Positions 1 through 64,000 of a stretch of 64,000 bases of DNA are shown piece by piece. The notes beneath the pieces were generated by a model that saw only the letters and a list, made by a program, of their open reading frames with translations, was not told the DNA's origin and did no database searches. The DNA is taken from NCBI RefSeq assembly GCF_026000115.1, contig NZ_AP026867.1, positions 3,839,716 to 3,903,715 of the forward strand, given 5' to 3'. Within the stretch, counting starts at the first letter, position 1. Every line of letters begins with the position of its first letter. Position numbers and translations under genes: made by a program. The DNA comes from Aureispira anguillae (lineage in GTDB: Bacteria; Bacteroidota; Bacteroidia; Chitinophagales; Saprospiraceae).

Positions 1-218
1 ACCACTGTAGAGCAGCAAGCAGCAATACAGCCCCCTTGCATTCCCGTATTGGAGCCCCCCAAGGAAGTATTCACATTGGCATCTGTATACGGAAAAGTAT
101 TCACAACCTTAGCTGTAGCAATACTAGTATTGGATGGTGTTTGGGCTTGACTAGCCTGATAATTTATTAACAAGAACAATAAACTAGTTATTATTGATAG
201 TTTGGATAATTCGATCAT
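1..218 (-). CDS. N-terminus of a secreted protein (cut by window edge)
   Basis: Reading the minus strand from an ATG at 218 gives an open frame to the window edge. It starts MIELSKLSIITSLLLLLINY and runs into a small-residue stretch ending in Ala-Gln, a classic Sec signal peptide with predicted cleavage near residue 26. The mature part begins with Thr/Asn-rich sequence and a Gly-Gly-Cys...Ala-Cys-Cys cluster, in the style of large T9SS-exported adhesin-like proteins of this phylum. Only 72 codons are present, so no domain can be named. Secretion is well supported. The link to T9SS is inference, because the C-terminus lies outside the window. Confidence 0.6.
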   Translation of the reverse strand, partial: MIELSKLSIITSLLFLLINYQASQAQTPSNTSIATAKVVNTFPYTDANVNTSLGGSNTGMQGGCIAACCSTV

Positions 219-343
219 CTTTACAGTTTTCGTTTTGTATCTAAGAATATTCATTCTCAAAGATGTCGCTATCCTTGTCCATACACAATTTTATGTTATG
301 AAAGCCCTAAATTATGTTCTAAAAAGATCTTGTTCATAGAACC

Positions 344-1573
344 TTACAACTCTACAATCTCTATTTCTACCCTTCTATTTAAGTGTGCCAAACGCCCACC
401 TGTATCATGCAATAGATGTTTACAACCATAGCCTATTGAAGATAGACGATCTTTATCGATTCCCTGCTCTACCAAATAATTATAAATGGTAGCAGCACGA
501 GCACGGGATAAATTAAGAGCAAAGTCTTCCCCTCTATCACAACCGTTGGTATGTCCTTCTATGCTGATTTTAAGTTTTTTGTTGCGTTCCATTGTTTTGT
601 ATAACGCTTTTATGCTTAACAGTGCCTTGGGCAATGGTTTTGGAGAATCTCCATAAAATAGAATATTACTAACAACAAAACTTGCCCCCTTTTTGATTTT
701 TTTGATGGGCGTTTTTAATTTCACATTACGCATGTCCGCTGTTAGCTTAGAAGCCATAATAAGGGTATCAAAGAAAAAATAATCTTTTTTGAAAACCTCT
801 ACGTGCAAGGGATCCCGTGCTTGGCTTTTTGGCAAATCAAAAACCAAACTATAATTTCCTGTCACAGAATCAGAAATAGTTTGAGCAACCACATCCCCCG
901 TTTTTGTATTCGTCAAGGTAATATTGGCCCCCAAGGCAGCCCCATCAGCATCAACAACTTGACCATCTAGGCGCATGTTTTCGAAATAGTTAAAATGTAA
1001 TGTATGCCCTTTCCCATTGGCATAAACATTATTGACCAATAAGACATAAATTTCCTGCGGATTAACCCTTACGGCTTTACTGTAAGCTGGCTGTACACCT
1101 GCACCAACCCATTCATTCAGAGCAGAAAGTGCCAAGCCCGTTTTTCCAGCAATTTCCAATTTGTTTCTAGAAAAATTGGTTCGAATGGGCAGTATTTCTT
1201 TTTGTTCCACCAATTCACAAAAATTATCGTCTGTATATTTATACAAAGCAAAATCATAATCATTAAGACTATCCAAAGGTTCTAATTCAAAAATTAACTG
1301 TCCACTTGTTTTGGTTTCGAACTGATACCATACCGTATTATTTTCTTGTTCTATAAAATGAAGGCTATTTTTTTCATTGCCTTCAAACTCCAGTTCCTTT
1401 CCATATCCTTTAGGGGAAGTAGTTGGACCAACTATTTTTTGGGTTTTTATCGTTAATCGATTATCACAGTCTGCGTGTTTATCAATCACTAAGGAGTCCA
1501 TCTCTTGCCCATAACTTTTTGTTAATAAGAGCATTAATACAATTATTGGACCTAGGTTATTACAATATCTCAT
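344..1573 (-). CDS. OmpA-family outer-membrane protein with regulatory-like domain
   Basis: The last ~115 residues are an OmpA/MotB peptidoglycan-binding domain: a beta strand, then IEGHTNGCDRGEDFALNLSR, a helix with RAxxIYNYL, and NRRVEIEI near the end. Before it lies a carboxypeptidase-regulatory-like beta domain (RLDGQVVDADG onward). The N-terminal ~120 residues of the mature protein are beta-rich and resemble PPC-like domains. The frame is open up to an ATG at 1603, but the ATG at 1573 places a hydrophobic signal peptide right at the start and is preferred (409 aa). Likely role: envelope protein tethering the outer membrane to peptidoglycan, as in the multi-domain OmpA proteins of Bacteroidota. 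It is divergent from the next gene and appears monocistronic. Confidence 0.85.
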   Translation of the reverse strand: MRYCNNLGPIIVLMLLLTKSYGQEMDSLVIDKHADCDNRLTIKTQKIVGPTTSPKGYGKELEFEGNEKNSLHFIEQENNTVWYQFETKTSGQLIFELEPLDSLNDYDFALYKYTDDNFCELVEQKEILPIRTNFSRNKLEIAGKTGLALSALNEWVGAGVQPAYSKAVRVNPQEIYVLLVNNVYANGKGHTLHFNYFENMRLDGQVVDADGAALGANITLTNTKTGDVVAQTISDSVTGNYSLVFDLPKSQARDPLHVEVFKKDYFFFDTLIMASKLTADMRNVKLKTPIKKIKKGASFVVSNILFYGDSPKPLPKALLSIKALYKTMERNKKLKISIEGHTNGCDRGEDFALNLSRARAATIYNYLVEQGIDKDRLSSIGYGCKHLLHDTGGRLAHLNRRVEIEIVEL

Positions 1574-1863
1574 TATGTTATTTATATTAGGTGAATAGTC
1601 CATGTCGGCTAGATCTTTGGGGTTTGCTTCCTACGTTACACTACTTCGTTCAAACTTGTATTCGATTATCACATGAGTGCTACGCAGTTGATTAGCAAAA
1701 TGATACAATCTCACCACCTAGAACACTAATTATCTAATAACCTAGCTTTGCTAACTCATGTAATAATCAATTTAGTACAATATTTTTTTTACTTTTTTAT
1801 AAAGAAGCAAAAAAACAACGGAGTATTAAAGTTAAAAATGTATTATTAAAAAAAACTACAACA

Positions 1864-2424
1864 ATGAAACAAAAAGTAAAACATATAATAAGATTGTTAT
1901 GTATTGTTTTTATAATTCATTCTATTCTCATTGTAGGTGATGGCTTAATTGACGAAGAAGGGTATAGTGATATTGTTGTTATTTTAGGGAATAAAGTTCA
2001 TGAAGACGGCAGCCTCTCTCTTCGTCTAAAAAGCAGGATGGACAAAGGCTTAGAATTATATCAAAACCAAAAATGCCAATACCTTGTGGTAAGTGGAGGA
2101 CTAGGAAAAGAAGGACATTGGGAGGGCAACGTAATGGCCGATTACCTTATTCAACAGGGCGTTCCTCAAAAAGCAATTATAATTGATAACGATGGAAACA
2201 ACACCGCAGCAACCGCCCAAAATGTACGAGCACTACAACTCCCTTTTCAATCCATCACGGTAGTGAGCCAATATTACCACATTAGCCGTAGCAAATTAGC
2301 CTTTCAAAAAGTAGGTTTTGCAGAAGTAAAAGGTGTCCATGCTGATTATTTTGAATTGCGAGATTTCTATTCTATCTTTCGAGAATTCTTTGGATATTAT
2401 AAATATTGGTTAACGACACTGTAA
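1864..2424 (+). CDS. YdcF/SanA-like DUF218 membrane protein
   Basis: The 186-aa protein has one N-terminal hydrophobic segment (about residues 9-26) and then a DUF218 domain. It shows the family's VVILGNKVHEDGSLSLRLKS opening, a LVVSGGLGKEG core and a late TVVSQYYHISRSKLAFQK segment. DUF218 proteins (YdcF, ElyC, SanA) are envelope-associated. ElyC and SanA affect cell-wall polymer and lipid-carrier balance in E. coli, but the reaction is not settled, so the exact function stays open. It is the first gene of a tight run: the HAD gene starts 11 bases after its stop and a glycosyltransferase follows, which suggests a cell-surface polysaccharide context. Confidence 0.8.
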   Translation: MKQKVKHIIRLLCIVFIIHSILIVGDGLIDEEGYSDIVVILGNKVHEDGSLSLRLKSRMDKGLELYQNQKCQYLVVSGGLGKEGHWEGNVMADYLIQQGVPQKAIIIDNDGNNTAATAQNVRALQLPFQSITVVSQYYHISRSKLAFQKVGFAEVKGVHADYFELRDFYSIFREFFGYYKYWLTTL

Positions 2425-2435
2425 TACAATTTTTC

Positions 2436-3071
2436 ATGAGATTTAAATGCATTATTTTTGATTGCGACGGAGTGCTGGTCGATAGTGAAGCAACTTCTAT
2501 TGGAGTACTAATGGACATCGCACAAGAAGCTGGATATAAGATGGAAATGCCTTTTGCGCTTAATCAATTTTCAGGACAATCGCTACAATATTGTTTTGAC
2601 TACATCCAAAAAAACGCACTAAAACCTCTCCCCCAAGACATTATAAATAACTATAGGCGTCGAACTTATCAAGCGTTTAAAACAGATCTTAAAGCAATCC
2701 CCAACATTGACCAACTGCTACAACGATTGACGCTACCTCGCTGTGTAGCTTCTAATGCGCCAATTGAAAAAATAAAACTCAATTTGGGCTTACTCAATTT
2801 AAGTCACTTTTTTGAGGGGAATTTATTTAGTGCTTATGATATTCAAAAATGGAAGCCTGCCCCTGATTTATTTTTACATGCAGCCAAAACCATGGGGTTT
2901 GAGCCGCAAGAATGCGCTGTAATAGAAGATAGCCTAGCAGGTGTTCAAGCAGCTAAAGCAGGTGGTTTTGAGGTTTTTGGTTATGCATCGAGTAGAACCG
3001 CATCAACGCTAGCAGCAGCAGGGGCAACCGTATTTTATGATATGAATTTATTGGATGAACTTTTAGCTTGA
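2436..3071 (+). CDS. HAD-superfamily phosphatase (beta-PGM/YieH-like)
   Basis: The protein opens MRFKCIIFDCDGVLVDSEA, HAD motif I with the nucleophile and acid aspartates (DxDGVLVDSE). A helical cap domain follows, then motif II (VASNAP), the conserved lysine region (WKPAPDLFL) and motif III (IEDSLAGVQAAKAG). At 211 aa it fits the phosphoglucomutase-like/6-phosphogluconate-phosphatase branch. A longer frame begins at 2406 and overlaps the previous gene. The ATG at 2436 puts motif I at the usual distance from the start and is preferred. Substrate cannot be told; a sugar phosphate is likely from the family. The stop is followed after one base by the glycosyltransferase start, so they are almost surely co-transcribed. 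Confidence 0.88.
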   Translation: MRFKCIIFDCDGVLVDSEATSIGVLMDIAQEAGYKMEMPFALNQFSGQSLQYCFDYIQKNALKPLPQDIINNYRRRTYQAFKTDLKAIPNIDQLLQRLTLPRCVASNAPIEKIKLNLGLLNLSHFFEGNLFSAYDIQKWKPAPDLFLHAAKTMGFEPQECAVIEDSLAGVQAAKAGGFEVFGYASSRTASTLAAAGATVFYDMNLLDELLA

Positions 3072-3072
3072 T

Positions 3073-4206
3073 ATGCGAATAGGATTTGATGCCAAACGAT
3101 TGTTTTGTAATTTTACGGGCTTGGGAAATTATAGCCGAACACTTGTTCGAAATTTATCTTTATACCAGCCTTCCAACGATTATTTTTTGTATAGCCCAAA
3201 AGCAAACAATCACCCTCAAACAAAACCTTTTTTCAATTCCCAATTCTTTAACGTCTTTCTTCCTAAAGTATGGTTCAAAAGTTTTTGGCGTAGCTATTCT
3301 ATTTTAAAACAACTCCACAAAGATCAAATAGAGTTGTACCATGGCTTGAGTCACGAACTCCCCTTTAGCATCTCCAAAAGCAAGATTAAAACCGTGGTAA
3401 CCATTCATGATTTAATCTTCAAAACACAGCCTGAGACCTATTCATGGATTAACCGAAAAATCTACAATTGGAAATTTCAATACAGTTGCAAACATGCAGA
3501 TAAAATTATTGCCATTAGTCAAAATACTAAGGCAGATATTATGCGTTTTTATGCTATTCCATCTCATAAAATTGAGGTTATTTACCAAGCTTGTCAACCC
3601 TTGTATTATCAACTAAACCAATCCCCCAAACAGGATGCTATCTTAAAACAGTATAAAATCCCGAATCAATATATCTTATCCGTAGGAACCATTCAGGCAC
3701 GCAAAAATTTAAAATTACTAATTAAAGCTTATCAATACTTGCCTACAGCACTTCAATTGCCCATTGTTGTGGTTGGCAATGGAAAACAGTATAAAACAGA
3801 AGTATTGGCTTTAATTAAAGCAATGCAATTAGAACATTTGGTGATTTGGATTCATGATTTAAAAGCTGATGATGAGCTACAAACGATCTATCAAAATGCC
3901 GAACTACTCGTTTATCCCTCTTTTTATGAAGGCTTTGGCTTGCCAGTAGTAGAGGCTCTACTCAGCAAAACACCTGTTATTACAGCTCAAACTTCTGCTC
4001 TTAAGGAAGCAGGTGGTCCCAATAGCATTTATATCGACCCTATAGATGATCGGGGGCTTGCACAAGCAATTAAAACAGTGCTTAACAATCCAGATTTAGC
4101 CAATTCTATGAGAGAAAAAGGCTACCAATATGCACATCAAATGTTTCATCCACAAAAACTAAGTAAACAATTGGCAGATTGCTACCAACAACTTCTACGC
4201 CCCTAG
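3073..4206 (+). CDS. Glycosyltransferase, GT4 family
   Basis: This 377-aa protein has the GT-B architecture. The N-terminal half carries FTGLGNYSRTLVRNL and VVTIHDLIF, and a SKNT-like segment (AISQNTKADI) sits before the hinge. The C-terminal half has LSVGTIQARKNLKLLIKAY and the nucleotide-sugar-binding signature PSFYEGFGLPVVEALLSKTP with its EX7E acidic pair. Such enzymes transfer a hexose from a nucleotide sugar, usually to a polysaccharide or lipid-linked acceptor at the cytoplasmic face. Donor and acceptor cannot be read from sequence. It starts directly after the HAD gene stop (one-base gap). No clear hairpin terminator follows, only an A/T-rich run. Confidence 0.9.
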   Translation: MRIGFDAKRLFCNFTGLGNYSRTLVRNLSLYQPSNDYFLYSPKANNHPQTKPFFNSQFFNVFLPKVWFKSFWRSYSILKQLHKDQIELYHGLSHELPFSISKSKIKTVVTIHDLIFKTQPETYSWINRKIYNWKFQYSCKHADKIIAISQNTKADIMRFYAIPSHKIEVIYQACQPLYYQLNQSPKQDAILKQYKIPNQYILSVGTIQARKNLKLLIKAYQYLPTALQLPIVVVGNGKQYKTEVLALIKAMQLEHLVIWIHDLKADDELQTIYQNAELLVYPSFYEGFGLPVVEALLSKTPVITAQTSALKEAGGPNSIYIDPIDDRGLAQAIKTVLNNPDLANSMREKGYQYAHQMFHPQKLSKQLADCYQQLLRP

Positions 4207-4252
4207 ATTTGGGTTAATTTTTTATTTTTTTTCAAAATTTTAATTCTTTTTT

Positions 4253-4282
4253 TTTCAAAAAAAACCGAAAATAATATCTTTA
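4253..4282 (+). promoter_or_regulatory. Candidate promoter for the SET-domain gene
   Basis: TATCTTTA at 4275-4282 resembles the Bacteroidota -7 element TAnnTTTG. Nineteen bases upstream there is TTT at 4253-4255, close to the TTG expected for the -33 element. It lies about 110 bases before the ATG at 4395. The assignment is by pattern only. Confidence 0.3.
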
Positions 4283-4394
4283 CCCAGTCATTAAAAAACG
4301 TAAGTCATATACGTTTTGTTATTCCGTTGTTCAATCCATTTGTGTACATAAAATACAGAATGTTTGGTACACGAATTTAGAAATTTACTCAACC

Positions 4395-4784
4395 ATGAGT
4401 CAACAAATTCCTCACATTTTTGTAGCCCATAGTACCTTACATGGGCAGGGGGTTTTTACAGGAGCAAAAATTAATGCTGGCAGTATTATTGAGATTTGTC
4501 CAATTCTATACCTTCCCAAAAATGATATAGTGGCCTTGCAAACTACTATAATTAACGATTATTATTTTGAATGGGGTACCAATTTAGATGCAGGAGCACT
4601 TGCTTTGGGCTATGGAAGTATTTACAACCATTCATTTAAGCCTAATGCTTATTATAATGTAGACATGGAAAATAATACCTTGTCTATTTATGCATTACGA
4701 ACCATTACCCCAGGAGATGAGATTACCATTAATTATAATGGAGACCCTGAAGATGATAGCCCGCTTTGGTTTGAAAGTAAATAA
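4395..4784 (+). CDS. Small SET-domain protein
   Basis: The 129-aa protein is essentially a bare SET domain. It has the opening HGQGVFTGAKINAGSIIEI, a central GYGSIYNHSFKPNAYY (the conserved N-H-S pseudoknot strand) and the C-terminal GDEITINYNGDP with the catalytic-type Tyr. SET enzymes use S-adenosylmethionine to methylate lysine. Small bacterial SET proteins of this size are known, but few have substrates assigned. There are no pre- or post-SET zinc cysteines. It stands alone, and the stop codon touches the left end of a palindromic element (4784-5097), which may now provide its 3' end. Histone-like or ribosomal targets are possible but not supported here. Confidence 0.85.
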   Translation: MSQQIPHIFVAHSTLHGQGVFTGAKINAGSIIEICPILYLPKNDIVALQTTIINDYYFEWGTNLDAGALALGYGSIYNHSFKPNAYYNVDMENNTLSIYALRTITPGDEITINYNGDPEDDSPLWFESK

Positions 4785-5097
4785 TTCTGGTTCTTTGACA
4801 CCCCGTAGGCTCACGTAGTAAATTGTGTAAAATCGTAAACTATCTTGCCTGCTTATTACTACTTTTGTTATAAGTAATAGGTCGTAAGTCGTATGCTTAG
4901 TTCCTGTAAATACAGGACATACGACTTACGACCTATTACTCTCTTCTAAACCACATAAACGTAGTGCACGAGCAGTTTGTGGTATGGTGTACCAACGGGG
5001 ATGCCTAGCAGCGAAGCTAAAAAGTAGTTAAAAGCTTACCCTTTTTAGTGTTTACCACACGATTTACTTCGTGATAGAGTTGTCAAAGAACCAGAAT
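4784..5097. mobile_element. Palindromic MITE-like element with terminal inverted repeats
   Basis: The element begins ATTCTGGTTCTTTGACA (4784-4800) and ends with its exact reverse complement TGTCAAAGAACCAGAAT (5081-5097), 17 bp each. The match continues imperfectly inward (TCACG, AGTAAAT, GTGT and GTAAAC blocks face their complements). Its left-centre holds a perfect 23-bp stem (4873-4895 with 4918-4940) enclosing a second perfect 7-bp stem (4902-4908 with 4911-4917). No protein is encoded inside. A shorter, degenerate copy sits at about 53504-53735. Non-coding size, TIRs and a second copy fit a miniature inverted-repeat element mobilised in trans. Target-site duplication is not clear. Confidence 0.7.
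4873..4940. repeat. Long perfect hairpin inside the palindromic element
   Basis: Arms 4873-4895 and 4918-4940 are perfect 23-bp complements. The interior holds a second stem, TCCTGTA/TACAGGA, with a two-base loop. The second element copy conserves the same hairpin at 53567-53636, including the CATACGACTTA arm and the inner stem, though the outer arm has changed. Confidence 0.85.
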
Positions 5098-5130
5098 TTT
5101 AATATTGATTTATCACTAAAAATTTGTCGA

Positions 5131-5514
5131 ATGAACAGCCCTAAGTGGAAAAGAACAATTGCAAGGATTTCACTTCCTCAAAAACGCTCTATTGGCTTTT
5201 TCAAAAAGAAGCACTCCCTTTTATTAACCTATTCCATAGAAATCAAGAGGCATAAGACCCCTTTAGAAATCGCCATTCAGGCTCAACATCAAGACTGTAT
5301 TTTAGCCTTACAACAACTTTTTCCAATTGTTGATGAAGCTTCTCCACTAATTTCGAGTACACTCCTCCCTAGCAACCAAGAAACTCACACCCTCTCAAGC
5401 ACACTCATTGTCAAAGACATAGAGGTAAGCCAACGCATTTTTGAGCAATACAAAAACCAATCGTTCATTCCGATACAATATAATTCCCAAGACCCTACTT
5501 TAATTCAATTTTGA
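5131..5514 (+). CDS. Hypothetical ORF, possible ankyrin-like remnant
   Basis: An open frame runs from a GTG at 5071, inside the right end of the palindromic element, to 5514. The first ATG is at 5131 and gives 127 aa. One segment, TPLEIAIQAQHQDCILALQQ, has the look of an ankyrin repeat helix pair (TPLxxA...GHxxxVxxLL). Nothing else is recognisable, and there is no signal peptide or membrane segment. It may be a truncated gene whose original 5' end was displaced by the element, or a spurious frame. Treat as uncertain. Confidence 0.3.
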   Translation: MNSPKWKRTIARISLPQKRSIGFFKKKHSLLLTYSIEIKRHKTPLEIAIQAQHQDCILALQQLFPIVDEASPLISSTLLPSNQETHTLSSTLIVKDIEVSQRIFEQYKNQSFIPIQYNSQDPTLIQF

Positions 5515-5782
5515 GCTCTCTAAGGTTAGTTTATTGGCTGAACAATCAATACTTCTAAATTTTAGCCATGTATTAACCTCATTCCCCTCTCTGCCTACTT
5601 ACTTAAAAGGTTTACAAAAAAGAAAAACGACTGATAATAAAACGCTTCTGTAAAAAAAATAACGCTCATCTGATTTTAAAAAAAAATAAACTTTATCCCA
5701 TAGTTATTTTTTTAGTTTGTAAAAAAAGTTATTTTTGTTAGGTAACTATCTAGCCATTCCCCCAAAACCAAATTAAACTACT
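5515..5782. other. Intergenic region with A/T tracts
   Basis: No ORF or stable hairpin is evident. The second half is dominated by A and T runs and holds the candidate promoter element at about 5730. Confidence 0.5.
5708..5737 (+). promoter_or_regulatory. Candidate promoter for the 225-aa unknown gene
   Basis: TATTTTTG at 5730-5737 matches the -7 consensus TAnnTTTG. The -33 position, 19 bases upstream, reads TTT rather than TTG. The ATG is at 5783, leaving a leader of roughly 40 bases. Confidence 0.35.
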
Positions 5783-6460
5783 ATGGCAAAACTTACCCAA
5801 CAAGAATTTGAGGACCAATATGGTATTGAGTTGCTTCCCTACTCCACGGCAGATGTCAGCTTAGGTGAAATGATGCATTACAAAGGCATCTTTAATAGAA
5901 CGCTTACTTTTTTAAACTATTCTATTGCTGAGAAATTGGGCTGGGATGAGGCTAAAATTGCAGCGATTGAAACTCAACTTAAAGCCATACCGCTCACAGA
6001 TGGTAGTTTTCCTGATTTAATCATGAACAATTCTACTATAGGTAGTGGCGATCTAAAAATTCCCATCCTTGGATTAGATTTATCTAACCATGTAGATGCC
6101 AGTAAAGTAGCTAGTTTTGAATTTTCAAAGATTAAGGCTAAACGATTAATAGGAAATGTAAGAAGTGAACTCTCTCAAGGTTTGGAAGCATTAAAAAGTA
6201 GTGCCAATAAAAAAGTATACAACCAAGAGTTAAAACTTAATTACGTTATTGAAGGGCTCTTTTATGCCGATTCTGTTACCATAAAACTAACAGAGAAGCT
6301 AGATATTGACTTATCGCTTTCTCTAACCAATACAAAGACCAATGCCTCACTAGCATCAGCGTCTCCTAGTATCAAAAAAAATAACGATACCACCTATACC
6401 ATATCTAATGCAGGCAATTGTCCCTTTGCAGTTCAATTGACAAAAGGTAAATTATTTTAG
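5783..6460 (+). CDS. Unknown 225-aa protein upstream of tail-collar genes
   Basis: I do not recognise this protein. It has no signal peptide, lipobox or membrane segment. The first ~100 residues look mixed helical, with a WDEAK helix and a PLTDGSFPDLIMN loop. A Lys/Ser-rich helix lies around 110-145. From about 150 the protein alternates hydrophobic and polar residues (VIEGLFYADSVTIKLTEKL, then IDLSLSLTNTKTNASL), as in beta-hairpins. The C-terminus, FAVQLTKGKLF, is basic. It lies 143 bases before two tail-collar paralogues in the same direction and could be their partner, but that rests on position alone. Confidence 0.6.
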   Translation: MAKLTQQEFEDQYGIELLPYSTADVSLGEMMHYKGIFNRTLTFLNYSIAEKLGWDEAKIAAIETQLKAIPLTDGSFPDLIMNNSTIGSGDLKIPILGLDLSNHVDASKVASFEFSKIKAKRLIGNVRSELSQGLEALKSSANKKVYNQELKLNYVIEGLFYADSVTIKLTEKLDIDLSLSLTNTKTNASLASASPSIKKNNDTTYTISNAGNCPFAVQLTKGKLF

Positions 6461-6528
6461 AGTATTATTAATACATTCTATCAAGCAGTAAAATTACACA
6501 CAATTACTTTGCTTACGTTTTTGCGCTA

Positions 6529-6543
6529 CTGTAACCGTTACAG
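6529..6543. promoter_or_regulatory. Inverted repeat ahead of the first tail-collar gene
   Basis: CTGTAAC-C-GTTACAG is a perfect 7-1-7 inverted repeat 60 bases before the ATG at 6604. It has the size of a dimeric regulator site. No counterpart is seen before the second copy at 7267, which argues against a shared operator. Confidence 0.25.
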
Positions 6544-6603
6544 TTAGGGCTAATATACATATATCTATACATATAATTATCTTATCATTTAAAATTCAAA
6601 ACT

Positions 6604-7125
6604 ATGAATCCTTTTCTTGGAGAAATCGTTATGTTTGGTGGCAATTTTGCCCCCAGAGGCTGGGCATTTTGTGATGGACAATTGCTTCCTATTTCAAGTA
6701 ATTCAGCCCTATTTTCTATTTTAGGTACTATTTATGGTGGTGATGGACGTACTACTTTTGCATTACCTGATTTGAGAGGTCGTGTCGCAATGCATCCAGG
6801 CAATGGTCCTGGCTTAACTCCACGCAGGTTAGGTGAGCGAGGAGGACAGGAAACTGTTACGCTAACCGTCAACCAAATACCTGCACATCATCACAATATT
6901 ATTGCCGTAGGACTGGAAGGCAATAGCAATGACCCTACTAGTCGTCTTTTGGCCAACACAGGTGCCTTTGACAGCGAATATTCGAATAGCACTTCTGGTC
7001 ATGTTCTTATGAATAGTGGTATGGTTCAGAATACAGGTGGAGGACAGTCCCACACCAATATACAACCGTTTACTTGTGTCAATTATATTATTGCATTGCA
7101 AGGTGTTTTTCCTTCTCGCAGCTAG
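6604..7125 (+). CDS. Phage tail-collar-domain protein (Mdp-like), copy 1
   Basis: The 173-aa protein carries the tail-collar signature at its N-terminus: GEIVMFGGNFAPRGWAFCDG, then LPISSNSALFSILGTIYGGD and FALPDLRGRVAMHPG. The C-terminal half has HHHNIIAVGLEG and ends QPFTCVNYIIALQGVFPSRS. Proteins of this size are often named microcystin-dependent protein homologues or tail proteins. The fold comes from phage short tail fibres but is widespread in bacteria outside phages. There is no signal peptide. No capsid, tail-tube, baseplate or lysis genes are nearby, so a prophage is not supported. The next gene is a close tandem paralogue. Confidence 0.85.
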   Translation: MNPFLGEIVMFGGNFAPRGWAFCDGQLLPISSNSALFSILGTIYGGDGRTTFALPDLRGRVAMHPGNGPGLTPRRLGERGGQETVTLTVNQIPAHHHNIIAVGLEGNSNDPTSRLLANTGAFDSEYSNSTSGHVLMNSGMVQNTGGGQSHTNIQPFTCVNYIIALQGVFPSRS

Positions 7126-7266
7126 TGCGTTTATCTATTCTTAACCAATAAACATTATTATCAATAATTTTGTGCGGTATCTATAGTACGTTTCCTTATC
7201 ACGTATTATTGCACTTATGTAACTACTACACAATTCCTTATAATGTTTAACTTAAACTAAAAAACT

Positions 7267-7788
7267 ATGGATCCTTTTATTGGAGAAATCATTATGTTTG
7301 CAGGTAATTTTGCCCCTAGAGGCTGGGCATTTTGTGACGGCCAATTGTTACCTATAAACCAAAATTCCGCTTTATTTTCTATTTTAGGTACTATTTATGG
7401 TGGTGATGGACGTACAACCTTTGCATTACCTGATTTGAGAGGTCGTGTTGCGATGCATCCTGGTACTGGTGCTGGATTGACTCCACGTGACTTAGGGGAA
7501 CGAGGAGGAACGGAAGATGTTGTTTTAATGACCAGTCAAATACCTGCACACAGTCACAATATTGTAGCCGTAGGACTTGAAGGCAATAGCAATGCCCCTA
7601 ACGATCATTTTTTGGCCAATACAGGTGCTTTTGACAGCGAGTATTCGAATAGTACTTCTGGTCATGTTTACATGAATAGTGGTATGGTTCAGAATACAGG
7701 TGGAACCCAACCTCATACTAATATGCAACCGTTTACTTGTATCAATTATATCATTGCCTTACAAGGCACCTACCCTTCTAGAAGTTAG
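7267..7788 (+). CDS. Phage tail-collar-domain protein (Mdp-like), copy 2
   Basis: It has the same length as the preceding gene (173 aa) and aligns with it without gaps, sharing most residues, including GWAFCDGQLLPI, YGGDGRTTFALPDLRGRV and DSEYSNSTSGHV. Differences cluster around residues 80-120 (GTGAGLTPRDLGERGGTEDV against GNGPGLTPRRLGERGGQETV, plus the NAPNDHF segment). This is a recent tandem duplication with local divergence. A rho-independent terminator follows at 7814, so the pair probably ends a transcription unit. Confidence 0.85.
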   Translation: MDPFIGEIIMFAGNFAPRGWAFCDGQLLPINQNSALFSILGTIYGGDGRTTFALPDLRGRVAMHPGTGAGLTPRDLGERGGTEDVVLMTSQIPAHSHNIVAVGLEGNSNAPNDHFLANTGAFDSEYSNSTSGHVYMNSGMVQNTGGTQPHTNMQPFTCINYIIALQGTYPSRS

Positions 7789-7813
7789 ATAACTTATATT
7801 TGATATAGATTAG

Positions 7814-7849
7814 GAGGCCATTAGAATCTACTTCTAATGGTCTCTTTTT
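7814..7849. terminator. Terminator between tail-collar gene and TonB receptor
   Basis: Arms at 7814-7826 and 7832-7844 form a 13-bp stem (one G-U pair) with a 5-base loop, followed by a T run. It lies between two convergent genes and may serve both strands. Confidence 0.75.
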
Positions 7850-7853
7850 GGGA

Positions 7854-10292
7854 TCAAAACCTAAAATTCATAAACAACGTTGGAGTCAAAGGAATTCCCT
7901 CTAAATACTCGCTCGTATCATCAGGAAAGTTCACAAAATTATTGTATCGAACATTCGCCGTATTTAATAAATTGAGCAATGACAAACCAAAATCAATGTT
8001 CAAGCGATCCATTTCTAACTTATATAAGAAACCAAGATCTAGGCGGCTATAAGGTTTTATATTTTGTTGAGAAGTTAGGTTTTTAGTATTTGGGAAACCG
8101 CTACCATATACATAATTAACAGAAAAAAAGAAAGATTTTACATTAAACATTCCTGCAATTTTAAATTCATGCCGTTGATCGTGTGGTGCCCTATTTAACA
8201 ATTGCGTTTCAAATTTTTCATCCGACTTACTCAATGTATAGGCTGCCCAAATTCGCTGATTCTTAAAATGTGCTGCTACCTTCAAATCCAAACCATAACT
8301 GGCTCCTTCTCCAATTAATGTTGTTAGCCCTCCCGTTGTTTCATCCCTCCCAAACTGAAAGACATTACTTAAAGCTTTATAATAACCTTCTAGCCGACAA
8401 CTCCAAAACCGATATTGACAAGATACCCCTGTCACATAATGCATTGCTTGCGGAACAGGAATCAGTCGATCGTCTGTAACCGACCAATGATAAGTATAAT
8501 TCCTAAAAGGATCAACTAAGGCATTTTCGGTAATAAACTGATTGTAAATCCCATATGCCAAATTGATTTTCCATTGAGGAACTGGTGAAATTAGTACCTC
8601 TATACGGGGTTGTACAAAAGGACGAGCATTCGCTTGAAGCGGCACGTCAATTCTAAGCCCAGGGCGCAATACCAAAAATTTAGACCAACTGATTTCATCC
8701 TTTAGGTAAAGTCCAAATCGCACGCCATGTTCTGCAACACTTGCTAATTCTTTGATGAGACTGTGCTTGATATTAGAACGGTTATAAACCATATAAAGAC
8801 CAGCAGATAGGCTATTGTATTTAAATGTTGGTAAACGGTGATTGGCTCGGATTGTTAATTCTGAAATACCATTGGTTACTTTTTCTGAAAAAACATTTGC
8901 CGTCGAATCTCCTATAAATAGTCCTGTAGTGTATTCTGACTGAAATTGAGAATAAATAACTTTAGCTGTTGTAACTCCTGCTTTTAGCCACCTTTTAGCA
9001 TACTTAATAGAACCTCCTGCCAAATTACTCATCCTTCGTTGGTTAAAATTCAAGCTATTAATAACTTGGCTATCTAACTGGACTTCTTTACGAACGTCTG
9101 AATAATCTAAATCTCCTAGCATAGTAATACTCAAATCATCGCCATTATCAAATCGATGGCTGTATTTTCCCGTTATATCTCCAAAAAGCAAAAAAGGCTC
9201 TAACAGAGGTTGAGAAGAAATTTGTAGTAAATTAGGAAAAACAAGTCTCCCTCCTATTTGCAAATTGGATCGCTGCGTTAATCCTATATTCGCATAACCG
9301 TTAAATAATTGTTGTGTTCCTGTTATTTGATACAATGAAGTATCTATTTGCCCCGACTTGCTAGTTATATTCACCACTCCACCTACTCGGTCTCCAACAT
9401 CTACATTATAGCCTCCTTTTAATACTTCTATATCTTTAATAAACAAGGGGTTGATCGTTCCTATTTGGTCGTTATAGCTACTTGTATTAAAAATAGTAAT
9501 GTCATCAAATAGAATGTTTGTCTGCCCTTTGTAAGATCCCCACAAGATATAATCCTTGGTTTGTTCGCCCGATGCTAAAATTCCAGACTGTAACCTCAAA
9601 AAAGAAAAAAGACTATTGTTGGTACTACCAGGCAAAAAGGGAGTTTGGGTATTATTTAGTTTTGAAAGTCCCGTTTTTTGCTCCGTATTAATAATCTTCA
9701 GTTTTTTAGTGGACAAAACCGTAATCTCTTGCAATTCAGAAATAGAAGGGCGCAAATCTATCCTCAACCGATTGCACGGAGCAATCAAAGTATCTATTGT
9801 AAAATAACCTAAATGGGAAACGGTTAACCTCACTACGCTATCTTTAGAATGGTAGGAAAAATTGCCTTCTACATCTGTAGTAAGATTAATATGATTAATC
9901 TGAATCGCAGCAAAAGGTAAACTTTCGCTATTCGTTCCATCTTTGATTTGTCCTTGATAGCTAAAGGAACGAGCTTTAATCGGTTTTTTAGGGGGTTGGG
10001 GTACTGCTAGAATTGCAAATACACCATTTATTTTTTTATACTTACAATTACATTCCTTTGTTAAATAATTCAATGTTTCAGAGGGAGAATCAAAGGTTCG
10101 ATCTACCGTAATTAAGCATTTACTTAACAATTGCGCATTAAAAGATACTTGAATTCCATAATTGCGATGCAAGTTTTTGAGCAGGCGATTTAGCGGCTTT
10201 GCTTCTGCCTGTACGTAGATTTGCTGTGCATAACTCTGATATGCTACCAACACACTAAATACAACGGCAAATTTAATAGATAATGGACTCAA
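7854..10292 (-). CDS. TonB-dependent outer-membrane receptor with STN signalling domain
   Basis: The 812-aa protein has a signal peptide ending YQSYAQ. An STN (secretin/TonB N-terminal) domain follows at about residues 25-95, then a carboxypeptidase-regulatory-like domain near 110-185. The plug is at roughly 200-310 (DYILWGSYKGQTNILFDDI, VLKGGYNVDVGDRVGGVVNI). The beta-barrel fills the rest and ends in the aromatic LFMNFRF. The STN domain is the part that talks to a FecR-type anti-sigma factor, and fecR and fecI homologues lie directly upstream on the same strand. Ligand unknown: iron chelates are usual for this cassette, but a polymer or cofactor is possible. No surface lipoprotein of the SusD class accompanies it. 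Confidence 0.9.
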   Translation of the reverse strand: MSPLSIKFAVVFSVLVAYQSYAQQIYVQAEAKPLNRLLKNLHRNYGIQVSFNAQLLSKCLITVDRTFDSPSETLNYLTKECNCKYKKINGVFAILAVPQPPKKPIKARSFSYQGQIKDGTNSESLPFAAIQINHINLTTDVEGNFSYHSKDSVVRLTVSHLGYFTIDTLIAPCNRLRIDLRPSISELQEITVLSTKKLKIINTEQKTGLSKLNNTQTPFLPGSTNNSLFSFLRLQSGILASGEQTKDYILWGSYKGQTNILFDDITIFNTSSYNDQIGTINPLFIKDIEVLKGGYNVDVGDRVGGVVNITSKSGQIDTSLYQITGTQQLFNGYANIGLTQRSNLQIGGRLVFPNLLQISSQPLLEPFLLFGDITGKYSHRFDNGDDLSITMLGDLDYSDVRKEVQLDSQVINSLNFNQRRMSNLAGGSIKYAKRWLKAGVTTAKVIYSQFQSEYTTGLFIGDSTANVFSEKVTNGISELTIRANHRLPTFKYNSLSAGLYMVYNRSNIKHSLIKELASVAEHGVRFGLYLKDEISWSKFLVLRPGLRIDVPLQANARPFVQPRIEVLISPVPQWKINLAYGIYNQFITENALVDPFRNYTYHWSVTDDRLIPVPQAMHYVTGVSCQYRFWSCRLEGYYKALSNVFQFGRDETTGGLTTLIGEGASYGLDLKVAAHFKNQRIWAAYTLSKSDEKFETQLLNRAPHDQRHEFKIAGMFNVKSFFFSVNYVYGSGFPNTKNLTSQQNIKPYSRLDLGFLYKLEMDRLNIDFGLSLLNLLNTANVRYNNFVNFPDDTSEYLEGIPLTPTLFMNFRF

Positions 10293-10608
10293 TGGTGTAG
10301 ACTAATTATTTAGATTTTCTATTGTACTAATTGCTGGCAAATCATTTCCTTACTCTAAGAATTAGTGCAACAGACAACCCTTAATTATTTGTATATTAGA
10401 CGTTATCACGAACAAATGTATGTGGCAGGAAATTTATCTTTTCCCCCTACAAAACTCATTCCATTACTTATAAATTTCACCAGTTAATTACGTACTATGT
10501 TTGTGAGTGTGCAGTCTATTTTTTGAATAAACGTTTACAAAATAAAAGTAATCTACAAATCTTATGAATTATACGATATATTTAACCTTTTAATCTAAGT
10601 CCACGATT
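10293..10608. other. Gap between fecR-like gene and TonB receptor
   Basis: There are 316 bases with no ORF and no obvious terminator. Because the receptor is probably expressed under the FecI-like sigma factor, its own promoter may lie here on the minus strand. No consensus could be assigned. Confidence 0.4.
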
Positions 10609-11469
10609 TTAAGAATTGATTTCTACATTGTATAAATTCTCCTGCACCTTAATAAAAGAAAAACCAAAATTAGCACCGATCATTTCCAAGGCAGTGTCTA
10701 TATTTTCTGTTTTGTCAAAAAATCCTCCATACATCAAATCAGGACTAACGACCCCTTCATAATTAATCTTAGCATCATATTGTCGTTCTAATTCTTCTAA
10801 CACTCGAACCAAATTAACATTATCAAAAAGGAATTTATTGTTGAGCCAACCAATGCTTATCGTCGCATCTATAGCCGTTTGTTTTTTCAGAACATCCTTT
10901 TGTAAGAGTCCCAATTCACTAGGTGTCAAGATAAGAGACTGATCGTCTTTAGTGGTGTGTACACCAACTTTCCCTGTTTTACAAAAGACAACATAAGCCG
11001 TATCCCTTGCATAAATATTAAAACTAGTTCCTAATACTTCTGTGTATCCCAATTCTGAAGCCACAATAAAACTACTCCCCTTTTCTACTTCAAAAAATGC
11101 CTCTCCCTCTAACGATACCTGACGTTGGAAAGACCACCAATAAGGCGCAAAACTAATCGTGGATGCTGCATTTAATTGTACAGTAGAATTATCAGGCAAA
11201 GTATACGCCAAATGCCTTCCCCTTTCACAGGTTATTGTTGTGGTATAAAAACGCATAAAAGCGACGCTAAATGTCATTATCAAAACTGCTGCCACCGCTA
11301 TTCTTGTCCAAATAAGCGGCACAATTTTACGAGGTGGTATCGCTTCTATTTTTTTTGTCATTTCATCCCAAACCGCTTTTTTATCTCGATTATAAGGAAT
11401 CTCTAAATTTTCGAAAAACTTCAGTTGTTCTTCCAATTCAGATGACGATTCATGTTTATGATCTTTCAT
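10609..11469 (-). CDS. FecR-family anti-sigma factor
   Basis: The 286-aa protein has a cytoplasmic N-terminal segment of ~55 residues and one membrane helix (VPLIWTRIAVAAVLIMTF). The periplasmic FecR domain follows (LPDNSTVQLNAASTISFAPY, VSLEGEAFFEVEKGSSFIVA, TEVLGTSFNIYA). At the C-terminus is the phylum-typical extension (NKFLFDNVNLVRVLEELERQ) that often contacts the receptor STN domain. It receives the ligand signal from the receptor and releases or activates the sigma factor encoded 12 bases upstream. Start: ATG at 11469, just after the sigma gene stop. Family and role are clear; the signal is not. Confidence 0.92.
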   Translation of the reverse strand: MKDHKHESSSELEEQLKFFENLEIPYNRDKKAVWDEMTKKIEAIPPRKIVPLIWTRIAVAAVLIMTFSVAFMRFYTTTITCERGRHLAYTLPDNSTVQLNAASTISFAPYWWSFQRQVSLEGEAFFEVEKGSSFIVASELGYTEVLGTSFNIYARDTAYVVFCKTGKVGVHTTKDDQSLILTPSELGLLQKDVLKKQTAIDATISIGWLNNKFLFDNVNLVRVLEELERQYDAKINYEGVVSPDLMYGGFFDKTENIDTALEMIGANFGFSFIKVQENLYNVEINS

Positions 11470-11481
11470 TAATGGTTGGTT

Positions 11482-12003
11482 TTATAAGACAATAAAATAA
11501 GTACATATAATAAGTAGGATTAACTGAAGTTCTATTCTAAGTTTGCCCAAAGCCTTGCTCATTCTCTTCTCTACAGCCTTAACACTTATGGTTAGGCACT
11601 CTGCGATTTCTTTATACGTTAGTCCATTCATTCTGTTCATCAAAAAAACAGCTCGTTGTTTTTCGGGCAGATTAGCAAGTGCTTTTTCATATCCTTTTTT
11701 TAATTCTTCATACTCTATATCATCATCCACCCTTATGGACTTAAAAGTCAAAGGTAAGGATTGTAAGTAATCATTTTGTAATTTTACCCTCCTAGTATAG
11801 GATATAAATAAATCTCCTGCCATTTTGTACAATAAGCCCTTCGTTCGTCCTTGCTCATATTTGATATTTTTCTCCCAGACTCGTAAAAATACATCTTGCG
11901 CCAAATCAGTTGCCAATTCGGTATTCCCTGATCGATAATAAAGATAGTTTCGTATTGCATCAAAATGCTGATCAAAACATTCTTGAAATTCTTTCTTTGT
12001 CAA
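11482..12003 (-). CDS. ECF sigma factor, FecI-like
   Basis: The 173-aa protein has sigma70 region 2 near residues 10-70 (FDAIRNYLYYRSGNTELATD, DLAQDVFLRVW) and region 4 near 105-155 (LPEKQRAVFLMNRMNGLTYK, EIAECLTISVKAVEKRMSKA). The C-terminus is an unusually hydrophobic tail (LILLIICTYFIVL), seen in many Bacteroidota sigma factors paired with FecR. It directs RNA polymerase to a small regulon, probably the TonB receptor downstream. First gene of the sigma/anti-sigma/receptor set. Confidence 0.93.
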   Translation of the reverse strand: MTKKEFQECFDQHFDAIRNYLYYRSGNTELATDLAQDVFLRVWEKNIKYEQGRTKGLLYKMAGDLFISYTRRVKLQNDYLQSLPLTFKSIRVDDDIEYEELKKGYEKALANLPEKQRAVFLMNRMNGLTYKEIAECLTISVKAVEKRMSKALGKLRIELQLILLIICTYFIVL

Positions 12004-12065
12004 ATGTCGTATATTTTATAGCCAACGTGGTGTGTAACAACAATTTGGTACAGTGTGTTTTAGGT

Positions 12066-12168
12066 TAATACTCCGCTGCTTTTATAGCTTTGGCTACAAG
12101 CATGCCCAGTTAGTACGCTAACGTTTATGCGCCAGTATAGCTGGGTTCGGGTTTCTAGCGGAGTAATG
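12066..12168. repeat. Nested palindromic repeat
   Basis: Outer arms TACTCCGCT (12069-12077) and AGCGGAGTA (12157-12165) are exact complements. Inside them CCCAGTTAGTAC faces GTATAGCTGGG. The core, ACGTTTATGCGCCAGTATAG, resembles a stretch at about 41809-41830 (ACGTTTATGAGCCAGCACAG). There is no coding potential. It may be a small dispersed element or a structured regulatory leader of the sigma gene. Confidence 0.5.
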
Positions 12169-12365
12169 TTCGGTATAATTATAGTTTATAACACACTCAT
12201 TCCATTTAGATTTCCTAATTTAACTAAAAACTACTAATACACCGCATAAAAAAAAGGATACCCTACCTAAAAGAAAGAAAAAGGAATATTTTATTTTCTT
12301 AACGCAATGAAACTAATTCTATTATAATACAATCCTTATTTTAGGAACAAAGCCCTTTTCAAATA

Positions 12366-12403
12366 TAAAAAGGTTGTTAGAAAAACTCTAACAACCTTTT
12401 TTA
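12366..12403. terminator. Rho-independent terminator of the oligopeptidase gene
   Basis: A perfect 13-bp stem (12368-12380 with 12388-12400) has A and T runs on both sides, so it can act on either strand. It lies just past the stop of the minus-strand oligopeptidase. Confidence 0.85.
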
Positions 12404-12427
12404 CATTATTTTTTATTCCAAAATAGG

Positions 12428-14659
12428 CTACCATTTCATTCCTAAATTAAACATCAAAAAGGCAATTTTATCCGTTTCTTCTTCAATGACTTTTGCGACA
12501 GGTTTACCTGCCCCATGCCCTGCTTTTTGATCTATACGAATAATAACAGGTAGATGTCCTGTGTTATTGGCTTGAAGTGCAGCCCCAAATTTAAAAGAGT
12601 GCCCAGGTACAACACGGTCATCATGATCTGCCGTCATTACCATAGTAGCAGGGTATGCGGTTGCTCGGACATTATGAACGGGTGAATACTTTAATAAATT
12701 TTTGTACTGAGTAGAATCATCGCTTCGACCATAATCTGAAGCCCAAAAATGCCCAATGGTAAATTTGTGATAACGCATCATATCCAATACCCCTACAATT
12801 GGCAAAGCAGCACGATACAAATCAGGACGCTGTGTCATACAAGCCCCCACCAAAAGACCACCATTCGAACGTCCCTCTATGGCTAATTTTTTGGGCGAAG
12901 TATATTGTTGAGCAATCAGATACTCCCCTGCTGCAATAAAATCATCAAATACATTTTGTTTATTGAGTTGTGTTCCTGCTTCGTGCCACTCTTGTCCCAT
13001 TTCTCCGCCACCTCTAATATTGGCTACTGCAAAAATTCCCCCCTTCTCTAAAAAAGGCAAACGCTTTAAGGCAAAAGAAGGCAAAATACTGATGTTAAAA
13101 CCTCCATAACCATACAATAACGTAGGATTGTTGCCATCCTTTTTCAAACCCTTTTTATAAACAATACTAATTGGGATCGAGGTACCATCTTTGGATTGAT
13201 AATGCGTGTATTCAATCTCATAGTCCGAAGGATTAAATTTCACATTAGGACGCTTCCACACCTCTGATTTTAGGGTTTTGACATTCACCTTACAAATGGT
13301 AGAAGGCAAGGTAAAAGAAGACATGGTAAAATATCCTTCTGCATCGCCTTTTTTGCCTGTGACACCCCCCAAGGTAACTGGAGCTGTTTTGCTAATAATG
13401 TCTGGTATTTCGACATCCCCAACATAATTCCCACTCAATTCAAACACAGATAATACATTGGTAATTTCTTTGGTATAACGAGCCACTAAACGCCCTCCCC
13501 TAACTTGTACGCTATTAAGGGTGGCATTTTTCTTTTGAGGAATAATTACTTTCCAGTTTTTAGCAGTAGGCTGGTTCAAATCAATTTCAATAACCTGATA
13601 CTTGGGCGCTTGGTAATTGGTCAACACCAATAATTTATCTCCAACATTGTCAATTACCCAAAAATCATGTTCAAAATCCTCTACTAATGGAGCAAAACTT
13701 GCCGTTGAATTGGCTGCCTTTTTGAAATAAAGAGCATTGCCACTTGTTGATTCTGTAACACTCAACAACCAAATACTCTCATCTTCAGTAACCGATACGC
13801 CATAATTTCTATTGGGCTGTGTACGATCGGCAAAGATTAATTCATCCTTATCCTGTGTCGTTCCTACCTTGTGGTAATATACTTGATGAAATTGGTTTTT
13901 CTGGGTAAATTTATCTGCTCCACTATTGTCTCCATAACGACTATAAAAGAAACCATCCTTGTACCAAGAAAGTCCTGAATAACGCAACCATTCTACTTTG
14001 TCAGACAATGTTTTTCCTGTGATCGCATCCTTTAGATAAACGGTTCCCCAATCAGATCCAGACTCAGAAGTTCGGTAAGCAGCAAACTTTCCATCCTTCG
14101 AAAAGTTTAGACCACTCAATGAGATCGTACCATCCTCCGAAAAAGTATTGGGGTCTAAGAACACCTCTGGTTTGCCATCCCAAGTTTCTTTTTTGTAAAC
14201 GACAGCTTGACTTTGTAGACCATCATTTTTATAAAAATAGAGTTTACCACCTTCCTTAAAAGGAGCCGTTTCTCTTTCGTAATTGTACAGTTCCTCTAAG
14301 CGACTGGCGATAGCACCACGATATTCTATCGCATCTAAATAGACTCTTGCTAAATCGCTTTGCTCCCTTACCCATTTATTAATTTCCTTGTCTGGTTCTT
14401 CCGTAACAGCATCCTCTAACCAACGATACGGGTCCTGTACCTTAGTACCAAAATAGTCGTCTTCTACATTTCCTGTTTTGGTAATGGGGTATTTCATTTT
14501 TATTTTATCAGGATGTTTTAAATTATTGACAATAGCAGCGCCATTAGCAGAAGATGAAAGCTTAGATTTATGGTCAGCATTATCTACTTTGTTTTTTTTG
14601 TCCTTATTACAAGCTACAACAGACAAAAACAAACTAAACATCAATACTTTATATTTCAT
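12428..14659 (-). CDS. Prolyl oligopeptidase family lipoprotein (S9A)
   Basis: The 743-aa protein starts with a lipoprotein signal peptide (FSLFLSVVAC, Cys17). The S9A N-terminal signature YPITKTGNVEDDYFGTKVQD and PYRWLED follows, then a seven-bladed propeller. The alpha/beta-hydrolase domain has the nucleophile motif GRSNGGLLVGA (Ser about 598), the acid region TADHDDRVVP and the catalytic His in KAGHGAGKP (about 715). It should cleave short proline-containing peptides on the carboxyl side of proline, from the periplasm or cell surface. Length matches the family. The gene is monocistronic, with a terminator just past its stop. Confidence 0.93.
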   Translation of the reverse strand: MKYKVLMFSLFLSVVACNKDKKNKVDNADHKSKLSSSANGAAIVNNLKHPDKIKMKYPITKTGNVEDDYFGTKVQDPYRWLEDAVTEEPDKEINKWVREQSDLARVYLDAIEYRGAIASRLEELYNYERETAPFKEGGKLYFYKNDGLQSQAVVYKKETWDGKPEVFLDPNTFSEDGTISLSGLNFSKDGKFAAYRTSESGSDWGTVYLKDAITGKTLSDKVEWLRYSGLSWYKDGFFYSRYGDNSGADKFTQKNQFHQVYYHKVGTTQDKDELIFADRTQPNRNYGVSVTEDESIWLLSVTESTSGNALYFKKAANSTASFAPLVEDFEHDFWVIDNVGDKLLVLTNYQAPKYQVIEIDLNQPTAKNWKVIIPQKKNATLNSVQVRGGRLVARYTKEITNVLSVFELSGNYVGDVEIPDIISKTAPVTLGGVTGKKGDAEGYFTMSSFTLPSTICKVNVKTLKSEVWKRPNVKFNPSDYEIEYTHYQSKDGTSIPISIVYKKGLKKDGNNPTLLYGYGGFNISILPSFALKRLPFLEKGGIFAVANIRGGGEMGQEWHEAGTQLNKQNVFDDFIAAGEYLIAQQYTSPKKLAIEGRSNGGLLVGACMTQRPDLYRAALPIVGVLDMMRYHKFTIGHFWASDYGRSDDSTQYKNLLKYSPVHNVRATAYPATMVMTADHDDRVVPGHSFKFGAALQANNTGHLPVIIRIDQKAGHGAGKPVAKVIEEETDKIAFLMFNLGMKW

Positions 14660-14859
14660 ATTTATCTTTAATTTAGGTGTATAAATACCTTTTTATAATT
14701 GTTCAAAGTGTATTTTTGGCAAAGGTCTTGCAACAATTTAATAGTTATTCGTTAATAAGACAAAAATAAGTATGTAATTTTGTGAGCGAATGCATGAGCC
14801 TATTGGAAGAATGCCAATAACTATTCTCAAAAGAATTCTATAATTTACTGACTAACTAT

Positions 14860-15771
14860 ATGAATCCATTATTTTTTATTTTCGGAGCTTTGATAATCGC
14901 TCAATTTTCTTTTGAGCATTCAAGTTCTGAACAGCAACTCAAAACAACATTTTTTACGCCTTCTGTAATCCAGCAAGACAGTACTACTCCTCCTAAAAAA
15001 AATGGCGTTGTTAAGATCAAAGAACTAGGTGCTCCTGCCTCTCAAAAAACAACTAAAAAGAAAAACAATACCAAGGCGAAGGCCAATAACAAAAGTCAAA
15101 AAAAAGTAGCCCATACGGCTTCTAATCCCAAAAAGAAAGAAAGCTCTACTTCTTCAAAAAACACCACACCCAAAAAGAAAAAAAATAAGCCTAAGAAAAC
15201 GCTTTCCTTAGAAGAAGAAATCAAAATACTAGCTAAAACAAATGGCTCAGATGCTCCCGATAAAGTGCATCCTAACAGTCAAGAAAATTGCAATTTTGCC
15301 TTCGATATTACGGATGAATTTACAGGAGTTCAAAAACGAGGGTTAACCGCTCGTCCATTCTTTTCTTATACCCCTGACGAGTATCGAAAATTCATCAAAG
15401 AGGGCGATTTTATTCGTTGTGAAGGATTCTTAAGCCAAAGTTCTAGCGGCGATATGGCGCTCAATATCAACCTTTATGTCTCTAGTAGAGATGCTAAACA
15501 TAAATTTGGAGGAATAAAGCCCAACTCGGCTATGGTTCTTCAGCCAATGAATGGAAAAAACTTTTATTTAATGACTTATCAAGGAGCCCAACCTCAAGTA
15601 GTTGACAACATGACCTATTACCAATGTAGTTTTGCTATTAATAAGTCGGATTTGAAGAATTTAAAAAAAGCCGAAATTGATCAGGTAAAAATCAGTTTTC
15701 AAAAAGGTTTTCAAACCTATGATGTTTTTTATTTAGATTTTATGATCGACCAATTCCCTTGCTTTGAATAA
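14860..15771 (+). CDS. Unknown secreted protein with Lys-rich linker
   Basis: The 303-aa protein begins with a short hydrophobic segment (PLFFIFGALIIAQFSF), probably a signal peptide or anchor. Residues 45-120 are an extremely basic, low-complexity linker of Lys, Ser, Thr and Asn (many KKK runs with Pro). The C-terminal ~165 residues look globular and beta-rich, with Cys residues in ENCNFAF, FIRCEGF, YYQCSF and DQFPCFE that could form two disulfides. The ordered domain is not one I recognise. The basic linker could bind nucleic acid, acidic polysaccharide or the cell wall. The gene stands alone. Confidence 0.7.
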   Translation: MNPLFFIFGALIIAQFSFEHSSSEQQLKTTFFTPSVIQQDSTTPPKKNGVVKIKELGAPASQKTTKKKNNTKAKANNKSQKKVAHTASNPKKKESSTSSKNTTPKKKKNKPKKTLSLEEEIKILAKTNGSDAPDKVHPNSQENCNFAFDITDEFTGVQKRGLTARPFFSYTPDEYRKFIKEGDFIRCEGFLSQSSSGDMALNINLYVSSRDAKHKFGGIKPNSAMVLQPMNGKNFYLMTYQGAQPQVVDNMTYYQCSFAINKSDLKNLKKAEIDQVKISFQKGFQTYDVFYLDFMIDQFPCFE

Positions 15772-15891
15772 ACCTATTTAACAGCTACTTAAAAATCTTT
15801 TTTTTATTCATATCTAATATTCAAAACGCCTATTTATGTTCCCCAAATTTTGGAGATAAAAATTGAGATTATATTATTCTTTCAATAGCAC

Positions 15892-15921
15892 TTGGCTGTT
15901 GATCTTATTTGTTTATTTTTA
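15892..15921 (+). promoter_or_regulatory. Promoter candidate for rfbCD
   Basis: TTG (15892-15894), exactly 19 bases, then TATTTTTA (15914-15921) matches the Bacteroidota housekeeping layout TTG-N19-TAnnTTTG with one mismatch. Transcription would start near 15928, about 100 bases before the ATG at 16027, so the longer frame start at 15949 is less likely. Confidence 0.45.
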
Positions 15922-16026
15922 CGGTTAGAATCAAGTATTATTCTTTAATTGAAGCCAAATAAATTATGCTCCATAATTATATCCTTAGTGCTTCAGCTAT
16001 ACTACAAATCTATCAATCATCAAACT

Positions 16027-16581
16027 ATGGCATTTATTGAAACTGATTTTCCAGGTCTTATTGTTTTTGAACCTAGAATTTTTGGAGATCACAGGGGTTA
16101 TTTTTATGAAAGCTTTAATGCAAACAGCTTTAAAGAAGCAGGAATTGATGCTGTATTTGTTCAAGATAACCAAGCCCGTTCTACCTATGGAGTTTTGAGA
16201 GGGCTACATTATCAATTGGGAGAACATGCACAAGCCAAACTAGTTCGTGTTATTGAAGGCTCTGTTTTGGATGTAGTTGTTGATTTAAGAGAGGGTTCCC
16301 CTACTTATGGAAAATCATATAGCATTGAATTAAGTGCAGAAAACAAAAAACAGCTTTTTGTTCCTAGAGGTTTTGCTCACGGGTATGTCGTACTTTCTGA
16401 AACCGCAGAATTCTTTTATAAATGCGATAACTTTTATCATAAAGAAAGTGAAGGAGGACTCATTTATAACGACCCACAATTGGCTATTGATTGGAAAATA
16501 GATCTCGAAAAGGCACAACTATCAGAAAAGGATTTAGTGTTGCCTGTTTTGGGAGAACATCGAGGCAGCTTTACCTTTTAG
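16027..16581 (+). CDS. rfbC: dTDP-4-dehydrorhamnose 3,5-epimerase
   Basis: The protein starting at 16027 (184 aa) opens MAFIETDFPGLIVFEPRIFG and contains the family core FVQDNQARSTYGVLRGLHYQ. It also has ARLVRV-like AKLVRVIEGSVLDVVVDLRE and FVPRGFAHGYVVLS. The enzyme epimerises C3 and C5 of dTDP-4-keto-6-deoxyglucose on the way to dTDP-L-rhamnose in the cytoplasm. An upstream in-frame start at 15949 would add 26 residues with no family match, so the internal ATG is chosen. rfbD follows 54 bases on. rfbA and rfbB are not in the window. Confidence 0.94.
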   Translation: MAFIETDFPGLIVFEPRIFGDHRGYFYESFNANSFKEAGIDAVFVQDNQARSTYGVLRGLHYQLGEHAQAKLVRVIEGSVLDVVVDLREGSPTYGKSYSIELSAENKKQLFVPRGFAHGYVVLSETAEFFYKCDNFYHKESEGGLIYNDPQLAIDWKIDLEKAQLSEKDLVLPVLGEHRGSFTF

Positions 16582-16635
16582 TCATTCCTAATAATTAAGT
16601 AGAATTGAGTTATTAAAAATTGATACCATCATCTT

Positions 16636-17487
16636 ATGAAGATTCTAGTAACTGGTGCAAATGGGCAAGTAGGAAGCGAATTACAAGCTTTGGCAACCCA
16701 ATACCCTATATTTTCTTTCGTTTTTGTTGACAAAGATCAACTCGACATTTGTGATGCTGCTTTGGTCGCTGCTTTTTTCGAACAAACAGCTTTTGACTAT
16801 TGTATTAATTGTGCTGCTTATACCGCTGTTGACAAAGCAGAATCGGATGAAGCTATGGCAGAATTGATCAATGTTGCTGGAAGCAAAAATCTAGCACTCG
16901 CTTGCCAAAAACATCAAGTAAGGTTCGTCCAAATATCAACCGATTATGTCTATCATAACAGTCAAAATACGCCTTTCAAAGAAGAGGATCTTACCAGTCC
17001 TCAAAGCGTTTATGGCAAAACTAAATTGGCAGGGGAAATTGTCGCTTTAGACAACAACCCAGAAACCTTAGTCATTCGCACCTCTTGGGTTTATTCTTCT
17101 TTTGGTAACAATTTTGTAAAAACGATGCTGCGTTTGGGTAGAGATCGAGATCAATTAACGGTTATTTTTGATCAAATCGGTAGCCCTACTTATGCTAGGG
17201 ATTTGGCTAAAGCCATCCTAGATATTATACAACAACAACCTTCCAATTTTAGGGGAATTTATCATTATAGCAATGAGGGAGTTTGTTCTTGGTATGATTT
17301 TGCCACTGCCATTTTTGAATTAGAAGCAGTAGACTGTTCGGTTAGTCCTATAGAAACCAAAGATTATCCTACGCCTGCTCAACGCCCTCCATTTAGTCTC
17401 TTAAATAAGCACAAAATTAAGGACACGTTTGGTTTGCAGATTCCTTACTGGAGAGATAGCCTAAAAGACTGTTTAGCACTTCTTTAA
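16636..17487 (+). CDS. rfbD: dTDP-4-dehydrorhamnose reductase
   Basis: The 283-aa protein is an extended short-chain dehydrogenase of the RmlD type. It has the N-terminal dinucleotide motif TGANGQVGSEL, the NCAAYTAVDKAESD segment, and the catalytic pair in VYGKTKLAGE (YxxxK). The STDYVY strand and RTSWVYSSFGNNFVKTML are also typical. It reduces dTDP-4-keto-L-rhamnose to dTDP-L-rhamnose with NAD(P)H, the step after RfbC, and is very likely co-transcribed with it. Rhamnose for surface polysaccharide is the expected use. Confidence 0.95.
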   Translation: MKILVTGANGQVGSELQALATQYPIFSFVFVDKDQLDICDAALVAAFFEQTAFDYCINCAAYTAVDKAESDEAMAELINVAGSKNLALACQKHQVRFVQISTDYVYHNSQNTPFKEEDLTSPQSVYGKTKLAGEIVALDNNPETLVIRTSWVYSSFGNNFVKTMLRLGRDRDQLTVIFDQIGSPTYARDLAKAILDIIQQQPSNFRGIYHYSNEGVCSWYDFATAIFELEAVDCSVSPIETKDYPTPAQRPPFSLLNKHKIKDTFGLQIPYWRDSLKDCLALL

Positions 17488-17779
17488 AGATTCTATAGAT
17501 TTAAATTATCTATCTTTATCTTTTTTCTTATCTTAAAGGAGGTTTAGTGCATTAAACTGCAAAATAGTTGCAATCTATTTTGGTATCGTTCACTTTGTTG
17601 GTGGGCTTGGCAAACACAGCTTACTTGTTTTAGCAATCAAAACAAAGACAGAACACAAAATACTCGCTTAGGCACTACACAGTCGTAGCTCATTCGTTTT
17701 TGAAAAAGCTAGTGATTGAACTAATGACACAACTAAAGGGTAAAAAATCCCCATTTTATTCATCACAACTATTTTTACC
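17488..17779. other. Intergenic region after rfbD
   Basis: Nothing with clear function is seen in these 292 bases: no strong hairpin and no credible ORF. Confidence 0.4.
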
Positions 17780-19123
17780 ATGGCAACCAATAACCCTAAT
17801 ATACAACAGCGCTCTACACAACAGCAACCTATTATATTTCAACAAGTTTCTCCTTCATCATTGCAAGTTTCCAAAAGCAAAAAAAATATTCCTGTAAAAT
17901 CCTTAAGTTGGAGTAAGTCGTCTGAGACACCCTTTCAGACACAAGGAAGAACAGTAGATATAGAGGCCCAAGCCAAAGCTTTGTTCACAGAGGTAAAAGA
18001 AAATTTATCCAACCTCCGTCAATTGCACAATGCCCTAATGACGGCTGAATACTTAAACATTCACTACAAAAGCAAACACAAGAATAAAACTGAAGAATAT
18101 CAAAAACTACTCAATAGCATTAATGAACTTAGCCGTAACGATGTTGACCAAAAGACCATCAAAGAATTAAAAATCATCTCAGATGCATTGACCTTTGACA
18201 GAGCTAATATTGATGCTATTTTTCCAAAAATTATTGCATTCTACAATTCCATCTACTTGGATAATTCAATGGAAAATAAAGTGAAGCAAATTGGGTATGA
18301 AGATTTTCATGCAGATGCGCTAGCAGCACTAAACCAAATGAATGCATTGGAGAGTGTTTTAGAAGAAGAAAACAAAGAAACAACAGATGGGAAAATGACC
18401 ATTCAAAGAGCCATTCAAATTATTAATACTGCCAATGACATGCAAGAAAATGTACAACGCATTCTTGCCCTAAAGGCGCAGAGTTTGGAGCGGGCTAAAA
18501 AAACAACTATCAACGTTTTAACAGGAGTAGCTACCACGATTCTTTCGTTTGGAATTTTGGTTTTTATCCTGTACAAGCAAGGGGTTGAATGGGAAACAGT
18601 TCGTGACTATCCTATTATTGGTATTCCTTTAGGGATTGGAATTTGGAGTTTTATTGGAAGTTTTGCCGCTATGTTAACCCAATTCTATAAAAAACCTGTT
18701 TACGATTTTGGAAACACGCTCAAATGGGTGATTATTCGCCCTGTATTGGGGGTAGTGATGGGAGCAGCTATTTATCTTGCGCTTTTTAGTTTGGTACTCA
18801 CAGGAAAGAATCAAAATGAATTATTGCCTTTATTGGTTGCCTTTTTTGTAGGTTATAGCGATACGTTTACCTTTGACATTCTTAATAGTACACAACGTGT
18901 CATTGCTAACTTATTTAGCAATCCTTCTGAGGATAGCATCAAAAATAATCCTGCGCAACCCGTTTATGTTGTAGCACCCAATAATACTCAAGCAACTCCT
19001 GTGGTTCCGAGTGCTACCGCTACTACTACCAATACTAACTCTGCTGCTATTACTACAGCAGATAATATACCTACGCCTATGGATGACAATCACCTCTTGG
19101 GTCTAAATGAAGATGAAAAATAA
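17780..19123 (+). CDS. Unknown membrane protein with N-terminal helical domain
   Basis: The 447-aa protein has a Gln/Ser-rich N-terminal tail and a long predicted helical region at about residues 55-240 (AQAKALFTEVKENLSNLRQL, ALNQMNALESVLEEENKETT). Four hydrophobic segments follow between about 245 and 365: TINVLTGVATTILSFGILVF, YPIIGIPLGIGIWSFIGSFA, WVIIRPVLGVVMGAAIYLAL and LLPLLVAFFVGYSDTF. The C-terminal ~70 residues are a low-complexity Ala/Thr/Asn tail. There is no signal peptide, so the helical domain is probably cytoplasmic. I do not recognise a family. A perfect terminator follows, and the next genes are convergent. Confidence 0.7.
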   Translation: MATNNPNIQQRSTQQQPIIFQQVSPSSLQVSKSKKNIPVKSLSWSKSSETPFQTQGRTVDIEAQAKALFTEVKENLSNLRQLHNALMTAEYLNIHYKSKHKNKTEEYQKLLNSINELSRNDVDQKTIKELKIISDALTFDRANIDAIFPKIIAFYNSIYLDNSMENKVKQIGYEDFHADALAALNQMNALESVLEEENKETTDGKMTIQRAIQIINTANDMQENVQRILALKAQSLERAKKTTINVLTGVATTILSFGILVFILYKQGVEWETVRDYPIIGIPLGIGIWSFIGSFAAMLTQFYKKPVYDFGNTLKWVIIRPVLGVVMGAAIYLALFSLVLTGKNQNELLPLLVAFFVGYSDTFTFDILNSTQRVIANLFSNPSEDSIKNNPAQPVYVVAPNNTQATPVVPSATATTTNTNSAAITTADNIPTPMDDNHLLGLNEDEK

Positions 19124-19144
19124 GAAGGTAAATTTATACTTAGC

Positions 19145-19182
19145 AATAGCGCTTTGGAGGTCTCCAAAGCGCTATTTTTTTG
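19145..19182. terminator. Bidirectional rho-independent terminator
   Basis: A perfect 15-bp stem (19145-19159 with 19162-19176) with a two-base loop and a T run lies between the convergent membrane-protein gene and the LRR genes. Confidence 0.9.
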
Positions 19183-19188
19183 TTAGGA

Positions 19189-20406
19189 TTATAAGATAAC
19201 AATCTCGCAATTGGGCAAATGCTTTTTTATCTGTGCTCTAATTTTTTGTTGATCTTCTGAAAGCACTATTTTTTTTAAATTTTTTAAGGTTTTAAAACCT
19301 TCTGGTAAGTCTTTGATTCTAGAACCTTTAAGGTTTAAATATTCCAACTGTTGTAAATCGCCAATATTGAGTGGTAATGCTTCAAAAGAAGCATTGTTTA
19401 AATCAAGAGATTTTAAGTGGTGGAGTTTGCCTACAGCTTTAGATAATTTTAGTCCTCCAAGATGGCTTAAATTCAAAGACTCTAAATATTCCAATTTCTC
19501 TAGGCTTCTAGGAATGATATAGATATGTGTATGACTTAAATCTAAGTATTTTAATTGCTCAAAGCCTTGAATGTTGTCGGGAAGTGTTTCAATTGCATTA
19601 TGACTCAAATCTAAAGACTCCAGTTGCTTTAATTTCCCCAAATGCATTGGAAAAGTTATCAAAGCATTGTTGCTGAGATTTAGTGTTTTTAACTCCTTTA
19701 ATGCCACAGGGTCTAAGCCCTTTACAAAAGCATCTGTGTATAAATTTCCTTGCAACTCTAAGCTTTTTAATTGGGTAAGTTGGTTAATTTCTTGTGGAAA
19801 AGCTTCTAAATCTTTATCAAAAATAGCTTGTATGTATTGCATGTGTTCAGGAGTTCTGGGGAAATGGATGGCTTTACTATTCCAACTACTCCTATCTTTT
19901 AATAGTTGAATATAATTAATATCCTTAGACAAGGTAGTTGCCTTGGATGCAGCTATGCTACTGAGTTGTTGAGAACGATTGGTATCCAAATATTCCTGAT
20001 AAGCATAAGCTTCTTCTTTAGCCAATCTTTCTACATAATTAATATCCCAAATTGGAGCAGTTGTAGCCATTTGATGCAGCCCATTATTGGCCAAGGAAAG
20101 CTCCCTAAGATGGGTTAGCTTTCCTAAAAAAGAAGGCACTTTGCAAAGTTTATTGTTGCTTAAATCTAGGCGTTTTAATTTTTTTAAAGTGCTTAGTTTA
20201 TCAGGGAACACTTCTATACTTGTTCCTGAAATGCTTAACTGTTTTAATTCTTTTTGTGCAAAAACTATTTCAGGAACAACATGCACTTCCTTCCCCTCTA
20301 AGATATAGGATTGAGGGGCACAACTACTCAGCCCCAATAAAACAGCACAATAAAAGGATAAAAGAAAGTTTCTTTTTTTCTTAATAATTAACTCTTTACA
20401 TTTCAT
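19189..20406 (-). CDS. Leucine-rich-repeat lipoprotein (copy A)
   Basis: The 405-aa protein carries a signal peptide with a lipobox-like LLGLSSC, so it is probably a lipid-anchored envelope protein. Repeats of the ~23-residue type LxxLxxLdLSxNxLxxLPxxl start near residue 50 (LKKLKRLDLSNNKLCKVPSF) and resume near residue 205 through the end. Between them, at about 110-200, sits a stretch without LRR pattern (INYVERLAKEEAYAYQEYLD). LRR solenoids bind proteins or other ligands. The start overlaps the stop of copy B by 11 bases, so the two are translationally coupled. The opening after the Cys is similar in both, indicating duplication. Confidence 0.85.
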   Translation of the reverse strand: MKCKELIIKKKRNFLLSFYCAVLLGLSSCAPQSYILEGKEVHVVPEIVFAQKELKQLSISGTSIEVFPDKLSTLKKLKRLDLSNNKLCKVPSFLGKLTHLRELSLANNGLHQMATTAPIWDINYVERLAKEEAYAYQEYLDTNRSQQLSSIAASKATTLSKDINYIQLLKDRSSWNSKAIHFPRTPEHMQYIQAIFDKDLEAFPQEINQLTQLKSLELQGNLYTDAFVKGLDPVALKELKTLNLSNNALITFPMHLGKLKQLESLDLSHNAIETLPDNIQGFEQLKYLDLSHTHIYIIPRSLEKLEYLESLNLSHLGGLKLSKAVGKLHHLKSLDLNNASFEALPLNIGDLQQLEYLNLKGSRIKDLPEGFKTLKNLKKIVLSEDQQKIRAQIKKHLPNCEIVIL

Positions 20407-21673
20407 GTATTTGACAATTAGGTAAATATTCTTTTATTTGTCTCTTTATAGCTGAATTATGCCTAGAAATAGTTATCTTTTTTAAGTTCTGCAACTTTTT
20501 AATACTCTTAGGCAATTCTTTCAACCACCAAACATCACCAATATCCAAATATTCTAGCCGTTTGAGTTGACCAATACTCTTTGGCAATTTTCGAAGCCTT
20601 GTATACCTAAGATTAAGTGTTCTTAATTCCTTTAGTTCTCCAATCCATTCTGGCAATTCCTCTATTCTTGTAAAAGCAATATGTAGGTTTCTTAATTTTT
20701 TAAGTTTGGTTAATGTTTGGGGTAAATTTCTAATTAAAGTGTAAGCAAGATTTAAATTTTTTAAATTTTCAAGCTTTGCAAAATACTCTGGTAGGGTATC
20801 TATTTCTGTATGATGTGCAAAAAATACTTCTAAACTTTTAAGATCACCTATACATTCAGGAATAAACTGAATAGGATTATAACTCAAATATAATTCCTCC
20901 AAATTATTTAACTGATCCATATACTGAGGGAATGAACCAGCATATATTTTATTACTAGTTAAATCTAGCTTTTTTAAGGACTGGAGCTCTGCTAAGTGAC
21001 TGGGAAAAGAATTAAGTTGATTGTTCTTTAAGCTAAGATTTGTCAAATTTTTTAAAGCACTAGTATTTAGATTTAGTGCTAAAGCGTCTGTTAGTTCTGT
21101 ACTTCTTAAGGTTAGTTTTTTTAGCTTCTTTAGTTGATTAATTTCTTTGGGCAAAGAATTTAAGGTTTTGTTATCAATAGAAAGTTCTTGCAAATGTTCT
21201 AATTTCCACAAAGAAGATTTTTTATCTAAGAGAAGCATCTGACCGCTTAAATGCAATTCTTTTAATTGAGGCAGCTGACGTAAAAAAGAAGGGATTGTAC
21301 GCAATCTTCCCTCCTTTAAAGTTAAACATTCCAATCCTTTTAAATTAGCTATAGAGGTAGGTAAAGTATCCAACTTATTATATTGTAAAGATAAGTTTTT
21401 AAGTTTCGTCAACTTCCCTATTTCATTGGGTAAATAAATTAACCTAGAGTTTCCGTCTATATCAAGTGTTTCAAGCTCTTGCAAAACGCCTATGTTAGGT
21501 GATAATGAATCTATTTCTGTTCCATTAATAGTTAATTCTTTTAAATTTTTTTTTGCAAAAACAGAATCAGGAATAATTGTAATATGCTGCCCTTCTAGGC
21601 TAAGTAGTTTTGGAGCACAACTGCACCAGCTAAATGCAATAACAACAAAGAATGGGAATATTTTTTTCAGCAT
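20396..21673 (-). CDS. Leucine-rich-repeat lipoprotein (copy B)
   Basis: The 425-aa protein has a signal peptide with FSWCSC at the lipobox position (Cys19) and then an almost uninterrupted LRR solenoid. Examples are LQELETLDIDGNSRLIYLPN, LTKLKNLSLQYNKLDTLPTS and LKELRTLNLRYTRLRKLPKS. A short unusual unit near 145-165 (LHLSGQMLLLDKKSSLWKLE) may correspond to the insertion in copy A. The last unit ends in a basic helix, as in copy A. It is upstream of copy A in the same unit, and a terminator-like hairpin lies between it and the calpain-like gene above. Surface or periplasmic protein binding is the likely role. Confidence 0.86.
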   Translation of the reverse strand: MLKKIFPFFVVIAFSWCSCAPKLLSLEGQHITIIPDSVFAKKNLKELTINGTEIDSLSPNIGVLQELETLDIDGNSRLIYLPNEIGKLTKLKNLSLQYNKLDTLPTSIANLKGLECLTLKEGRLRTIPSFLRQLPQLKELHLSGQMLLLDKKSSLWKLEHLQELSIDNKTLNSLPKEINQLKKLKKLTLRSTELTDALALNLNTSALKNLTNLSLKNNQLNSFPSHLAELQSLKKLDLTSNKIYAGSFPQYMDQLNNLEELYLSYNPIQFIPECIGDLKSLEVFFAHHTEIDTLPEYFAKLENLKNLNLAYTLIRNLPQTLTKLKKLRNLHIAFTRIEELPEWIGELKELRTLNLRYTRLRKLPKSIGQLKRLEYLDIGDVWWLKELPKSIKKLQNLKKITISRHNSAIKRQIKEYLPNCQIHEM

Positions 21674-21718
21674 CTTAAGACAGGTAATTTTTAAATTTTC
21701 AAGAAAAAATTATAAAAG

Positions 21719-21754
21719 AATAGCTCTCAGGGTATCCCAAGAGCTATTTTTTAT
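21719..21754 (-). terminator. Hairpin between calpain-like gene and LRR genes
   Basis: AATAGCTCT (21719-21727) pairs with AGAGCTATT (21740-21748), with an inner GGG/CCC. On the minus strand the hairpin follows the calpain-like stop, though the best T run faces the plus strand. It may attenuate rather than fully stop read-through into the LRR genes. Confidence 0.5.
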
Positions 21755-21761
21755 CAAAATT

Positions 21762-24227
21762 TTAAGGAGTAATAATAATACTATCAAAGTATTTTTTCAA
21801 TTGCTCACGATCAATTTTAATCTCTACACCACCAGTCTTTTTTAGCTCAGAATCATTGTGCGGATTTTTTAAAACAAAAATTTCTGCTCCTGTTCCATTG
21901 TTTTGAATTTCTTTTAAAGAATAGGCATGGTTTTGATAAAGCCGAATCTTCTTTTTATCAAATTCGTATAAGATATAGCCTTCTCCAGAGGCAGGTTTAA
22001 CCTTTTTCAGTTCTTTGTCCTCTTCTACTTTTGCATCTGCCACCAAAGTGCTTTTGGTACCAAACTGAGCTACAGGAACCTTTTGGGTATGGTTATAAAT
22101 TTGCACCAGTTCATTAATCGGTTTTTCAATACCACCAGACAGTTGATGATAATTGATCTTTTCGCCTGTCAAAATTTGAATTCCCCTTAAGTCAATCTCT
22201 TTTTTGCCGCCTGTTATTTCACTATAAGAACCTTCTAGTTGTGCCAATGCTTTTTCCAATAGCTGAGGCCACATTTCTTTATCTTTGCTTCGCTGTGTAA
22301 AGACCTGAGATTGTTTGGGTGATTCAGAAATAGACGCATTTCTTTTAGTGACCTTTTTGGTTACAAAACTTGGATCAACCTGTATATTTACCCGCTTAGG
22401 AATGCCTCTTTCATCAGGCACATAAAGTTTTACGGTATATTCCCCATCTTTATTGGGTCCTTGAATAATCGAATCTTCTCCTCCATAAATCTTTTCGGGT
22501 GAAGATGCTGCTAAAGAAGTTACTGCTGACAAGAAATAACAATCTCCCAAACCACCTTGATCTACATCTTCAGGATTAATTCCTTTTTTGTCTACTAAAG
22601 TAGTGTGTTCACTATGTTTATAGGTTGTTGTCAAATTTCCTTTTGTCGTATTTTTTCCTGTTTTGTCTCTAAACAAAGGATCATAGGCCTTGATAGAAGG
22701 AGCTGCACCAGAAATATCAATTACTCCAAAATCTTTTTTGATTCTATAAAAATCCCCTTTTTGATCCGTAACCGCCTTATAAAATGCATTGGCTTGCTTC
22801 AATAGCGCATCAATTCCCTTAAAAATAAAGGCATGAAATTTTAAGCTGTTCTTTGCTTCTAGAATATGGAGTTCTAGTTTTGCAGGCAATTCTTTTTTTG
22901 CCCTTTTGGCTGCCTTTTTTAATGTTTTGGCTTCCTCTGCCAATCCTTTATCTATTAATTTCCCACTATACCCTTTATACAAACTGTGGTAGGTTTCCAA
23001 CAATTCGGTACAGGTAGTTTTGTAAGCAGTGTAAATACGATTTAACTCCTTCTGAATATCATCAATTGTATCTTTTTCTTTCTGAATAAGCTTAAAGGCA
23101 TCTGTTCCATCAGGGCTTACCAGATCAGGATGATTGGTTTTAAGGATTACAAAATCTCGATCCAATTGAGTAATGGCGTATATTTTCGTCAACAAAGTTC
23201 CCCCAATCGGACTCTTTTGTTCAATGATTCCTTTTGCAGCAAGGTAATTACCTTTTGCTATTTCCTGTTCTTCATTAATTTTATCAATTTTGCCCTTTAC
23301 TATCTTTAAATTTGTCTTTAGAGGAGCCAAGAAAGTGGCTTCAAATTTATTAGGAAATTCCCATCGCTCTAAATAGTCAAGGTTCAACTTTGCGGTACTT
23401 CCCTTTGCCCAAACTACTTTTTTATGTCCTCCAAAATGGGCTTGCTCTAAGGCATCAGAACTAAGTTTCATTAAACCAGCAAGAATGTCTTTGTGTGCAA
23501 AATTTTGATACAAATTTTGAAGGGCTTCCAATTTTTTAATCAAGCTTTCCAGTTTATGCATAACAGGACTAAGTTGGTCCATGGTTTTGAACCTATCGGG
23601 CTGTAACTCTCCATCTGTAGCATACTCCCAAGCCTCTTTTCGTAGTACGTTATCCTCTTTTATCCCATTTAGAAAATCCAATACGGCTTGTCCTTCAGGG
23701 CTAATTCCTTTTACAGTCAAAGTCTTGCTTAACTGATCTTTTAGCTTTCCATAACTAATTTCAATTTTTACAGCAACCTCACCACTCAAAAAATCGGTCG
23801 GCCATGCTGCTTCACATTTGTACCCCAAACATACATAACTTGCACTCTCCCAGTCTTGGACTTCACTTATTGTCCCTTCTACTTTCTGAGTTCCAAAAGT
23901 AAAAACAGCTTTGGTTTTTATTTTCGTTCTATCAAATCCACTCTCAGGAAAAGCCCCCCAAAATCGTATATCAAAAGGTGAGTTTATTGTATTCCATTTA
24001 TCCTCACTTCGCCATTTTAAATGCAAAGGGGTATTCGTAAGCTTTGTTTTCTGAGTTTTGAGTATGGTAACAATCGTTTCAAGAGTATCCTCTAATTGTT
24101 CCTTTTTAGCGACAACATCTGGTTGTTGCTCCAAAATAGCTTCCTTAGCATAATAAGTGTCCAGCCATTTTTTTATAGTTTGAGCAATTACAGTTAATTC
24201 ATCACAAGCTTTATTGGAAAGGTTCAT
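21762..24227 (-). CDS. Calpain-type cysteine protease (C2) with large N-terminal region
   Basis: The C-terminal ~270 residues form a calpain catalytic domain. Cys563 lies in DQGGLGDCYFLSAVTSLAAS, His767 in LYQNHAYSL, Asn788 in VLKNPHND, and the conserved WPQLLEKALAQLEGSY block (about 653-668) sits between them. All three catalytic residues are present, so activity is expected. Classical EF-hands and C2 domains are absent. The first ~500 residues are helical and charged, with a small beta-rich part near 65-175 (PLHLKWRSEDKWNT, GYKCEAAWPTDF), and match nothing I know. There is no signal peptide, so it may act in the cytosol or be exported by a dedicated machine. A TerB-like gene is 40 bases upstream. 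Confidence 0.88.
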   Translation of the reverse strand: MNLSNKACDELTVIAQTIKKWLDTYYAKEAILEQQPDVVAKKEQLEDTLETIVTILKTQKTKLTNTPLHLKWRSEDKWNTINSPFDIRFWGAFPESGFDRTKIKTKAVFTFGTQKVEGTISEVQDWESASYVCLGYKCEAAWPTDFLSGEVAVKIEISYGKLKDQLSKTLTVKGISPEGQAVLDFLNGIKEDNVLRKEAWEYATDGELQPDRFKTMDQLSPVMHKLESLIKKLEALQNLYQNFAHKDILAGLMKLSSDALEQAHFGGHKKVVWAKGSTAKLNLDYLERWEFPNKFEATFLAPLKTNLKIVKGKIDKINEEQEIAKGNYLAAKGIIEQKSPIGGTLLTKIYAITQLDRDFVILKTNHPDLVSPDGTDAFKLIQKEKDTIDDIQKELNRIYTAYKTTCTELLETYHSLYKGYSGKLIDKGLAEEAKTLKKAAKRAKKELPAKLELHILEAKNSLKFHAFIFKGIDALLKQANAFYKAVTDQKGDFYRIKKDFGVIDISGAAPSIKAYDPLFRDKTGKNTTKGNLTTTYKHSEHTTLVDKKGINPEDVDQGGLGDCYFLSAVTSLAASSPEKIYGGEDSIIQGPNKDGEYTVKLYVPDERGIPKRVNIQVDPSFVTKKVTKRNASISESPKQSQVFTQRSKDKEMWPQLLEKALAQLEGSYSEITGGKKEIDLRGIQILTGEKINYHQLSGGIEKPINELVQIYNHTQKVPVAQFGTKSTLVADAKVEEDKELKKVKPASGEGYILYEFDKKKIRLYQNHAYSLKEIQNNGTGAEIFVLKNPHNDSELKKTGGVEIKIDREQLKKYFDSIIITP

Positions 24228-24267
24228 CTCTTATAATTAATGGGGTTTGTAAACTTATCGTCGTTAT

Positions 24268-24645
24268 TTAGCCTAGCTTCTCTATATCATTTCTAAAGCG
24301 TTCTGTTAGGGTATGCACAAAGGTATTGATTACTTTTTGTTCATTTTCGTCAATTCCCTCGCTTGCCTTAGCCATCGCATCCATCACATCCAACATATTT
24401 TGATATTCAGCTTGTGGACCTACATACGTGCAATAATCCAATACTTTGGCATAGACCTCTTCTACAGAAGATTGTTTCTTGCGTTCGTATTCAAAAGACC
24501 ATTTAATATCTGCTGCCCAAGGATGAGTAGCCAAGACTTTTTCTAAAGCAGAGATTTCAGATTCTTGGATCAAACCATCTGCCATCGCAACCACATACAA
24601 TAATTCGCCAAATGCTTCGTATAATTTTTCTTGATTGTCTTTCAT
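24268..24645 (-). CDS. TerB-like domain protein
   Basis: The 125-aa all-helical protein has the TerB hallmark near the start, LLYVVAMADGLIQESEISAL, where Asp and Glu residues of the MADGxIxxxE motif can bind metal. A second similar helix-turn (ASEGIDENEQKVINTFV) lies near the end. TerB domains occur in tellurite-resistance loci and, more broadly, in envelope-stress and defence gene sets; the biochemical role is unclear. It is the first gene of a run with the calpain-like protease (40-base gap) and then two LRR lipoproteins. No other ter genes are present, so tellurite resistance is not inferred. Confidence 0.75.
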   Translation of the reverse strand: MKDNQEKLYEAFGELLYVVAMADGLIQESEISALEKVLATHPWAADIKWSFEYERKKQSSVEEVYAKVLDYCTYVGPQAEYQNMLDVMDAMAKASEGIDENEQKVINTFVHTLTERFRNDIEKLG

Positions 24646-24740
24646 TTTATCTGAGTTTATAGAGTAGTCTTTGACTAGCTCCTATTTTTATTTTTGAGTA
24701 TTTAGAGTATGTTCAAATTTTGTTAAGGATAAACATGCCC

Positions 24741-25874
24741 TTAACTTTTAATCAAATTCTTGATCCCATCGAGTAAATTTGACCAAGAGAAATCTTTTTT
24801 TCGTTCCCGTACTTGTTCTCGAAAAGAAGCAGCTCGTTGATTGGTATAAAAATCAACAATTGCATCCGCTACCTCTTTAGGAGCTTTGGGCGTGACCACA
24901 TAACCTACCTTTCCATCTTCTACTACTTCTGGCAAGCCCCCAACTTTGGTGACCAACATAGGCACTTCAAAATGATAAGCTAACTGAGAAATGCCACTTT
25001 GAGTGGCTGTTCGATAAGGTTGAACAACAATATCCGCAGCGCCAAAATAAGCCCCTACTTTATCCTTAGGAATAAAGTCTGTTCGTAGAACCAATAAGTC
25101 CTGAAGTTTATTTTTCTGTATAATGTCTTCATAAAATGCCTGATTGTCGTAATATTCTCCTGCAACAATTAGCTGTACTCCCAATGCTCGAATTCGAGGA
25201 TCTGCCATTGCTTCCAACAAAATATCCAAGCCCTTATATTTCCGAATAAATCCAAAAAACAACATATAAGGCTGATCTACTGACAAATCCAATCGCTTAC
25301 AAGCTTCTTTTTTGTTCCAGTGAGCACCATAACTATCATAAATAGGATGCGGAATATACGCCACAGCTTGCTGGGGAGTAATAAATTGTTGCAACTCCTG
25401 TTCTACCGAACGAGACATCACCACAAAAGCATCCACAGGTTTTACAAAATAAGTCGCAAAAGCCTTATCTCCTATCCTTTTCTCATGAGGAATGATATTG
25501 TCAATAATGGATACAATTTTAGTGTGCTTATTTTTTTTTATTTGCCTCAAAATAGTCCCCAAACAAGGCCCCATAAAAGGCAACCAAAAACGACAAATAA
25601 CCAAATCAGGTTTCAGTTGACGTATTTTTTTCCCAATTGATAGCCAATTGAATGGATTAACAGAATTGATGGCTACATCTATAGATAAATCCGTAGGGAT
25701 AGGTGCCTCAGAATATTGCGTTTTGCCAGGAAATAAAAAGTTGGGATACTGCAAACTAAAAGTAACCATTTCTACCTCATCGCCTGTATGTATAAATTCC
25801 CTTGCTATGCGTTCATTAAATTCTGCTAATCCACCACGCAATGGGTGCGCTGGACCAATAATCACTACTTTCAT
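24741..25874 (-). CDS. Glycosyltransferase, GT4 family
   Basis: The 377-aa GT-B enzyme starts MKVVIIGPAHPLRGGLAEFN with the glycine-rich acceptor loop. The second domain carries MLFFGFIRKYKGLDILLEAM, VGAYFGAADIVVQPYRTATQ and EVPMLVTKVGGLPEVVEDGK, the last two forming the donor site. It lacks a signal peptide and probably acts at the inner face of the membrane. Its start overlaps the stop of the RDD-family gene by 4 bases, so the two are translationally coupled, and a GT2 enzyme lies just upstream. The cluster suggests synthesis of a lipid-linked or cell-surface glycan. Sugar unknown. Confidence 0.9.
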   Translation of the reverse strand: MKVVIIGPAHPLRGGLAEFNERIAREFIHTGDEVEMVTFSLQYPNFLFPGKTQYSEAPIPTDLSIDVAINSVNPFNWLSIGKKIRQLKPDLVICRFWLPFMGPCLGTILRQIKKNKHTKIVSIIDNIIPHEKRIGDKAFATYFVKPVDAFVVMSRSVEQELQQFITPQQAVAYIPHPIYDSYGAHWNKKEACKRLDLSVDQPYMLFFGFIRKYKGLDILLEAMADPRIRALGVQLIVAGEYYDNQAFYEDIIQKNKLQDLLVLRTDFIPKDKVGAYFGAADIVVQPYRTATQSGISQLAYHFEVPMLVTKVGGLPEVVEDGKVGYVVTPKAPKEVADAIVDFYTNQRAASFREQVRERKKDFSWSNLLDGIKNLIKS

Positions 25875-26341
25875 TCTTTTCTATTTTCAACTACATAAGT
25901 ATCTACAATAAGATCGTGCAACCCTTGCTTCTTGTTGGTAAATATAATCATTATAAAACCGATAAAACTGATTGCGTACGAAATAAATTTGGCTAAAAAG
26001 CGTCCCAAAGCCCGCAAAAAAGAAATGCGTTGCCCCTTACTACCAACAACTTTCATTGAAAACAATTGCTTGCCAATGGTTGCTTGATAAACACTAAATT
26101 CCCACAATGGAAAATAAAATAGAATGAGAACAAAAACAAAAACTTCTTCTAAAAAATGAATGATTATCGTTGGCAACAGCAGAGAAAGGAAACCAATAAG
26201 CGCAGAAAGGAGAGCGACTAAAAATGACAAAACAACAAAATCTGTGAAGGTAGCTGCCAAGCGTCGCCAAAAGCCCACATATACAAATGGTGGGCTTTTT
26301 TTATTTAAATAATTTAAATCATCTAATAATTCATTGCTCAT
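25871..26341 (-). CDS. RDD-family membrane protein
   Basis: The 156-aa protein opens with a short hydrophilic part and then the RDD signature: FWRRLAATFTDFVVLSFLVA (Arg and Asp of the motif) in the first membrane helix, a second helix near 60-80, and YQATIGKQLFSMKVVGSKGQ before a third helix. RDD proteins are small integral membrane proteins, some proposed to transport ions or solutes. The sequence gives no more. It is sandwiched between GT2 and GT4 genes (34-base gap upstream, 4-base overlap downstream). Confidence 0.88.
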   Translation of the reverse strand: MSNELLDDLNYLNKKSPPFVYVGFWRRLAATFTDFVVLSFLVALLSALIGFLSLLLPTIIIHFLEEVFVFVLILFYFPLWEFSVYQATIGKQLFSMKVVGSKGQRISFLRALGRFLAKFISYAISFIGFIMIIFTNKKQGLHDLIVDTYVVENRKE

Positions 26342-26375
26342 TTTATTGCTCGATTGTTTCTACAATTTCGCTCTT

Positions 26376-27335
26376 TTATAACCCTAAAAATTCATCTACC
26401 CCATATTTATTTCTATTGGGTGCATTTCGGGCTACTAATTCTGCCAAAAAGCCCGCCAAAAACAACTGCGTTCCCATAATCATACAAGTAAGTGCAATGT
26501 AAAAATAAGGACTGTTCGTCACCAAGGGGGCAACCTTGCCCAAACTCACATAATACAACTTGTAAATACCAATTACCGCAGCGGAGAAAAAGCCCAACAT
26601 AAAAAGAACTCCTCCCCACAGACCAAAGAGATGCATAGGACGCTTACCAAAACGCCCAACAAACATGATAGAAAGCAAGTCTAATGGTCCTCGAATAAAA
26701 CGAGCAGAACCAAATTTAGTGGTGCCATGAATTCGTGCTTGATGCTTAACGGCCTTCTCACCTATTTTGGTAAATCCTGCATTGTTTGCAATAACAGGAA
26801 TATAACGGTGCATTTCTCCATATACTTCAATATTCTTAACCACAGCTTTTCGATAAGCTTTTAGCCCACAATTAAAGCCATGCAACTGAATGCCAGACAT
26901 TTTTCGAGTAGTCCAGTTGTAGATTTTGCTGGTATTATTCTTTATAAACGAATCAAAACGCTTTTTCTTCCATCCAGAAACCAAATCATAACCATCTTCT
27001 ATGACCATTCGATACATTTCTGGAAGTTCATCGGGAGAATCTTGTAAATCGGCATCCATAGTAAATACCACATCTCCTGTCGCTGCTTTGAACCCTTCGT
27101 TTAACCCTGCTGATTTACCATAATTTCTACGAAACTTAATTCCCTTTATATTAGGGTTAAGTTGGGTCAAATTTTGGATAATGTCCCAAGAATTATCGGT
27201 ACTTCCATCATCCACAAAGATTACTTCATACGAGAATTGATGCGCCTCCATTACTTTACGAATCCAAGCCTCTAATTCAGGCAATGACTCGCTTTCATTC
27301 AACAATGGAATTACAATTGATATATTTAGGCTCAT
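26376..27335 (-). CDS. Glycosyltransferase GT2 with C-terminal membrane helices (GtrB/DPM-like)
   Basis: Starting at the ATG 27335 (319 aa) the protein opens MSLNISIVIPLLNESESLPE, the GT2 nucleotide-sugar fold. YEVIFVDDGSTDNSWDIIQN and FTMDADLQDSP provide the metal-binding DxD region. Two membrane helices follow (LFGLWGGVLFMLGFFSAAVI and YFYIALTCMIMGTQLFLAGF). This is the layout of GtrB/dolichol-phosphate-mannose-synthase-like enzymes that load a sugar onto polyprenyl phosphate. The frame is open from 27392, but the extra 19 residues have no family match. It begins the run GT2, RDD, GT4. Confidence 0.9.
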   Translation of the reverse strand: MSLNISIVIPLLNESESLPELEAWIRKVMEAHQFSYEVIFVDDGSTDNSWDIIQNLTQLNPNIKGIKFRRNYGKSAGLNEGFKAATGDVVFTMDADLQDSPDELPEMYRMVIEDGYDLVSGWKKKRFDSFIKNNTSKIYNWTTRKMSGIQLHGFNCGLKAYRKAVVKNIEVYGEMHRYIPVIANNAGFTKIGEKAVKHQARIHGTTKFGSARFIRGPLDLLSIMFVGRFGKRPMHLFGLWGGVLFMLGFFSAAVIGIYKLYYVSLGKVAPLVTNSPYFYIALTCMIMGTQLFLAGFLAELVARNAPNRNKYGVDEFLGL

Positions 27336-27395
27336 AGCGTATTTTTTTATTTTACTTGACAAGGTACTTAGGTTGCAATCAACTTTTAGCACCTG

Positions 27396-27953
27396 TTATT
27401 CTTCTACTTTTCGGGCTAATAGAGCAACGGTAAGCGTAATCATTACTCCCCAGAAAAAACTATAGACAAAATTCGTTTGCACCTGCCCTTGAGTTGTAAA
27501 CATATGCCCTGTATAATTTTTAATATTCAGATCCAACCCTCTCTGAATCGTATCCCTTGCCCCCTGAGTAACGGTGTCTCTTTTCCACGTTTCTGCAATG
27601 TATTTACGCATCATTTTGTCATAGTGCATGGTTCGGTATTCTTGCTCATAATCATGGGTATAAGATGGGTACATATATTCGCAGTACAGCCAAGTTCCCA
27701 CAGCTATAAATATCGCCAAGATTCCCGTTGCTAACATCCCAACTCTAAACCCTTCGCTAAAACTAAGCCAGCCACTTTTAGCTGCTTTGGTGGCAACAAT
27801 TGTTAACACAACAAAAATCACTAAAACTCCACGAAACAGCCAATCTGAAAGGGAAGAAAAATCAAGTTGAGCTTGATGCAGTAGATAAAGTCCTACCCAA
27901 TAAGTAAGCCCTCCTATAATTGAAAGTTTTAATGCACGTTTTATTAAATCCAT
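27396..27953 (-). CDS. DUF4199-like membrane protein
   Basis: The 185-aa protein has four membrane segments: IIGGLTYWVGLYLLHQA, FRGVLVIFVVLTIVATKAAK, GFRVGMLATGILAIFIAVGT and FVYSFFWGVMITLTVALLAR. A hydrophilic loop with many Thr, Tyr and Arg separates the last two. The pattern SFSEGFRVGMLATGI is typical of DUF4199 proteins, frequent in Bacteroidota and often encoded next to GT2 glycosyltransferases, as here (the GT2 frame starts 60 bases on). Function unknown; possibly part of the same glycan step. Confidence 0.75.
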   Translation of the reverse strand: MDLIKRALKLSIIGGLTYWVGLYLLHQAQLDFSSLSDWLFRGVLVIFVVLTIVATKAAKSGWLSFSEGFRVGMLATGILAIFIAVGTWLYCEYMYPSYTHDYEQEYRTMHYDKMMRKYIAETWKRDTVTQGARDTIQRGLDLNIKNYTGHMFTTQGQVQTNFVYSFFWGVMITLTVALLARKVEE

Positions 27954-28125
27954 ATTGATAATTACTCCTTCTTTAATTTATAGAGTTCTTTGACAAGTTT
28001 TGTGATAAGATATTAACAACTACGATCTATAAAACTATATGTGTCGTAACACTCACTACTGCAAAAGGTAATCTTTTTCTTTTAGTATTCTACAATACTT
28101 GTCATTGAACCATTTATATTTTATT

Positions 28126-28704
28126 TTAATAATCAGGTTGCTCTCTTTTAAAGAAAAGTGCTGTAAGAAAAGCAATAATAAAACCCAATATTAGTTCTAA
28201 GCCAATTCCCAAAACATCTTTCAAACTTGGTCCAAAATTACCTTCTTTGTATCGAGCAATTTTTTGTTGGATAATTTCTTCCGTATCTTTAGAAAAATCT
28301 TGATGTTCCATATATACTTCAACACTAGCATCCTTTACCAATTCTATCAAACTAGGGTCGTAATAATTGAACAAAAAGTAAATGAAAGCAAATTTCATAA
28401 AGTAGGCAATCACATAAGTTCTAAATCCTAATTGCAACAACTCTCCAAAAGGAGCAAAATCACTCACCTCATCATTTTCATCAGTTGTAGCAGTATCTTG
28501 TTCAACAAGTTCTTCTATCTTCTTAACGGATAACTTGGTTTGTCGTTCTTGTTGTACGCCATAAATAATCGCTCCTGCAAATAACAATAATGTTAATCGC
28601 TCATAACCATCTACCAACAACGTTGGATCAACAAGATACAATAAGGTGATAAACATCATTGCCAAAAAACCACTCATCAACCCCAGTCGTGTACTCTTAA
28701 CCAT
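28126..28704 (-). CDS. DUF4199-like membrane protein, second copy
   Basis: The 192-aa protein is built like its neighbour at 27396: two N-terminal membrane helices, a charged cytoplasmic loop (VEQDTATTDENDEVSDFAPF), a third helix after FGELLQLGFRTYVIAYFMKF, an extended loop, and a final helix (LGIGLELILGFIIAFLTALF). Sequence identity with the neighbour is low, so an old duplication is likely. Upstream, the GNAT gene ends 3 bases before its start, indicating co-transcription. Confidence 0.68.
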   Translation of the reverse strand: MVKSTRLGLMSGFLAMMFITLLYLVDPTLLVDGYERLTLLLFAGAIIYGVQQERQTKLSVKKIEELVEQDTATTDENDEVSDFAPFGELLQLGFRTYVIAYFMKFAFIYFLFNYYDPSLIELVKDASVEVYMEHQDFSKDTEEIIQQKIARYKEGNFGPSLKDVLGIGLELILGFIIAFLTALFFKREQPDY

Positions 28705-28707
28705 TTT

Positions 28708-29238
28708 TTATGTTCTATTTCTATTGTCTGATAACCTTTTTTCAAAGCAAATAAAAGGATGTTTTATATTTGCGCCCAAATATATAGCTTCTTTAGCGCT
28801 TTGGTAGCCTAGTCGTTCATAAAATTTCAACAAGCTATGATTTATACTATAGGCATCTAATCGAATTAAGGGATAATTGTATTGACAAGCATAATCTTCT
28901 GCAAATTGCATGAGTTGCCGAGCATAACCTTTTTTTCGCTCAGTTATTGCTACAGCCAAACGATGCACAACTAAAATTTTGGAAGCTTGAAATTGCCAAT
29001 TGACCGTCTTATATTGATCGGGTTGCTTTTCATCTAATACAATAACAGCAAGCAATTTATTACCCTCTATCAGACAATAAAGCTGCTTATCTTCAATATC
29101 TTTTTGTACCGATTCAACAGGTGGATAATCTGCGCCCCAATTATCAAAGCCCTTCTGCAACATATCTTGACCACAGGATTTATACAAAGCAACAATCGAA
29201 TCCAATTGATTGGGTTCTGCTGTTTTTATCTCTATCAT
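28708..29238 (-). CDS. GNAT-family N-acetyltransferase
   Basis: The 176-aa protein shows the GNAT core: an initial strand and helix (MIEIKTAEPNQLDSIVALYK), VHRLAVAITERKKGYARQLM with the acetyl-CoA pyrophosphate loop, and the C-terminal LKFYERLGYQSA. Such enzymes move an acetyl group to an amine of a small molecule, antibiotic or protein. The acceptor cannot be inferred. It sits 3 bases from a DUF4199-like gene, but the pairing does not reveal the substrate. Confidence 0.88.
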   Translation of the reverse strand: MIEIKTAEPNQLDSIVALYKSCGQDMLQKGFDNWGADYPPVESVQKDIEDKQLYCLIEGNKLLAVIVLDEKQPDQYKTVNWQFQASKILVVHRLAVAITERKKGYARQLMQFAEDYACQYNYPLIRLDAYSINHSLLKFYERLGYQSAKEAIYLGANIKHPFICFEKRLSDNRNRT

Positions 29239-29400
29239 GTTTTAATTTGTATTGTTTTTGGTAGAAAAAAGTACTCGCATTGCACGTCTACTCATTATGG
29301 AGTAACTGCCAGTGCATAAGGAATTTGAATAATATAGGGAATGAAGAGTTTATCACCAACCAATTCAATAGCAACAACCTTGCTTTATCTTAAAACAAAA

Positions 29401-29745
29401 CTAAGAGCCGATCAAATGGTCATAATTAGAACTTTCTTTTTTAGGACCTTTATAAAAAATGCGAACTAAAACCGTTATCATTAAACTATAAATCGTTGGT
29501 GACCAAAAACCAGCGACAAAAGCGGCCGTCCGATCTTCTAGAGGACCAGTCAAACCTATTCCCGTACCAATCGAGCAGGCGTAAATAAACAGAGCCAGCC
29601 CAAGACTAGCTCCGTATCCTATCTTATATTTATGAAATGCAATAAAAAGCAAAACAATTAAAAAAGCACCACCAAAACCAAGCACAAAAGCAGGTATACC
29701 ATCCAAAAAACTAGGCGCATCTAATATATGTATCTCTCTATCCAT
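29401..29745 (-). CDS. Unknown small membrane protein
   Basis: The 114-aa protein has three membrane segments (FVLGFGGAFLIVLLFIAF, ASLGLALFIYACSIGTGIGL and FWSPTIYSLMITVLVRIFY) and a polar, Ser/Lys-rich C-terminus. It lies 15 bases downstream of an S41 protease gene in the same direction and may share its transcript. No family assigned. Confidence 0.65.
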   Translation of the reverse strand: MDREIHILDAPSFLDGIPAFVLGFGGAFLIVLLFIAFHKYKIGYGASLGLALFIYACSIGTGIGLTGPLEDRTAAFVAGFWSPTIYSLMITVLVRIFYKGPKKESSNYDHLIGS

Positions 29746-29760
29746 TTAACCTTACTACTG

Positions 29761-31410
29761 CTATTTAACGGGTGCCAATATTTTTTCATACGTTGCCGAA
29801 TTGGTCAATAGTTGTCGTGCTTGTTGAAGCTCAGCATCCAAATCGCTAGCTGTTTCTAAAGCTCCCCTTTCAAAATAATATCGAGCCACAATCAACCGCT
29901 GTAAGGTATTTAAAATTCGATCTTTTTGCTTCACCAATTCGCCCTGTCTTGAACTAGACAAAACCTCTTTGATGTCCTCCAATTCGTTATTTAAGGCCTC
30001 AGAGTAGGTTTCTTTTTTGGCACTTTTTTCTAAAGCAACCAATAATTTTTCTGCCTCTGTTTGATAAGTATATCCTTTTTGGTTCAAAAAGGTTAAAAAG
30101 TCTTCAAAATCTTGATCTGTCAACCTAAATTCGCTAGGTTTAGCAATTGTTTTATGTTTTAGTTGATAAGCTGTTGCAAAATCAAAAAGGTATAAGTTTT
30201 TTTGAAAGCTTTTCATAATTTTCAAAAAAGACAGGTTATCTACGACAACATCTGGATTGATTCCGCCTCCATCATAAACCAAACGCCCTCCCATTGTTTC
30301 ATAAGGAGTACGGACAGAATCTACAATTTGTTTGGGTTTTCCATTTTTGTAGTGCAATGCTTGAATACAACGTCCACTTGGAATATAATAACGAGCCGTT
30401 GTCAATTTAATCTTGGCCCCAAAACTTAGATTTCTAGTATTCTGAACCAAGCCTTTCCCATAAGAACGCTGCCCAACAATAACCCCTCTATCCAAATCTT
30501 GAATAGCCCCAGCAACAATTTCCGAAGCAGAAGCAGAGCGTTTGTCAATTAATACACATACTGGAATTTCATTATCAACAGGATTATTTAAGGTACGAAA
30601 TACCTGCTGCCCTTCCTTGTCCCGTCCTTTAATTTGAACAACCATAGAACCTTTATCAAGAAATACATTCGCCACATTGACCGCCTCTGTCAACAAACCT
30701 CCAGTATTGCCTCGCAAATCTAAAACAACCCCCTTTACCGTATTGGATTCTTTTAACTCAGTTAGTGCTTTAGCAACATTTTTGCCAGCATTTTCTGAAA
30801 AAGAATTGAGAACGATATAAGCCAAATCACCTTCTAGCATTCCATAATAAGGGGTATTATTTACCTTGATTTCTTCCCGTTTCAAAGTAAAAGCCAGAGG
30901 TTCACTGCTACCCGTTCTTGCTATTTTTATCGTAACACTAGAATTAGCTTGTCCCCTCATTTTATTACTAACCTCTTGCATAGAAGCTCCAATCACATTC
31001 TGCCCATCAATTTCTAGCATTTTATCGCCCACTTGCAAGCCAGCCCTTTGGGCAGGTCCTCCTTCATAAGGCAACGAGATAATAACATGATCTTCTCCCC
31101 TAATAATAGATGCCCCTACTCCGCCATATTTACCTGTAATTGTAGAACGAAATTGGGCAACTTCATCTGCTGGAATATAAGTTGTGTATGGATCAAGGCT
31201 ATTCAACATTGCATTTACCCCCGTTTCCATCAAATACTCAGGATCAACCTCATCTACATAAAAGGTATTAAGTTCTCGATAAATATTGGAAAAAATTTCT
31301 AAATTTTTGGCAATTTCAAAGTCATTCAGCTCGGTAGAAATTCCCATTAAGCCCAACAAAACAATAAGCCCTATAGTCAATTTATTTTTTACTTTGTGCA
31401 TCAATTTCAT
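29761..31410 (-). CDS. C-terminal processing protease (S41), copy 2
   Basis: The 549-aa protein has an N-terminal hydrophobic anchor or signal (LTIGLIVLLGLMGI), a helical segment with DEVDPEYLMETGVNAMLNSL and DPYTTYIP, and a PDZ domain near 90-170 (GPAQRAGLQVGDKMLEIDG). The S41 core has VKGVVLDLRGNTGGLLTEAV, the serine motif DKRSASASEIVAGAIQDLDR and the lysine in GQRSYGKGLVQNT. A ~100-residue helical C-terminal extension follows. Ctp proteases trim or degrade envelope proteins in the periplasm. A close paralogue lies 55 bases upstream. Confidence 0.92.
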   Translation of the reverse strand: MKLMHKVKNKLTIGLIVLLGLMGISTELNDFEIAKNLEIFSNIYRELNTFYVDEVDPEYLMETGVNAMLNSLDPYTTYIPADEVAQFRSTITGKYGGVGASIIRGEDHVIISLPYEGGPAQRAGLQVGDKMLEIDGQNVIGASMQEVSNKMRGQANSSVTIKIARTGSSEPLAFTLKREEIKVNNTPYYGMLEGDLAYIVLNSFSENAGKNVAKALTELKESNTVKGVVLDLRGNTGGLLTEAVNVANVFLDKGSMVVQIKGRDKEGQQVFRTLNNPVDNEIPVCVLIDKRSASASEIVAGAIQDLDRGVIVGQRSYGKGLVQNTRNLSFGAKIKLTTARYYIPSGRCIQALHYKNGKPKQIVDSVRTPYETMGGRLVYDGGGINPDVVVDNLSFLKIMKSFQKNLYLFDFATAYQLKHKTIAKPSEFRLTDQDFEDFLTFLNQKGYTYQTEAEKLLVALEKSAKKETYSEALNNELEDIKEVLSSSRQGELVKQKDRILNTLQRLIVARYYFERGALETASDLDAELQQARQLLTNSATYEKILAPVK

Positions 31411-31465
31411 ACTTCGATAGGTTATTATTCAATTAAAAGGTAGATAAAGCTCAGTCCTCAATTGG

Positions 31466-33100
31466 TTAAGGTTTTAGCAGTTTATCAAAACGTTCCTTAT
31501 TGTTAAACAATTTAATTGCTTCAGCAACATCCTGATCTCGTGCCAAACGATTCTCAACTTGTCCAGTCATATAATAATAACGCCCCACAATTTCTTGTTC
31601 AAGTTGTTGTTTTACTTCTGTTTTATGCTTTTCAAAGCTAGCCTTTTTTTCTTTTTCAATTTTTAGACGAGCATTTTTAAACTGCTCTGCCAACTGCTGG
31701 TAAGTCCCTTCCTTTTTAGAACGTTTCTCTAACTTAGCAATTGCTTTTTCTGTTTTGGTAGTGTGCTCCATCCAACTTTTAGTTGCATATTTAACAAACT
31801 CCTCAAGCTCATCGTCTGTTAATTCAAATTCTTTGGCCGTTATAATTGAATCATATTCTTCTCTATAAATATTGGCATAATCAAAAATCACGTGATTCTT
31901 CATTAAGGCTTCTAACAAAACACTTTTTGGAGATTCTTCAATCTCATAGTCAGGTTCCAACCCTTTGCCATCGTATACCTTTCGACCATTTTTAGTTTCA
32001 AATTCTTGGCGAAGAGAATCGGCTACCTTTACGGGCACACCATCCTTATAATCCAACGCTTGAACACAACGCCCACTTGGAATATAGTATTTAGCAGTTG
32101 TTAATTTCACTTTAGAACTATACCCAATATCCTTTGTATTTTGTACAAGCCCCTTTCCAAAAGAATTGCGTCCCAACAAAACAGCTCGATCTAAATCTTG
32201 TAAAGCACCAGCTACAATTTCTGAAGCAGAAGCAGAACGCCCATTCATTAAGACAATTAGAGGAATGTCAATATCAATGGGTGCATTTAGTGTTTTAAAA
32301 GAGCGATCCCATTCTGGAATTTTAGCCTTGGTATAAACAATTTCATTGCCCTTATTTAGAAAGATATTGCAAATATTAACCGCCTCAATCAAAAAACCAC
32401 CGCCATTATCTCTCAAATCCAAAATAACCTGTTTAGGATTGTATTCTTCTTGCAATGCTTGGAAAGCATCCTGAACATTTGCACCAGCTCTCTGAGAAAA
32501 AGTAGTCAAAACAATATACCCCGTTTCATCGTCTACCATCCCATAATAAGGCACATTTTTTTTGGTTACCTTGGTACGCTCTATGACCAACTCACGAACT
32601 TCGCCAGAAGAAGGGCGCATTACTTCAATACTCACCTTTGTTCCAGCCTTACCCTGCAATGTTTTGGAAACATCCTCAATGGCTCTCCCCTTTAGCTCTG
32701 TGCCATCAATTTTAAGCAAAACATCTCCAACCCTTAAGTGATGTTCTTCGGCAGGAGTATTTTCAACCAGTTCTTTAATGATAACTTGCTCCTTATTTTT
32801 CATCAATTCGACTCCAATGCCATCCCATCCACCTTTGACTCCCATGCGAACCTGCACCATCTGTGCTTCGGAAAAATAATTGGTATAAGGGTCCATATGT
32901 CCCAACATGGAATCAATCCCTATTCGCATCAACTGATTGGGGTCAGTTTCGTCTACATACTGATGGTTAATAATTCGGTAAGCTGCCGCAAAATTTTCCA
33001 TGCTTTGGGAAATTTTTAGAAAGCGCCCACTAGTAGCAATAGCGATTGAACTACATAGAACAATAAACAACAACCATTTTGTTTGGAGATATTTTTTCAT
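31466..33100 (-). CDS. C-terminal processing protease (S41), copy 1
   Basis: It has the same plan as the next gene: signal/anchor, PDZ (about residues 85-170), S41 core with VILDLRDNGGGFLIEAVNIC, the serine in NGRSASASEIVAGALQDLDR and the lysine in GRNSFGKGLVQNT. Ser and Lys are 25 residues apart, as in CtpB-type enzymes. A long, highly charged helical tail (KLEKRSKKEGTYQQLAEQFK and beyond) ends the protein. The ATG at 33100 is chosen over 33112 because it directly precedes the KK-hydrophobic signal (MKKYLQTKWLLFIVLC). The pair probably forms a dicistronic unit. A terminator at 33187 separates it from the Skp-like gene upstream. Confidence 0.92.
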   Translation of the reverse strand: MKKYLQTKWLLFIVLCSSIAIATSGRFLKISQSMENFAAAYRIINHQYVDETDPNQLMRIGIDSMLGHMDPYTNYFSEAQMVQVRMGVKGGWDGIGVELMKNKEQVIIKELVENTPAEEHHLRVGDVLLKIDGTELKGRAIEDVSKTLQGKAGTKVSIEVMRPSSGEVRELVIERTKVTKKNVPYYGMVDDETGYIVLTTFSQRAGANVQDAFQALQEEYNPKQVILDLRDNGGGFLIEAVNICNIFLNKGNEIVYTKAKIPEWDRSFKTLNAPIDIDIPLIVLMNGRSASASEIVAGALQDLDRAVLLGRNSFGKGLVQNTKDIGYSSKVKLTTAKYYIPSGRCVQALDYKDGVPVKVADSLRQEFETKNGRKVYDGKGLEPDYEIEESPKSVLLEALMKNHVIFDYANIYREEYDSIITAKEFELTDDELEEFVKYATKSWMEHTTKTEKAIAKLEKRSKKEGTYQQLAEQFKNARLKIEKEKKASFEKHKTEVKQQLEQEIVGRYYYMTGQVENRLARDQDVAEAIKLFNNKERFDKLLKP

Positions 33101-33186
33101 AAAACAATTCAATTATCTGTACTCTATTATATAAAGTTGCTTAAGTAACTCCTGAAATCTAACATTAGTGACTAATATAAACAAAA

Positions 33187-33215
33187 ATAGTCCCTTTTGC
33201 GAAAGGGACTATCAT
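33187..33215 (-). terminator. Terminator after the first Skp-like gene
   Basis: ATAGTCCCTTTT (33187-33198 region) and its complement ending at 33213 form a 12-bp stem with a very short loop, located past the stop of the minus-strand gene at 33244. Confidence 0.75.
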
Positions 33216-33243
33216 TTTAAATATCTTATAACGTTTGGGATAA

Positions 33244-33762
33244 TTACCAACTAATACCCAAAGCCGTTTTTACTTTTTCGGTAGCATCAATTCCGCCTTC
33301 AGAATAAAGCAAGAATTTTTTATCTAGAATATAGCTATATTGGTTTTCTTTGGCTACTTTTTTTAGTGCATTATCCAATTCTTGATAAAGAGGTTTTGTC
33401 AATTCGCCCTCTTTGTCCATTAATTTTTTGTCTGCATCAGCAGCTTCTTTTTGCAAATCAGCTTGCATTTTTTGCAATTTAGCCTGTGCTTCTTGCTCCT
33501 GCTTTGGTGTCAATTCTCCACGTTGAGCTTTTTCCATAATCTCTTGGTAATAATCTTGTGCCTCTTTTTGCTTAGCTTCTAGTACCTTTTGCAATTGTTT
33601 ACCATAAGCTTCAACTTCCGATTTTGCACGTTTATATGCTGGCATTTCAGGAACGATGTCCTCTGAAACAATGTAAGCTATTTTTTGAGCATTGGCAGTT
33701 GTACCTAATGCCATAAATGCAATTACGGTTAAAACTGATAATAGATTTAAGACATTCTTCAT
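33244..33762 (-). CDS. Skp/OmpH-like periplasmic chaperone, copy 1
   Basis: The 172-aa protein has a signal peptide (ending TTANAQ), a first strand KIAYIVSEDIVPEMPAYKRA, a long Gln/Lys/Glu-rich coiled coil (about 50-120), and the closing strand SYILDKKFLLYSEGGIDATE. This is the Skp/OmpH layout, a trimeric jellyfish-shaped holdase for unfolded outer-membrane proteins. It is nearly superimposable on the copy at 36618. It ends with its own terminator and stands alone on its transcript. bamA and lpxD, common OmpH neighbours, are absent. Confidence 0.9.
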   Translation of the reverse strand: MKNVLNLLSVLTVIAFMALGTTANAQKIAYIVSEDIVPEMPAYKRAKSEVEAYGKQLQKVLEAKQKEAQDYYQEIMEKAQRGELTPKQEQEAQAKLQKMQADLQKEAADADKKLMDKEGELTKPLYQELDNALKKVAKENQYSYILDKKFLLYSEGGIDATEKVKTALGISW

Positions 33763-34442
33763 CTTGGTTCTTTTTAAATTTTAATTTGTAATTATAATCT
33801 GTTGTCGTAAGCAAATCTCAATATAAATTATTGCGGTTTACTTGTGTTTTTTATCTCGATTACTTAATTAAGAGATAAGTTATTTTTTGATTGGATATAT
33901 ACATATTGCGTACCACTTTTAGTTCTTTTTAGAAAAACACAAGGTTTTAAGCATCTATTTTTGCGCTCTTTCTCCTTTCCTAAGATAACAGTAACTTCTC
34001 TTAACTGTATTTAACGTAAAGTAATCGAACTTAGTGGGGTTAATTGCGTGTGCAAAAGTACGGATTCAAGATCATTTGCCCTAATTAAGTACCAAAAAAA
34101 AATGTGTTTAGCCACAAAAATCATAAACACTTAACAAACAGCTAATTACAAACAAAGTTAAAAACAACAGTATCTATATCAGGACTAAGATTAAAAATTT
34201 ACAATTGGTTTTAATTATTATCTCTTGCCTCCTATGGCAATAAATAAAGCGCAAAAAATTAAGATTTCAGTTCCTATAATTATCTAATTTTAGTATATTT
34301 TATCATAATAAATATGCCCCCAAAGGAAAAAAAAAGCCTTTTTTTTCTTAATTTACCTAATGTGTATAGTACTATATAGAGGTATAAAGCAGCCCCCACC
34401 TCCTAGTATATATCAGGATATTCCTAAAATCAGATCCAAAAA
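33763..34442. other. Long divergent intergenic region
   Basis: There are 680 bases between the minus-strand Skp-like gene and the plus-strand kinase, so it should contain both promoters. An inverted repeat TTATCTC...GAGATAA (33851-33857 and 33872-33878) encloses the small palindrome CTTAATTAAG, about 90-115 bases upstream of the Skp-like start. No ORF or tRNA was recognised. The rest is A/T-rich. Confidence 0.45.
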
Positions 34443-36578
34443 ATGCCTAAAAAATTTCACTTAAACCAATTTTCCCCTAACATAAACCCCAACCTATCTC
34501 TAGAAGAAGGAATTTTTAATATTGTTAATTTCTACTCTATTATTGGTTGCTTATTCTTTTTTATTGCATCTGTTCTATTTCATTATCACTTTGTCACTCA
34601 AGTAATAATTGCTACTAGTTTTGTTGTTTTCTTTATCATTTATTTTTTATCCAACAACAAAGGCTGGTTCCAATACCTAGTCATCCCCTATATCCTGTAT
34701 ACCCTAACCATGCTGTTTATCTTATGGTATCAAAAAGGCGGCTTTTATAGTAATATTCCGATTCTCTTCATTACCCTTCTGGTTATTTTTATTATAATCA
34801 TCCCCAAAAATCTTCGTTGGTTAGGTAGTATACTTTCCGTTAGCACACTTGGTTTGCTCGTTCTTATCCAATACACTTTCCCCAACTTTACCATCCAATA
34901 CTATTCCTCTGTTCAGGAATTGACCTATGCTATGACAACAACAACGATTATAGCCACCTTACTTATTGGGCAAATTTTAAATACACTAAAAGATCGTTTT
35001 GAAATTGATCGCAAAGTATTAGAACAAAAAAACAAAGAACTAGAACAAGCTACACAAGCAAAGTCTCAATTTTTGGCGAATATGAGCCATGAAATACGCA
35101 CCCCAATGAATGGTGTAATTGGAATGACAGATTTGCTCAACGATACAGAATTAACGATGGAGCAAGAAGAATTGCTCAATGCTATAAAAATTAGTGGTGA
35201 ACGTTTATTAATTATAATTAATGAAATTTTAGATTTTTCAAAAATAGAGTCTGGTCAAAATGAATTAATCCAAGAACCTTTTTCACTGGTTGAGTGTATT
35301 GAAGAAGCGCTAGAAATTAATGCTCCAAAATCAGCTCATAAAAAATTAGAACTCAATTATTGGATCGAGCCTAATGTTCCTTCTTATATTTTGGGCGACC
35401 ATGGCAAATTGCGCCAAATTCTAATTAATCTAATTGGAAATGCGATTAAGTTTACCGACAAAGGCGAAATTTTGGTCTTTATCAAAAAAATTGCCTCCAA
35501 CAATAATCAAATTGATTTAATGTTTAGTGTTAAGGACACAGGGATTGGTATTTCCAAAGCCAGCCAATCTAACCTCTTTGATGCCTTTACTCAAGTTGAC
35601 AATTCCAACCAGCGAAAATATGGTGGCACTGGTTTGGGGCTTGCCATTAGCAAATTTTTGGCAGAAATGATGGGAGGGCAAATATGGGTAGAAAGCACCG
35701 AAGGACAGGGCTCTACTTTTTCGTTTACCATCAATGTTCCTATTCTGGAAGAAATGCCCAATTTTAGTGATGCTAATATTCACTTGTTAAAAGATAAGAA
35801 AGTACTCGTTGTTGACGATCACGAAACCAACCGTTGGGTAATCAAACGTTTGTTGAGCAAGTGGGGCATTACAGCTTATGTTGTCAATTCGGCAGATAAA
35901 GCCATGACGGTATTCAAAGAAAAACCTGATTTGGACTTAGCCATTTTGGATGCGTACATGCCTGAAAAAGACGGCATAGAACTCGCTATTGAACTAAAAA
36001 ACAACAATGCTCCTTTTCCCATTATTCTATTTAGCTCTGGCAACAAGCCCAATTTCAAAAATTTCAACAAAATTTTTGTTTCTTTTATCAGAAAACCGCT
36101 CAAACAACAACATTTGCTCCAAACATTGATTGATACCTTTCTTAGTGTCAATCAAAAAGTCAGAAAAAAAGAAAAAGTCTTTAATGATCTATTGTCCAAA
36201 CAAATACCATTAAATATTTTAATTGTAGAGGATGATTTTATTAATCAAAAAGTCATTGGTAAAGTATTGGCAAAATTGGGGTATCAGGTCGATATTGCCA
36301 ATAATGGTGTAGAGGCCTTGAAACAGATCAAACAGCAGCCTTATAATCTAATATTTATGGATATACAAATGCCCGAAATGGATGGGTATGAAACGACGAT
36401 CCAAATTAGAAAAGATACAAAAATTGATCAAGACATTTTGATTATTGCAATGACGGCAAATGCCATGCAAGAGGACCGCCAAAAATGCTTGGATATTGGC
36501 ATGAACGATTATATTAGTAAACCTGTAATTGCACAGGACATCGAGCATATTATTCGTAAATGGAAAGAAATAGCATAG
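34443..36578 (+). CDS. Hybrid sensor histidine kinase with two receiver domains
   Basis: The 711-aa protein has an N-terminal membrane sensor of about six helices (residues 28-180) with no periplasmic sensing domain of note. A short coiled linker follows, then the dimerisation domain with phospho-acceptor His216 ([20 protein letters not shown]). The ATPase domain is next (N-box about 329-333, DTGIGI at 365, [10 protein letters not shown] at 394). REC1 (about 453-565) has acceptor Asp503 but Ser in place of the switch Thr. REC2 (about 590-705) is canonical, with Asp640, Thr671 and Lys693. It lacks an output domain, so phosphate should pass to a partner. It interrupts a run of Skp-like genes on the opposite strand. 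Confidence 0.93.
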
Positions 36579-36608
36579 CCCAATTTATGCTAGCATAAAT
36601 TGGGCTAT
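36575..36608. terminator. Terminator shared by kinase and second Skp-like gene
   Basis: A perfect 17-bp stem with no or minimal loop overlaps the kinase stop codon and lies between convergent genes. It can work on both strands. Confidence 0.8.
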
Positions 36609-36617
36609 TGCACAAAA

Positions 36618-37136
36618 CTACCAGCTAATTCCCAATGCTGTTTTTACCTTTTCAGTTGCATCAATCCCTCCTGCCGAGTACAACATAAATTTTTTGTCCA
36701 ATACATAAGTATAATTATTTTCTTTTGCTACTTTTGAAATGGCCTGATTAAATGCCTCATAGATCGGCTTTGTTAGTTCACTTTCTTTTTGAGCTAACTT
36801 CTTTTCAGCATCCATGGCATCCTTCTGCAAGTCGGCTTGCATACGTTGCAGCTTTGCTTCTGCTTCTTGTTGCTGTTTAGGGGTCATTAATCCTCGCTTA
36901 ATAGAGTCCATCACTTCTTTATAATAAGCCTCCATATCCGCCTGTTTTTGTTCCAACACCTTTTGCAGTTGTTTACCATAAGCTTCAACTTCTGATTTTG
37001 CTCGTTTATAGGCTGCCATTTCTGGGACAATTGCCTCTGCTTCTATATAAGCAATCTGTTGTGCATAGCTATTTTGGCTCCACGATACAACCAATAGCAT
37101 CACCACTAGAACTAATAATTTTTGGATGTTCTTCAT
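36618..37136 (-). CDS. Skp/OmpH-like periplasmic chaperone, copy 2
   Basis: The 172-aa protein has a signal peptide ending NSYAQ. It shares with copy 1 the segments YKRAKSEVEAYGKQLQKVLE, EAKLQRMQADLQKDA and the C-terminal LDKKFMLYSAGGIDATEKVK. The last 20 residues are almost identical to copy 1, so this is a fairly recent duplicate, now separated from it by the kinase gene. A further paralogue lies upstream (37384) beyond a terminator. Likely a periplasmic holdase for outer-membrane proteins; possible specialisation for particular clients is inference. Confidence 0.9.
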   Translation of the reverse strand: MKNIQKLLVLVVMLLVVSWSQNSYAQQIAYIEAEAIVPEMAAYKRAKSEVEAYGKQLQKVLEQKQADMEAYYKEVMDSIKRGLMTPKQQQEAEAKLQRMQADLQKDAMDAEKKLAQKESELTKPIYEAFNQAISKVAKENNYTYVLDKKFMLYSAGGIDATEKVKTALGISW

Positions 37137-37327
37137 AATAAGGTCTTTTTTTAGGGCAGAATACTTCCCCTTTGATTTTAATAAAAATCGAAAATAGTTC
37201 CTTATTCTAACTATTTAATCCCCTTTAACATTACACTCAGAATTAACAAAACGCTTTTAACAATATTTAACGCTCTGCCCTCTAAAAGCGCTCTATTTTT
37301 ATGAAAAGCAAAGAACAGGATAGAAAA

Positions 37328-37360
37328 CAGCCCTTCTTTCTACAAAAGAAAGAAGGGCTG
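37328..37360 (-). terminator. Terminator after the third Skp-like gene
   Basis: A perfect 13-bp stem (37328-37340 with 37348-37360) with a 7-base loop lies just past the stop of the gene at 37384. Confidence 0.8.
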
Positions 37361-37383
37361 CAAAAATTAGGCGTATTAGAACG

Positions 37384-37896
37384 CTAAATACCTAGTTCTT
37401 TTTTGAGCTGATCGGTTGCATCAATCCCCCCCGTAGCATACATCAATAGTTTTTTATCTAAGATATAAGCGTAACTATTTTTTTGGGCAATGGTTTCGAT
37501 TCCCTTTTCAAATTTATCATACATAGGCTTAGACAATACCTGTTCTTTAGCAACCAACTGCTGGTCAGCTTCTGTCGTTTTTTGCTCCAAGTCGCTTTGC
37601 ATTTTTTGAAGTTTGACTTCTGCCTCCTGTTGCTGTTGAGCTGTCATTTCACCTCTTTTCACCTGTTCAATCACCGAAGTATAATACTGAGCAATGGCCT
37701 TTTTTTCGGCATCCAACTGCTTAAGCAATTGCTTTTGGAAGGTCTCTAAGGACGATTGAGTAATTCTATATTCAGGCATTGCTTTAATGATAACATCTGT
37801 ATCAATATACGCAATCCGCTGCTGCGAAAAAGTCGCCTGAGCAGAGCAACAAAAAAATAAGCAACACAGCACAACCTTTATTAATACCTTGTTCAT
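37384..37896 (-). CDS. Skp/OmpH-like periplasmic protein, copy 3
   Basis: The 170-aa protein has a signal peptide with several Cys (VVLCCLFFCCSAQATFSQ), which is odd for this family, and the OmpH fold: RIAYIDTDVIIKAMPEYRIT, a Gln-rich coiled coil, and AYILDKKLLMYATGGIDATD. It keeps the same blocks as copies 1 and 2 but is more diverged. It lies one base from the stop of copy 4 and is surely co-transcribed with it. Confidence 0.88.
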   Translation of the reverse strand: MNKVLIKVVLCCLFFCCSAQATFSQQRIAYIDTDVIIKAMPEYRITQSSLETFQKQLLKQLDAEKKAIAQYYTSVIEQVKRGEMTAQQQQEAEVKLQKMQSDLEQKTTEADQQLVAKEQVLSKPMYDKFEKGIETIAQKNSYAYILDKKLLMYATGGIDATDQLKKELGI

Positions 37897-37897
37897 A

Positions 37898-38419
37898 TTA
37901 TTTCGCCAAGTTTTTGATCACATCTGCGGTCAAATCTTTATCATCGGCAGCATAAATAAGTGTCGCACCATCAGGAGCAGTAAAAACAAAGTCGTATTTA
38001 CGATCTTTTGCTAATTTTTGAATCACATTGTACACTTTTTCTTGAATAGGTTTCACCAAACTCTGGCGTTTTTTAAATAACTCCCCTTCTGGACCAAAAC
38101 GAGATTTTTGTAGGCTACGCACTGCTTTTTCTTTGTTCACAATTTCCTCCTGTTTTGATTTTCTCATCTCATCACTCAGTAGAGGTTCACGAGTTTGATA
38201 CTCTCGATACATTGTTTCTATCTGGTCGTATTCCTTGGCAATTTCTTGTCTCCAACGCTCAGCTTGCTGTTCTAGCTCTCGTTGCGCTGTTTCATACTCC
38301 TTTACAGAACTCATAATTTTTTCCATATCAACATAAGCAACTTTTGAATATTGAGCCTGTACCGTAGACATCCCTAACATCAATAGTATTATCAGCAATG
38401 ATAGTTGTTTCATAAACAT
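37898..38419 (-). CDS. Skp/OmpH-like periplasmic protein, copy 4
   Basis: The 173-aa protein has a signal peptide (LSLLIILLMLGMSTVQAQ), then KVAYVDMEKIMSSVKEYETA, a charged coiled coil with EQQAERWRQEIAKEYDQIE, and a final strand region YDFVFTAPDGATLIYAADDK. It is the most divergent of the four. The C-terminus has DKDLTADVIKNLAK, a form common in the OmpH proteins encoded beside bamA in other Bacteroidota, so it may be closest to the ancestral chaperone. First gene of a two-gene unit with copy 3. Confidence 0.9.
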   Translation of the reverse strand: MFMKQLSLLIILLMLGMSTVQAQYSKVAYVDMEKIMSSVKEYETAQRELEQQAERWRQEIAKEYDQIETMYREYQTREPLLSDEMRKSKQEEIVNKEKAVRSLQKSRFGPEGELFKKRQSLVKPIQEKVYNVIQKLAKDRKYDFVFTAPDGATLIYAADDKDLTADVIKNLAK

Positions 38420-38591
38420 CTTTTATTTTAATTAGTAATGATTCATAAATTTAAGTAGTAAAAACATGGTATCGTTTTATACCACCAACTCTTCGCAAGA
38501 TTTTTGCCAATTTTACAACAAAATACAAAAGGAATACGCAATATTGCCTATTTTTTTGTTAAAGCAATAACTGTTTTAACATAAATTTAAA

Positions 38592-38624
38592 AAGAGTGTA
38601 CCTAGATATTAAGTACACTCTTCT
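38592..38624 (-). terminator. Terminator of the long coiled-coil gene
   Basis: AAGAGTGTAC (38592-38601) pairs exactly with GTACACTCTT (38613-38622). On the minus strand it is followed by a T run and lies past the stop at 38659. Confidence 0.8.
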
Positions 38625-38658
38625 AATAAAACCAACAAAGTTGTTTTATAATTTATTT

Positions 38659-41600
38659 TTAGTTGCTTCCTTCTTTTACCTCTTTTCGAAGTTCAGCCAC
38701 ACGCTCTGTTAAGATTTTTACTTTTTTCTCTTGCGCTTCGATCTCTTCCTTTTTAGTTTTAATCGTAGCATCAAGCGCCTCTATCTCAACCGTAGATTTT
38801 TCTTTAACAGCAGCAACCGCAGCAGTAGCTTTATCCTGCTCCTCTTTTACTTTAGCCTTGATTTTAGCAACCTCAGCGGCCGTTTTTTCATTGGTAGCAG
38901 CAATTTCCTCTGCAGACTTTTCTTTAGAAGCAGCAATTGCGGCAGCATTTTCTTCCTGTGCCTTTTTGAGATTGGCCTCCAAAGTAGCCTTAGTGGCAAC
39001 ATTCTCTTGCTGGATTTTTTCAATTTCTGCTTTCGCCTTCGCCTTTGCATCCGTAATCTCAGTAGCCGCCTTTTCTTTAGTAGCAGCGATTTCAGTAGCC
39101 GCTTTTTCTTTGGCCTCTACCATATCTTGTTGCGCCTTATCAACCGTAGCATCCAACTCTTTTTTAATTTCTATCTTTTTGTCCTCAGAAGCAGCCTTAG
39201 CCTCTGCGACTTCCATAGCCCCCTTCTCTTTGACAACAGCAATCTGCTCAGCAACCTCTTCTCTAGTTTTTAATAAACGCAAGGTTTCCTCTTTTTCAGC
39301 AGCAACAGTATTCGCTTTAATGTCTTCAATAATCGAAGCTGATTCGGACTTAGTTTTTGCAATTTCCATAGCAGCCCTTTCCTTTGTTTCAGCGATTTCA
39401 TTTGCAGCTTTTTGGCGTTCTAAGGCAGCTTTTTCTTTATCACTAGCCACACCATTCGCTAAATTTTCTTTAATTTTTGCTCGTTCCTCAGCCGCTTCTT
39501 GTTGCAATTTAGCAATCGATTCAACGATTTCTGTTTGAGTAGTAGCTTCCTTCTCCTTTAGAGCAGCAATTTTGTTAAGTGTAGCCTCCTGTGTAGCCAA
39601 CAGTTCTTCAGCAGCTTTTTCTTTAGCTTGCGCAATTTCCTCTACAGAAGCAGATTTTAATTTTTCAGCATTTGCCTTAGCCTCCTTAATTTGTTTAGCT
39701 GTTTCTGTTTTAATTTCCTCCATACGCTTAGAAGCTATATTTTGAGAAGTTTTTACATCCTCAACATATTTAGTCTTAGCATCTTTTGCCTCTAAATTGG
39801 CAGACTCAATCTTAGCGATAGCCTCTTCCTGCGCCTTTTGAATCTCGGTAGCTGCTTTTTCTCTCGCACTGGCAACTTCCTCTGCTGATTCTGCTTTTAT
39901 CTTAGCTTCATTGGCTCTAGCCTCTTCAATTTTTTTCTTAATTTCCTCGCTAATTTTAGCAATTTCAGCCGCCGCCTTTTCTTTAGCAACAATTACTTCA
40001 CTCGCAATTTCTTTTTTCTTGGTCTCTGCCTCTTCACGAGATTTAAGAACAGCCTCTGAAGTTAATTCCTTTGTCTTAGCAATTTCTTCGGCAGCTTTAG
40101 CCTTTGCAGCGGCTATTTCCTCTGCTGTTTTGGTATTCTCATTGGCTGCATTTTCTTTTGCATCAATAACGCTAGACTTAATTCTAGCAATTTCCTCTGC
40201 TGCCAACGTCCTTTCCGTTTCGATTTGCTTAGCAATTTTTTCACGCTCTACAGCCGCTTTGTCCAACGTTTCAGCAACAGATGCCGCTGCTCTCTCCTGA
40301 GTTTCGGCAACTTCCTCTGAAGCCTTTCTTTTTGCTTCTGCGACTTCCAATTGAGCAGCCTGTTTTTCTTCAGCTGCTTTTTTCTTAGTTTCCCCAATAT
40401 CTATAGCCACTTTTTCTCGTACAGCCTGAATCTCAGCAGCGGCAGATTGTTTTGCATTAGAAACATCCTTTGCCGTTAAGTTTCGCTCATTTTCTGCTTT
40501 TCTTTTTGCCTCAGCTATTTTTGCAGCAACTTCTTCCTGTATAGCATTTAATTCTTCTTGTGCAGCTTCCTTTATGGTTTGAATCTCTACCGAATATTGC
40601 TCTTTAGCTATTTCAAATTGCTTGTGTGCCTCCGCCATTTTTTCGGCAGCTGCTTTGCGAGCCTCAGCTACTTTAGTTGCTTCGTCTGCTTGGATTTCTT
40701 GAATTTTTTGGTTGGATTTTTCACGAGTTTTTATGGCTTCCAATTGAGCTTTTTCCACAATACTATTGGCTGTTTTTTGGGCTTCTTCGATAGCAGTTGC
40801 TACCTCTTCCCTAGCCTTCTCGATTTCAATGTTTGCTTTTTTTCTAGCATCCAATACTTGCTGAGCAATTTCAGATTGGGTCTTAGCAGCATTTTCTTTT
40901 GCCAACGAGACATCCTTTGCTAGACGAGCTTTAATTTTTGAATTTTGCTCTTTAATTTCTGCAATTTCATTCTTTAGAGCATCTTTTCTCAAAACCAATT
41001 CACGCTTAAGCTCCTTTTCTTCCGCATCTGTTAATTGATCACAAGGAGAGCCCGATGATTTAGCAATCACACTAGCGGCAGAACTATTATCGGTCGTAGA
41101 TGCTTTTTTATTCCCATTAGCAAGGCTCCTCATGCTCGTGCTTATTTCTTTATCTTTAACTTTAGTAGCATCTAGCTCTTCCAAAAAACACCTTGCCGAT
41201 TGCTGAAGTTGAGCTTGACGTGCAGCATCCAAAGAATAAGGATACATTTTCATTTCGACCATATTCACCAATCGAATTTGCGAAATATTATTATCAGAAA
41301 GCCATTCAATCGCTTTTAAATCCAATTGAAGTGTATTGATATAAGCTGCTCTATTTCGAATGGTTGTTTTCTCACTATCGTAAATAAAATTATACGGAAA
41401 TTTTTGCCCTGTTGAAGAGATAAACATCAACTTATCATCTTTTTCTAGGGGCTTGATCAGCGTTGAATTGTGTCCAGTTGTTGTGACAATAGCAGTAACT
41501 CCCTCTTCTGAGTTCTCAAATCTAATACTGTAATCAAAATCTGTCCGAGCAACTAATATATGTGTTTTAGTGGTTAGACTGTGCATGTTACCATGCTTAA

Positions 41601-41685
41601 TATTCTTAGAAAAGGCATCCCCACATTGCCCCAAAGCAATGTTTCCTAAAAGCATAAAGAGAAATACGTTAAAAAATTGTTTCAT
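38659..41685 (-). CDS. Secreted 1008-aa protein with very long 11-residue-repeat helix
   Basis: A signal peptide (FFNVFLFMLLGNIALG) is followed by a ~190-residue globular N-terminal domain with DYSIRFENSEEGVTAIVTTT and YSLDAARQAQLQQSARCFLE, then a Ser/Asn linker. From about residue 215 to 1000 it is continuous Ala/Glu/Lys/Ile-rich helix. The repeat is clearly 11 residues: AKEKAATEIAA, TKEKAATEITD, AKAKAKAEIEK, TNEKTAAEVAK. Hendecads give straight, right-handed coiled coils. At 0.15 nm per residue this rod would be about 115-120 nm long. No T9SS tail or OmpA domain is seen. Function unknown; a periplasmic spacer or extracellular fibre is possible. Four Skp-like genes follow on the same strand side. 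Confidence 0.85.
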   Translation of the reverse strand: MKQFFNVFLFMLLGNIALGQCGDAFSKNIKHGNMHSLTTKTHILVARTDFDYSIRFENSEEGVTAIVTTTGHNSTLIKPLEKDDKLMFISSTGQKFPYNFIYDSEKTTIRNRAAYINTLQLDLKAIEWLSDNNISQIRLVNMVEMKMYPYSLDAARQAQLQQSARCFLEELDATKVKDKEISTSMRSLANGNKKASTTDNSSAASVIAKSSGSPCDQLTDAEEKELKRELVLRKDALKNEIAEIKEQNSKIKARLAKDVSLAKENAAKTQSEIAQQVLDARKKANIEIEKAREEVATAIEEAQKTANSIVEKAQLEAIKTREKSNQKIQEIQADEATKVAEARKAAAEKMAEAHKQFEIAKEQYSVEIQTIKEAAQEELNAIQEEVAAKIAEAKRKAENERNLTAKDVSNAKQSAAAEIQAVREKVAIDIGETKKKAAEEKQAAQLEVAEAKRKASEEVAETQERAAASVAETLDKAAVEREKIAKQIETERTLAAEEIARIKSSVIDAKENAANENTKTAEEIAAAKAKAAEEIAKTKELTSEAVLKSREEAETKKKEIASEVIVAKEKAAAEIAKISEEIKKKIEEARANEAKIKAESAEEVASAREKAATEIQKAQEEAIAKIESANLEAKDAKTKYVEDVKTSQNIASKRMEEIKTETAKQIKEAKANAEKLKSASVEEIAQAKEKAAEELLATQEATLNKIAALKEKEATTQTEIVESIAKLQQEAAEERAKIKENLANGVASDKEKAALERQKAANEIAETKERAAMEIAKTKSESASIIEDIKANTVAAEKEETLRLLKTREEVAEQIAVVKEKGAMEVAEAKAASEDKKIEIKKELDATVDKAQQDMVEAKEKAATEIAATKEKAATEITDAKAKAKAEIEKIQQENVATKATLEANLKKAQEENAAAIAASKEKSAEEIAATNEKTAAEVAKIKAKVKEEQDKATAAVAAVKEKSTVEIEALDATIKTKKEEIEAQEKKVKILTERVAELRKEVKEGSN

Positions 41686-42182
41686 AGTTTGACTTTTTGA
41701 GGTAACATAAAATAAAACCTAAGCTATTATTTATTTTATTCACACACTATAGATTAACGATTTTGTTGTTCGTTAGCGGCAAACAACAGTTTTCGTAGTT
41801 GGTACTTTACGTTTATGAGCCAGCACAGCTCATCTTGTCTTTTGTACGATCATAAAGTAGCAATATAGTTAAGTATATGATTTATAAAATCAAAAATCAA
41901 ATAATAACTTAGAATAGATTGGGGGTCCATTTGTCGTATCTTTCATATAGTGACTCATACTAATGACAAGCTTTTTTTTAAATAGTTGCAAAAACAAGTT
42001 AACAATCCCTTCATTATAAGGTCTTCACCAAATAAGATGAACGGTAATTGGCACAAGTCTTCAACGATTTGACTTTTGTTTCATTAGCTTTATTCCTCAT
42101 AAATTTTGCGTTCACAAAAACACAATGTTTATAATATACCGATTTTTTCAAATAAAGAATCGCCAAAAGTTACCCCTATATA
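41686..42182. other. Intergenic region with weak repeat
   Basis: There are 497 bases between two minus-strand genes. It holds a stretch (about 41770-41840) related to the core of the palindrome at 12066. A short plus-strand frame starting at 42125 overlaps the end of the MiaE-like gene and is not credible. The promoter of the long coiled-coil gene should lie in the first 150 bases. Confidence 0.4.
41770..41840. repeat. Possible relative of the 12-kb palindrome
   Basis: TTACGTTTATGAGCCAGCAC followed by AGCT resembles TAACGTTTATGCGCCAGTAT followed by AGCT at about 12118. The self-complementary AGCT/GAGC parts suggest a degenerate hairpin. Similarity is short. Confidence 0.3.
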
Positions 42183-42785
42183 TCAATGCATTCGATCTGC
42201 TCTTGGCTTTAGTTGCTTTACTAATGCTGCCTCAAAAGCCAAACAAGCGTTCCATCGTTCTTGCGTTTTTTCTTTGCCAATATAATGCTCTGCTAAGTCC
42301 AAAAACAAACGGTAATGCCCAGCTTCTGAAACCATAAACTTGTGGTAAAAACTTCGCAAAGATTGATCACTAATATTTAGTGACAATAACCTAAATCGTT
42401 CGCAACTTCTGGCTTCAATCATAGCACAAACTAATAATCGATCCAATAGCAGGTCTTCAGGAGTTACCCCCTTTCGAACAAACAGCAATAGTTGGTTTAC
42501 GTATTCATCTTTTCGTTGCCTCCCTAGTTTTAAGCCTCGTTTTTCAAGTTCTTTTAAAACCAACCTAAAGTGACTCCACTCTTCAGCAACAATAGGTGTC
42601 ACTTTTTGTACGAGTAACTCTTTGTCTGAATACCGTTGAATAAGACTAATGCAACTTGTTGTCGCTTTTTGTTCACAAAAAGCATGATCGGTCAAAATAT
42701 CTTCCAAGCTCATTTCAGCCATATTTACCCATCGAGGATCTGTTGGCAACTGAATTCCTAATACTCTCTTTTTATCTTCTTCCAT
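42183..42785 (-). CDS. miaE: tRNA-(ms2io6A37) hydroxylase-like di-iron protein
   Basis: The 200-aa helical protein has the ferritin-like di-iron ligands of the MiaE family: Glu in LIQRYSDKELL/VAEEWSHFRLVLKELEKRGL (ExxH), Glu in AMIEARSCERFRLLS, and Glu-His in MVSEAGHYRLFLDLAEHY. MiaE hydroxylates the isopentenyl side chain of 2-methylthio-N6-isopentenyl-adenosine at position 37 of tRNAs, using O2. Length matches the family. It is 59 bases downstream of the dihydropteroate synthase gene and may be co-transcribed. The family is clear; the substrate is by homology. Confidence 0.88.
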   Translation of the reverse strand: MEEDKKRVLGIQLPTDPRWVNMAEMSLEDILTDHAFCEQKATTSCISLIQRYSDKELLVQKVTPIVAEEWSHFRLVLKELEKRGLKLGRQRKDEYVNQLLLFVRKGVTPEDLLLDRLLVCAMIEARSCERFRLLSLNISDQSLRSFYHKFMVSEAGHYRLFLDLAEHYIGKEKTQERWNACLAFEAALVKQLKPRADRMH

Positions 42786-42844
42786 TTATAATTTTATCTT
42801 GTTCTTTTCTCTAAATCAACCTCCAGTTCTTCCCCCCACTTGTT

Positions 42845-43705
42845 TTAGAGATTGTTGAGTAACATACTATGCAACTGAATAGCCTCTTGAGCTGCTTTTA
42901 CATCGTGAACTCTCAAAATATGAGCTCCCTGCTGCAAAGCAATCATATGCAATGCCGTTGTTCCATTCAAAGCCTCTTGGGGGCTGTTCCCCAACAATTT
43001 CCAAATCATCGATTTTCTAGAAATACCAACTAACATTGGTAAGTTTAGTATCTGATAAATGTTCAAATTATTTAATAAGCGATAATTATGCTCCAAGGTT
43101 TTTCCAAAACCAAAACCAACATCCAAAATAATATCTTGGATGCCTTTCTCTTTTAGAAGTGCAATCTTTTGAATAAAAAAATCGAGCACTTCCGTTAATT
43201 CATCTGCATACACTGGTTGATCCTGCATGTTTTGGGGCTTCCCTTGCATATGCATTAATACATAAGGTACCTTATGCTGCGCAACCACTTCCAACAAATC
43301 CTTATCTATACTAGATGCAGAAATGTCATTGACCAAATGTACGCCTGCTTGGATTGCCTCTTTTGTAATGGTAGCCCTATAAGTATCAATAGAAATGAAT
43401 ACATTAGGGAAATATTGACGAATTAATTCTATAGCAGGAATCACCCGTTTTCGTTCCTCCTCAACAGAAATAAGTGCCGCCCCTGGTCTGGAGGAAGCTC
43501 CACCAATGTCCAAAATTGTCGCTCCTTCTTCTAACATCATTTCGACCTGTTGAAGTAATTTTTTTGGGGTTTTGATACGACTACCTTCATAAAAAGAATC
43601 TGGTGTCATATTTAATATTCCCATAACAACAGGCTTTGACAAATCCAATAACTTACCTCTACAATTTATTAACATATTATTTAGTGTTAGATTTGGCTTA
43701 TCCAA
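42845..43705 (-). CDS. folP: Dihydropteroate synthase
   Basis: The 286-aa protein has the full TIM-barrel signature: VVMGILNMTPDSFYEGSRIK (pterin/PPi loop 1), ILDIGGASSRPGA (loop 2), ISIDTYRATITKEAIQAG, LVNDISA, YVLMHMQGKPQNMQ, DVGFGFGKTLEHNYRLLN, LVGISRKSMI and ILRVHDV near the end. It joins p-aminobenzoate to 6-hydroxymethyl-dihydropterin diphosphate, giving 7,8-dihydropteroate for folate synthesis; it is the sulfonamide target. The N-terminal Met may be a few residues downstream (MLINCRG). Folate supply fits the formate-THF ligase nearby. Confidence 0.95.
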   Translation of the reverse strand: MDKPNLTLNNMLINCRGKLLDLSKPVVMGILNMTPDSFYEGSRIKTPKKLLQQVEMMLEEGATILDIGGASSRPGAALISVEEERKRVIPAIELIRQYFPNVFISIDTYRATITKEAIQAGVHLVNDISASSIDKDLLEVVAQHKVPYVLMHMQGKPQNMQDQPVYADELTEVLDFFIQKIALLKEKGIQDIILDVGFGFGKTLEHNYRLLNNLNIYQILNLPMLVGISRKSMIWKLLGNSPQEALNGTTALHMIALQQGAHILRVHDVKAAQEAIQLHSMLLNNL

Positions 43706-44044
43706 TCAATACAAAAAAGCCATAATCCTCTATTGTACTACCATTAAAATTCATCCAAAAACGCTCTACAAAGATAAGCTTTCTTATCCATATTTTGAGC
43801 TTATTAGAATGCCTTTTCGGACGAAAAATTAAGAAAAAAATGCTTCAAAATAAAATAAATATAGATGCGGTATATCTTTTGCAATCGATCCCTTAATGGA
43901 GATAAAATGTTACTTTAATTGTTTAAAGAGAGCAGACTTTTCATTGTTTCTGTATTTTTTCTATATATAATTACATCCATTATCCCTAATAATCACTTGA
44001 TATCATTATCTTTGTGTTCCATTTTTCACCAAAACAGGCTGAAC
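43706..44044. other. Divergent intergenic region before the TPR gene
   Basis: There are 339 bases. A frame starting with TTG at 43919 extends the TPR protein upstream but adds a hydrophobic stretch ahead of a good signal peptide, so it is treated as leader. No strong hairpin is seen. Confidence 0.4.
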
Positions 44045-44764
44045 ATGATCTTATCAAACACACTAAGGCTTTTTATTTTGTTAGCCATTCATACCACTAT
44101 ATTTGCACAAGATACCACCTCTACTATTGATAGTAGTAGCTTAACCCAAGCTAATTCTTCCAAATTTTTCGCACAACTTCCACCACCAGAACCTGAAAAA
44201 AATTCAGAAATATTGATGAAAGAAGCAATTGTGCATTTTGATGGAGAGCGCTATAAAAAAAGCATTGAAATGCTGGACGAGGCAATTCAAATCAATGAAT
44301 TTCCACAACTTACTCCCATTCTGTTTTTCTATAGAGCAGTATCAAAAGTCAAAATCAATGATTTTGAAGCAGCAGTAGCTGATTATACCGATGCAATTCG
44401 TGTCAACCCCTATAAATCAAAGTACATTTATTATCGGGGCTTAGCCTATTTTGAGTTAGGCAACTATGAAAAAGCGAAAAAAGACTTTCAAACGACCTTA
44501 GCTATGGATGGAGCCAATGCAGATCTCTATGTAAAATTGGCCTATCTTAAACAACAGGAAAATGACTTGAAAGGTGCTATTGAAGATTATACCAAAGCAA
44601 TCGAATTTAATCCTAAATTTGCTGCTCCTTATTATTATAGAGGGCTAATTTACCTTCAAGTACTATTGCACGACAAAGCCTGTGCAGATCTCAAAAAAGC
44701 AATTAATTTGGGGCATCCCCTTGCAGCAAGGGTTTATGACAAATATTGTGATGAGTATAAATAA
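44045..44764 (+). CDS. Secreted TPR-repeat protein
   Basis: From the ATG at 44045 the 239-aa protein has a signal peptide (TLRLFILLAIHTTIFAQ), a Ser/Thr-rich spacer, and four or five tetratricopeptide units starting near residue 55: AIVHFDGERYKKSIEMLDEA, FFYRAVSKVKINDFEAAVAD, YYRGLAYFELGNYEKAKKDF, KLAYLKQQENDLKGAIEDYT and YYRGLIYLQVLLHDKACADL. TPR solenoids mediate protein-protein contacts; this one should act in the periplasm. Partner unknown. A bidirectional terminator separates it from the convergent fhs gene. Confidence 0.85.
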   Translation: MILSNTLRLFILLAIHTTIFAQDTTSTIDSSSLTQANSSKFFAQLPPPEPEKNSEILMKEAIVHFDGERYKKSIEMLDEAIQINEFPQLTPILFFYRAVSKVKINDFEAAVADYTDAIRVNPYKSKYIYYRGLAYFELGNYEKAKKDFQTTLAMDGANADLYVKLAYLKQQENDLKGAIEDYTKAIEFNPKFAAPYYYRGLIYLQVLLHDKACADLKKAINLGHPLAARVYDKYCDEYK

Positions 44765-44791
44765 TAATACTAAGACCTTCCTATTATAAAC

Positions 44792-44826
44792 AGATAACGA
44801 GTTAGGTAAAAACTAACTCGTTATCT
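44792..44826. terminator. Bidirectional terminator between TPR gene and fhs
   Basis: AGATAACGAGTTA (44792-44804) and TAACTCGTTATCT (44814-44826) are exact complements around a 9-base loop, between two convergent genes. Confidence 0.85.
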
Positions 44827-44839
44827 AATGCTAAATTTC

Positions 44840-46525
44840 TTAGGAAAGCCCTGATATTTTTCCAGTGTTATCTATGGTCATTCCCTCAGAAGAAGGCACT
44901 GCTGGCAAACCAGGCATGCGCATCATCTTGCCCAAGATAGGAATAATAAAGCCCGCTCCAACTGCATATTCAAACTCTCGAACATTAACTGAAAAATCTT
45001 TGGGTCGCCCCAGCAATTTATCGTTATCAGAAAATGATTTTTGTGTTTTAGCCATACAGATTGGCAGATGCTCTAGCCCCAAACGAGCAATGCGTTTTAA
45101 ATCTAATTTTGCTCGTTTAGAATAAATTACCTCAGTAGCTCCATAGATTTCTTTGGCAATTTTATCAATCTTTTCCTTAACGGGTAAATTCCAATCGTAC
45201 AAGCCTTCAAATTTATTTTGTCCAGACTCTACCTCTGTCACAACAGCATTTGCCAAATCAACCATTCCATCTCCACCATGTGCCCAGCCCTCAGCAACAA
45301 TAGCTTGAACGCCCATCTCTTTGCATTTATCTTTTATCCAAAGCACCTCAGCATCTGTATCACTAGGAAATGCATTGATGGCAACAACTGGATTCAAACC
45401 AAATTTACGGCAGTTCTCAATGTGTTTTTCAAGGTTTTCAAAGCCTTTTTCTACTCGTTCTAAACTAGGCGTATTGTACTCGTCCTTTTTGGCTCCACCA
45501 TGATGCCTCAATGCACGAATGGTCGCTACCAAAACCACTGCTTTGGGTTTTAAGCCAGCAGAAACACATTTTATATTCAAGAATTTTTCAGCTCCTAAAT
45601 CTGCGCCAAATCCTGCTTCTGTAACCACATAGTCCGATAAAGACAATCCCATTTTGGTCGCAATAATGGTATTGGTTCCCTGTGCTATATTGGCAAAAGG
45701 ACCACCATGAATAATAGCAGGATTTTCTTCTAACGTTTGAACCAAATTAGGTTTAATGGCATCCTTTAACAAAATCGCCATAGCGTCTTCTGCTTTTAGA
45801 TCTCTAGCATAAATTGGCTTTTTATCAAATGTAAATCCAATAAAAATATTTCCTAATTTTGTTTTCAAATCTTCCATATCCTTTGCCATGCACAAGATGG
45901 CCATCACTTCTGAGGCAGGCGTGATATTAAAACCATCCTCTCTAGGAATGCCATTGGCTGTTCCTCCCAAACCAATTGTAATTTGGCGCAAGGCACGGTC
46001 ATTCATGTCCATTACCCGCTTCCAAACAATGGTTCGTGGATCAATGCCCAAATTTCTAGTTTTGCTCTGGATATTGTTGTCAATTAGGGCAGAAAGCAGA
46101 TTATTCGCTTTTTCTACTGCCGAAAAATCACCTGTAAAATGCAAGTTAATATCCTCCATTGGTACCACCTGCGCATAACCGCCACCAGCTGCGCCTCCCT
46201 TGATACCAAAAACAGGTCCCAAAGAGGGTTCTCGCAATACAACCGTCGTTTTTTTGCCAATTTTATTCAATCCTTCTGTCAATCCAATAGAAGTCGTTGT
46301 CTTTCCCTCCCCTGCAGGAGTAGGAGTCATTGCTGTAACTAGAATCAAATTATTTTGCGCTACTTTTTCTTCATCAATAAAAGACAAAGGAAGTTTTGCT
46401 TTATATTTTCCATAATACTCCAAATCATCCTCATTGATATTAAGTTTTGCAGCAATTGTCTTGATATGCTCCATTTCATTATTCTGGGCAATTTCAATGT
46501 CGGTAAGAAATTTTGTTTCTTCCAT
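44840..46525 (-). CDS. fhs: Formate--tetrahydrofolate ligase
   Basis: The 561-aa protein shows the hallmarks of FTHFS. The P-loop-like ATP site is TPTPAGEGKTTTSIGLTEGL, followed by VVLREPSLGPVFGIKGGAAG, GGYAQVVPMEDINLHFTGD and TEAGFGADLGAEKF. PICMAKTQKSFSDNDKLLGR and GDIMRMPGLP-like GKMMRMPGLPAVPSSEGMTI come near the end. It makes 10-formyl-THF from formate, THF and ATP in the cytosol. Length is typical. It lies between folP and an FdhF-type oxidoreductase. The ATG at 46525 puts the start about 70 residues before the ATP site, as usual. Confidence 0.96.
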   Translation of the reverse strand: MEETKFLTDIEIAQNNEMEHIKTIAAKLNINEDDLEYYGKYKAKLPLSFIDEEKVAQNNLILVTAMTPTPAGEGKTTTSIGLTEGLNKIGKKTTVVLREPSLGPVFGIKGGAAGGGYAQVVPMEDINLHFTGDFSAVEKANNLLSALIDNNIQSKTRNLGIDPRTIVWKRVMDMNDRALRQITIGLGGTANGIPREDGFNITPASEVMAILCMAKDMEDLKTKLGNIFIGFTFDKKPIYARDLKAEDAMAILLKDAIKPNLVQTLEENPAIIHGGPFANIAQGTNTIIATKMGLSLSDYVVTEAGFGADLGAEKFLNIKCVSAGLKPKAVVLVATIRALRHHGGAKKDEYNTPSLERVEKGFENLEKHIENCRKFGLNPVVAINAFPSDTDAEVLWIKDKCKEMGVQAIVAEGWAHGGDGMVDLANAVVTEVESGQNKFEGLYDWNLPVKEKIDKIAKEIYGATEVIYSKRAKLDLKRIARLGLEHLPICMAKTQKSFSDNDKLLGRPKDFSVNVREFEYAVGAGFIIPILGKMMRMPGLPAVPSSEGMTIDNTGKISGLS

Positions 46526-47117
46526 AATAACGTAGTTTTTTTAGGAGTGTTTTAGATTAATAGTTCGATAATTTCTTTAACAAAAGCATTATCTTATCAA
46601 ATTGATTTACAGATAACCAACAATAAAGCCTCTCTCATAAATACCTATAAATTAATCCAATAATTTTTTCACCGAACTAATGTTAGATAAAAAATCAATT
46701 ATTGAGTATTTTGTACTTCTACCAAACTCCACACAGGACTTTTTAAGAAGTATCTTGGGTAAGATCGTACAATATAGTCTTGTTTTCTTATAATTTAAAG
46801 ATAGATGCCATTTTTGTTAATTCTAGCATAATTTACTACCTTCAAGATCCTATTTTTTTGCATTCATTTAGAGATTGAGGTTGTCTATATTTTTTCGACC
46901 TCATTCATTTACAATAAACATAACCAACTACTTATGTGACTGCTTAGCAATTAACTAACGGTACCCAATAAAGTAAACGTTATTCATCAAATGGCTAATA
47001 ATCAATACCAATACAACTATGTTTTTTTATGGTCTATAACCACTAAACAAAACAAATTAGCCACGCACTAAAAACACTAGCATTCACAAAGTAAGTATCA
47101 AGTAATACTATCTCATT
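46526..47117. other. Divergent region between fhs and the FdhF-type gene
   Basis: There are 592 bases with the start codons of both neighbours pointing outward, so two promoters and any formate-responsive site should be here. No ORF, clear operator palindrome or riboswitch was recognised. Confidence 0.4.
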
Positions 47118-49409
47118 ATGAAAAGAAACGTTCGAATTGTTCCGCCTGAAAATTTTGAAGATCTAAAACTCACTGCTCGCAAAAAAAAGGCAGCAGGAAT
47201 TCCTGCATTGGTATCGTCGCTCCAACATTTAAAAAAAGAGATTGGAGTCTGGCAAGGCATCAAAAGACTTAATAAGATGAATCAAAAGGGGGGCTTTGAT
47301 TGTGCTGGCTGTGCTTGGCCTGATCCAGACGGCAAGCGATCTTCTTTGGGCGAATACTGCGAAAATGGTGTCAAGGCACTAGCTGAAGAAACCACCTTAA
47401 AACGAGTTACGCCCGCTTTTTTTGCCGCACACAGTGTAGAAGAAATGAGCAATTGGACCGATTATAAAATTGGTAAATCGGGAAGGATTACAGCGCCTAT
47501 GTATTTGGCTGCAGATCGCTCTCATTATGAACCTATTTCTTGGGACAAAGCCTTTGAAATAATTGCCCAACACCTCCAAGCCTTATCATCGCCAAATGAA
47601 GCTGTATTTTATACATCTGGACGAACAAGTAATGAGGCCGCATTTATGTATCAATTGTTAGCACGGCAGCTCGGAACCAATAACCTTCCCGACTGTTCTA
47701 ATATGTGCCATGAATCCAGTGGAAAAGGACTTGGAGAAACACTTGGTATTGGTAAAGGCTCGGTCACTTTAGAAGATATTCATCAAGCAGAGGTCGTGGT
47801 CGTTATTGGGCAAAACCCAGGAACCAATCATCCTCGTATGCTCACAGCATTGGCAAAATGCAAAAAAAATGGAGGCAAAGTAGTTAGTATCAATCCAATT
47901 CCTGAACCAGGGCTAGAATGTTTTGTCAATCCACAGAGTGTGAGTGATGTACTTACAGGTGGTACTTCTATTGCTGATCAATACCTACAAGTACGCATAA
48001 ACGGAGATGTGGCTTTATTAAAAGCTGCTATGATATTGATGCTAGAGGCAGAAGAAAAGCAGCCTGGTACTGTATTTGACCTTCCCTTTTTAGAAGAACA
48101 TTGTGAAGGCTACGAGGCCTTAATAGCAGATCTAAAACAAGTTGATTTTTTAGATGCAGTAGCAGAAAGTGGCGTATCTGAAAGCGAAATTCGACAATTT
48201 GCAGCACTCTTGATCCAAAAGAAAAAAATCATTATTTGCTGGGCTATGGGCATTACACAACATGAAAATGGGGTGCAAAATATCCGTGAAATTGTCAATA
48301 TCTTGCTCCTAAAAGGAAGTATTGGCAAAGTTGGTGCTGGAACTTGCCCCGTTCGAGGACATAGTAATGTACAAGGAGATAGAACCGTAGGTATATGGGA
48401 AGCTCCCCCTGAACTATTTCTCTCTAATCTAGACAAGGAATTCAACATCCAATCTCCTAGAGCACACGGTTATGATGTTGTCCATGCTATCCATGCCATG
48501 CATCAAAATGCAGTGAAAGTATTTATAGCAATGGGGGGCAACTTTATTTCAGCGACACCAGATAGCCAGCTAACAGGGGAAGCAATCCAAAATTGTGACT
48601 TAACCGTACAAATATCAACCAAACTCAATCGGTCTCATTTGGTAACAGGTAAAGAAGCACTTATCTTGCCTTGCCTGTCAAGAGCCGAAGAAGACATTCA
48701 ATCATCAGGAAGACAATTCGTCACTGTTGAAAATTCAATGGGGGTTGTCCATCAAAGTCAAGGCAGTTTTGAACCAGCCTCTCCTCACCTAAAAAGTGAA
48801 CCAGCTATTGTAACAGGAATTGCCCAAGCCACCTTTGGTTCTTCGTCTACTGTTAATTGGAGTCAAATGATTGATAATTATGACACCATACGAAATCATA
48901 TCGAAACAGTAATCGGAGGTTTTGAGAATTATAACCAACGAGTTCGTCAACCAGAAGGTTTTTATCTCCCCAATTGTGCTAGAGATCGAAAATTTAATAC
49001 CCCTTCTAAAAAAGCGCAATTAACCATTAATCCGATTCCAAAACGAACGGTAAAGCCAGGGCATTTTATTATGATGACCATTCGCACCCACGATCAATAC
49101 AATACCACTATATATGGTTTAGATGATCGTTATCGAGGAATTCTTAATGAGCGAAGAGTTGCCTTAATGAACCAAGAAGACATGAAAACATTAGGGCTCC
49201 AAAACAAAGATATTATTCATTTCATTAGTCATTATAAGGGAGAGCAAAGAACAGCCAAAAATTTTAAGGTCATTGCCTATGATATTGCCAAAGGTTGCAT
49301 TGGTACTTACTTCCCTGAAACGAATGCTTTGGTTCATATTGATAATATTGCAAAAAAAAGCAACACGCCTGCATCTAAGTTTATTGAAGTTGAAATCATC
49401 AAAACTTAA
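47118..49409 (+). CDS. FdhF/YdeP-family molybdopterin oxidoreductase
   Basis: The 763-aa protein belongs to the TIGR01701-type alpha-subunit-like family. It has the N-terminal cysteine set GGFDCAGCAWPDPDG with Cys62, Cys65 and Cys81. The cofactor-binding segments are EAVFYTSGRTSNEAAFMYQL, LPDCSNMCHESSGKGLGETL and VVVIGQNPGTNHPRMLTAL. A C-terminal molybdopterin dinucleotide-binding domain has TIRTHDQYNTTIYGLDDRYR. There is no Tat signal, so it is cytoplasmic. Members are annotated as formate dehydrogenase-like, though YdeP itself is linked to acid resistance, so formate is likely but not certain. FdhD, which sulfurates the cofactor, is encoded about 3 kb on. No iron-sulfur or membrane subunit is adjacent. 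Confidence 0.9.
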   Translation: MKRNVRIVPPENFEDLKLTARKKKAAGIPALVSSLQHLKKEIGVWQGIKRLNKMNQKGGFDCAGCAWPDPDGKRSSLGEYCENGVKALAEETTLKRVTPAFFAAHSVEEMSNWTDYKIGKSGRITAPMYLAADRSHYEPISWDKAFEIIAQHLQALSSPNEAVFYTSGRTSNEAAFMYQLLARQLGTNNLPDCSNMCHESSGKGLGETLGIGKGSVTLEDIHQAEVVVVIGQNPGTNHPRMLTALAKCKKNGGKVVSINPIPEPGLECFVNPQSVSDVLTGGTSIADQYLQVRINGDVALLKAAMILMLEAEEKQPGTVFDLPFLEEHCEGYEALIADLKQVDFLDAVAESGVSESEIRQFAALLIQKKKIIICWAMGITQHENGVQNIREIVNILLLKGSIGKVGAGTCPVRGHSNVQGDRTVGIWEAPPELFLSNLDKEFNIQSPRAHGYDVVHAIHAMHQNAVKVFIAMGGNFISATPDSQLTGEAIQNCDLTVQISTKLNRSHLVTGKEALILPCLSRAEEDIQSSGRQFVTVENSMGVVHQSQGSFEPASPHLKSEPAIVTGIAQATFGSSSTVNWSQMIDNYDTIRNHIETVIGGFENYNQRVRQPEGFYLPNCARDRKFNTPSKKAQLTINPIPKRTVKPGHFIMMTIRTHDQYNTTIYGLDDRYRGILNERRVALMNQEDMKTLGLQNKDIIHFISHYKGEQRTAKNFKVIAYDIAKGCIGTYFPETNALVHIDNIAKKSNTPASKFIEVEIIKT

Positions 49410-49721
49410 CTTTTTGTACAAAAATCTTATCTTTTTCTATATAAAGACTTTATAAATTATTAAATTTATAAAGTCTTTTAATTTAACTCCTTTACACTCC
49501 AATAACTTAACCCAAAAAACGTTTACCCAAAGCAGATTCATTCCCACTAATACCTCTTATTATCTATTTCCATATTAAAGACTTTTTCCTATAAAAGGAA
49601 AAAAGCTAGAGCCCGTTTTGTCGTAAAACATTGTAATACAAGCAATTAATAAACGGTACATTCTTTCTTAAATTTAACTTGATTAAAAGAATATCATTGC
49701 ACTATTAATCTTAACAAAGAT
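49410..49721. other. Intergenic region with terminator
   Basis: There are 312 bases. A hairpin terminator of the oxidoreductase gene lies at 49443-49480. The remainder is A/T-rich and should carry the promoter of the T9SS protein gene. Confidence 0.45.
49443..49480 (+). terminator. Terminator of the FdhF-type gene
   Basis: A 15-bp A/T-rich perfect stem (AAAGACTTTATAAAT with its complement) and a T-rich tail lie 34 bases after the stop codon. Confidence 0.75.
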
Positions 49722-52598
49722 ATGTTCCACAACAACTTAAAGATTCATTATTTTAGTTTACTTTTTTGCTGCTTATTTTCTATCTCAGCATATGCCTCTC
49801 ATAATATGGGAGCAGATTTATCCTATAGCTGTGTAGGAGGAAATACGTATGTATTTACTTTATCATTTTACAGAGATTGTGCTGGTATTTCAGCGCCTGC
49901 CTCGCCCCTTTTGGCAATTAGCTCAGCTTCAGGTTGTGGTAGCAGTCAATCTATATCAATGACGCAACAATCCGTAGCAGAAGCCTCTCCTTTGTGCCCA
50001 GATCAATTGCCCAATAGTACTTGTAATGGGGGAAGTTTACAAGGAGTTGAAGTTTATACCTATACCGCAACCGTAACGCTATCTGGTGCTTGTACAGATT
50101 GGGTAGCCTCTTTTTCCGATTGTTGCCGTAATTCAGCGATCACCAATTCGAATACAGGATCAATGTATGTAGAAGCAACCATCAATAATGTTGCCGCCAG
50201 TTGCAATAATTCACCTACTTTTTCAACGCCTCCAATTCCTTATATCTGCGTCAATCAAGCCTTTAGTTATAATCATGGAACAACAGATATAGATGGAGAC
50301 TCGCTAGTTTTTACTTTAATTAATCCTAAAGAAAGCGCTACCTTAGATGTTAGTCACAATGTTGGTTTCAGTGCCACTCAGCCTTTGTCTAGTACAGGAG
50401 CCTTTAATTTTGATCCAACAACGGGGCAAATGAACTTTACTCCAGATGTCTTGCAAATTGGAGTAGTAGCTGTTCTCATTCAGGAATATAGAAATGGTAT
50501 TTTAATAGGAACGGTTATGCGGGATATGGAAATTGTGGTTATATCTTGTACCAATAATAGCCCAAGCCCAGATCCTATTACCAACCTTAGAGGAGCGGTT
50601 CTAAATGGCAATGCGTTTGAAACTTGTATAGGAAATACACTATCTTTTGAAATCAGCTGCCCTGACCTCGATGGAATCGATATCGTTACGATTAGCAACA
50701 ACATTACGACTGCATTGCCAGGAGCGTCTGTAAGCGTTACCCATGGCAATCCAGCCCATATAGCAGTAAGTTGGGTTGTTTCATCAATCAATAACCAAGC
50801 ATTCTTTATTAATTTTAATGATGGCGCATGCCCCGTCGTTGGACAACAAACCTTAGGGTTTACCATAAAACCCATTAGCATAAGTTTTCCAGCTCAAGAT
50901 ACGATCAAATGTCCTAATGAAACAACGAAACAACTACAAGCCTTAACAGCAAGCAACACTGGAACATATAGTTGGAGTGCCATCAATACGAGCTCATCCA
51001 ACCCCAACACTTTATCTGATCCTAGTATTTCTAACCCTATTGCAACTATTCAAACTGCCCCTGCCACCTTTTCGGTGACTTATACCGATCCAGTAGGTTG
51101 TACAGCAACCAATACAACAACTATCGCCAACCATACAATGGACTTAGTCTTTACCCCCAATACCAGTAGTATAAATTATTGTGTAGGAGACCCAGCTGTT
51201 CCGATAACAGCTGCTCTAAATGGCGATACCCCTATTCCAGTTTTAGGAGGTTATACAGTTAGCACAACTCCATTTGCACCAATATCTATTACCAGTGGCA
51301 CCAATGTTTCTTTGGGAGATGATGCACTTAGTGGAAGTTTACCAATTGGTTTTTCGTTTAATTTCTGGGGAACCAATTACAGCAACTTTTTTATTAGTTC
51401 CAATGGCTTTATTACCTTTAATAGCGGTTCTTCTTCTGGTTGCTGCTCAGGACAAAACTTACCTTCTACTACCGCTCCCAATAATCTAATTGCATTCGCT
51501 TGGGAAGATCTTGACCCTGGCAACGGAGGGCAACCTAATCTAAATGTCATTCGTTACCAAACGGTTGGTTCTGCTCCAAATAGAATACTTGTAATGGAGT
51601 TTTTTAATGTGGATCACTACTCTTCTGGAAACAACGTAACGACTCAAGTTCATTTAATAGAAGCCACAAACAGTATAGAAATTCATACCACTACTCAACC
51701 TGATCCTACAGGCACTCATACCATGGGTATAGAGGATGCAACGGGCAGTAATGCTGCTGTTGTAACGGGCAGAAATGCAAGCACTTGGACTGCTAGTAAC
51801 GATGGAGTTGTTTTTACTCCCAACACCGTTGGTGCTATATCTAACTATACCTATGCATGGGATAGTACCAATGCCAATAGCAATACAATTAGCGGTTCGA
51901 TTAGCCCTGCTACTACCATTAGTACTAGTGCCAATGTTATCGCCAGACCAAATATTACCAGTGTTTATCGATGTACTGCTGCTGATGGGGTTTGCGTAAC
52001 ACAAAGAAGTACACTCGTTGGTTGTGCTCTTCTCCCTGTAAAGTGTGATCAATTTCGTGCTGTCCAGCAAAAAAATAGCATTCATCTACAATGGGTAACC
52101 ATCCATGAAGACAATAATCTTGGTTTTGTGATAGAACGCAGCACAGATGGAATTCTATTTGAAGAAATTGGATGGGTGGATGGCTTGGGAACGACCAATG
52201 TTTCCCAGTACTATGCCTATATTGATGCACAAGTTGCTGATGGTCTAACTTATTATTATAGATTAAAACAGGTAGACCATTCCACAGATGCTCGGTATAT
52301 CTGTAATATAGCAACTGTACAAATGTCAGGTGCGTTTGTAAACAAGATTCACATCAGCCCTAACCCAACCCAAGATAATGCTGTATTAAATTTTCATGCA
52401 CAACAAAACAACAGTGTAGCAATTAAAATCGTTGATTTACTAGGAAGAGGTTTAGTAAATATGGGCACCTACTCCATTACTCAAGGGCACAATAGAATCA
52501 ATATTCCTATGAACGAGCTTGCCGCTGGCGTTTATTTTGTACAATTAAGCATTGACAACAAAAGCTTTAGCAGCTTAAAAAAGATCATTAAACAATAA
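49722..52598 (+). CDS. Large T9SS-secreted surface protein
   Basis: The 958-aa protein has a signal peptide (FSLLFCCLFSISAYA). Beta-rich repeats with many Cys, Asn and Thr follow, for example SHNMGADLSYSCVGGNTYVF, DCCRNSAI and IDGDSLVFTLINP. A NIDO-like beta domain lies near 510-670 (LPIGFSFNFWGTNYSNFFIS, SSNGFITFNSG). Then come a fibronectin-like module, NSIHLQWVTIHEDNNLGFVI, and a T9SS type-A sorting domain (HISPNPTQDNAVLNF ... LAAGVYFVQL ... KKIIKQ). It is exported across the outer membrane and likely stays on the cell surface as an adhesin or matrix protein. It separates the FdhF-type gene from fdhD but has no evident link to them. Confidence 0.85.
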   Translation: MFHNNLKIHYFSLLFCCLFSISAYASHNMGADLSYSCVGGNTYVFTLSFYRDCAGISAPASPLLAISSASGCGSSQSISMTQQSVAEASPLCPDQLPNSTCNGGSLQGVEVYTYTATVTLSGACTDWVASFSDCCRNSAITNSNTGSMYVEATINNVAASCNNSPTFSTPPIPYICVNQAFSYNHGTTDIDGDSLVFTLINPKESATLDVSHNVGFSATQPLSSTGAFNFDPTTGQMNFTPDVLQIGVVAVLIQEYRNGILIGTVMRDMEIVVISCTNNSPSPDPITNLRGAVLNGNAFETCIGNTLSFEISCPDLDGIDIVTISNNITTALPGASVSVTHGNPAHIAVSWVVSSINNQAFFINFNDGACPVVGQQTLGFTIKPISISFPAQDTIKCPNETTKQLQALTASNTGTYSWSAINTSSSNPNTLSDPSISNPIATIQTAPATFSVTYTDPVGCTATNTTTIANHTMDLVFTPNTSSINYCVGDPAVPITAALNGDTPIPVLGGYTVSTTPFAPISITSGTNVSLGDDALSGSLPIGFSFNFWGTNYSNFFISSNGFITFNSGSSSGCCSGQNLPSTTAPNNLIAFAWEDLDPGNGGQPNLNVIRYQTVGSAPNRILVMEFFNVDHYSSGNNVTTQVHLIEATNSIEIHTTTQPDPTGTHTMGIEDATGSNAAVVTGRNASTWTASNDGVVFTPNTVGAISNYTYAWDSTNANSNTISGSISPATTISTSANVIARPNITSVYRCTAADGVCVTQRSTLVGCALLPVKCDQFRAVQQKNSIHLQWVTIHEDNNLGFVIERSTDGILFEEIGWVDGLGTTNVSQYYAYIDAQVADGLTYYYRLKQVDHSTDARYICNIATVQMSGAFVNKIHISPNPTQDNAVLNFHAQQNNSVAIKIVDLLGRGLVNMGTYSITQGHNRINIPMNELAAGVYFVQLSIDNKSFSSLKKIIKQ

Positions 52599-52608
52599 TC
52601 CTTTTATC

Positions 52609-52670
52609 CTCCTCAAACAATAAGAATGATAGACGCTAATTCTAAAAGATACTTTTGTTTGAGGAGTTTT
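52609..52670. terminator. Long-loop hairpin after the T9SS protein gene
   Basis: CTCCTCAAACA and TGTTTGAGGAG are exact complements (52609-52619 and 52656-52666) followed by a T run, with a 36-base loop. It sits between convergent genes. Confidence 0.6.
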
Positions 52671-52677
52671 CTTGTTT

Positions 52678-53472
52678 TTATCCTACAATCCTCCAATCAT
52701 TTGCATAACAAGTTGCCCGTTCTTCCCGACAAAAACCCAATAGCGTTAGCCCAAATTGTTTGGCGTATTCAACAGCCAAGGAAGAAGGAGCCGAAACAGC
52801 AGCCAAAATAGGTATTTGAGCACAAAAGACCTTAGAGACAATCTCATAAGAAATACGTCCGCTCACCAAAATACCTGTTGCTTTATCCAATTTTTTTTTA
52901 TTAATTAAATCGCCAATTACTTTATCCACAGCATTATGCCGCCCAATGTCTTCCATCAGGCTCAATAATTCCCCCGTTTCAGAAATAGCCGCCGCTGCAT
53001 GTGAGCCTCCTGAACGTAAAAAATCATTTTGCAAACGACTCATTGTCTCAAAAGATTGGTACAGCCGATCGATGCTGAGTTTTGCGTTTTTAGTCAAACA
53101 ATTTTTAAACGTTGAAGTCGTATCGAGCTCTTGCCTACCACAAATTCCACAGGAAGAAACAGACAATAAACTTCTAGTACTTTTTATACCTGCCCCCAAG
53201 AGCTTTTTATCCAACGATACATTGGCAATAGTAGTAATCGCATTTTTTTTTCGATACTGAATGGGCAGGTCTATTGTTTGATCTCGCAAAACATCTTCCG
53301 AAAACAACAAACCACGGATCAACGCATTGTCGTTGCCAGGACTGCGCATGGTTACTGTAAACGGAAAATTATTGATGGTAATTTGTAAAACTTCTTCTAT
53401 TGTTAGCACATCTTCTACCCTTGCACTTTTGCGTTTTTGGTATTTTTGCCCTTCATATTCTAATACTGCCAT
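52678..53472 (-). CDS. fdhD: FdhD, formate dehydrogenase accessory sulfurtransferase
   Basis: The 264-aa protein carries the FdhD core: LTIEEVLQITINNFPFTVTM, RSPGNDNALIRGLLFSEDVL, and the reactive-cysteine motif SSCGICGRQELD (Cys108, Cys111). GGSHAAAAISETGELLSLME, EDIGRHNAVDKVIGDLI and ILVSGRISYEIVSKVF follow. FdhD takes sulfur from a cysteine desulfurase and places it on the bis-MGD molybdenum cofactor of formate dehydrogenase, needed for activity. Its likely client is the FdhF/YdeP-type protein at 47118. It is transcribed from the other strand, so the two are not one operon. Confidence 0.95.
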   Translation of the reverse strand: MAVLEYEGQKYQKRKSARVEDVLTIEEVLQITINNFPFTVTMRSPGNDNALIRGLLFSEDVLRDQTIDLPIQYRKKNAITTIANVSLDKKLLGAGIKSTRSLLSVSSCGICGRQELDTTSTFKNCLTKNAKLSIDRLYQSFETMSRLQNDFLRSGGSHAAAAISETGELLSLMEDIGRHNAVDKVIGDLINKKKLDKATGILVSGRISYEIVSKVFCAQIPILAAVSAPSSLAVEYAKQFGLTLLGFCREERATCYANDWRIVG

Positions 53473-53781
53473 GCCATAAAATTTCTTAGCTTATTATCTT
53501 TTGGGTTCTTTGATCAATTGTGTGGAATAAAAAACGATTTTGCCTGCTTATTGCTGCTTTTGTTATAAGTTATAGGTTGTAAGTCGTATGCCTAGTTCCT
53601 GTCAATACAGGACATACGACTTACTATCTATAACTTTCTTCTAAAATCACAAAGTAGCAGTGAAGCTAAAATAGTTAAAAGCTTCCCCTTGTTTAGCATT
53701 TACCACATAATTAGCTAAAGAATGATCTTTTTTAGCTGTTTTATTCTAGTCTCCAAAATACCAAAAAGCACAAGATCGTAA
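53473..53781. other. Intergenic region holding an element relic
   Basis: There are 309 bases upstream of fdhD and downstream of the SGNH gene, mostly occupied by a degenerate copy of the palindromic element. The fdhD promoter must lie between the element's left edge and 53473, or within the element. Confidence 0.5.
53504..53735. mobile_element. Degenerate second copy of the palindromic element
   Basis: The sequence opens with GGTTCTTTGA, continues AATTGTGTGGAATAAAAAAC, and shares TTGCCTGCTTATT, TTTGTTATAAGT, GTAAGTCGTATG and CTAGTTCCTGT with the copy at 4784. Its central hairpin (53567-53636) is conserved. The right end (TTTACCACATAATTAG then CTAAAGAA) is a decayed terminal repeat. It is about 80 bases shorter than copy 1 because of internal deletions. 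Confidence 0.6.
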
Positions 53782-55029
53782 CTAATATTTTAACCATTTT
53801 TTGCTACTGCACTCCAATGTTTCTGTATTAATGATTTTAAGGATATAGATTCCACTCAAAAGGGATGAAACATCTATCCTAGTTTCTTTCGTTTTCATTA
53901 CTAGCTGCCCTGTATGGTTATATACTTCAAAACTAAAATCATCGCTCTTATTTTTTAATGCTAGCTGCAAAAAATTATGCGTTGGATTAGGGTAAATATT
54001 CCAATCGTCTTCTCTTTCTATTCTATGGTCAGCTAACGTTCCTATCACAACCGTTTGGCTTATCGTTTGAGCACAGCCATTTTGGTAAGTAGTGAGTGTT
54101 ACAGGGTAACTCCCGATAGAAAGATAGTTATGGGTAGGGTTCCAATCTGTTGAAGTCGTTAAATCCCCAAAATCCCAGACTAAACTATCGATATTTTGAG
54201 AGCCATTATTAAAATTAACCGAATTATTGGTTAGGATATAATTAAAATCTGTAAACTGATCGTAGGTTCCTATTCTCCAATCTGAAAGATTATTCAGAAC
54301 AAGGGTATCTGCTAATTGCTGAAAACTACTTGCTTCCAAAGCCGTCAAAGTGTTGGAGATCGTCGTTCCAGTAGAAGGTTTCTGAAAAATAGATGCATAA
54401 AAGACACAGGCTGCAAGGTAAGACCCCTTGGCATTAGGATGAATATCACCATAACTCCCCCACAACAAATCATTCGGGTTGTTGTTCCAAGCGGTTCTAA
54501 AGGCCTCTCCAACTGGCGCAAAGCCCAATGCTGTGCTATCCGAAAAATATTCCACATTTGATTTTATCAAATCCATAATAGCATTATAATTGGTTAAAGC
54601 TGCTGTTGTATTTCCTGTGACCCCATTGGAAATTTCATAAAAAAGCACTTTTGCGCAAGGACTATGTACATAGATAGAATCCAATAAGATGTTTATCCGC
54701 TGTACAGTAGTTCCTACAGGTGTCCCTCCTACTGCTGCGCCTCCCGAATCGCCTGATCCTGGTTGTAAAACAACATAATCCCACTCTTCTTGTCTAAAAT
54801 GATTGTATACATTGGCATCTCCTACATGATTCAAAAACCCCGTTCCTCCTGGTGCGTACATGGTTACTGCTGTGGTGTCCCCCAAAGAATTCGCAATGGC
54901 CTCAAAAGTAAAGGGCATATTATTAAAGTAGGTAATGCTATTGCCAATAAACAATACCTTGGTGGTGTCTTGGGCTTGTAAAAAAGCACTTGCAAAAAAT
55001 AAAAAAAGATAGATTAGATGTGTTTTCAT
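53782..55029 (-). CDS. T9SS-secreted SGNH/DUF4886-like protein with PKD domain
   Basis: From the ATG at 55029 (415 aa) a signal peptide (LIYLFLFFASAFLQAQ) precedes an SGNH-hydrolase-like domain: KVLFIGNSITYFNNMPFTFE (nucleophile Ser in GNS), GGTGFLNH, DYVVLQPGSGDSGG and GDIHPNAKGSYLAA (catalytic His). This matches DUF4886-type SGNH proteins. A PKD domain follows (VWDFGDLTTSTDWNPTHNYL), then a T9SS sorting domain (NIYPNPTHNFLQLAL ... LLSGIYILKI). It should be a surface esterase or deacetylase-like enzyme, perhaps on polysaccharide. The longer frame start at 55077 would bury the signal peptide. It lies downstream of the riboswitch-controlled propeller gene, beyond a terminator. Confidence 0.85.
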   Translation of the reverse strand: MKTHLIYLFLFFASAFLQAQDTTKVLFIGNSITYFNNMPFTFEAIANSLGDTTAVTMYAPGGTGFLNHVGDANVYNHFRQEEWDYVVLQPGSGDSGGAAVGGTPVGTTVQRINILLDSIYVHSPCAKVLFYEISNGVTGNTTAALTNYNAIMDLIKSNVEYFSDSTALGFAPVGEAFRTAWNNNPNDLLWGSYGDIHPNAKGSYLAACVFYASIFQKPSTGTTISNTLTALEASSFQQLADTLVLNNLSDWRIGTYDQFTDFNYILTNNSVNFNNGSQNIDSLVWDFGDLTTSTDWNPTHNYLSIGSYPVTLTTYQNGCAQTISQTVVIGTLADHRIEREDDWNIYPNPTHNFLQLALKNKSDDFSFEVYNHTGQLVMKTKETRIDVSSLLSGIYILKIINTETLECSSKKWLKY

Positions 55030-55149
55030 TGTATCTATTTCTGCTTTTAGCTGATTAATAACTTGTTTTTTTAACATTAAAAATGTTAATGTTCCTTGAT
55101 TCTAAAAGTAACCCTTTTGTTAGACCTGTTTTGGTATATGGGGATAAAA

Positions 55150-55187
55150 AAGAAGCCATCAAAAACGACTGTTTTTGATGGCTTCTC
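55150..55187 (-). terminator. Terminator after the beta-propeller gene
   Basis: A perfect 15-bp stem (55152-55166 with 55171-55185) with a 4-base loop follows the stop at 55212 on the minus strand. The tail toward lower coordinates reads TTTTTTATCCC on the minus strand. Confidence 0.85.
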
Positions 55188-55211
55188 TAAGAACATCTTA
55201 TTTTTTAAAAT

Positions 55212-56522
55212 CTATTGCTTTACAAATTGTTGTGTTCTCATTACCCCTTCCTTATTGACAACTGCCAAAAAGTATACGCCAGCAGGCAAATGAGCTACAT
55301 CAAGGGTTGTTGTTGAGGCGGTAGATGTTTGTGCCAATACTTGCTGACCTACTTGATTAATCACCAATAGGCTTACTTCTTCAGCAGCTTCTAAATTTAC
55401 GGTCAAAATAGTTTGTACAGGATTAGGCATAATACTATAATTTAGTTCATCCTTGCCTGCCAACTGTACCGTACCAGAAATGGTATGAGAAACAATAGCC
55501 AACGCTTCTGGTGAAAATCCAACTTGGAACATTCCAACACTATCTCCATTCATGTCGTAAATTCTACCTTTGTTTTGCGTTTGGTCAGAATAATTAATAT
55601 GACTCACACAGAAATTATTATTAAAGGTATCCATAACAAAGGCAAAACTACCCGAAATATTAACAAGATTAGCCGTTACGATAGCGTTGGTCGATAAGTT
55701 ATAACTTCCTACCCCACTATCATAAGGAAAATACCAAACACCTGCTCCTTTTGTAAAGGCAGTTGGTCCATAAGCAGCTGGTTTTAGATCCATTCCCCCC
55801 GCTGCTGCTTGTGTAGATTTAGCCAAGGTTTGTGTATTATAACTAGAAATAGTGTTGCTGGAACCATTAATAGCATAGACCATATCCCCCTCTGCAACTA
55901 AGCGCCCGATTTCTTCTCCAGTAGTAGATAAGGTATCATAACGCACTAGCGAAAAGTTTGTTAGATCAACAACAGCAAGGTATCCAAGCGTATCTCCCCA
56001 ACCTACTGTTTTATCGTTATTTTGAGCAATATAAGCATAGTCTCCTATTACTACAAAATCATCTGCTGGCTTCGTCACTTGTGGAATACTATCCACTAAT
56101 GACAAATCGGAAGTATTAAAGATGTGAAAATGGTGATTGTATGCACCTGTCCAGCCCCAAGGCTCATACCAGTTGCCCACCAATAAATGACCGCCATGAA
56201 CCGCCAATTTAACGGTACTAGCTCCGCCAAAAGCATTAGCAGCTACTTTGGTCTTAGTCGTCCAATCATACTTTACAATACTATCCTGCGCTGCAACATA
56301 AGCATATTGACCATCAACCACAATATCTTGAATAGAGGTGGTTCCTATCGTTCCCATGTTGATGGCAGTACCTGAGTTTAGATCTTCAATAGTTGTATTG
56401 GCATTCGTTACACCAAAAATACCACCATTAACAACAATAATCGCTTCATTTTGAGCCATAATAGTTGTGATAGTTCCTAACAATAAGCCAATTAAAAATG
56501 TAAATTTTACTAAGGATTGCAT
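55212..56522 (-). CDS. T9SS-sorted beta-propeller protein under a cobalamin riboswitch (BtuG-like)
   Basis: The 436-aa protein has a signal peptide (FLIGLLLGTITTIMAQ). The propeller-like blades include AIIVVNGGIFGVTNANTTIE, SIQDIVVDGQYAYVAAQDSI, VKLAVHGGHLLVGNWYEPWG, DFVVIGDYAYIAQNNDK and GRLVAEGDMVYAINGSS. A T9SS sorting domain ends it (SIMPNPVQTILTVNL ... LPAGVYFLAVVNKEG ... FVKQ). BtuG-type proteins of gut Bacteroides are surface lipoprotein propellers of the DUF5074 kind that capture cobalamin. This one has the same fold plan but is attached through T9SS instead of lipid. A cobalamin riboswitch directly upstream supports a vitamin-B12 role. Binding itself is inference. Confidence 0.82.
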   Translation of the reverse strand: MQSLVKFTFLIGLLLGTITTIMAQNEAIIVVNGGIFGVTNANTTIEDLNSGTAINMGTIGTTSIQDIVVDGQYAYVAAQDSIVKYDWTTKTKVAANAFGGASTVKLAVHGGHLLVGNWYEPWGWTGAYNHHFHIFNTSDLSLVDSIPQVTKPADDFVVIGDYAYIAQNNDKTVGWGDTLGYLAVVDLTNFSLVRYDTLSTTGEEIGRLVAEGDMVYAINGSSNTISSYNTQTLAKSTQAAAGGMDLKPAAYGPTAFTKGAGVWYFPYDSGVGSYNLSTNAIVTANLVNISGSFAFVMDTFNNNFCVSHINYSDQTQNKGRIYDMNGDSVGMFQVGFSPEALAIVSHTISGTVQLAGKDELNYSIMPNPVQTILTVNLEAAEEVSLLVINQVGQQVLAQTSTASTTTLDVAHLPAGVYFLAVVNKEGVMRTQQFVKQ

Positions 56523-56639
56523 AGCAATTAAATTTAAATGAAAAAAAATTTTACTATGCTAACAGAAAAGAAGCTAGCCCTATCCTGAAAAAGATATATC
56601 TAGCCCAATAGAGGAAGGCAAAAGACTCCTATACTGGTT

Positions 56640-56805
56640 GCTTCAATCCACGAAAGCATTGCCAATAATGACATAGGCAGGTCTCCTGACTCATAGTCTA
56701 TTGATAAAACTACTTACAGTTGCGGGACAGCTCAAGACTTACACTTGATTCCCTTTTAATTCTAATTCTAACCTAAAAGTTAAAATCAAAAACCTACATC
56801 TCTAA
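56640..56805 (-). ncRNA. Cobalamin (B12) riboswitch
   Basis: Read on the minus strand, the region carries the conserved core of cobalamin riboswitches in order: GGGAATC (near 56757-56763), GAGCTGTCCCGCAACTGTAAG (B12-box core, 56712-56732), a variable arm, and GAGTCAGGAGACCTGCCT (56675-56692). The downstream GCAATGCTTTCGTGGATTGA is also typical. It lies about 120 bases before the start of the propeller gene and beyond the terminator of the gene at 56895, so it must control the propeller gene. In this class, bound adenosylcobalamin or a related form lowers expression. Confidence 0.93.
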
Positions 56806-56819
56806 AGTTGCCGCAAAAC

Positions 56820-56863
56820 TAAAGAACCTTTTGATTTTTTGTGCATCAAAAGGTTCTTTTTTT
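56820..56863 (-). terminator. Terminator of the arrestin-like gene
   Basis: AAAGAACCTTTTGAT (56821-56835) and ATCAAAAGGTTCTTT (56845-56859) are exact complements around a 9-base loop with T runs. It lies past the stop at 56895 and separates that gene from the riboswitch. Confidence 0.85.
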
Positions 56864-56894
56864 ATTTATAAGATGATATTATTTTAATTCTTAA

Positions 56895-57359
56895 TTAATC
56901 AAAAATAATTTTTGCTTTAGTAATTGGATTCCAAGCCCCGCCTTCAACAATTGCCTCTGCTTCAATCCTGTAATCTGATTGAACGCCTTTCATCGATTTC
57001 ATTAAACGCACTAAACCTCGGCGCATCGGTCCCTTTGAGGCTCGTTTGTCCATTGCAGATTCAACGGGATTAAACTCCAACTTAAAAAACAACATTTGTG
57101 AATTGCCATCGCTTACTTCAATAGCCTTATTATATTCCCAAGTCCCCAATAGATATTCATCAATGCGCTTCTCCTCTCCTCTTCCTCGAGTATAAACTTC
57201 TATAAATTTTAGCTTAATCGCTAATACTTTCTCTGGGCGTTTCGAGTAGACTTCAATTTCACCATTAATTGTTTCAACATCATGAGGGTAAGTAGGTAGT
57301 ACATGCAACCTTATTTTTGTTCCCTCTATGCCAAACCATTTTTTTACCTTTCCAAACAT
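56895..57359 (-). CDS. Spo0M/arrestin-like protein
   Basis: From the ATG at 57359 (154 aa) the protein starts MFGKVKKWFGIEGTKIRLHV, followed by HDVETINGEIEVYSKRPEKV, AIKLKFIEVYTRGRGEEKR, and a later strand YRIEAEAIVEGGAWNPITKA. Alternating beta strands and the FGKVKKWFGIEG opening resemble Spo0M-type proteins, which have an arrestin fold and influence sporulation or cell shape in Bacillus. In a non-sporulating organism the role is unknown. No signal peptide. The longer frame from 57401 adds 14 residues without a family match. Confidence 0.6.
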   Translation of the reverse strand: MFGKVKKWFGIEGTKIRLHVLPTYPHDVETINGEIEVYSKRPEKVLAIKLKFIEVYTRGRGEEKRIDEYLLGTWEYNKAIEVSDGNSQMLFFKLEFNPVESAMDKRASKGPMRRGLVRLMKSMKGVQSDYRIEAEAIVEGGAWNPITKAKIIFD

Positions 57360-57525
57360 ATAATAAACTATTTTAATTAGGGCTTTTTCTGATTTTATCA
57401 ATTGTCATCAACTACAATATAAGTAGTGTCATCAAGAATATCAACACTTCATTTGCAAAAGTTGTTCCCTCAATCTTAAAACAAATAGATAAAATATTGG
57501 CTTAGAAATTTAATGGCTAGGAAAA

Positions 57526-57912
57526 TCAGCCTAGTTCACGCCAACGCCAAGCACGCACAATAATCAAGAGCATGCAAATGGTTTCAATGCTGGCAAAGAA
57601 AATATAATGAACGGTCAAAGACCCGCCCCCTATTACAAATAAAATGGTTATAATCGCTGCTAAAATATTCGCCCAACGATTAATAGAATAAGGTAATCGC
57701 CTAGAAAGATAAATCATCAGAATTGGTATTTCTACCAAAACGGCAAAAATCAATAATAGGGAATCCGTCATTTCTATTTCCATAGAATTGTTCACGATCT
57801 TTTTTAGAACGCCAGGCGTAATAAAACCAAGAATATCAGCAAAAGCCATTGTAAACATAACTACGATCCATAAGGTAGATAAATCTACTCTTGTTTCTAA
57901 TTGTTTATTCAT
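57526..57912 (-). CDS. Small four-helix membrane protein (DUF6326-like)
   Basis: The 128-aa protein has four membrane segments: LSTLWIVVMFTMAFADILGF, LLLIFAVLVEIPILMIYLS, WANILAAIITILFVIGGGSL and YIFFASIETICMLLIIVRAW. The pattern DLSTLWIVVMFNM...ADI near the start is that of DUF6326. No function is known. It is 93 bases downstream of a Crp-type regulator, its probable controller or co-transcribed partner. Confidence 0.7.
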   Translation of the reverse strand: MNKQLETRVDLSTLWIVVMFTMAFADILGFITPGVLKKIVNNSMEIEMTDSLLLIFAVLVEIPILMIYLSRRLPYSINRWANILAAIITILFVIGGGSLTVHYIFFASIETICMLLIIVRAWRWRELG

Positions 57913-58005
57913 TTTGTATTTATTTTAGTAAAAAAAACAATACAAAATTAACAGCTTAAATAGTTTGGTTCATTGACTTGGGTTAAGAAATCAAGGAAGC
58001 AAGCC

Positions 58006-58587
58006 TCAGCTTTTCTTTTGGTTGAATAGTCGCTTTCGAATACGACTCAATGACTCAGGCTTAATACCTAGATAACTCGCTAATTGATATTGAGGAACTC
58101 GTTGGATAAGGTCTGCTCTAGTCTCCATCAAATGAACGTATCGTTGTTCTGGGCTAGAATGCATGTATTTATCAAAAGAAGTTTGTTGTTCAGAGAGCTG
58201 TTGTTCAGCCATTACTCTACAAAGGCTTTCAAATCTTGGAAATTGCTCAAAAAAAGATTGCTCCATATCTGTTGTTGATACACATAAAATACAATCTTCT
58301 ACACAGGTCAAATAATATTCGGAAGCAATTCCTGTAATACAACACTGTGGACTAATCCCCTGTTTTTCGGTATAAAAAGCAGTTGTTTTTTCTTCTCCAT
58401 CGACCAAATAATAAGTTCTCAAACATCCCTTTAATACAAAATAGCTCTTATTTGAAACGACTCCTTCCTTCAATAAAACAGTCCCCTTTTTGTATTTTTT
58501 AATCAAATCAAGCTGAATCAGTTGATGTGCCTCTTCTTCTGTAAGTGTAATATATTGAGACAGGTATTTAAATAATTCATCTTCCAT
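58006..58587 (-). CDS. Crp/Fnr-family transcriptional regulator
   Basis: The 193-aa protein has an N-terminal cyclic-nucleotide-binding-like beta-roll (KKYKKGTVLLKEGVVSNKSY, FVLKGCLRTYYLVDGEEKTT) and a C-terminal winged helix-turn-helix (RVPQYQLASYLGIKPESLSR, then IRKRLF). It resembles the Bacteroidota Crp-like proteins that often sit next to small membrane or isomerase genes. The residues that would bind phosphate of cAMP are not preserved, so another ligand or none is possible. Cysteines are scattered, without an Fnr-type cluster arrangement. Confidence 0.9.
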   Translation of the reverse strand: MEDELFKYLSQYITLTEEEAHQLIQLDLIKKYKKGTVLLKEGVVSNKSYFVLKGCLRTYYLVDGEEKTTAFYTEKQGISPQCCITGIASEYYLTCVEDCILCVSTTDMEQSFFEQFPRFESLCRVMAEQQLSEQQTSFDKYMHSSPEQRYVHLMETRADLIQRVPQYQLASYLGIKPESLSRIRKRLFNQKKS

Positions 58588-58705
58588 TTATTACTGTTTT
58601 ATCTATGCCAATATAACTTGGTTGATTAGCAACTACTCACTAACCAACCAAGCCCCTAAAAGGACTGCCTTTATTAAATCAATGAGATTTTATGGCTAAA
58701 TGACC

Positions 58706-60265
58706 TTATAAAATTAAGAATTTTTTGTGGTAAACTCCTGTAGAAGTTGACAAGGCCAAAATATAAGTTCCTCTTGTTAAGCTGGCTACATTCAACTTAA
58801 ATTGATTGACTCCTTCTTGGATTGATGAAGCAGGATAAGTTTCAAGTACTCGACCATCTACGGCTAATAATTTAAAAGTTCCATTTTCAATATTGGCAGC
58901 AGCTACTTCTACCGTTATTTCACTCGCACTTGCAGGATTAGGATAAATGGCTAATTCTACTTTTGATTGATTGTCGGTTAATTTTTGCAAGTTTGTGAGC
59001 TGCCCAAATTTAAACATATAAAAAGTAGATAGATCAGAACAAGTATAATAATCATTTAATGGTTTTATGCGCCAAGCATAGGTGCTGTTAAGGTTTAAAG
59101 AATTCACTAAAATATTATAAGAAGTTCCCGAAACGGTCAATTTAGCAATTGGACTAGTCGTATTCGCAGCAATTCCTCCAATCGTATTAAAGATTTCAAG
59201 GTAATAACTTGTAGCCCCAGGAACAGGATTCCAAGACAAAGTTACAAACCCACCTGATGCAGCAATTGTTTGTCCAGCCAATGGGCTAATTGGAGAAAAT
59301 TGAGCTCCGCTCAAGCTAGTTGCCGTAGAAGCTGGTGCCGAAAAATTAGTCCAATTTCTAGAAATAATATCTGCCAAAACAGCATTCTGTTGATCGTTTG
59401 TAAACGTTCTTCGGCAAACATAAGCGAAATAAGACATGAGATTAGAATCGCTAGGAGAAATAATAATACTATCTGGATCTCTAGCCACTAAGCCAGTAGC
59501 AGAATAAGGGCAAGATTCTCTAGTTGTATAATAATCTGCTGGCGTATCACAAAAACCATCTGCTGCGGTATTACAATTGGCAGTAGGCCCAGTACGAGCC
59601 TCGTATTCTACCAGTTTACCTCCGATATAAACAGGTGCTTTTGTTCCTCCATACAATGCTTGGTAATCTTTATTTTCCCAGCCATAAAACGTATGTGGTA
59701 GCGTAAAAAAGTGCCCAATTTCATGAGAACAAGTATTCGTTGTAGCACTAACTTGTGCATTCAACATAAATACAAAATCGTTGATACCTCCAGAATAAAA
59801 ACTAGCTCTTGGATTGTTCACCGATCTTCCTACGTAGATATTCAGTGTATTCGGAACTTTATTGTTGCGCATGGCCATTTTAGCACCATTCGAAAAGGCG
59901 TTATCGTGTATCGACTGCAAATCTAGATAAGTAATAGGGCTGTTTAAATAAAACTGAATATTCTGACTCGCATAATCATTATTTAGGTCACAAAACATTG
60001 CATAAATACTCAGTTCACTAGTATATCCATTTCCATTATCATCTCCAACATTACGAATGGTAACAGGAATCCAAGTAATGGTACGACGCTGTTGAAGGGC
60101 TTCAATAGCATTAGGGTGAACTGTTGCCCGATTATCCAACATTCGTTGTTTAACGATTCCTCCTTCTATTAAGTCAAGCCCGCATTCTAAAGAGTGTTGA
60201 ACCTGCCCTTGCAAAGTTTTTCCGATGCATAAAATAGTCAAAATGCCAAAAAGTACTGCTTTCAT
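58706..60265 (-). CDS. M43-type (pappalysin-like) metalloprotease, T9SS-secreted, copy 1
   Basis: The 519-aa protein has a signal peptide and a prodomain-like N-terminal part. The metalloprotease domain has SHEIGHFFTLPHTFYGWENK (HExxHxxxxxH zinc site with Glu catalytic) and a later SNLMSYFAYVC (Met-turn). CDTPADYY and Cys-rich segments are shared by its paralogues. A fibronectin-like module follows (SWNPVPGATSYYLEIF ... YAWRIKPLND), then a T9SS sorting domain (AIYPNPASASEITVEV ... LTRGTYILAL). It is a secreted or surface-anchored protease with protein targets unknown. Two further copies stand behind it on the same strand. Confidence 0.9.
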   Translation of the reverse strand: MKAVLFGILTILCIGKTLQGQVQHSLECGLDLIEGGIVKQRMLDNRATVHPNAIEALQQRRTITWIPVTIRNVGDDNGNGYTSELSIYAMFCDLNNDYASQNIQFYLNSPITYLDLQSIHDNAFSNGAKMAMRNNKVPNTLNIYVGRSVNNPRASFYSGGINDFVFMLNAQVSATTNTCSHEIGHFFTLPHTFYGWENKDYQALYGGTKAPVYIGGKLVEYEARTGPTANCNTAADGFCDTPADYYTTRESCPYSATGLVARDPDSIIISPSDSNLMSYFAYVCRRTFTNDQQNAVLADIISRNWTNFSAPASTATSLSGAQFSPISPLAGQTIAASGGFVTLSWNPVPGATSYYLEIFNTIGGIAANTTSPIAKLTVSGTSYNILVNSLNLNSTYAWRIKPLNDYYTCSDLSTFYMFKFGQLTNLQKLTDNQSKVELAIYPNPASASEITVEVAAANIENGTFKLLAVDGRVLETYPASSIQEGVNQFKLNVASLTRGTYILALSTSTGVYHKKFLIL

Positions 60266-60656
60266 AATTGTTTTTTCCGCTTTATAATTAGATGGTTTTA
60301 GGATTTTTAGCCCCCCTTTTTATTTTTCGTTCTTTGACAACTCTGCCACGACCACGTAGCCCCCAACTTGCTGGCTCACGAGTGATTACGGCGTATCTAA
60401 GCTAATCGTGTAGAAATTTTAATTAACAGGCTTAATTATGCCATTTGGGCATTAGATTTTAGAAATTGGGAATAAGAAACGATTAGAGTTTTTAACTATT
60501 TAGGGTAGAAAACCGATTAGACCTACAATATCCTATATTTTATACGCTACTGCAAGATCTTTTAATATCTAGTGAACAGTTCTAATGCTAAGAAACACCC
60601 TCCCATAAGCCATGGAGGATGTTTCTTAATAATATTTAATCTATAGTTCTTTATTG
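60266..60656. other. Intergenic region between proteases
   Basis: There are 391 bases. About 60336-60420 has short matches to the palindromic element (GTTCTTTGACA, GGCTCACG, TCGTGT). A terminator for the next protease lies at 60590-60632. The promoter of copy 1 should be near 60300 on the minus strand. Confidence 0.4.
60590..60632 (-). terminator. Terminator of protease copy 2
   Basis: AAGAAACA (60590-60597) pairs with TGTTTCTT (60620-60627), with an inner CTCC/GGAG pairing, past the stop at 60657. Confidence 0.6.
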
Positions 60657-62213
60657 TTATCGTTGAATCACAAATTTTTGTTGCACCGCCCCTCGCTCAG
60701 TAGCTACAACCGCAACATACATTCCATTAGGAATATCCCCTGCTGGAATTTGGATCAGGTTATCTCCTTGATGAATGGTTTGTTTGGTTATTGCAATCAT
60801 TTCTTTGCCATTCATCGCATAAATGCGAATTGACCCGACTAGTTCCTCCGCAGTATAAATGGCCAAAGGAATATCAGTAGCTGTAATTGGATTGTTGTTA
60901 ACTTTTAAATTCATTTGCTTTTCAATAGACAAATCTTTTATAGCAGTTGTTGTATTGGTCTCAAATTTATTAAACGCAGAAACAGCCGCACAAGTTGAAT
61001 ATTGATTTAAAGCCTTTACTCTCCAAGCATAATGCGTCCCAACGGTTAAACCAGCCGTAGACAAATCATAATGACTATTTCCACTTGTCACCAAGCCTTT
61101 AAAAATCACATTGGTATAATCTGGCACCCAAAACCCTGGTAATTTAGTTCCATAAACTTCCAAATAATACCAAGTTGCTCCAGGAACGTTAGACCAATCT
61201 AAACGAAGCGTAGATCCAGCAATAGAGGCCAAGCCATTGTTCATTGGTGCAGTTGCAGATGCTACTCCTGTGACAGTTGCACTGCTAGGAGGCGTTGTTG
61301 ATACCCAAGTGGTAGCAGCAACATCTACAGCAATGGCTGTTTTTTGTTCTTGTGAGAACCCCGTTTGACACATATCATTATAATAAGACATGATATTTCC
61401 CTCATCAGGGTCTAGCGTTGCTCCAGTAGTATCTAGCGTTGCAGGCGTAAAATTACAGATTTGGATAGCAGCAGTAGAATGATAATCGGCCTCCGTATCA
61501 CAGAATCCATCCGCAGCAACGGCACAGTTGGCTCCTGCCCCTCTAGTCACCAACTCGGTATATTCCCCATTAACCATAATAGGGGCACGAACACCATTGT
61601 ATAAGACCTCTGCATCTTCTCCTTCCCAACCATAAAACGTATGTGGAATTTGAAAATAATGAGCGATTTCGTGCGCTTCTGTTTTTGCTGTGCTAGACAA
61701 CATCGGTTGTTGTAAAAACACAAAATCTCCATTCGGATCGTAATAACTCAAATACCCCGAAGCAGGATAATAGGTAGATCGACCAATATAAATGTTTAAA
61801 GTATTGGGAACCTTTTGTTGCTGCATTTCTAGTTTTGCTTGAAATGTATTTGAGTTAGCATCCAAAGCATTAGAAGTCATATTGATAATTTGACCATAAA
61901 TATAAAATTGAATATTTTGATCTGCATAAATCGCATTTAAACCACAGATAGAGTTTAGGATAACATCTACCTCCGTTCTTCCTTCTCCCGAAGTATTGGC
62001 AGCATTATGAATGGTTATAGGCACATAAGTTGTCGTTCTAGAAGCCATCAAACCAGCCACTTCTTGTCTAGAATACAACTGGCGATTGTTCATTAAATGT
62101 TGCTTAATCATTGCTCCTTCCGCAAGCCCTACCCCACATTTAAATTGTTCCTGCGCTTGCAAAAACATGGTACACAAAAGGGCAATGGCACATGATATGA
62201 GTACTTTTTTCAT
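60657..62213 (-). CDS. M43-type metalloprotease, T9SS-secreted, copy 2
   Basis: The 518-aa protein has a signal peptide (VLISCAIALLCTMFLQAQ). It shares the N-terminal region YVPITIHNAANTSGEGRTEV, the zinc motif AHEIAHYFQIPHTFYGWEGE and the Met-turn NIMSYYNDMC with the other copies. The fibronectin-like module (RLDWSNVPGATWYYLEVYG) and a C-terminal beta-sandwich domain (SIRIYAMNGKEMIAITKQTI ... IPNGMYVAVVATERG ... KFVIQR) follow. The third zinc His is kept, but the Gly of HExxHxxG is replaced by Gln, as in several divergent M43 members. Activity is likely. Confidence 0.9.
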   Translation of the reverse strand: MKKVLISCAIALLCTMFLQAQEQFKCGVGLAEGAMIKQHLMNNRQLYSRQEVAGLMASRTTTYVPITIHNAANTSGEGRTEVDVILNSICGLNAIYADQNIQFYIYGQIINMTSNALDANSNTFQAKLEMQQQKVPNTLNIYIGRSTYYPASGYLSYYDPNGDFVFLQQPMLSSTAKTEAHEIAHYFQIPHTFYGWEGEDAEVLYNGVRAPIMVNGEYTELVTRGAGANCAVAADGFCDTEADYHSTAAIQICNFTPATLDTTGATLDPDEGNIMSYYNDMCQTGFSQEQKTAIAVDVAATTWVSTTPPSSATVTGVASATAPMNNGLASIAGSTLRLDWSNVPGATWYYLEVYGTKLPGFWVPDYTNVIFKGLVTSGNSHYDLSTAGLTVGTHYAWRVKALNQYSTCAAVSAFNKFETNTTTAIKDLSIEKQMNLKVNNNPITATDIPLAIYTAEELVGSIRIYAMNGKEMIAITKQTIHQGDNLIQIPAGDIPNGMYVAVVATERGAVQQKFVIQR

Positions 62214-62643
62214 ACTGTTTTGTTTTGAATTTTGGTAATGGTCTATACATCATAACCTTACTGTTCCGACTGAATAAGAAAAAGAGTTGTTGTTTTTATC
62301 AATAGTTTTAAGTTGTATATTTCAAAAAAACATACAACTATTCTATTTTAATATTTTCCTTATACTACTGAGGGACAACCAATTAAGAGTTATAAATATA
62401 CTAAATAGCTCAAGATTAAGAAAAAAAGAGCATTCTTTTTCATCTAAAGTGAAAAAATATAGACTTCGTGAGGGATAAAATTGATGTGGAATACCTACCA
62501 AAAATAAGTAATTCTAAGAGAGCATGCAAGTAATTGGCTTGTTTTGACAAAAGTTATTTGATTTCTTTTACAAAAAAAGAGGATACCCTTCTTTGAGGCA
62601 TCCTCTAATTTATGCGTTTCTGCAATAGCTATTTTGTCAACGG
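62214..62643. other. Intergenic region between protease copies 2 and 3
   Basis: There are 430 bases. A short plus-strand frame (62287-62478) has no features of a real gene. A terminator-like hairpin belonging to copy 3 is near 62579-62607. Otherwise nothing is recognised. Confidence 0.45.
62572..62610 (-). terminator. Terminator of protease copy 3
   Basis: AGAGGAT (62579-62585) pairs with ATCCTCT (62601-62607), with inner CCTT/GAGG pairing, located past the stop at 62644 and followed by T residues on the minus strand. Confidence 0.65.
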
Positions 62644-64000
62644 CTATCGTTGTAATATTATTTTTTGTTGTAACTGTCCTCTTTCTGTGAATAAAACGGC
62701 AATATACATTCCATTTGCTAAGCCATCAGCGGGCAACTGAACCAAGCTCTCGCCCTCATTAATTAGTTGCTTCGTCAAATCCAACGCTATTCTACCATCC
62801 ATTCCATAAATTCTAATTGATCCAATCACCTCCTCTGCTGAGTAAATAGACAAAGGAATAAAAGAAGTAGTAATTGGATTTGAATTTACAGTAAATGTCA
62901 TTTGCTTTTCAATTGGCAAGTCTTTTAGGTTGGTTGCAACAGAAGTTACTGCCTCAAAAGCAGAATAACTAGAAACGGTAGCACAAGTAGATACCGAATT
63001 TAGCGCTTTTACACGCCAAGCATAACGGCTACCAACCACCAAATCATCTGTTGGCAAATCAAAATAAGGATTCGCAGAATAAATAATTCCCTGATGAATA
63101 GGGCTATTGGTATTGGGTACCCACAAACCAAAAAACTGCATGGTATAAACCTCTAAATAATACATTGTTGCCCCTGTTACAGGCGTCCATTCTAAACGCA
63201 CGGTGCTATTATTGATGTCTCCCAATTGTCCATTGTTTAGGGGAGAAACTGCTGTAGGTATCCCTGTTACTGTTGCCGTATTGGTGGGCGTATTGGTTAC
63301 CCAAGTACGACTTGCAATGTCCATTGCAATAGCATTCTTTTGTTCTGTCGAAAAATTAGTTACACAAGCATCAAAAGCATAAGACATAATATTCGATTCA
63401 TCTGGATCGATTGCATTCCCATTAGGATCACTAACCGTTGGGATATAAGGGCAGTTTTTTCGATCAGAATAATAATCGGCTGGCGTATCGCAAAACTTGT
63501 CAGCAGTTGTATGGCAATTCGCCAAAGGTCCTGTGCGATCAGCACGTTCTATCCAAGAAAATTGTGGCACATTCTGTCCCCCATAAAGTGCTTCAACATC
63601 CTTGTTTTCCCATCCATAAAAGGTATGAGGCAGCGTAAAAAAGTGCCCAATTTCGTGCGCTTCTGTTTTAGCTTCACTGGTCAACATTTGCTTGAGTAAA
63701 AAAACAAAGTCACCAAACCCATCGTACCAACTCGCTACAGGGTTATTAATAGAAGACCCAATAATTAGATTCAAGGTATTTGGCACTCGATAAGTCAACA
63801 TATGCCCACGAGCCGTTGGAGTTCCTGCATTGTTATAAATATAGGTACTCTCTCGATTTCGAATCGTTCCATGAATAAAAAACTGTACATTCTGATCTGC
63901 GTAAATTGCATTTAGACCACATAAAAAACCTAATATAGTCTGTTCACTGGTTCGACCTATTCCACTCGTATCTGCTACATTAGTGATGGTTAACGGAATG
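62644..64000 (-). CDS. M43-type metalloprotease, T9SS-secreted, copy 3 (5' end outside window)
   Basis: The frame stays open to the window edge. The first residues visible (IPLTITNVADTSGIGRTSEQ, then LGFLCGLNAIYADQNVQFFI) align with residues near 50-110 of copy 2, so the first ATG inside the window (63801) is internal. The zinc site AHEIGHFFTLPHTFYGWENK and Met-turn NIMSYAFDACV are intact. The fibronectin-like module (RLEWTPVTGATMYYLEVYT) and sorting-type C-terminus (SIRIYGMDGRIALDLTKQLI ... LANGMYIAVLFTERG ... KIILQR) closely match copy 2. Signal peptide and start lie beyond 64000. Confidence 0.88.
   Translation of the reverse strand, partial: IPLTITNVADTSGIGRTSEQTILGFLCGLNAIYADQNVQFFIHGTIRNRESTYIYNNAGTPTARGHMLTYRVPNTLNLIIGSSINNPVASWYDGFGDFVFLLKQMLTSEAKTEAHEIGHFFTLPHTFYGWENKDVEALYGGQNVPQFSWIERADRTGPLANCHTTADKFCDTPADYYSDRKNCPYIPTVSDPNGNAIDPDESNIMSYAFDACVTNFSTEQKNAIAMDIASRTWVTNTPTNTATVTGIPTAVSPLNNGQLGDINNSTVRLEWTPVTGATMYYLEVYTMQFFGLWVPNTNSPIHQGIIYSANPYFDLPTDDLVVGSRYAWRVKALNSVSTCATVSSYSAFEAVTSVATNLKDLPIEKQMTFTVNSNPITTSFIPLSIYSAEEVIGSIRIYGMDGRIALDLTKQLINEGESLVQLPADGLANGMYIAVLFTERGQLQQKIILQR

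Follow-up and report, generated by a model that had tools for sequence, protein, structure and literature searches.

What is a cobalamin riboswitch doing in front of a gene whose product carries the sorting signal of T9SS cargo? The question is raised by a locus of Aureispira anguillae lying on the minus strand of the DNA analysed here (64,000 nucleotides; hereafter, the window), where an earlier note had recognised both elements and had proposed a comparison with BtuG. In the accessible portions of the relevant papers, the biology of BtuG rests on lipoproteins of gut Bacteroides (PMC6143338, PMC10404256), and one of these papers describes the protein as confined to Bacteroidetes, a lipobox-type cysteine being present in almost every one of 114 homologues (PMC6143338). 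Among the full-text literature matches listed, most subscription papers lying outside this coverage, there is no account of a T9SS-borne relative of BtuG and no description of a type A T9SS cargo protein as part of B12 uptake; the single paper naming both BtuG and T9SS (PMC12578637) concerns, in its accessible portion, the BAM complex. Genomes and loci of relatives are cited below by G and L numbers.

The riboswitch and its leader

The B12 riboswitch that the earlier note had placed at 56640-56805 of the minus strand is confirmed by a covariance-model search (cmscan), in which the cobalamin riboswitch aptamer (RF00174) is matched at 56659-56812 (-), the ends differing by 19 and 7 nt. The match covers the full length of the model (positions 1-189) with 84.2 bits (E 2.8e-19) against a gathering score of 31.5 bits, and it is the sole Rfam match at the gathering threshold within the window; 136 nt separate the aptamer from the ATG of the propeller gene. 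Directly after the aptamer, at 56639-56658 (-), the genus alignment reveals a hairpin, a candidate P13/L13 of the expression platform, which in the genus reads tgcttt-CGTGGATT-gaagca; base pairing of its loop, CGUGGA, with UCCCG in loop L5 of the aptamer is possible if one U is bulged out, and an L5-L13 contact is a known feature of the cobalamin riboswitch. By eye, the hairpin is unchanged in seven of the eight rows of the genus alignment and shifted in the eighth, while the core columns of the aptamer are invariant; taken by itself, the window copy folds weakly (z -0.81).

The leaders of relatives were compared in a set of 51, made up of the window and of the 50 loci, out of 71, in which the core pattern was found. 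A hairpin with a GGGA, GGGG, GUGGA or GCGGA loop lies within 75 nt in 36 of the 51, against 10% of letter-shuffled leaders, a contrast to be read with the fact that this set of loops was picked after the leaders had been inspected; 31 of the 36 hairpins start at most 20 nt from the core, seven of the 36 leaders belong to Aureispira, and the remaining 15 of the 51 are without the hairpin. Many leaders outside Aureispira carry hairpins with a CGGGA loop, the complement of UCCCG in L5, on stems of differing sequence. Compared with RF00174 leaders elsewhere, the Aureispira element thus has in common the full-length match, the conserved core and the candidate P13/L13 hairpin, but its loop is CGUGGA (CGCGGA in G007), whereas most others with a hairpin have CGGGA. 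The GUGGA loop was also considered as a class-wide feature and rejected, since 6 of 50 leaders have it, compared with 7% of shuffles.

A terminator separating aptamer and gene was detected neither by a pattern scan nor in the fold of the leader (z -0.78), and an action of the riboswitch on translation is therefore favoured. Two hairpins flank the unit: a strong one with a T run, just 3' of the gene at 55149-55188 (-) (-25.5 kcal/mol, z -8.25), is a candidate terminator, and another between the upstream gene and the riboswitch, at 56821-56859 (-) (-18.7 kcal/mol, z -4.99), is a candidate terminator of the upstream gene. The propeller gene would accordingly be transcribed alone, the conditional being due to the pattern scan for terminators, which listed neither hairpin.

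The propeller protein and its sorting signals

The gene that follows, at 55212-56522 (-), is one open frame of 436 codons for a T9SS-sorted, BtuG-related propeller protein, as judged from Pfam, NCBIfam and profile homology; the earlier description of its product, which gave it a T9SS tail and a propeller-like domain behind a signal peptide, holds in all three parts. The signal peptide, assigned by eye to residues 1-23 (56454-56522, -), with predicted cleavage before Gln24, ends in IMAQ, which is a signal-peptidase-I pattern where, again by eye, no lipobox cysteine is present; many relatives have similar leaders. The propeller domain, about residues 27-345 (55488-56444, -), is delimited by a profile alignment to 8baz and 3dsm covering profile positions 3-303 of 307, and the LVIVD repeat (PF08309) is matched in the protein with 29.6 bits (Pfam cut-off 20.2). 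The type A T9SS C-terminal sorting domain occupies residues 364-436 (55215-55433, -), being identified by both PF18962 (Por_Secre_tail, residues 364-427, 42.6 bits, Pfam cut-off 27) and TIGR04183 (46.9 bits, NCBIfam cut-off 23); a sorting domain above the curated cut-off is what the protein shares with type A T9SS cargo in general. The host has SprA (TIGR04189, 2410 bits), the protein on which the presence of a T9SS was judged, and a search of its genome with the window protein gave 63 T9SS cargo matches, the protein itself included, the other 62 being confined to the C-terminal part.

Pfam gave no match to DUF5074, the domain of BtuG, in the window protein at E <= 1, and none to DUF4465. The latter is the domain of BtuH and BtuJ, which form a separate family; they are accessory B12-binding proteins of riboswitch-regulated Bacteroides loci (PMC13398666, PMC12751083, in their accessible portions). 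Proteins with LVIVD repeats from the same genome had been considered as a control family and were dropped, a whole-genome search with LVIVD having matched nothing at E <= 0.001, the window gene itself included.

Relationship to BtuG

When the window protein alone was compared with the PDB, seven weak matches were obtained, the best of them to the T9SS tail and none to BtuG. With a 14-row profile, BtuG-type chains take ranks 1-9 of 11 (E 2.5e-7 to 2.1e-6), the best aligned stretch being the C-terminal blade only; with a 67-row profile, twelve BtuG-type chains take ranks 2-13 of 28 (best E 1.2e-11), ranks 2-10 covering positions 3-303 of 307 and ranks 11-13 covering 112-302, while rank 1 is 1l0q, a generic YVTN propeller. 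The 67-row alignment omits fragments and contig-end copies (L036, L043, L127, L128, L129) and L031, a near-duplicate of L030. Among the chains, 3dsm, 8bai, 8bmy, 8okv, 8p97/8p98, 8ptd and 8ptf are named as BtuG or as B12-binding surface lipoproteins; 8baz, 8bn0, 8bmx, 8puj and 8blw, with similar scores, we take to be BtuG as well. An alignment of profiles (hhalign) of the T9SS propellers and of DUF5074 lipoproteins from the same operons gave a probability of 99.4 and E 1.2e-21 over 285 columns, the lipoprotein side consisting of five of the 14 used in the tree. In that tree, a quick IQ-TREE run on 67 T9SS and 14 lipoprotein rows, the two groups are split on one branch (SH-aLRT 100), with four long rows flagged. 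At the level of sequence, then, the window propeller is a remote homologue of BtuG, and the kinship with BtuG suggested for this vitamin-linked protein stands on both profile comparisons.

The residues of BtuG2 to which a role is ascribed in the accessible part of PMC10404256 are a B12-clamping loop, Asn54-Thr64, and the pocket residues Trp194, Tyr316 and Tyr335; a single offset of 45 relative to 8baz, as aligned, accommodates all of them, and Trp272 and Tyr239 were left out of the mapping. The columns of the clamping loop correspond to an N-[EG]-G motif (Asn in 58 and Gly in 65 of 67 rows), which is among the most conserved of the family and which, by column counts, falls on N-G-G at residues 32-34 of the window protein. 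The column of Tyr335 holds Tyr or Phe in 67 of 67 rows and that of Tyr316 in 47 of 67, while that of Trp194 holds Asn in 54 of 67. The corrinoid site of BtuG thus appears, from these alignments, to be partly kept in the T9SS propellers.

Structure prediction adds little to this picture. The AlphaFold models are of low confidence, with a mean pLDDT of 53.7 for the full protein and 56.8 for the propeller domain; among the best 50 Foldseek matches, propellers of many kinds are found, with BtuG-type chains at rank 45 for one low-confidence model and at ranks 9, 12, 19, 26, 29-31, 38 and 44 for the other. As BamB and other propellers outrank the BtuG chains with these models, the latter are read as propeller-like and no more; the propeller assignment made earlier is therefore upheld by sequence families and homology, but not by the predicted models.

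Compared with BtuG (BtuG1-3 of Bacteroides; DUF5074, PF16819; PDB 3DSM, 8BAI and 8OKV among others), the T9SS propellers share remote homology over the propeller, the N-[EG]-G motif at the B12-clamping loop, and a setting in riboswitch-controlled loci in which relatives have a TonB receptor or BtuF-, BtuC- and BtuD-like genes as neighbours. They differ in forming a branch of their own, in the column of Trp194, and in carrying a signal-peptidase-I leader and a T9SS tail where BtuG has a lipobox and a lipoprotein export signal; moreover, no TonB receptor is encoded beside the propeller in this window, unlike BtuG next to btuB.

Distribution and linkage to the riboswitch

With the propeller alone as query, matches at E <= 1e-5 are found in 17 of 100 genomes (own and relatives), among them all nine of the genus in the searched set; in Aureispira sp. 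CCB-QB1 (NZ_JHBV01000037.1) the relative is 78% identical in the best segment. An RF00174 element lies upstream of the orthologue, on the same strand, in all eight other loci of the genus (L030-L037), and a riboswitch is present in six of eight more distant loci; G041, of the order-level set, has no cobalamin riboswitch in its genome, and in G065, where none was detected, the gene starts at a contig end.

At the level of the class, the 14-row profile matches 84 of 395 genomes at E <= 1e-5; those followed were the 56 other genomes with E <= 1e-20, weaker matches being left out. In 46 of the 56 the distance from riboswitch to propeller domain is 131-460 nt, and in three more the riboswitch lies 2.1-3.2 kb before the domain; none is found upstream in seven. 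Two of these seven (G144, G166) are at contig ends, and in G275 a riboswitch is present on another contig; for the other four, G262 (L088) and G159, G195 and G227 (L119, L120, L124), there is no riboswitch match in the genome, nor in the locus at E <= 1; there may be another regulator, or a riboswitch too divergent for the model. Although 344 of 395 genomes of the class have a cobalamin riboswitch, there are few of them in each genome (from one to at least six), so that their adjacency to the propeller is, by a rough reckoning made without a formal control, far beyond chance. The T9SS tail recurs as well: PF18962 is matched at E <= 0.001 in 63 of 68 C-termini, the window included, in a set that omits L036, L043, L128, L129 and L031.

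Neighbouring genes in relatives

According to the earlier note, the propeller stood alone, with no btuB or transporter genes within the window, and would represent a different architecture for B12 scavenging. For the window the absence is borne out, tblastn with 12 queries of TonB-receptor, BtuF, BtuC, ABC-ATPase and DUF5074 type giving no match at E <= 0.01; it does not extend to the genome, which has a TonB receptor, a BtuF/BtuC-like pair and a DUF5074 lipoprotein (see below), and a stand-alone architecture is not supported, in view of relatives in which the propeller adjoins either a TonB receptor and a lipoprotein BtuG or BtuF-, BtuC- and BtuD-like genes. Indeed, a TonB receptor is encoded within about 5.5 kb in 15 of the 56 relatives and a DUF5074 lipoprotein, within the same distance, in 12. 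In L040 the best NCBIfam match of the receptor is TonB-B12, with 111 bits, below the cut-off of 599.7, and the next gene encodes DUF5074. In three order-level loci (L042, L044, L045), riboswitch and propeller are followed by genes of Peripla_BP_2, FecCD and ATPase type (BtuF-, BtuC- and BtuD-like); three of these nine genes were assigned by Pfam (the binding proteins of L042 and L045 and the permease of L045) and the rest by similarity to L045, the identity of the BtuD-like ABC-ATPase being assigned by eye. These families also serve other ligands. The models for BtuF, BtuC and BtuD were seeded from one locus and missed the Peripla_BP_2 proteins of L084 and L105, so that the neighbour counts based on them are lower bounds. 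Other propellers are followed by DUF6580, Peripla_BP_2 or Diphthami_syn_2 proteins, or by genes that look unrelated.

Because the riboswitch-led loci of relatives also hold the TonB receptor and the DUF5074 lipoprotein, the T9SS propeller is in these shared loci an addition to the lipoprotein BtuG and does not replace it; replacement was considered and is rejected for at least 12 of the 56 relatives, where a DUF5074 lipoprotein adjoins. The window locus is thus the Aureispira representative of a broader sister branch of BtuG that is sorted by T9SS; members of this branch mostly occur with cobalamin riboswitches, and some of them with the customary genes for B12 uptake.

Some further genes recur in these loci. 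A protein of about 320 aa with a T9SS tail is encoded between propeller and TonB receptor in L077 (9198-10160), L084 (8933-9895) and L131 (8981-9961); in the two that were scanned (L077, L131) no other Pfam domain is present, and its identification with a known B12 binder was rejected, since among the PDB matches listed only the sorting-domain part was matched. It is a candidate for a new component of the B12 regulon. In L086 (8997-9521) and L105 (5594-6166) the gene immediately after the propeller encodes a DUF6580 membrane protein, with similar-looking genes, by eye, in L111 and L116; an FGE-sulfatase domain, in proteins of about 495 aa, is repeatedly met in the same position (by Pfam in L040, 8805-10298, and L130, 3-1484; others by similarity).

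Other B12-related genes of the host

In the host genome (7.79 Mb, three contigs) two cobalamin riboswitches were found. The second, at C1:2299029-2299236, heads an operon comprising a TonB receptor and corrin-synthesis genes, among which CbiD, CobM/CbiF, CobJ/CbiH, CobI/CbiL, CbiE, CbiT, uroporphyrinogen-III methyltransferase and BluB score above the NCBIfam cut-offs, precorrin-6A reductase and others scoring below; because of this operon, synthesis of corrinoids is predicted for the host. The receptor scores 74.9 bits with the hemoglobin/transferrin-type model and a lower 37.5 bits with the TonB-B12 model, neither value reaching the cut-off. A like arrangement has been described in Flavobacterium psychrophilum, where a riboswitch precedes a TonB receptor by the cob genes (PMC9723704); in the accessible portion of that paper no T9SS propeller is mentioned.

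A BtuF/BtuC-like pair lies at C1:2377395-2379220, away from the propeller locus; its BtuF-like protein shares 29% identity, over 392 residues, with that of the G091 locus, whose order is riboswitch, propeller and BtuF-C-D-like genes. The one DUF5074 (BtuG-type) protein of the host, with a lipobox by eye, is encoded at C1:481327-482385 (L140:9328-10386), its DUF5074 match spanning C1:481417-482331, and a DUF5074 protein is found in eight of the nine genomes of the genus. The notion of an Aureispira lacking B12-type transport genes is rejected on account of the BtuF/BtuC-like pair and this lipoprotein. The lipoprotein gene stands apart from both riboswitches, beside genes that by eye look like those of molybdopterin synthesis.

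Possible function of the propeller

The B12 reading put forward in the earlier note is likely, and the function that we consider probable for the gene is the capture of corrinoids at the cell surface by a B12-repressed, T9SS-delivered protein. At low cellular adenosylcobalamin the riboswitch would leave the message on; repression, export and ligand binding are steps that we infer, together with the partner to which the ligand would be handed over and the state, anchored or released, of the protein. What speaks for surface capture is the combination of the riboswitch, the sorting signals, the homology with BtuG and the recurrence in B12-regulon loci; caution is advised by the unconserved Trp194, the poor models, the failure of the single sequence to match BtuG, the top rank of 1l0q and the seven of 56 relatives devoid of an upstream riboswitch. 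Further points against it are the host receptor, nearer to the hemoglobin/transferrin type, and the predicted corrinoid synthesis, owing to which scavenging need not be the only source for the host.

The same synthesis operon, with its BluB and TonB receptor, implies that the regulon covers synthesis as well as uptake, and it lends some weight to the idea that the propeller binds a related ligand (corrin-ring precursors, cobinamide, a cobalt complex or another tetrapyrrole) and serves to recover intermediates, not the completed vitamin. Crystals of BtuG2 itself were obtained with cobinamide, according to the accessible part of PMC10404256, and the pocket tryptophan is not conserved; we nevertheless hold this unlikely, as relatives adjoin lipoprotein BtuG or BtuF-, BtuC- and BtuD-like genes and the clamp loop aligns with a highly conserved motif. 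The similarity to LVIVD and YVTN-type propellers, the many T9SS cargo proteins of the genome and models too poor for placing a pocket would also suit a generic T9SS propeller, with a role in adhesion or as a scaffold, that is B12-repressed and binds no corrinoid; such a protein would hardly be expected behind one of only two cobalamin riboswitches found in the genome, in a family that closely follows one in 46 of 56 other genomes and has N- and C-terminal motifs in common with BtuG, and we regard this explanation as distinctly improbable. It is very improbable indeed that the riboswitch is a decayed or passenger element whose link to the gene carries no regulation: the aptamer of the congener G002 scores only 44.1 bits, neither a terminator nor a marked fold was found in the leader, and six relatives (G262, G159, G195, G227, G275, G041) have no nearby riboswitch and no contig end to account for it, but the invariant core of the genus and the recurrent hairpin, able to form the L5-L13 contact, argue against decay.

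Starting from surface capture, a broader and quite tentative proposal can be advanced, to which we give somewhat less than an even chance: the T9SS propellers would be a separately evolved BtuG-type line that has left the role of outer-membrane lid, its members acting as T9SS-exported corrinoid catchers, surface-bound or released, that feed BtuB-BtuG or other TonB receptors, as part of the B12 regulon in many Bacteroidia, a predicted producer of B12 among them. Were this so, a T9SS-borne sister branch of BtuG, with a riboswitch upstream in 49 of the 56 strong matches, would tie the vitamin economy of Bacteroidota to T9SS and would assign a role to a group of proteins for which the sorting domain is all that is known; it would also raise the question of why some organisms keep the lipoprotein and the T9SS version in one operon.

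Other features of the loci

In L076 (G100:C1), behind a riboswitch, the open frame at locus positions 8681-11548 encodes 955 aa with two successive propeller domains, matched by the profile at G100:C1:17824-18753 and 19054-20019. In the window, the propeller locus is followed by an FdhD gene (52678-53472) with no evident link to B12, and an FdhD-like gene, by eye, also follows the propeller in L030, L032, L033, L034 and L035; an SGNH-type T9SS protein is encoded between the two in the window and in L030. On the other side, at 58706-63801, the window encodes, in tandem, three proteins that by eye are related to one another and have T9SS-like ends and an HExxH motif resembling that of zinc proteases, and similar genes sit, again by eye, upstream of the propeller in several congeners.
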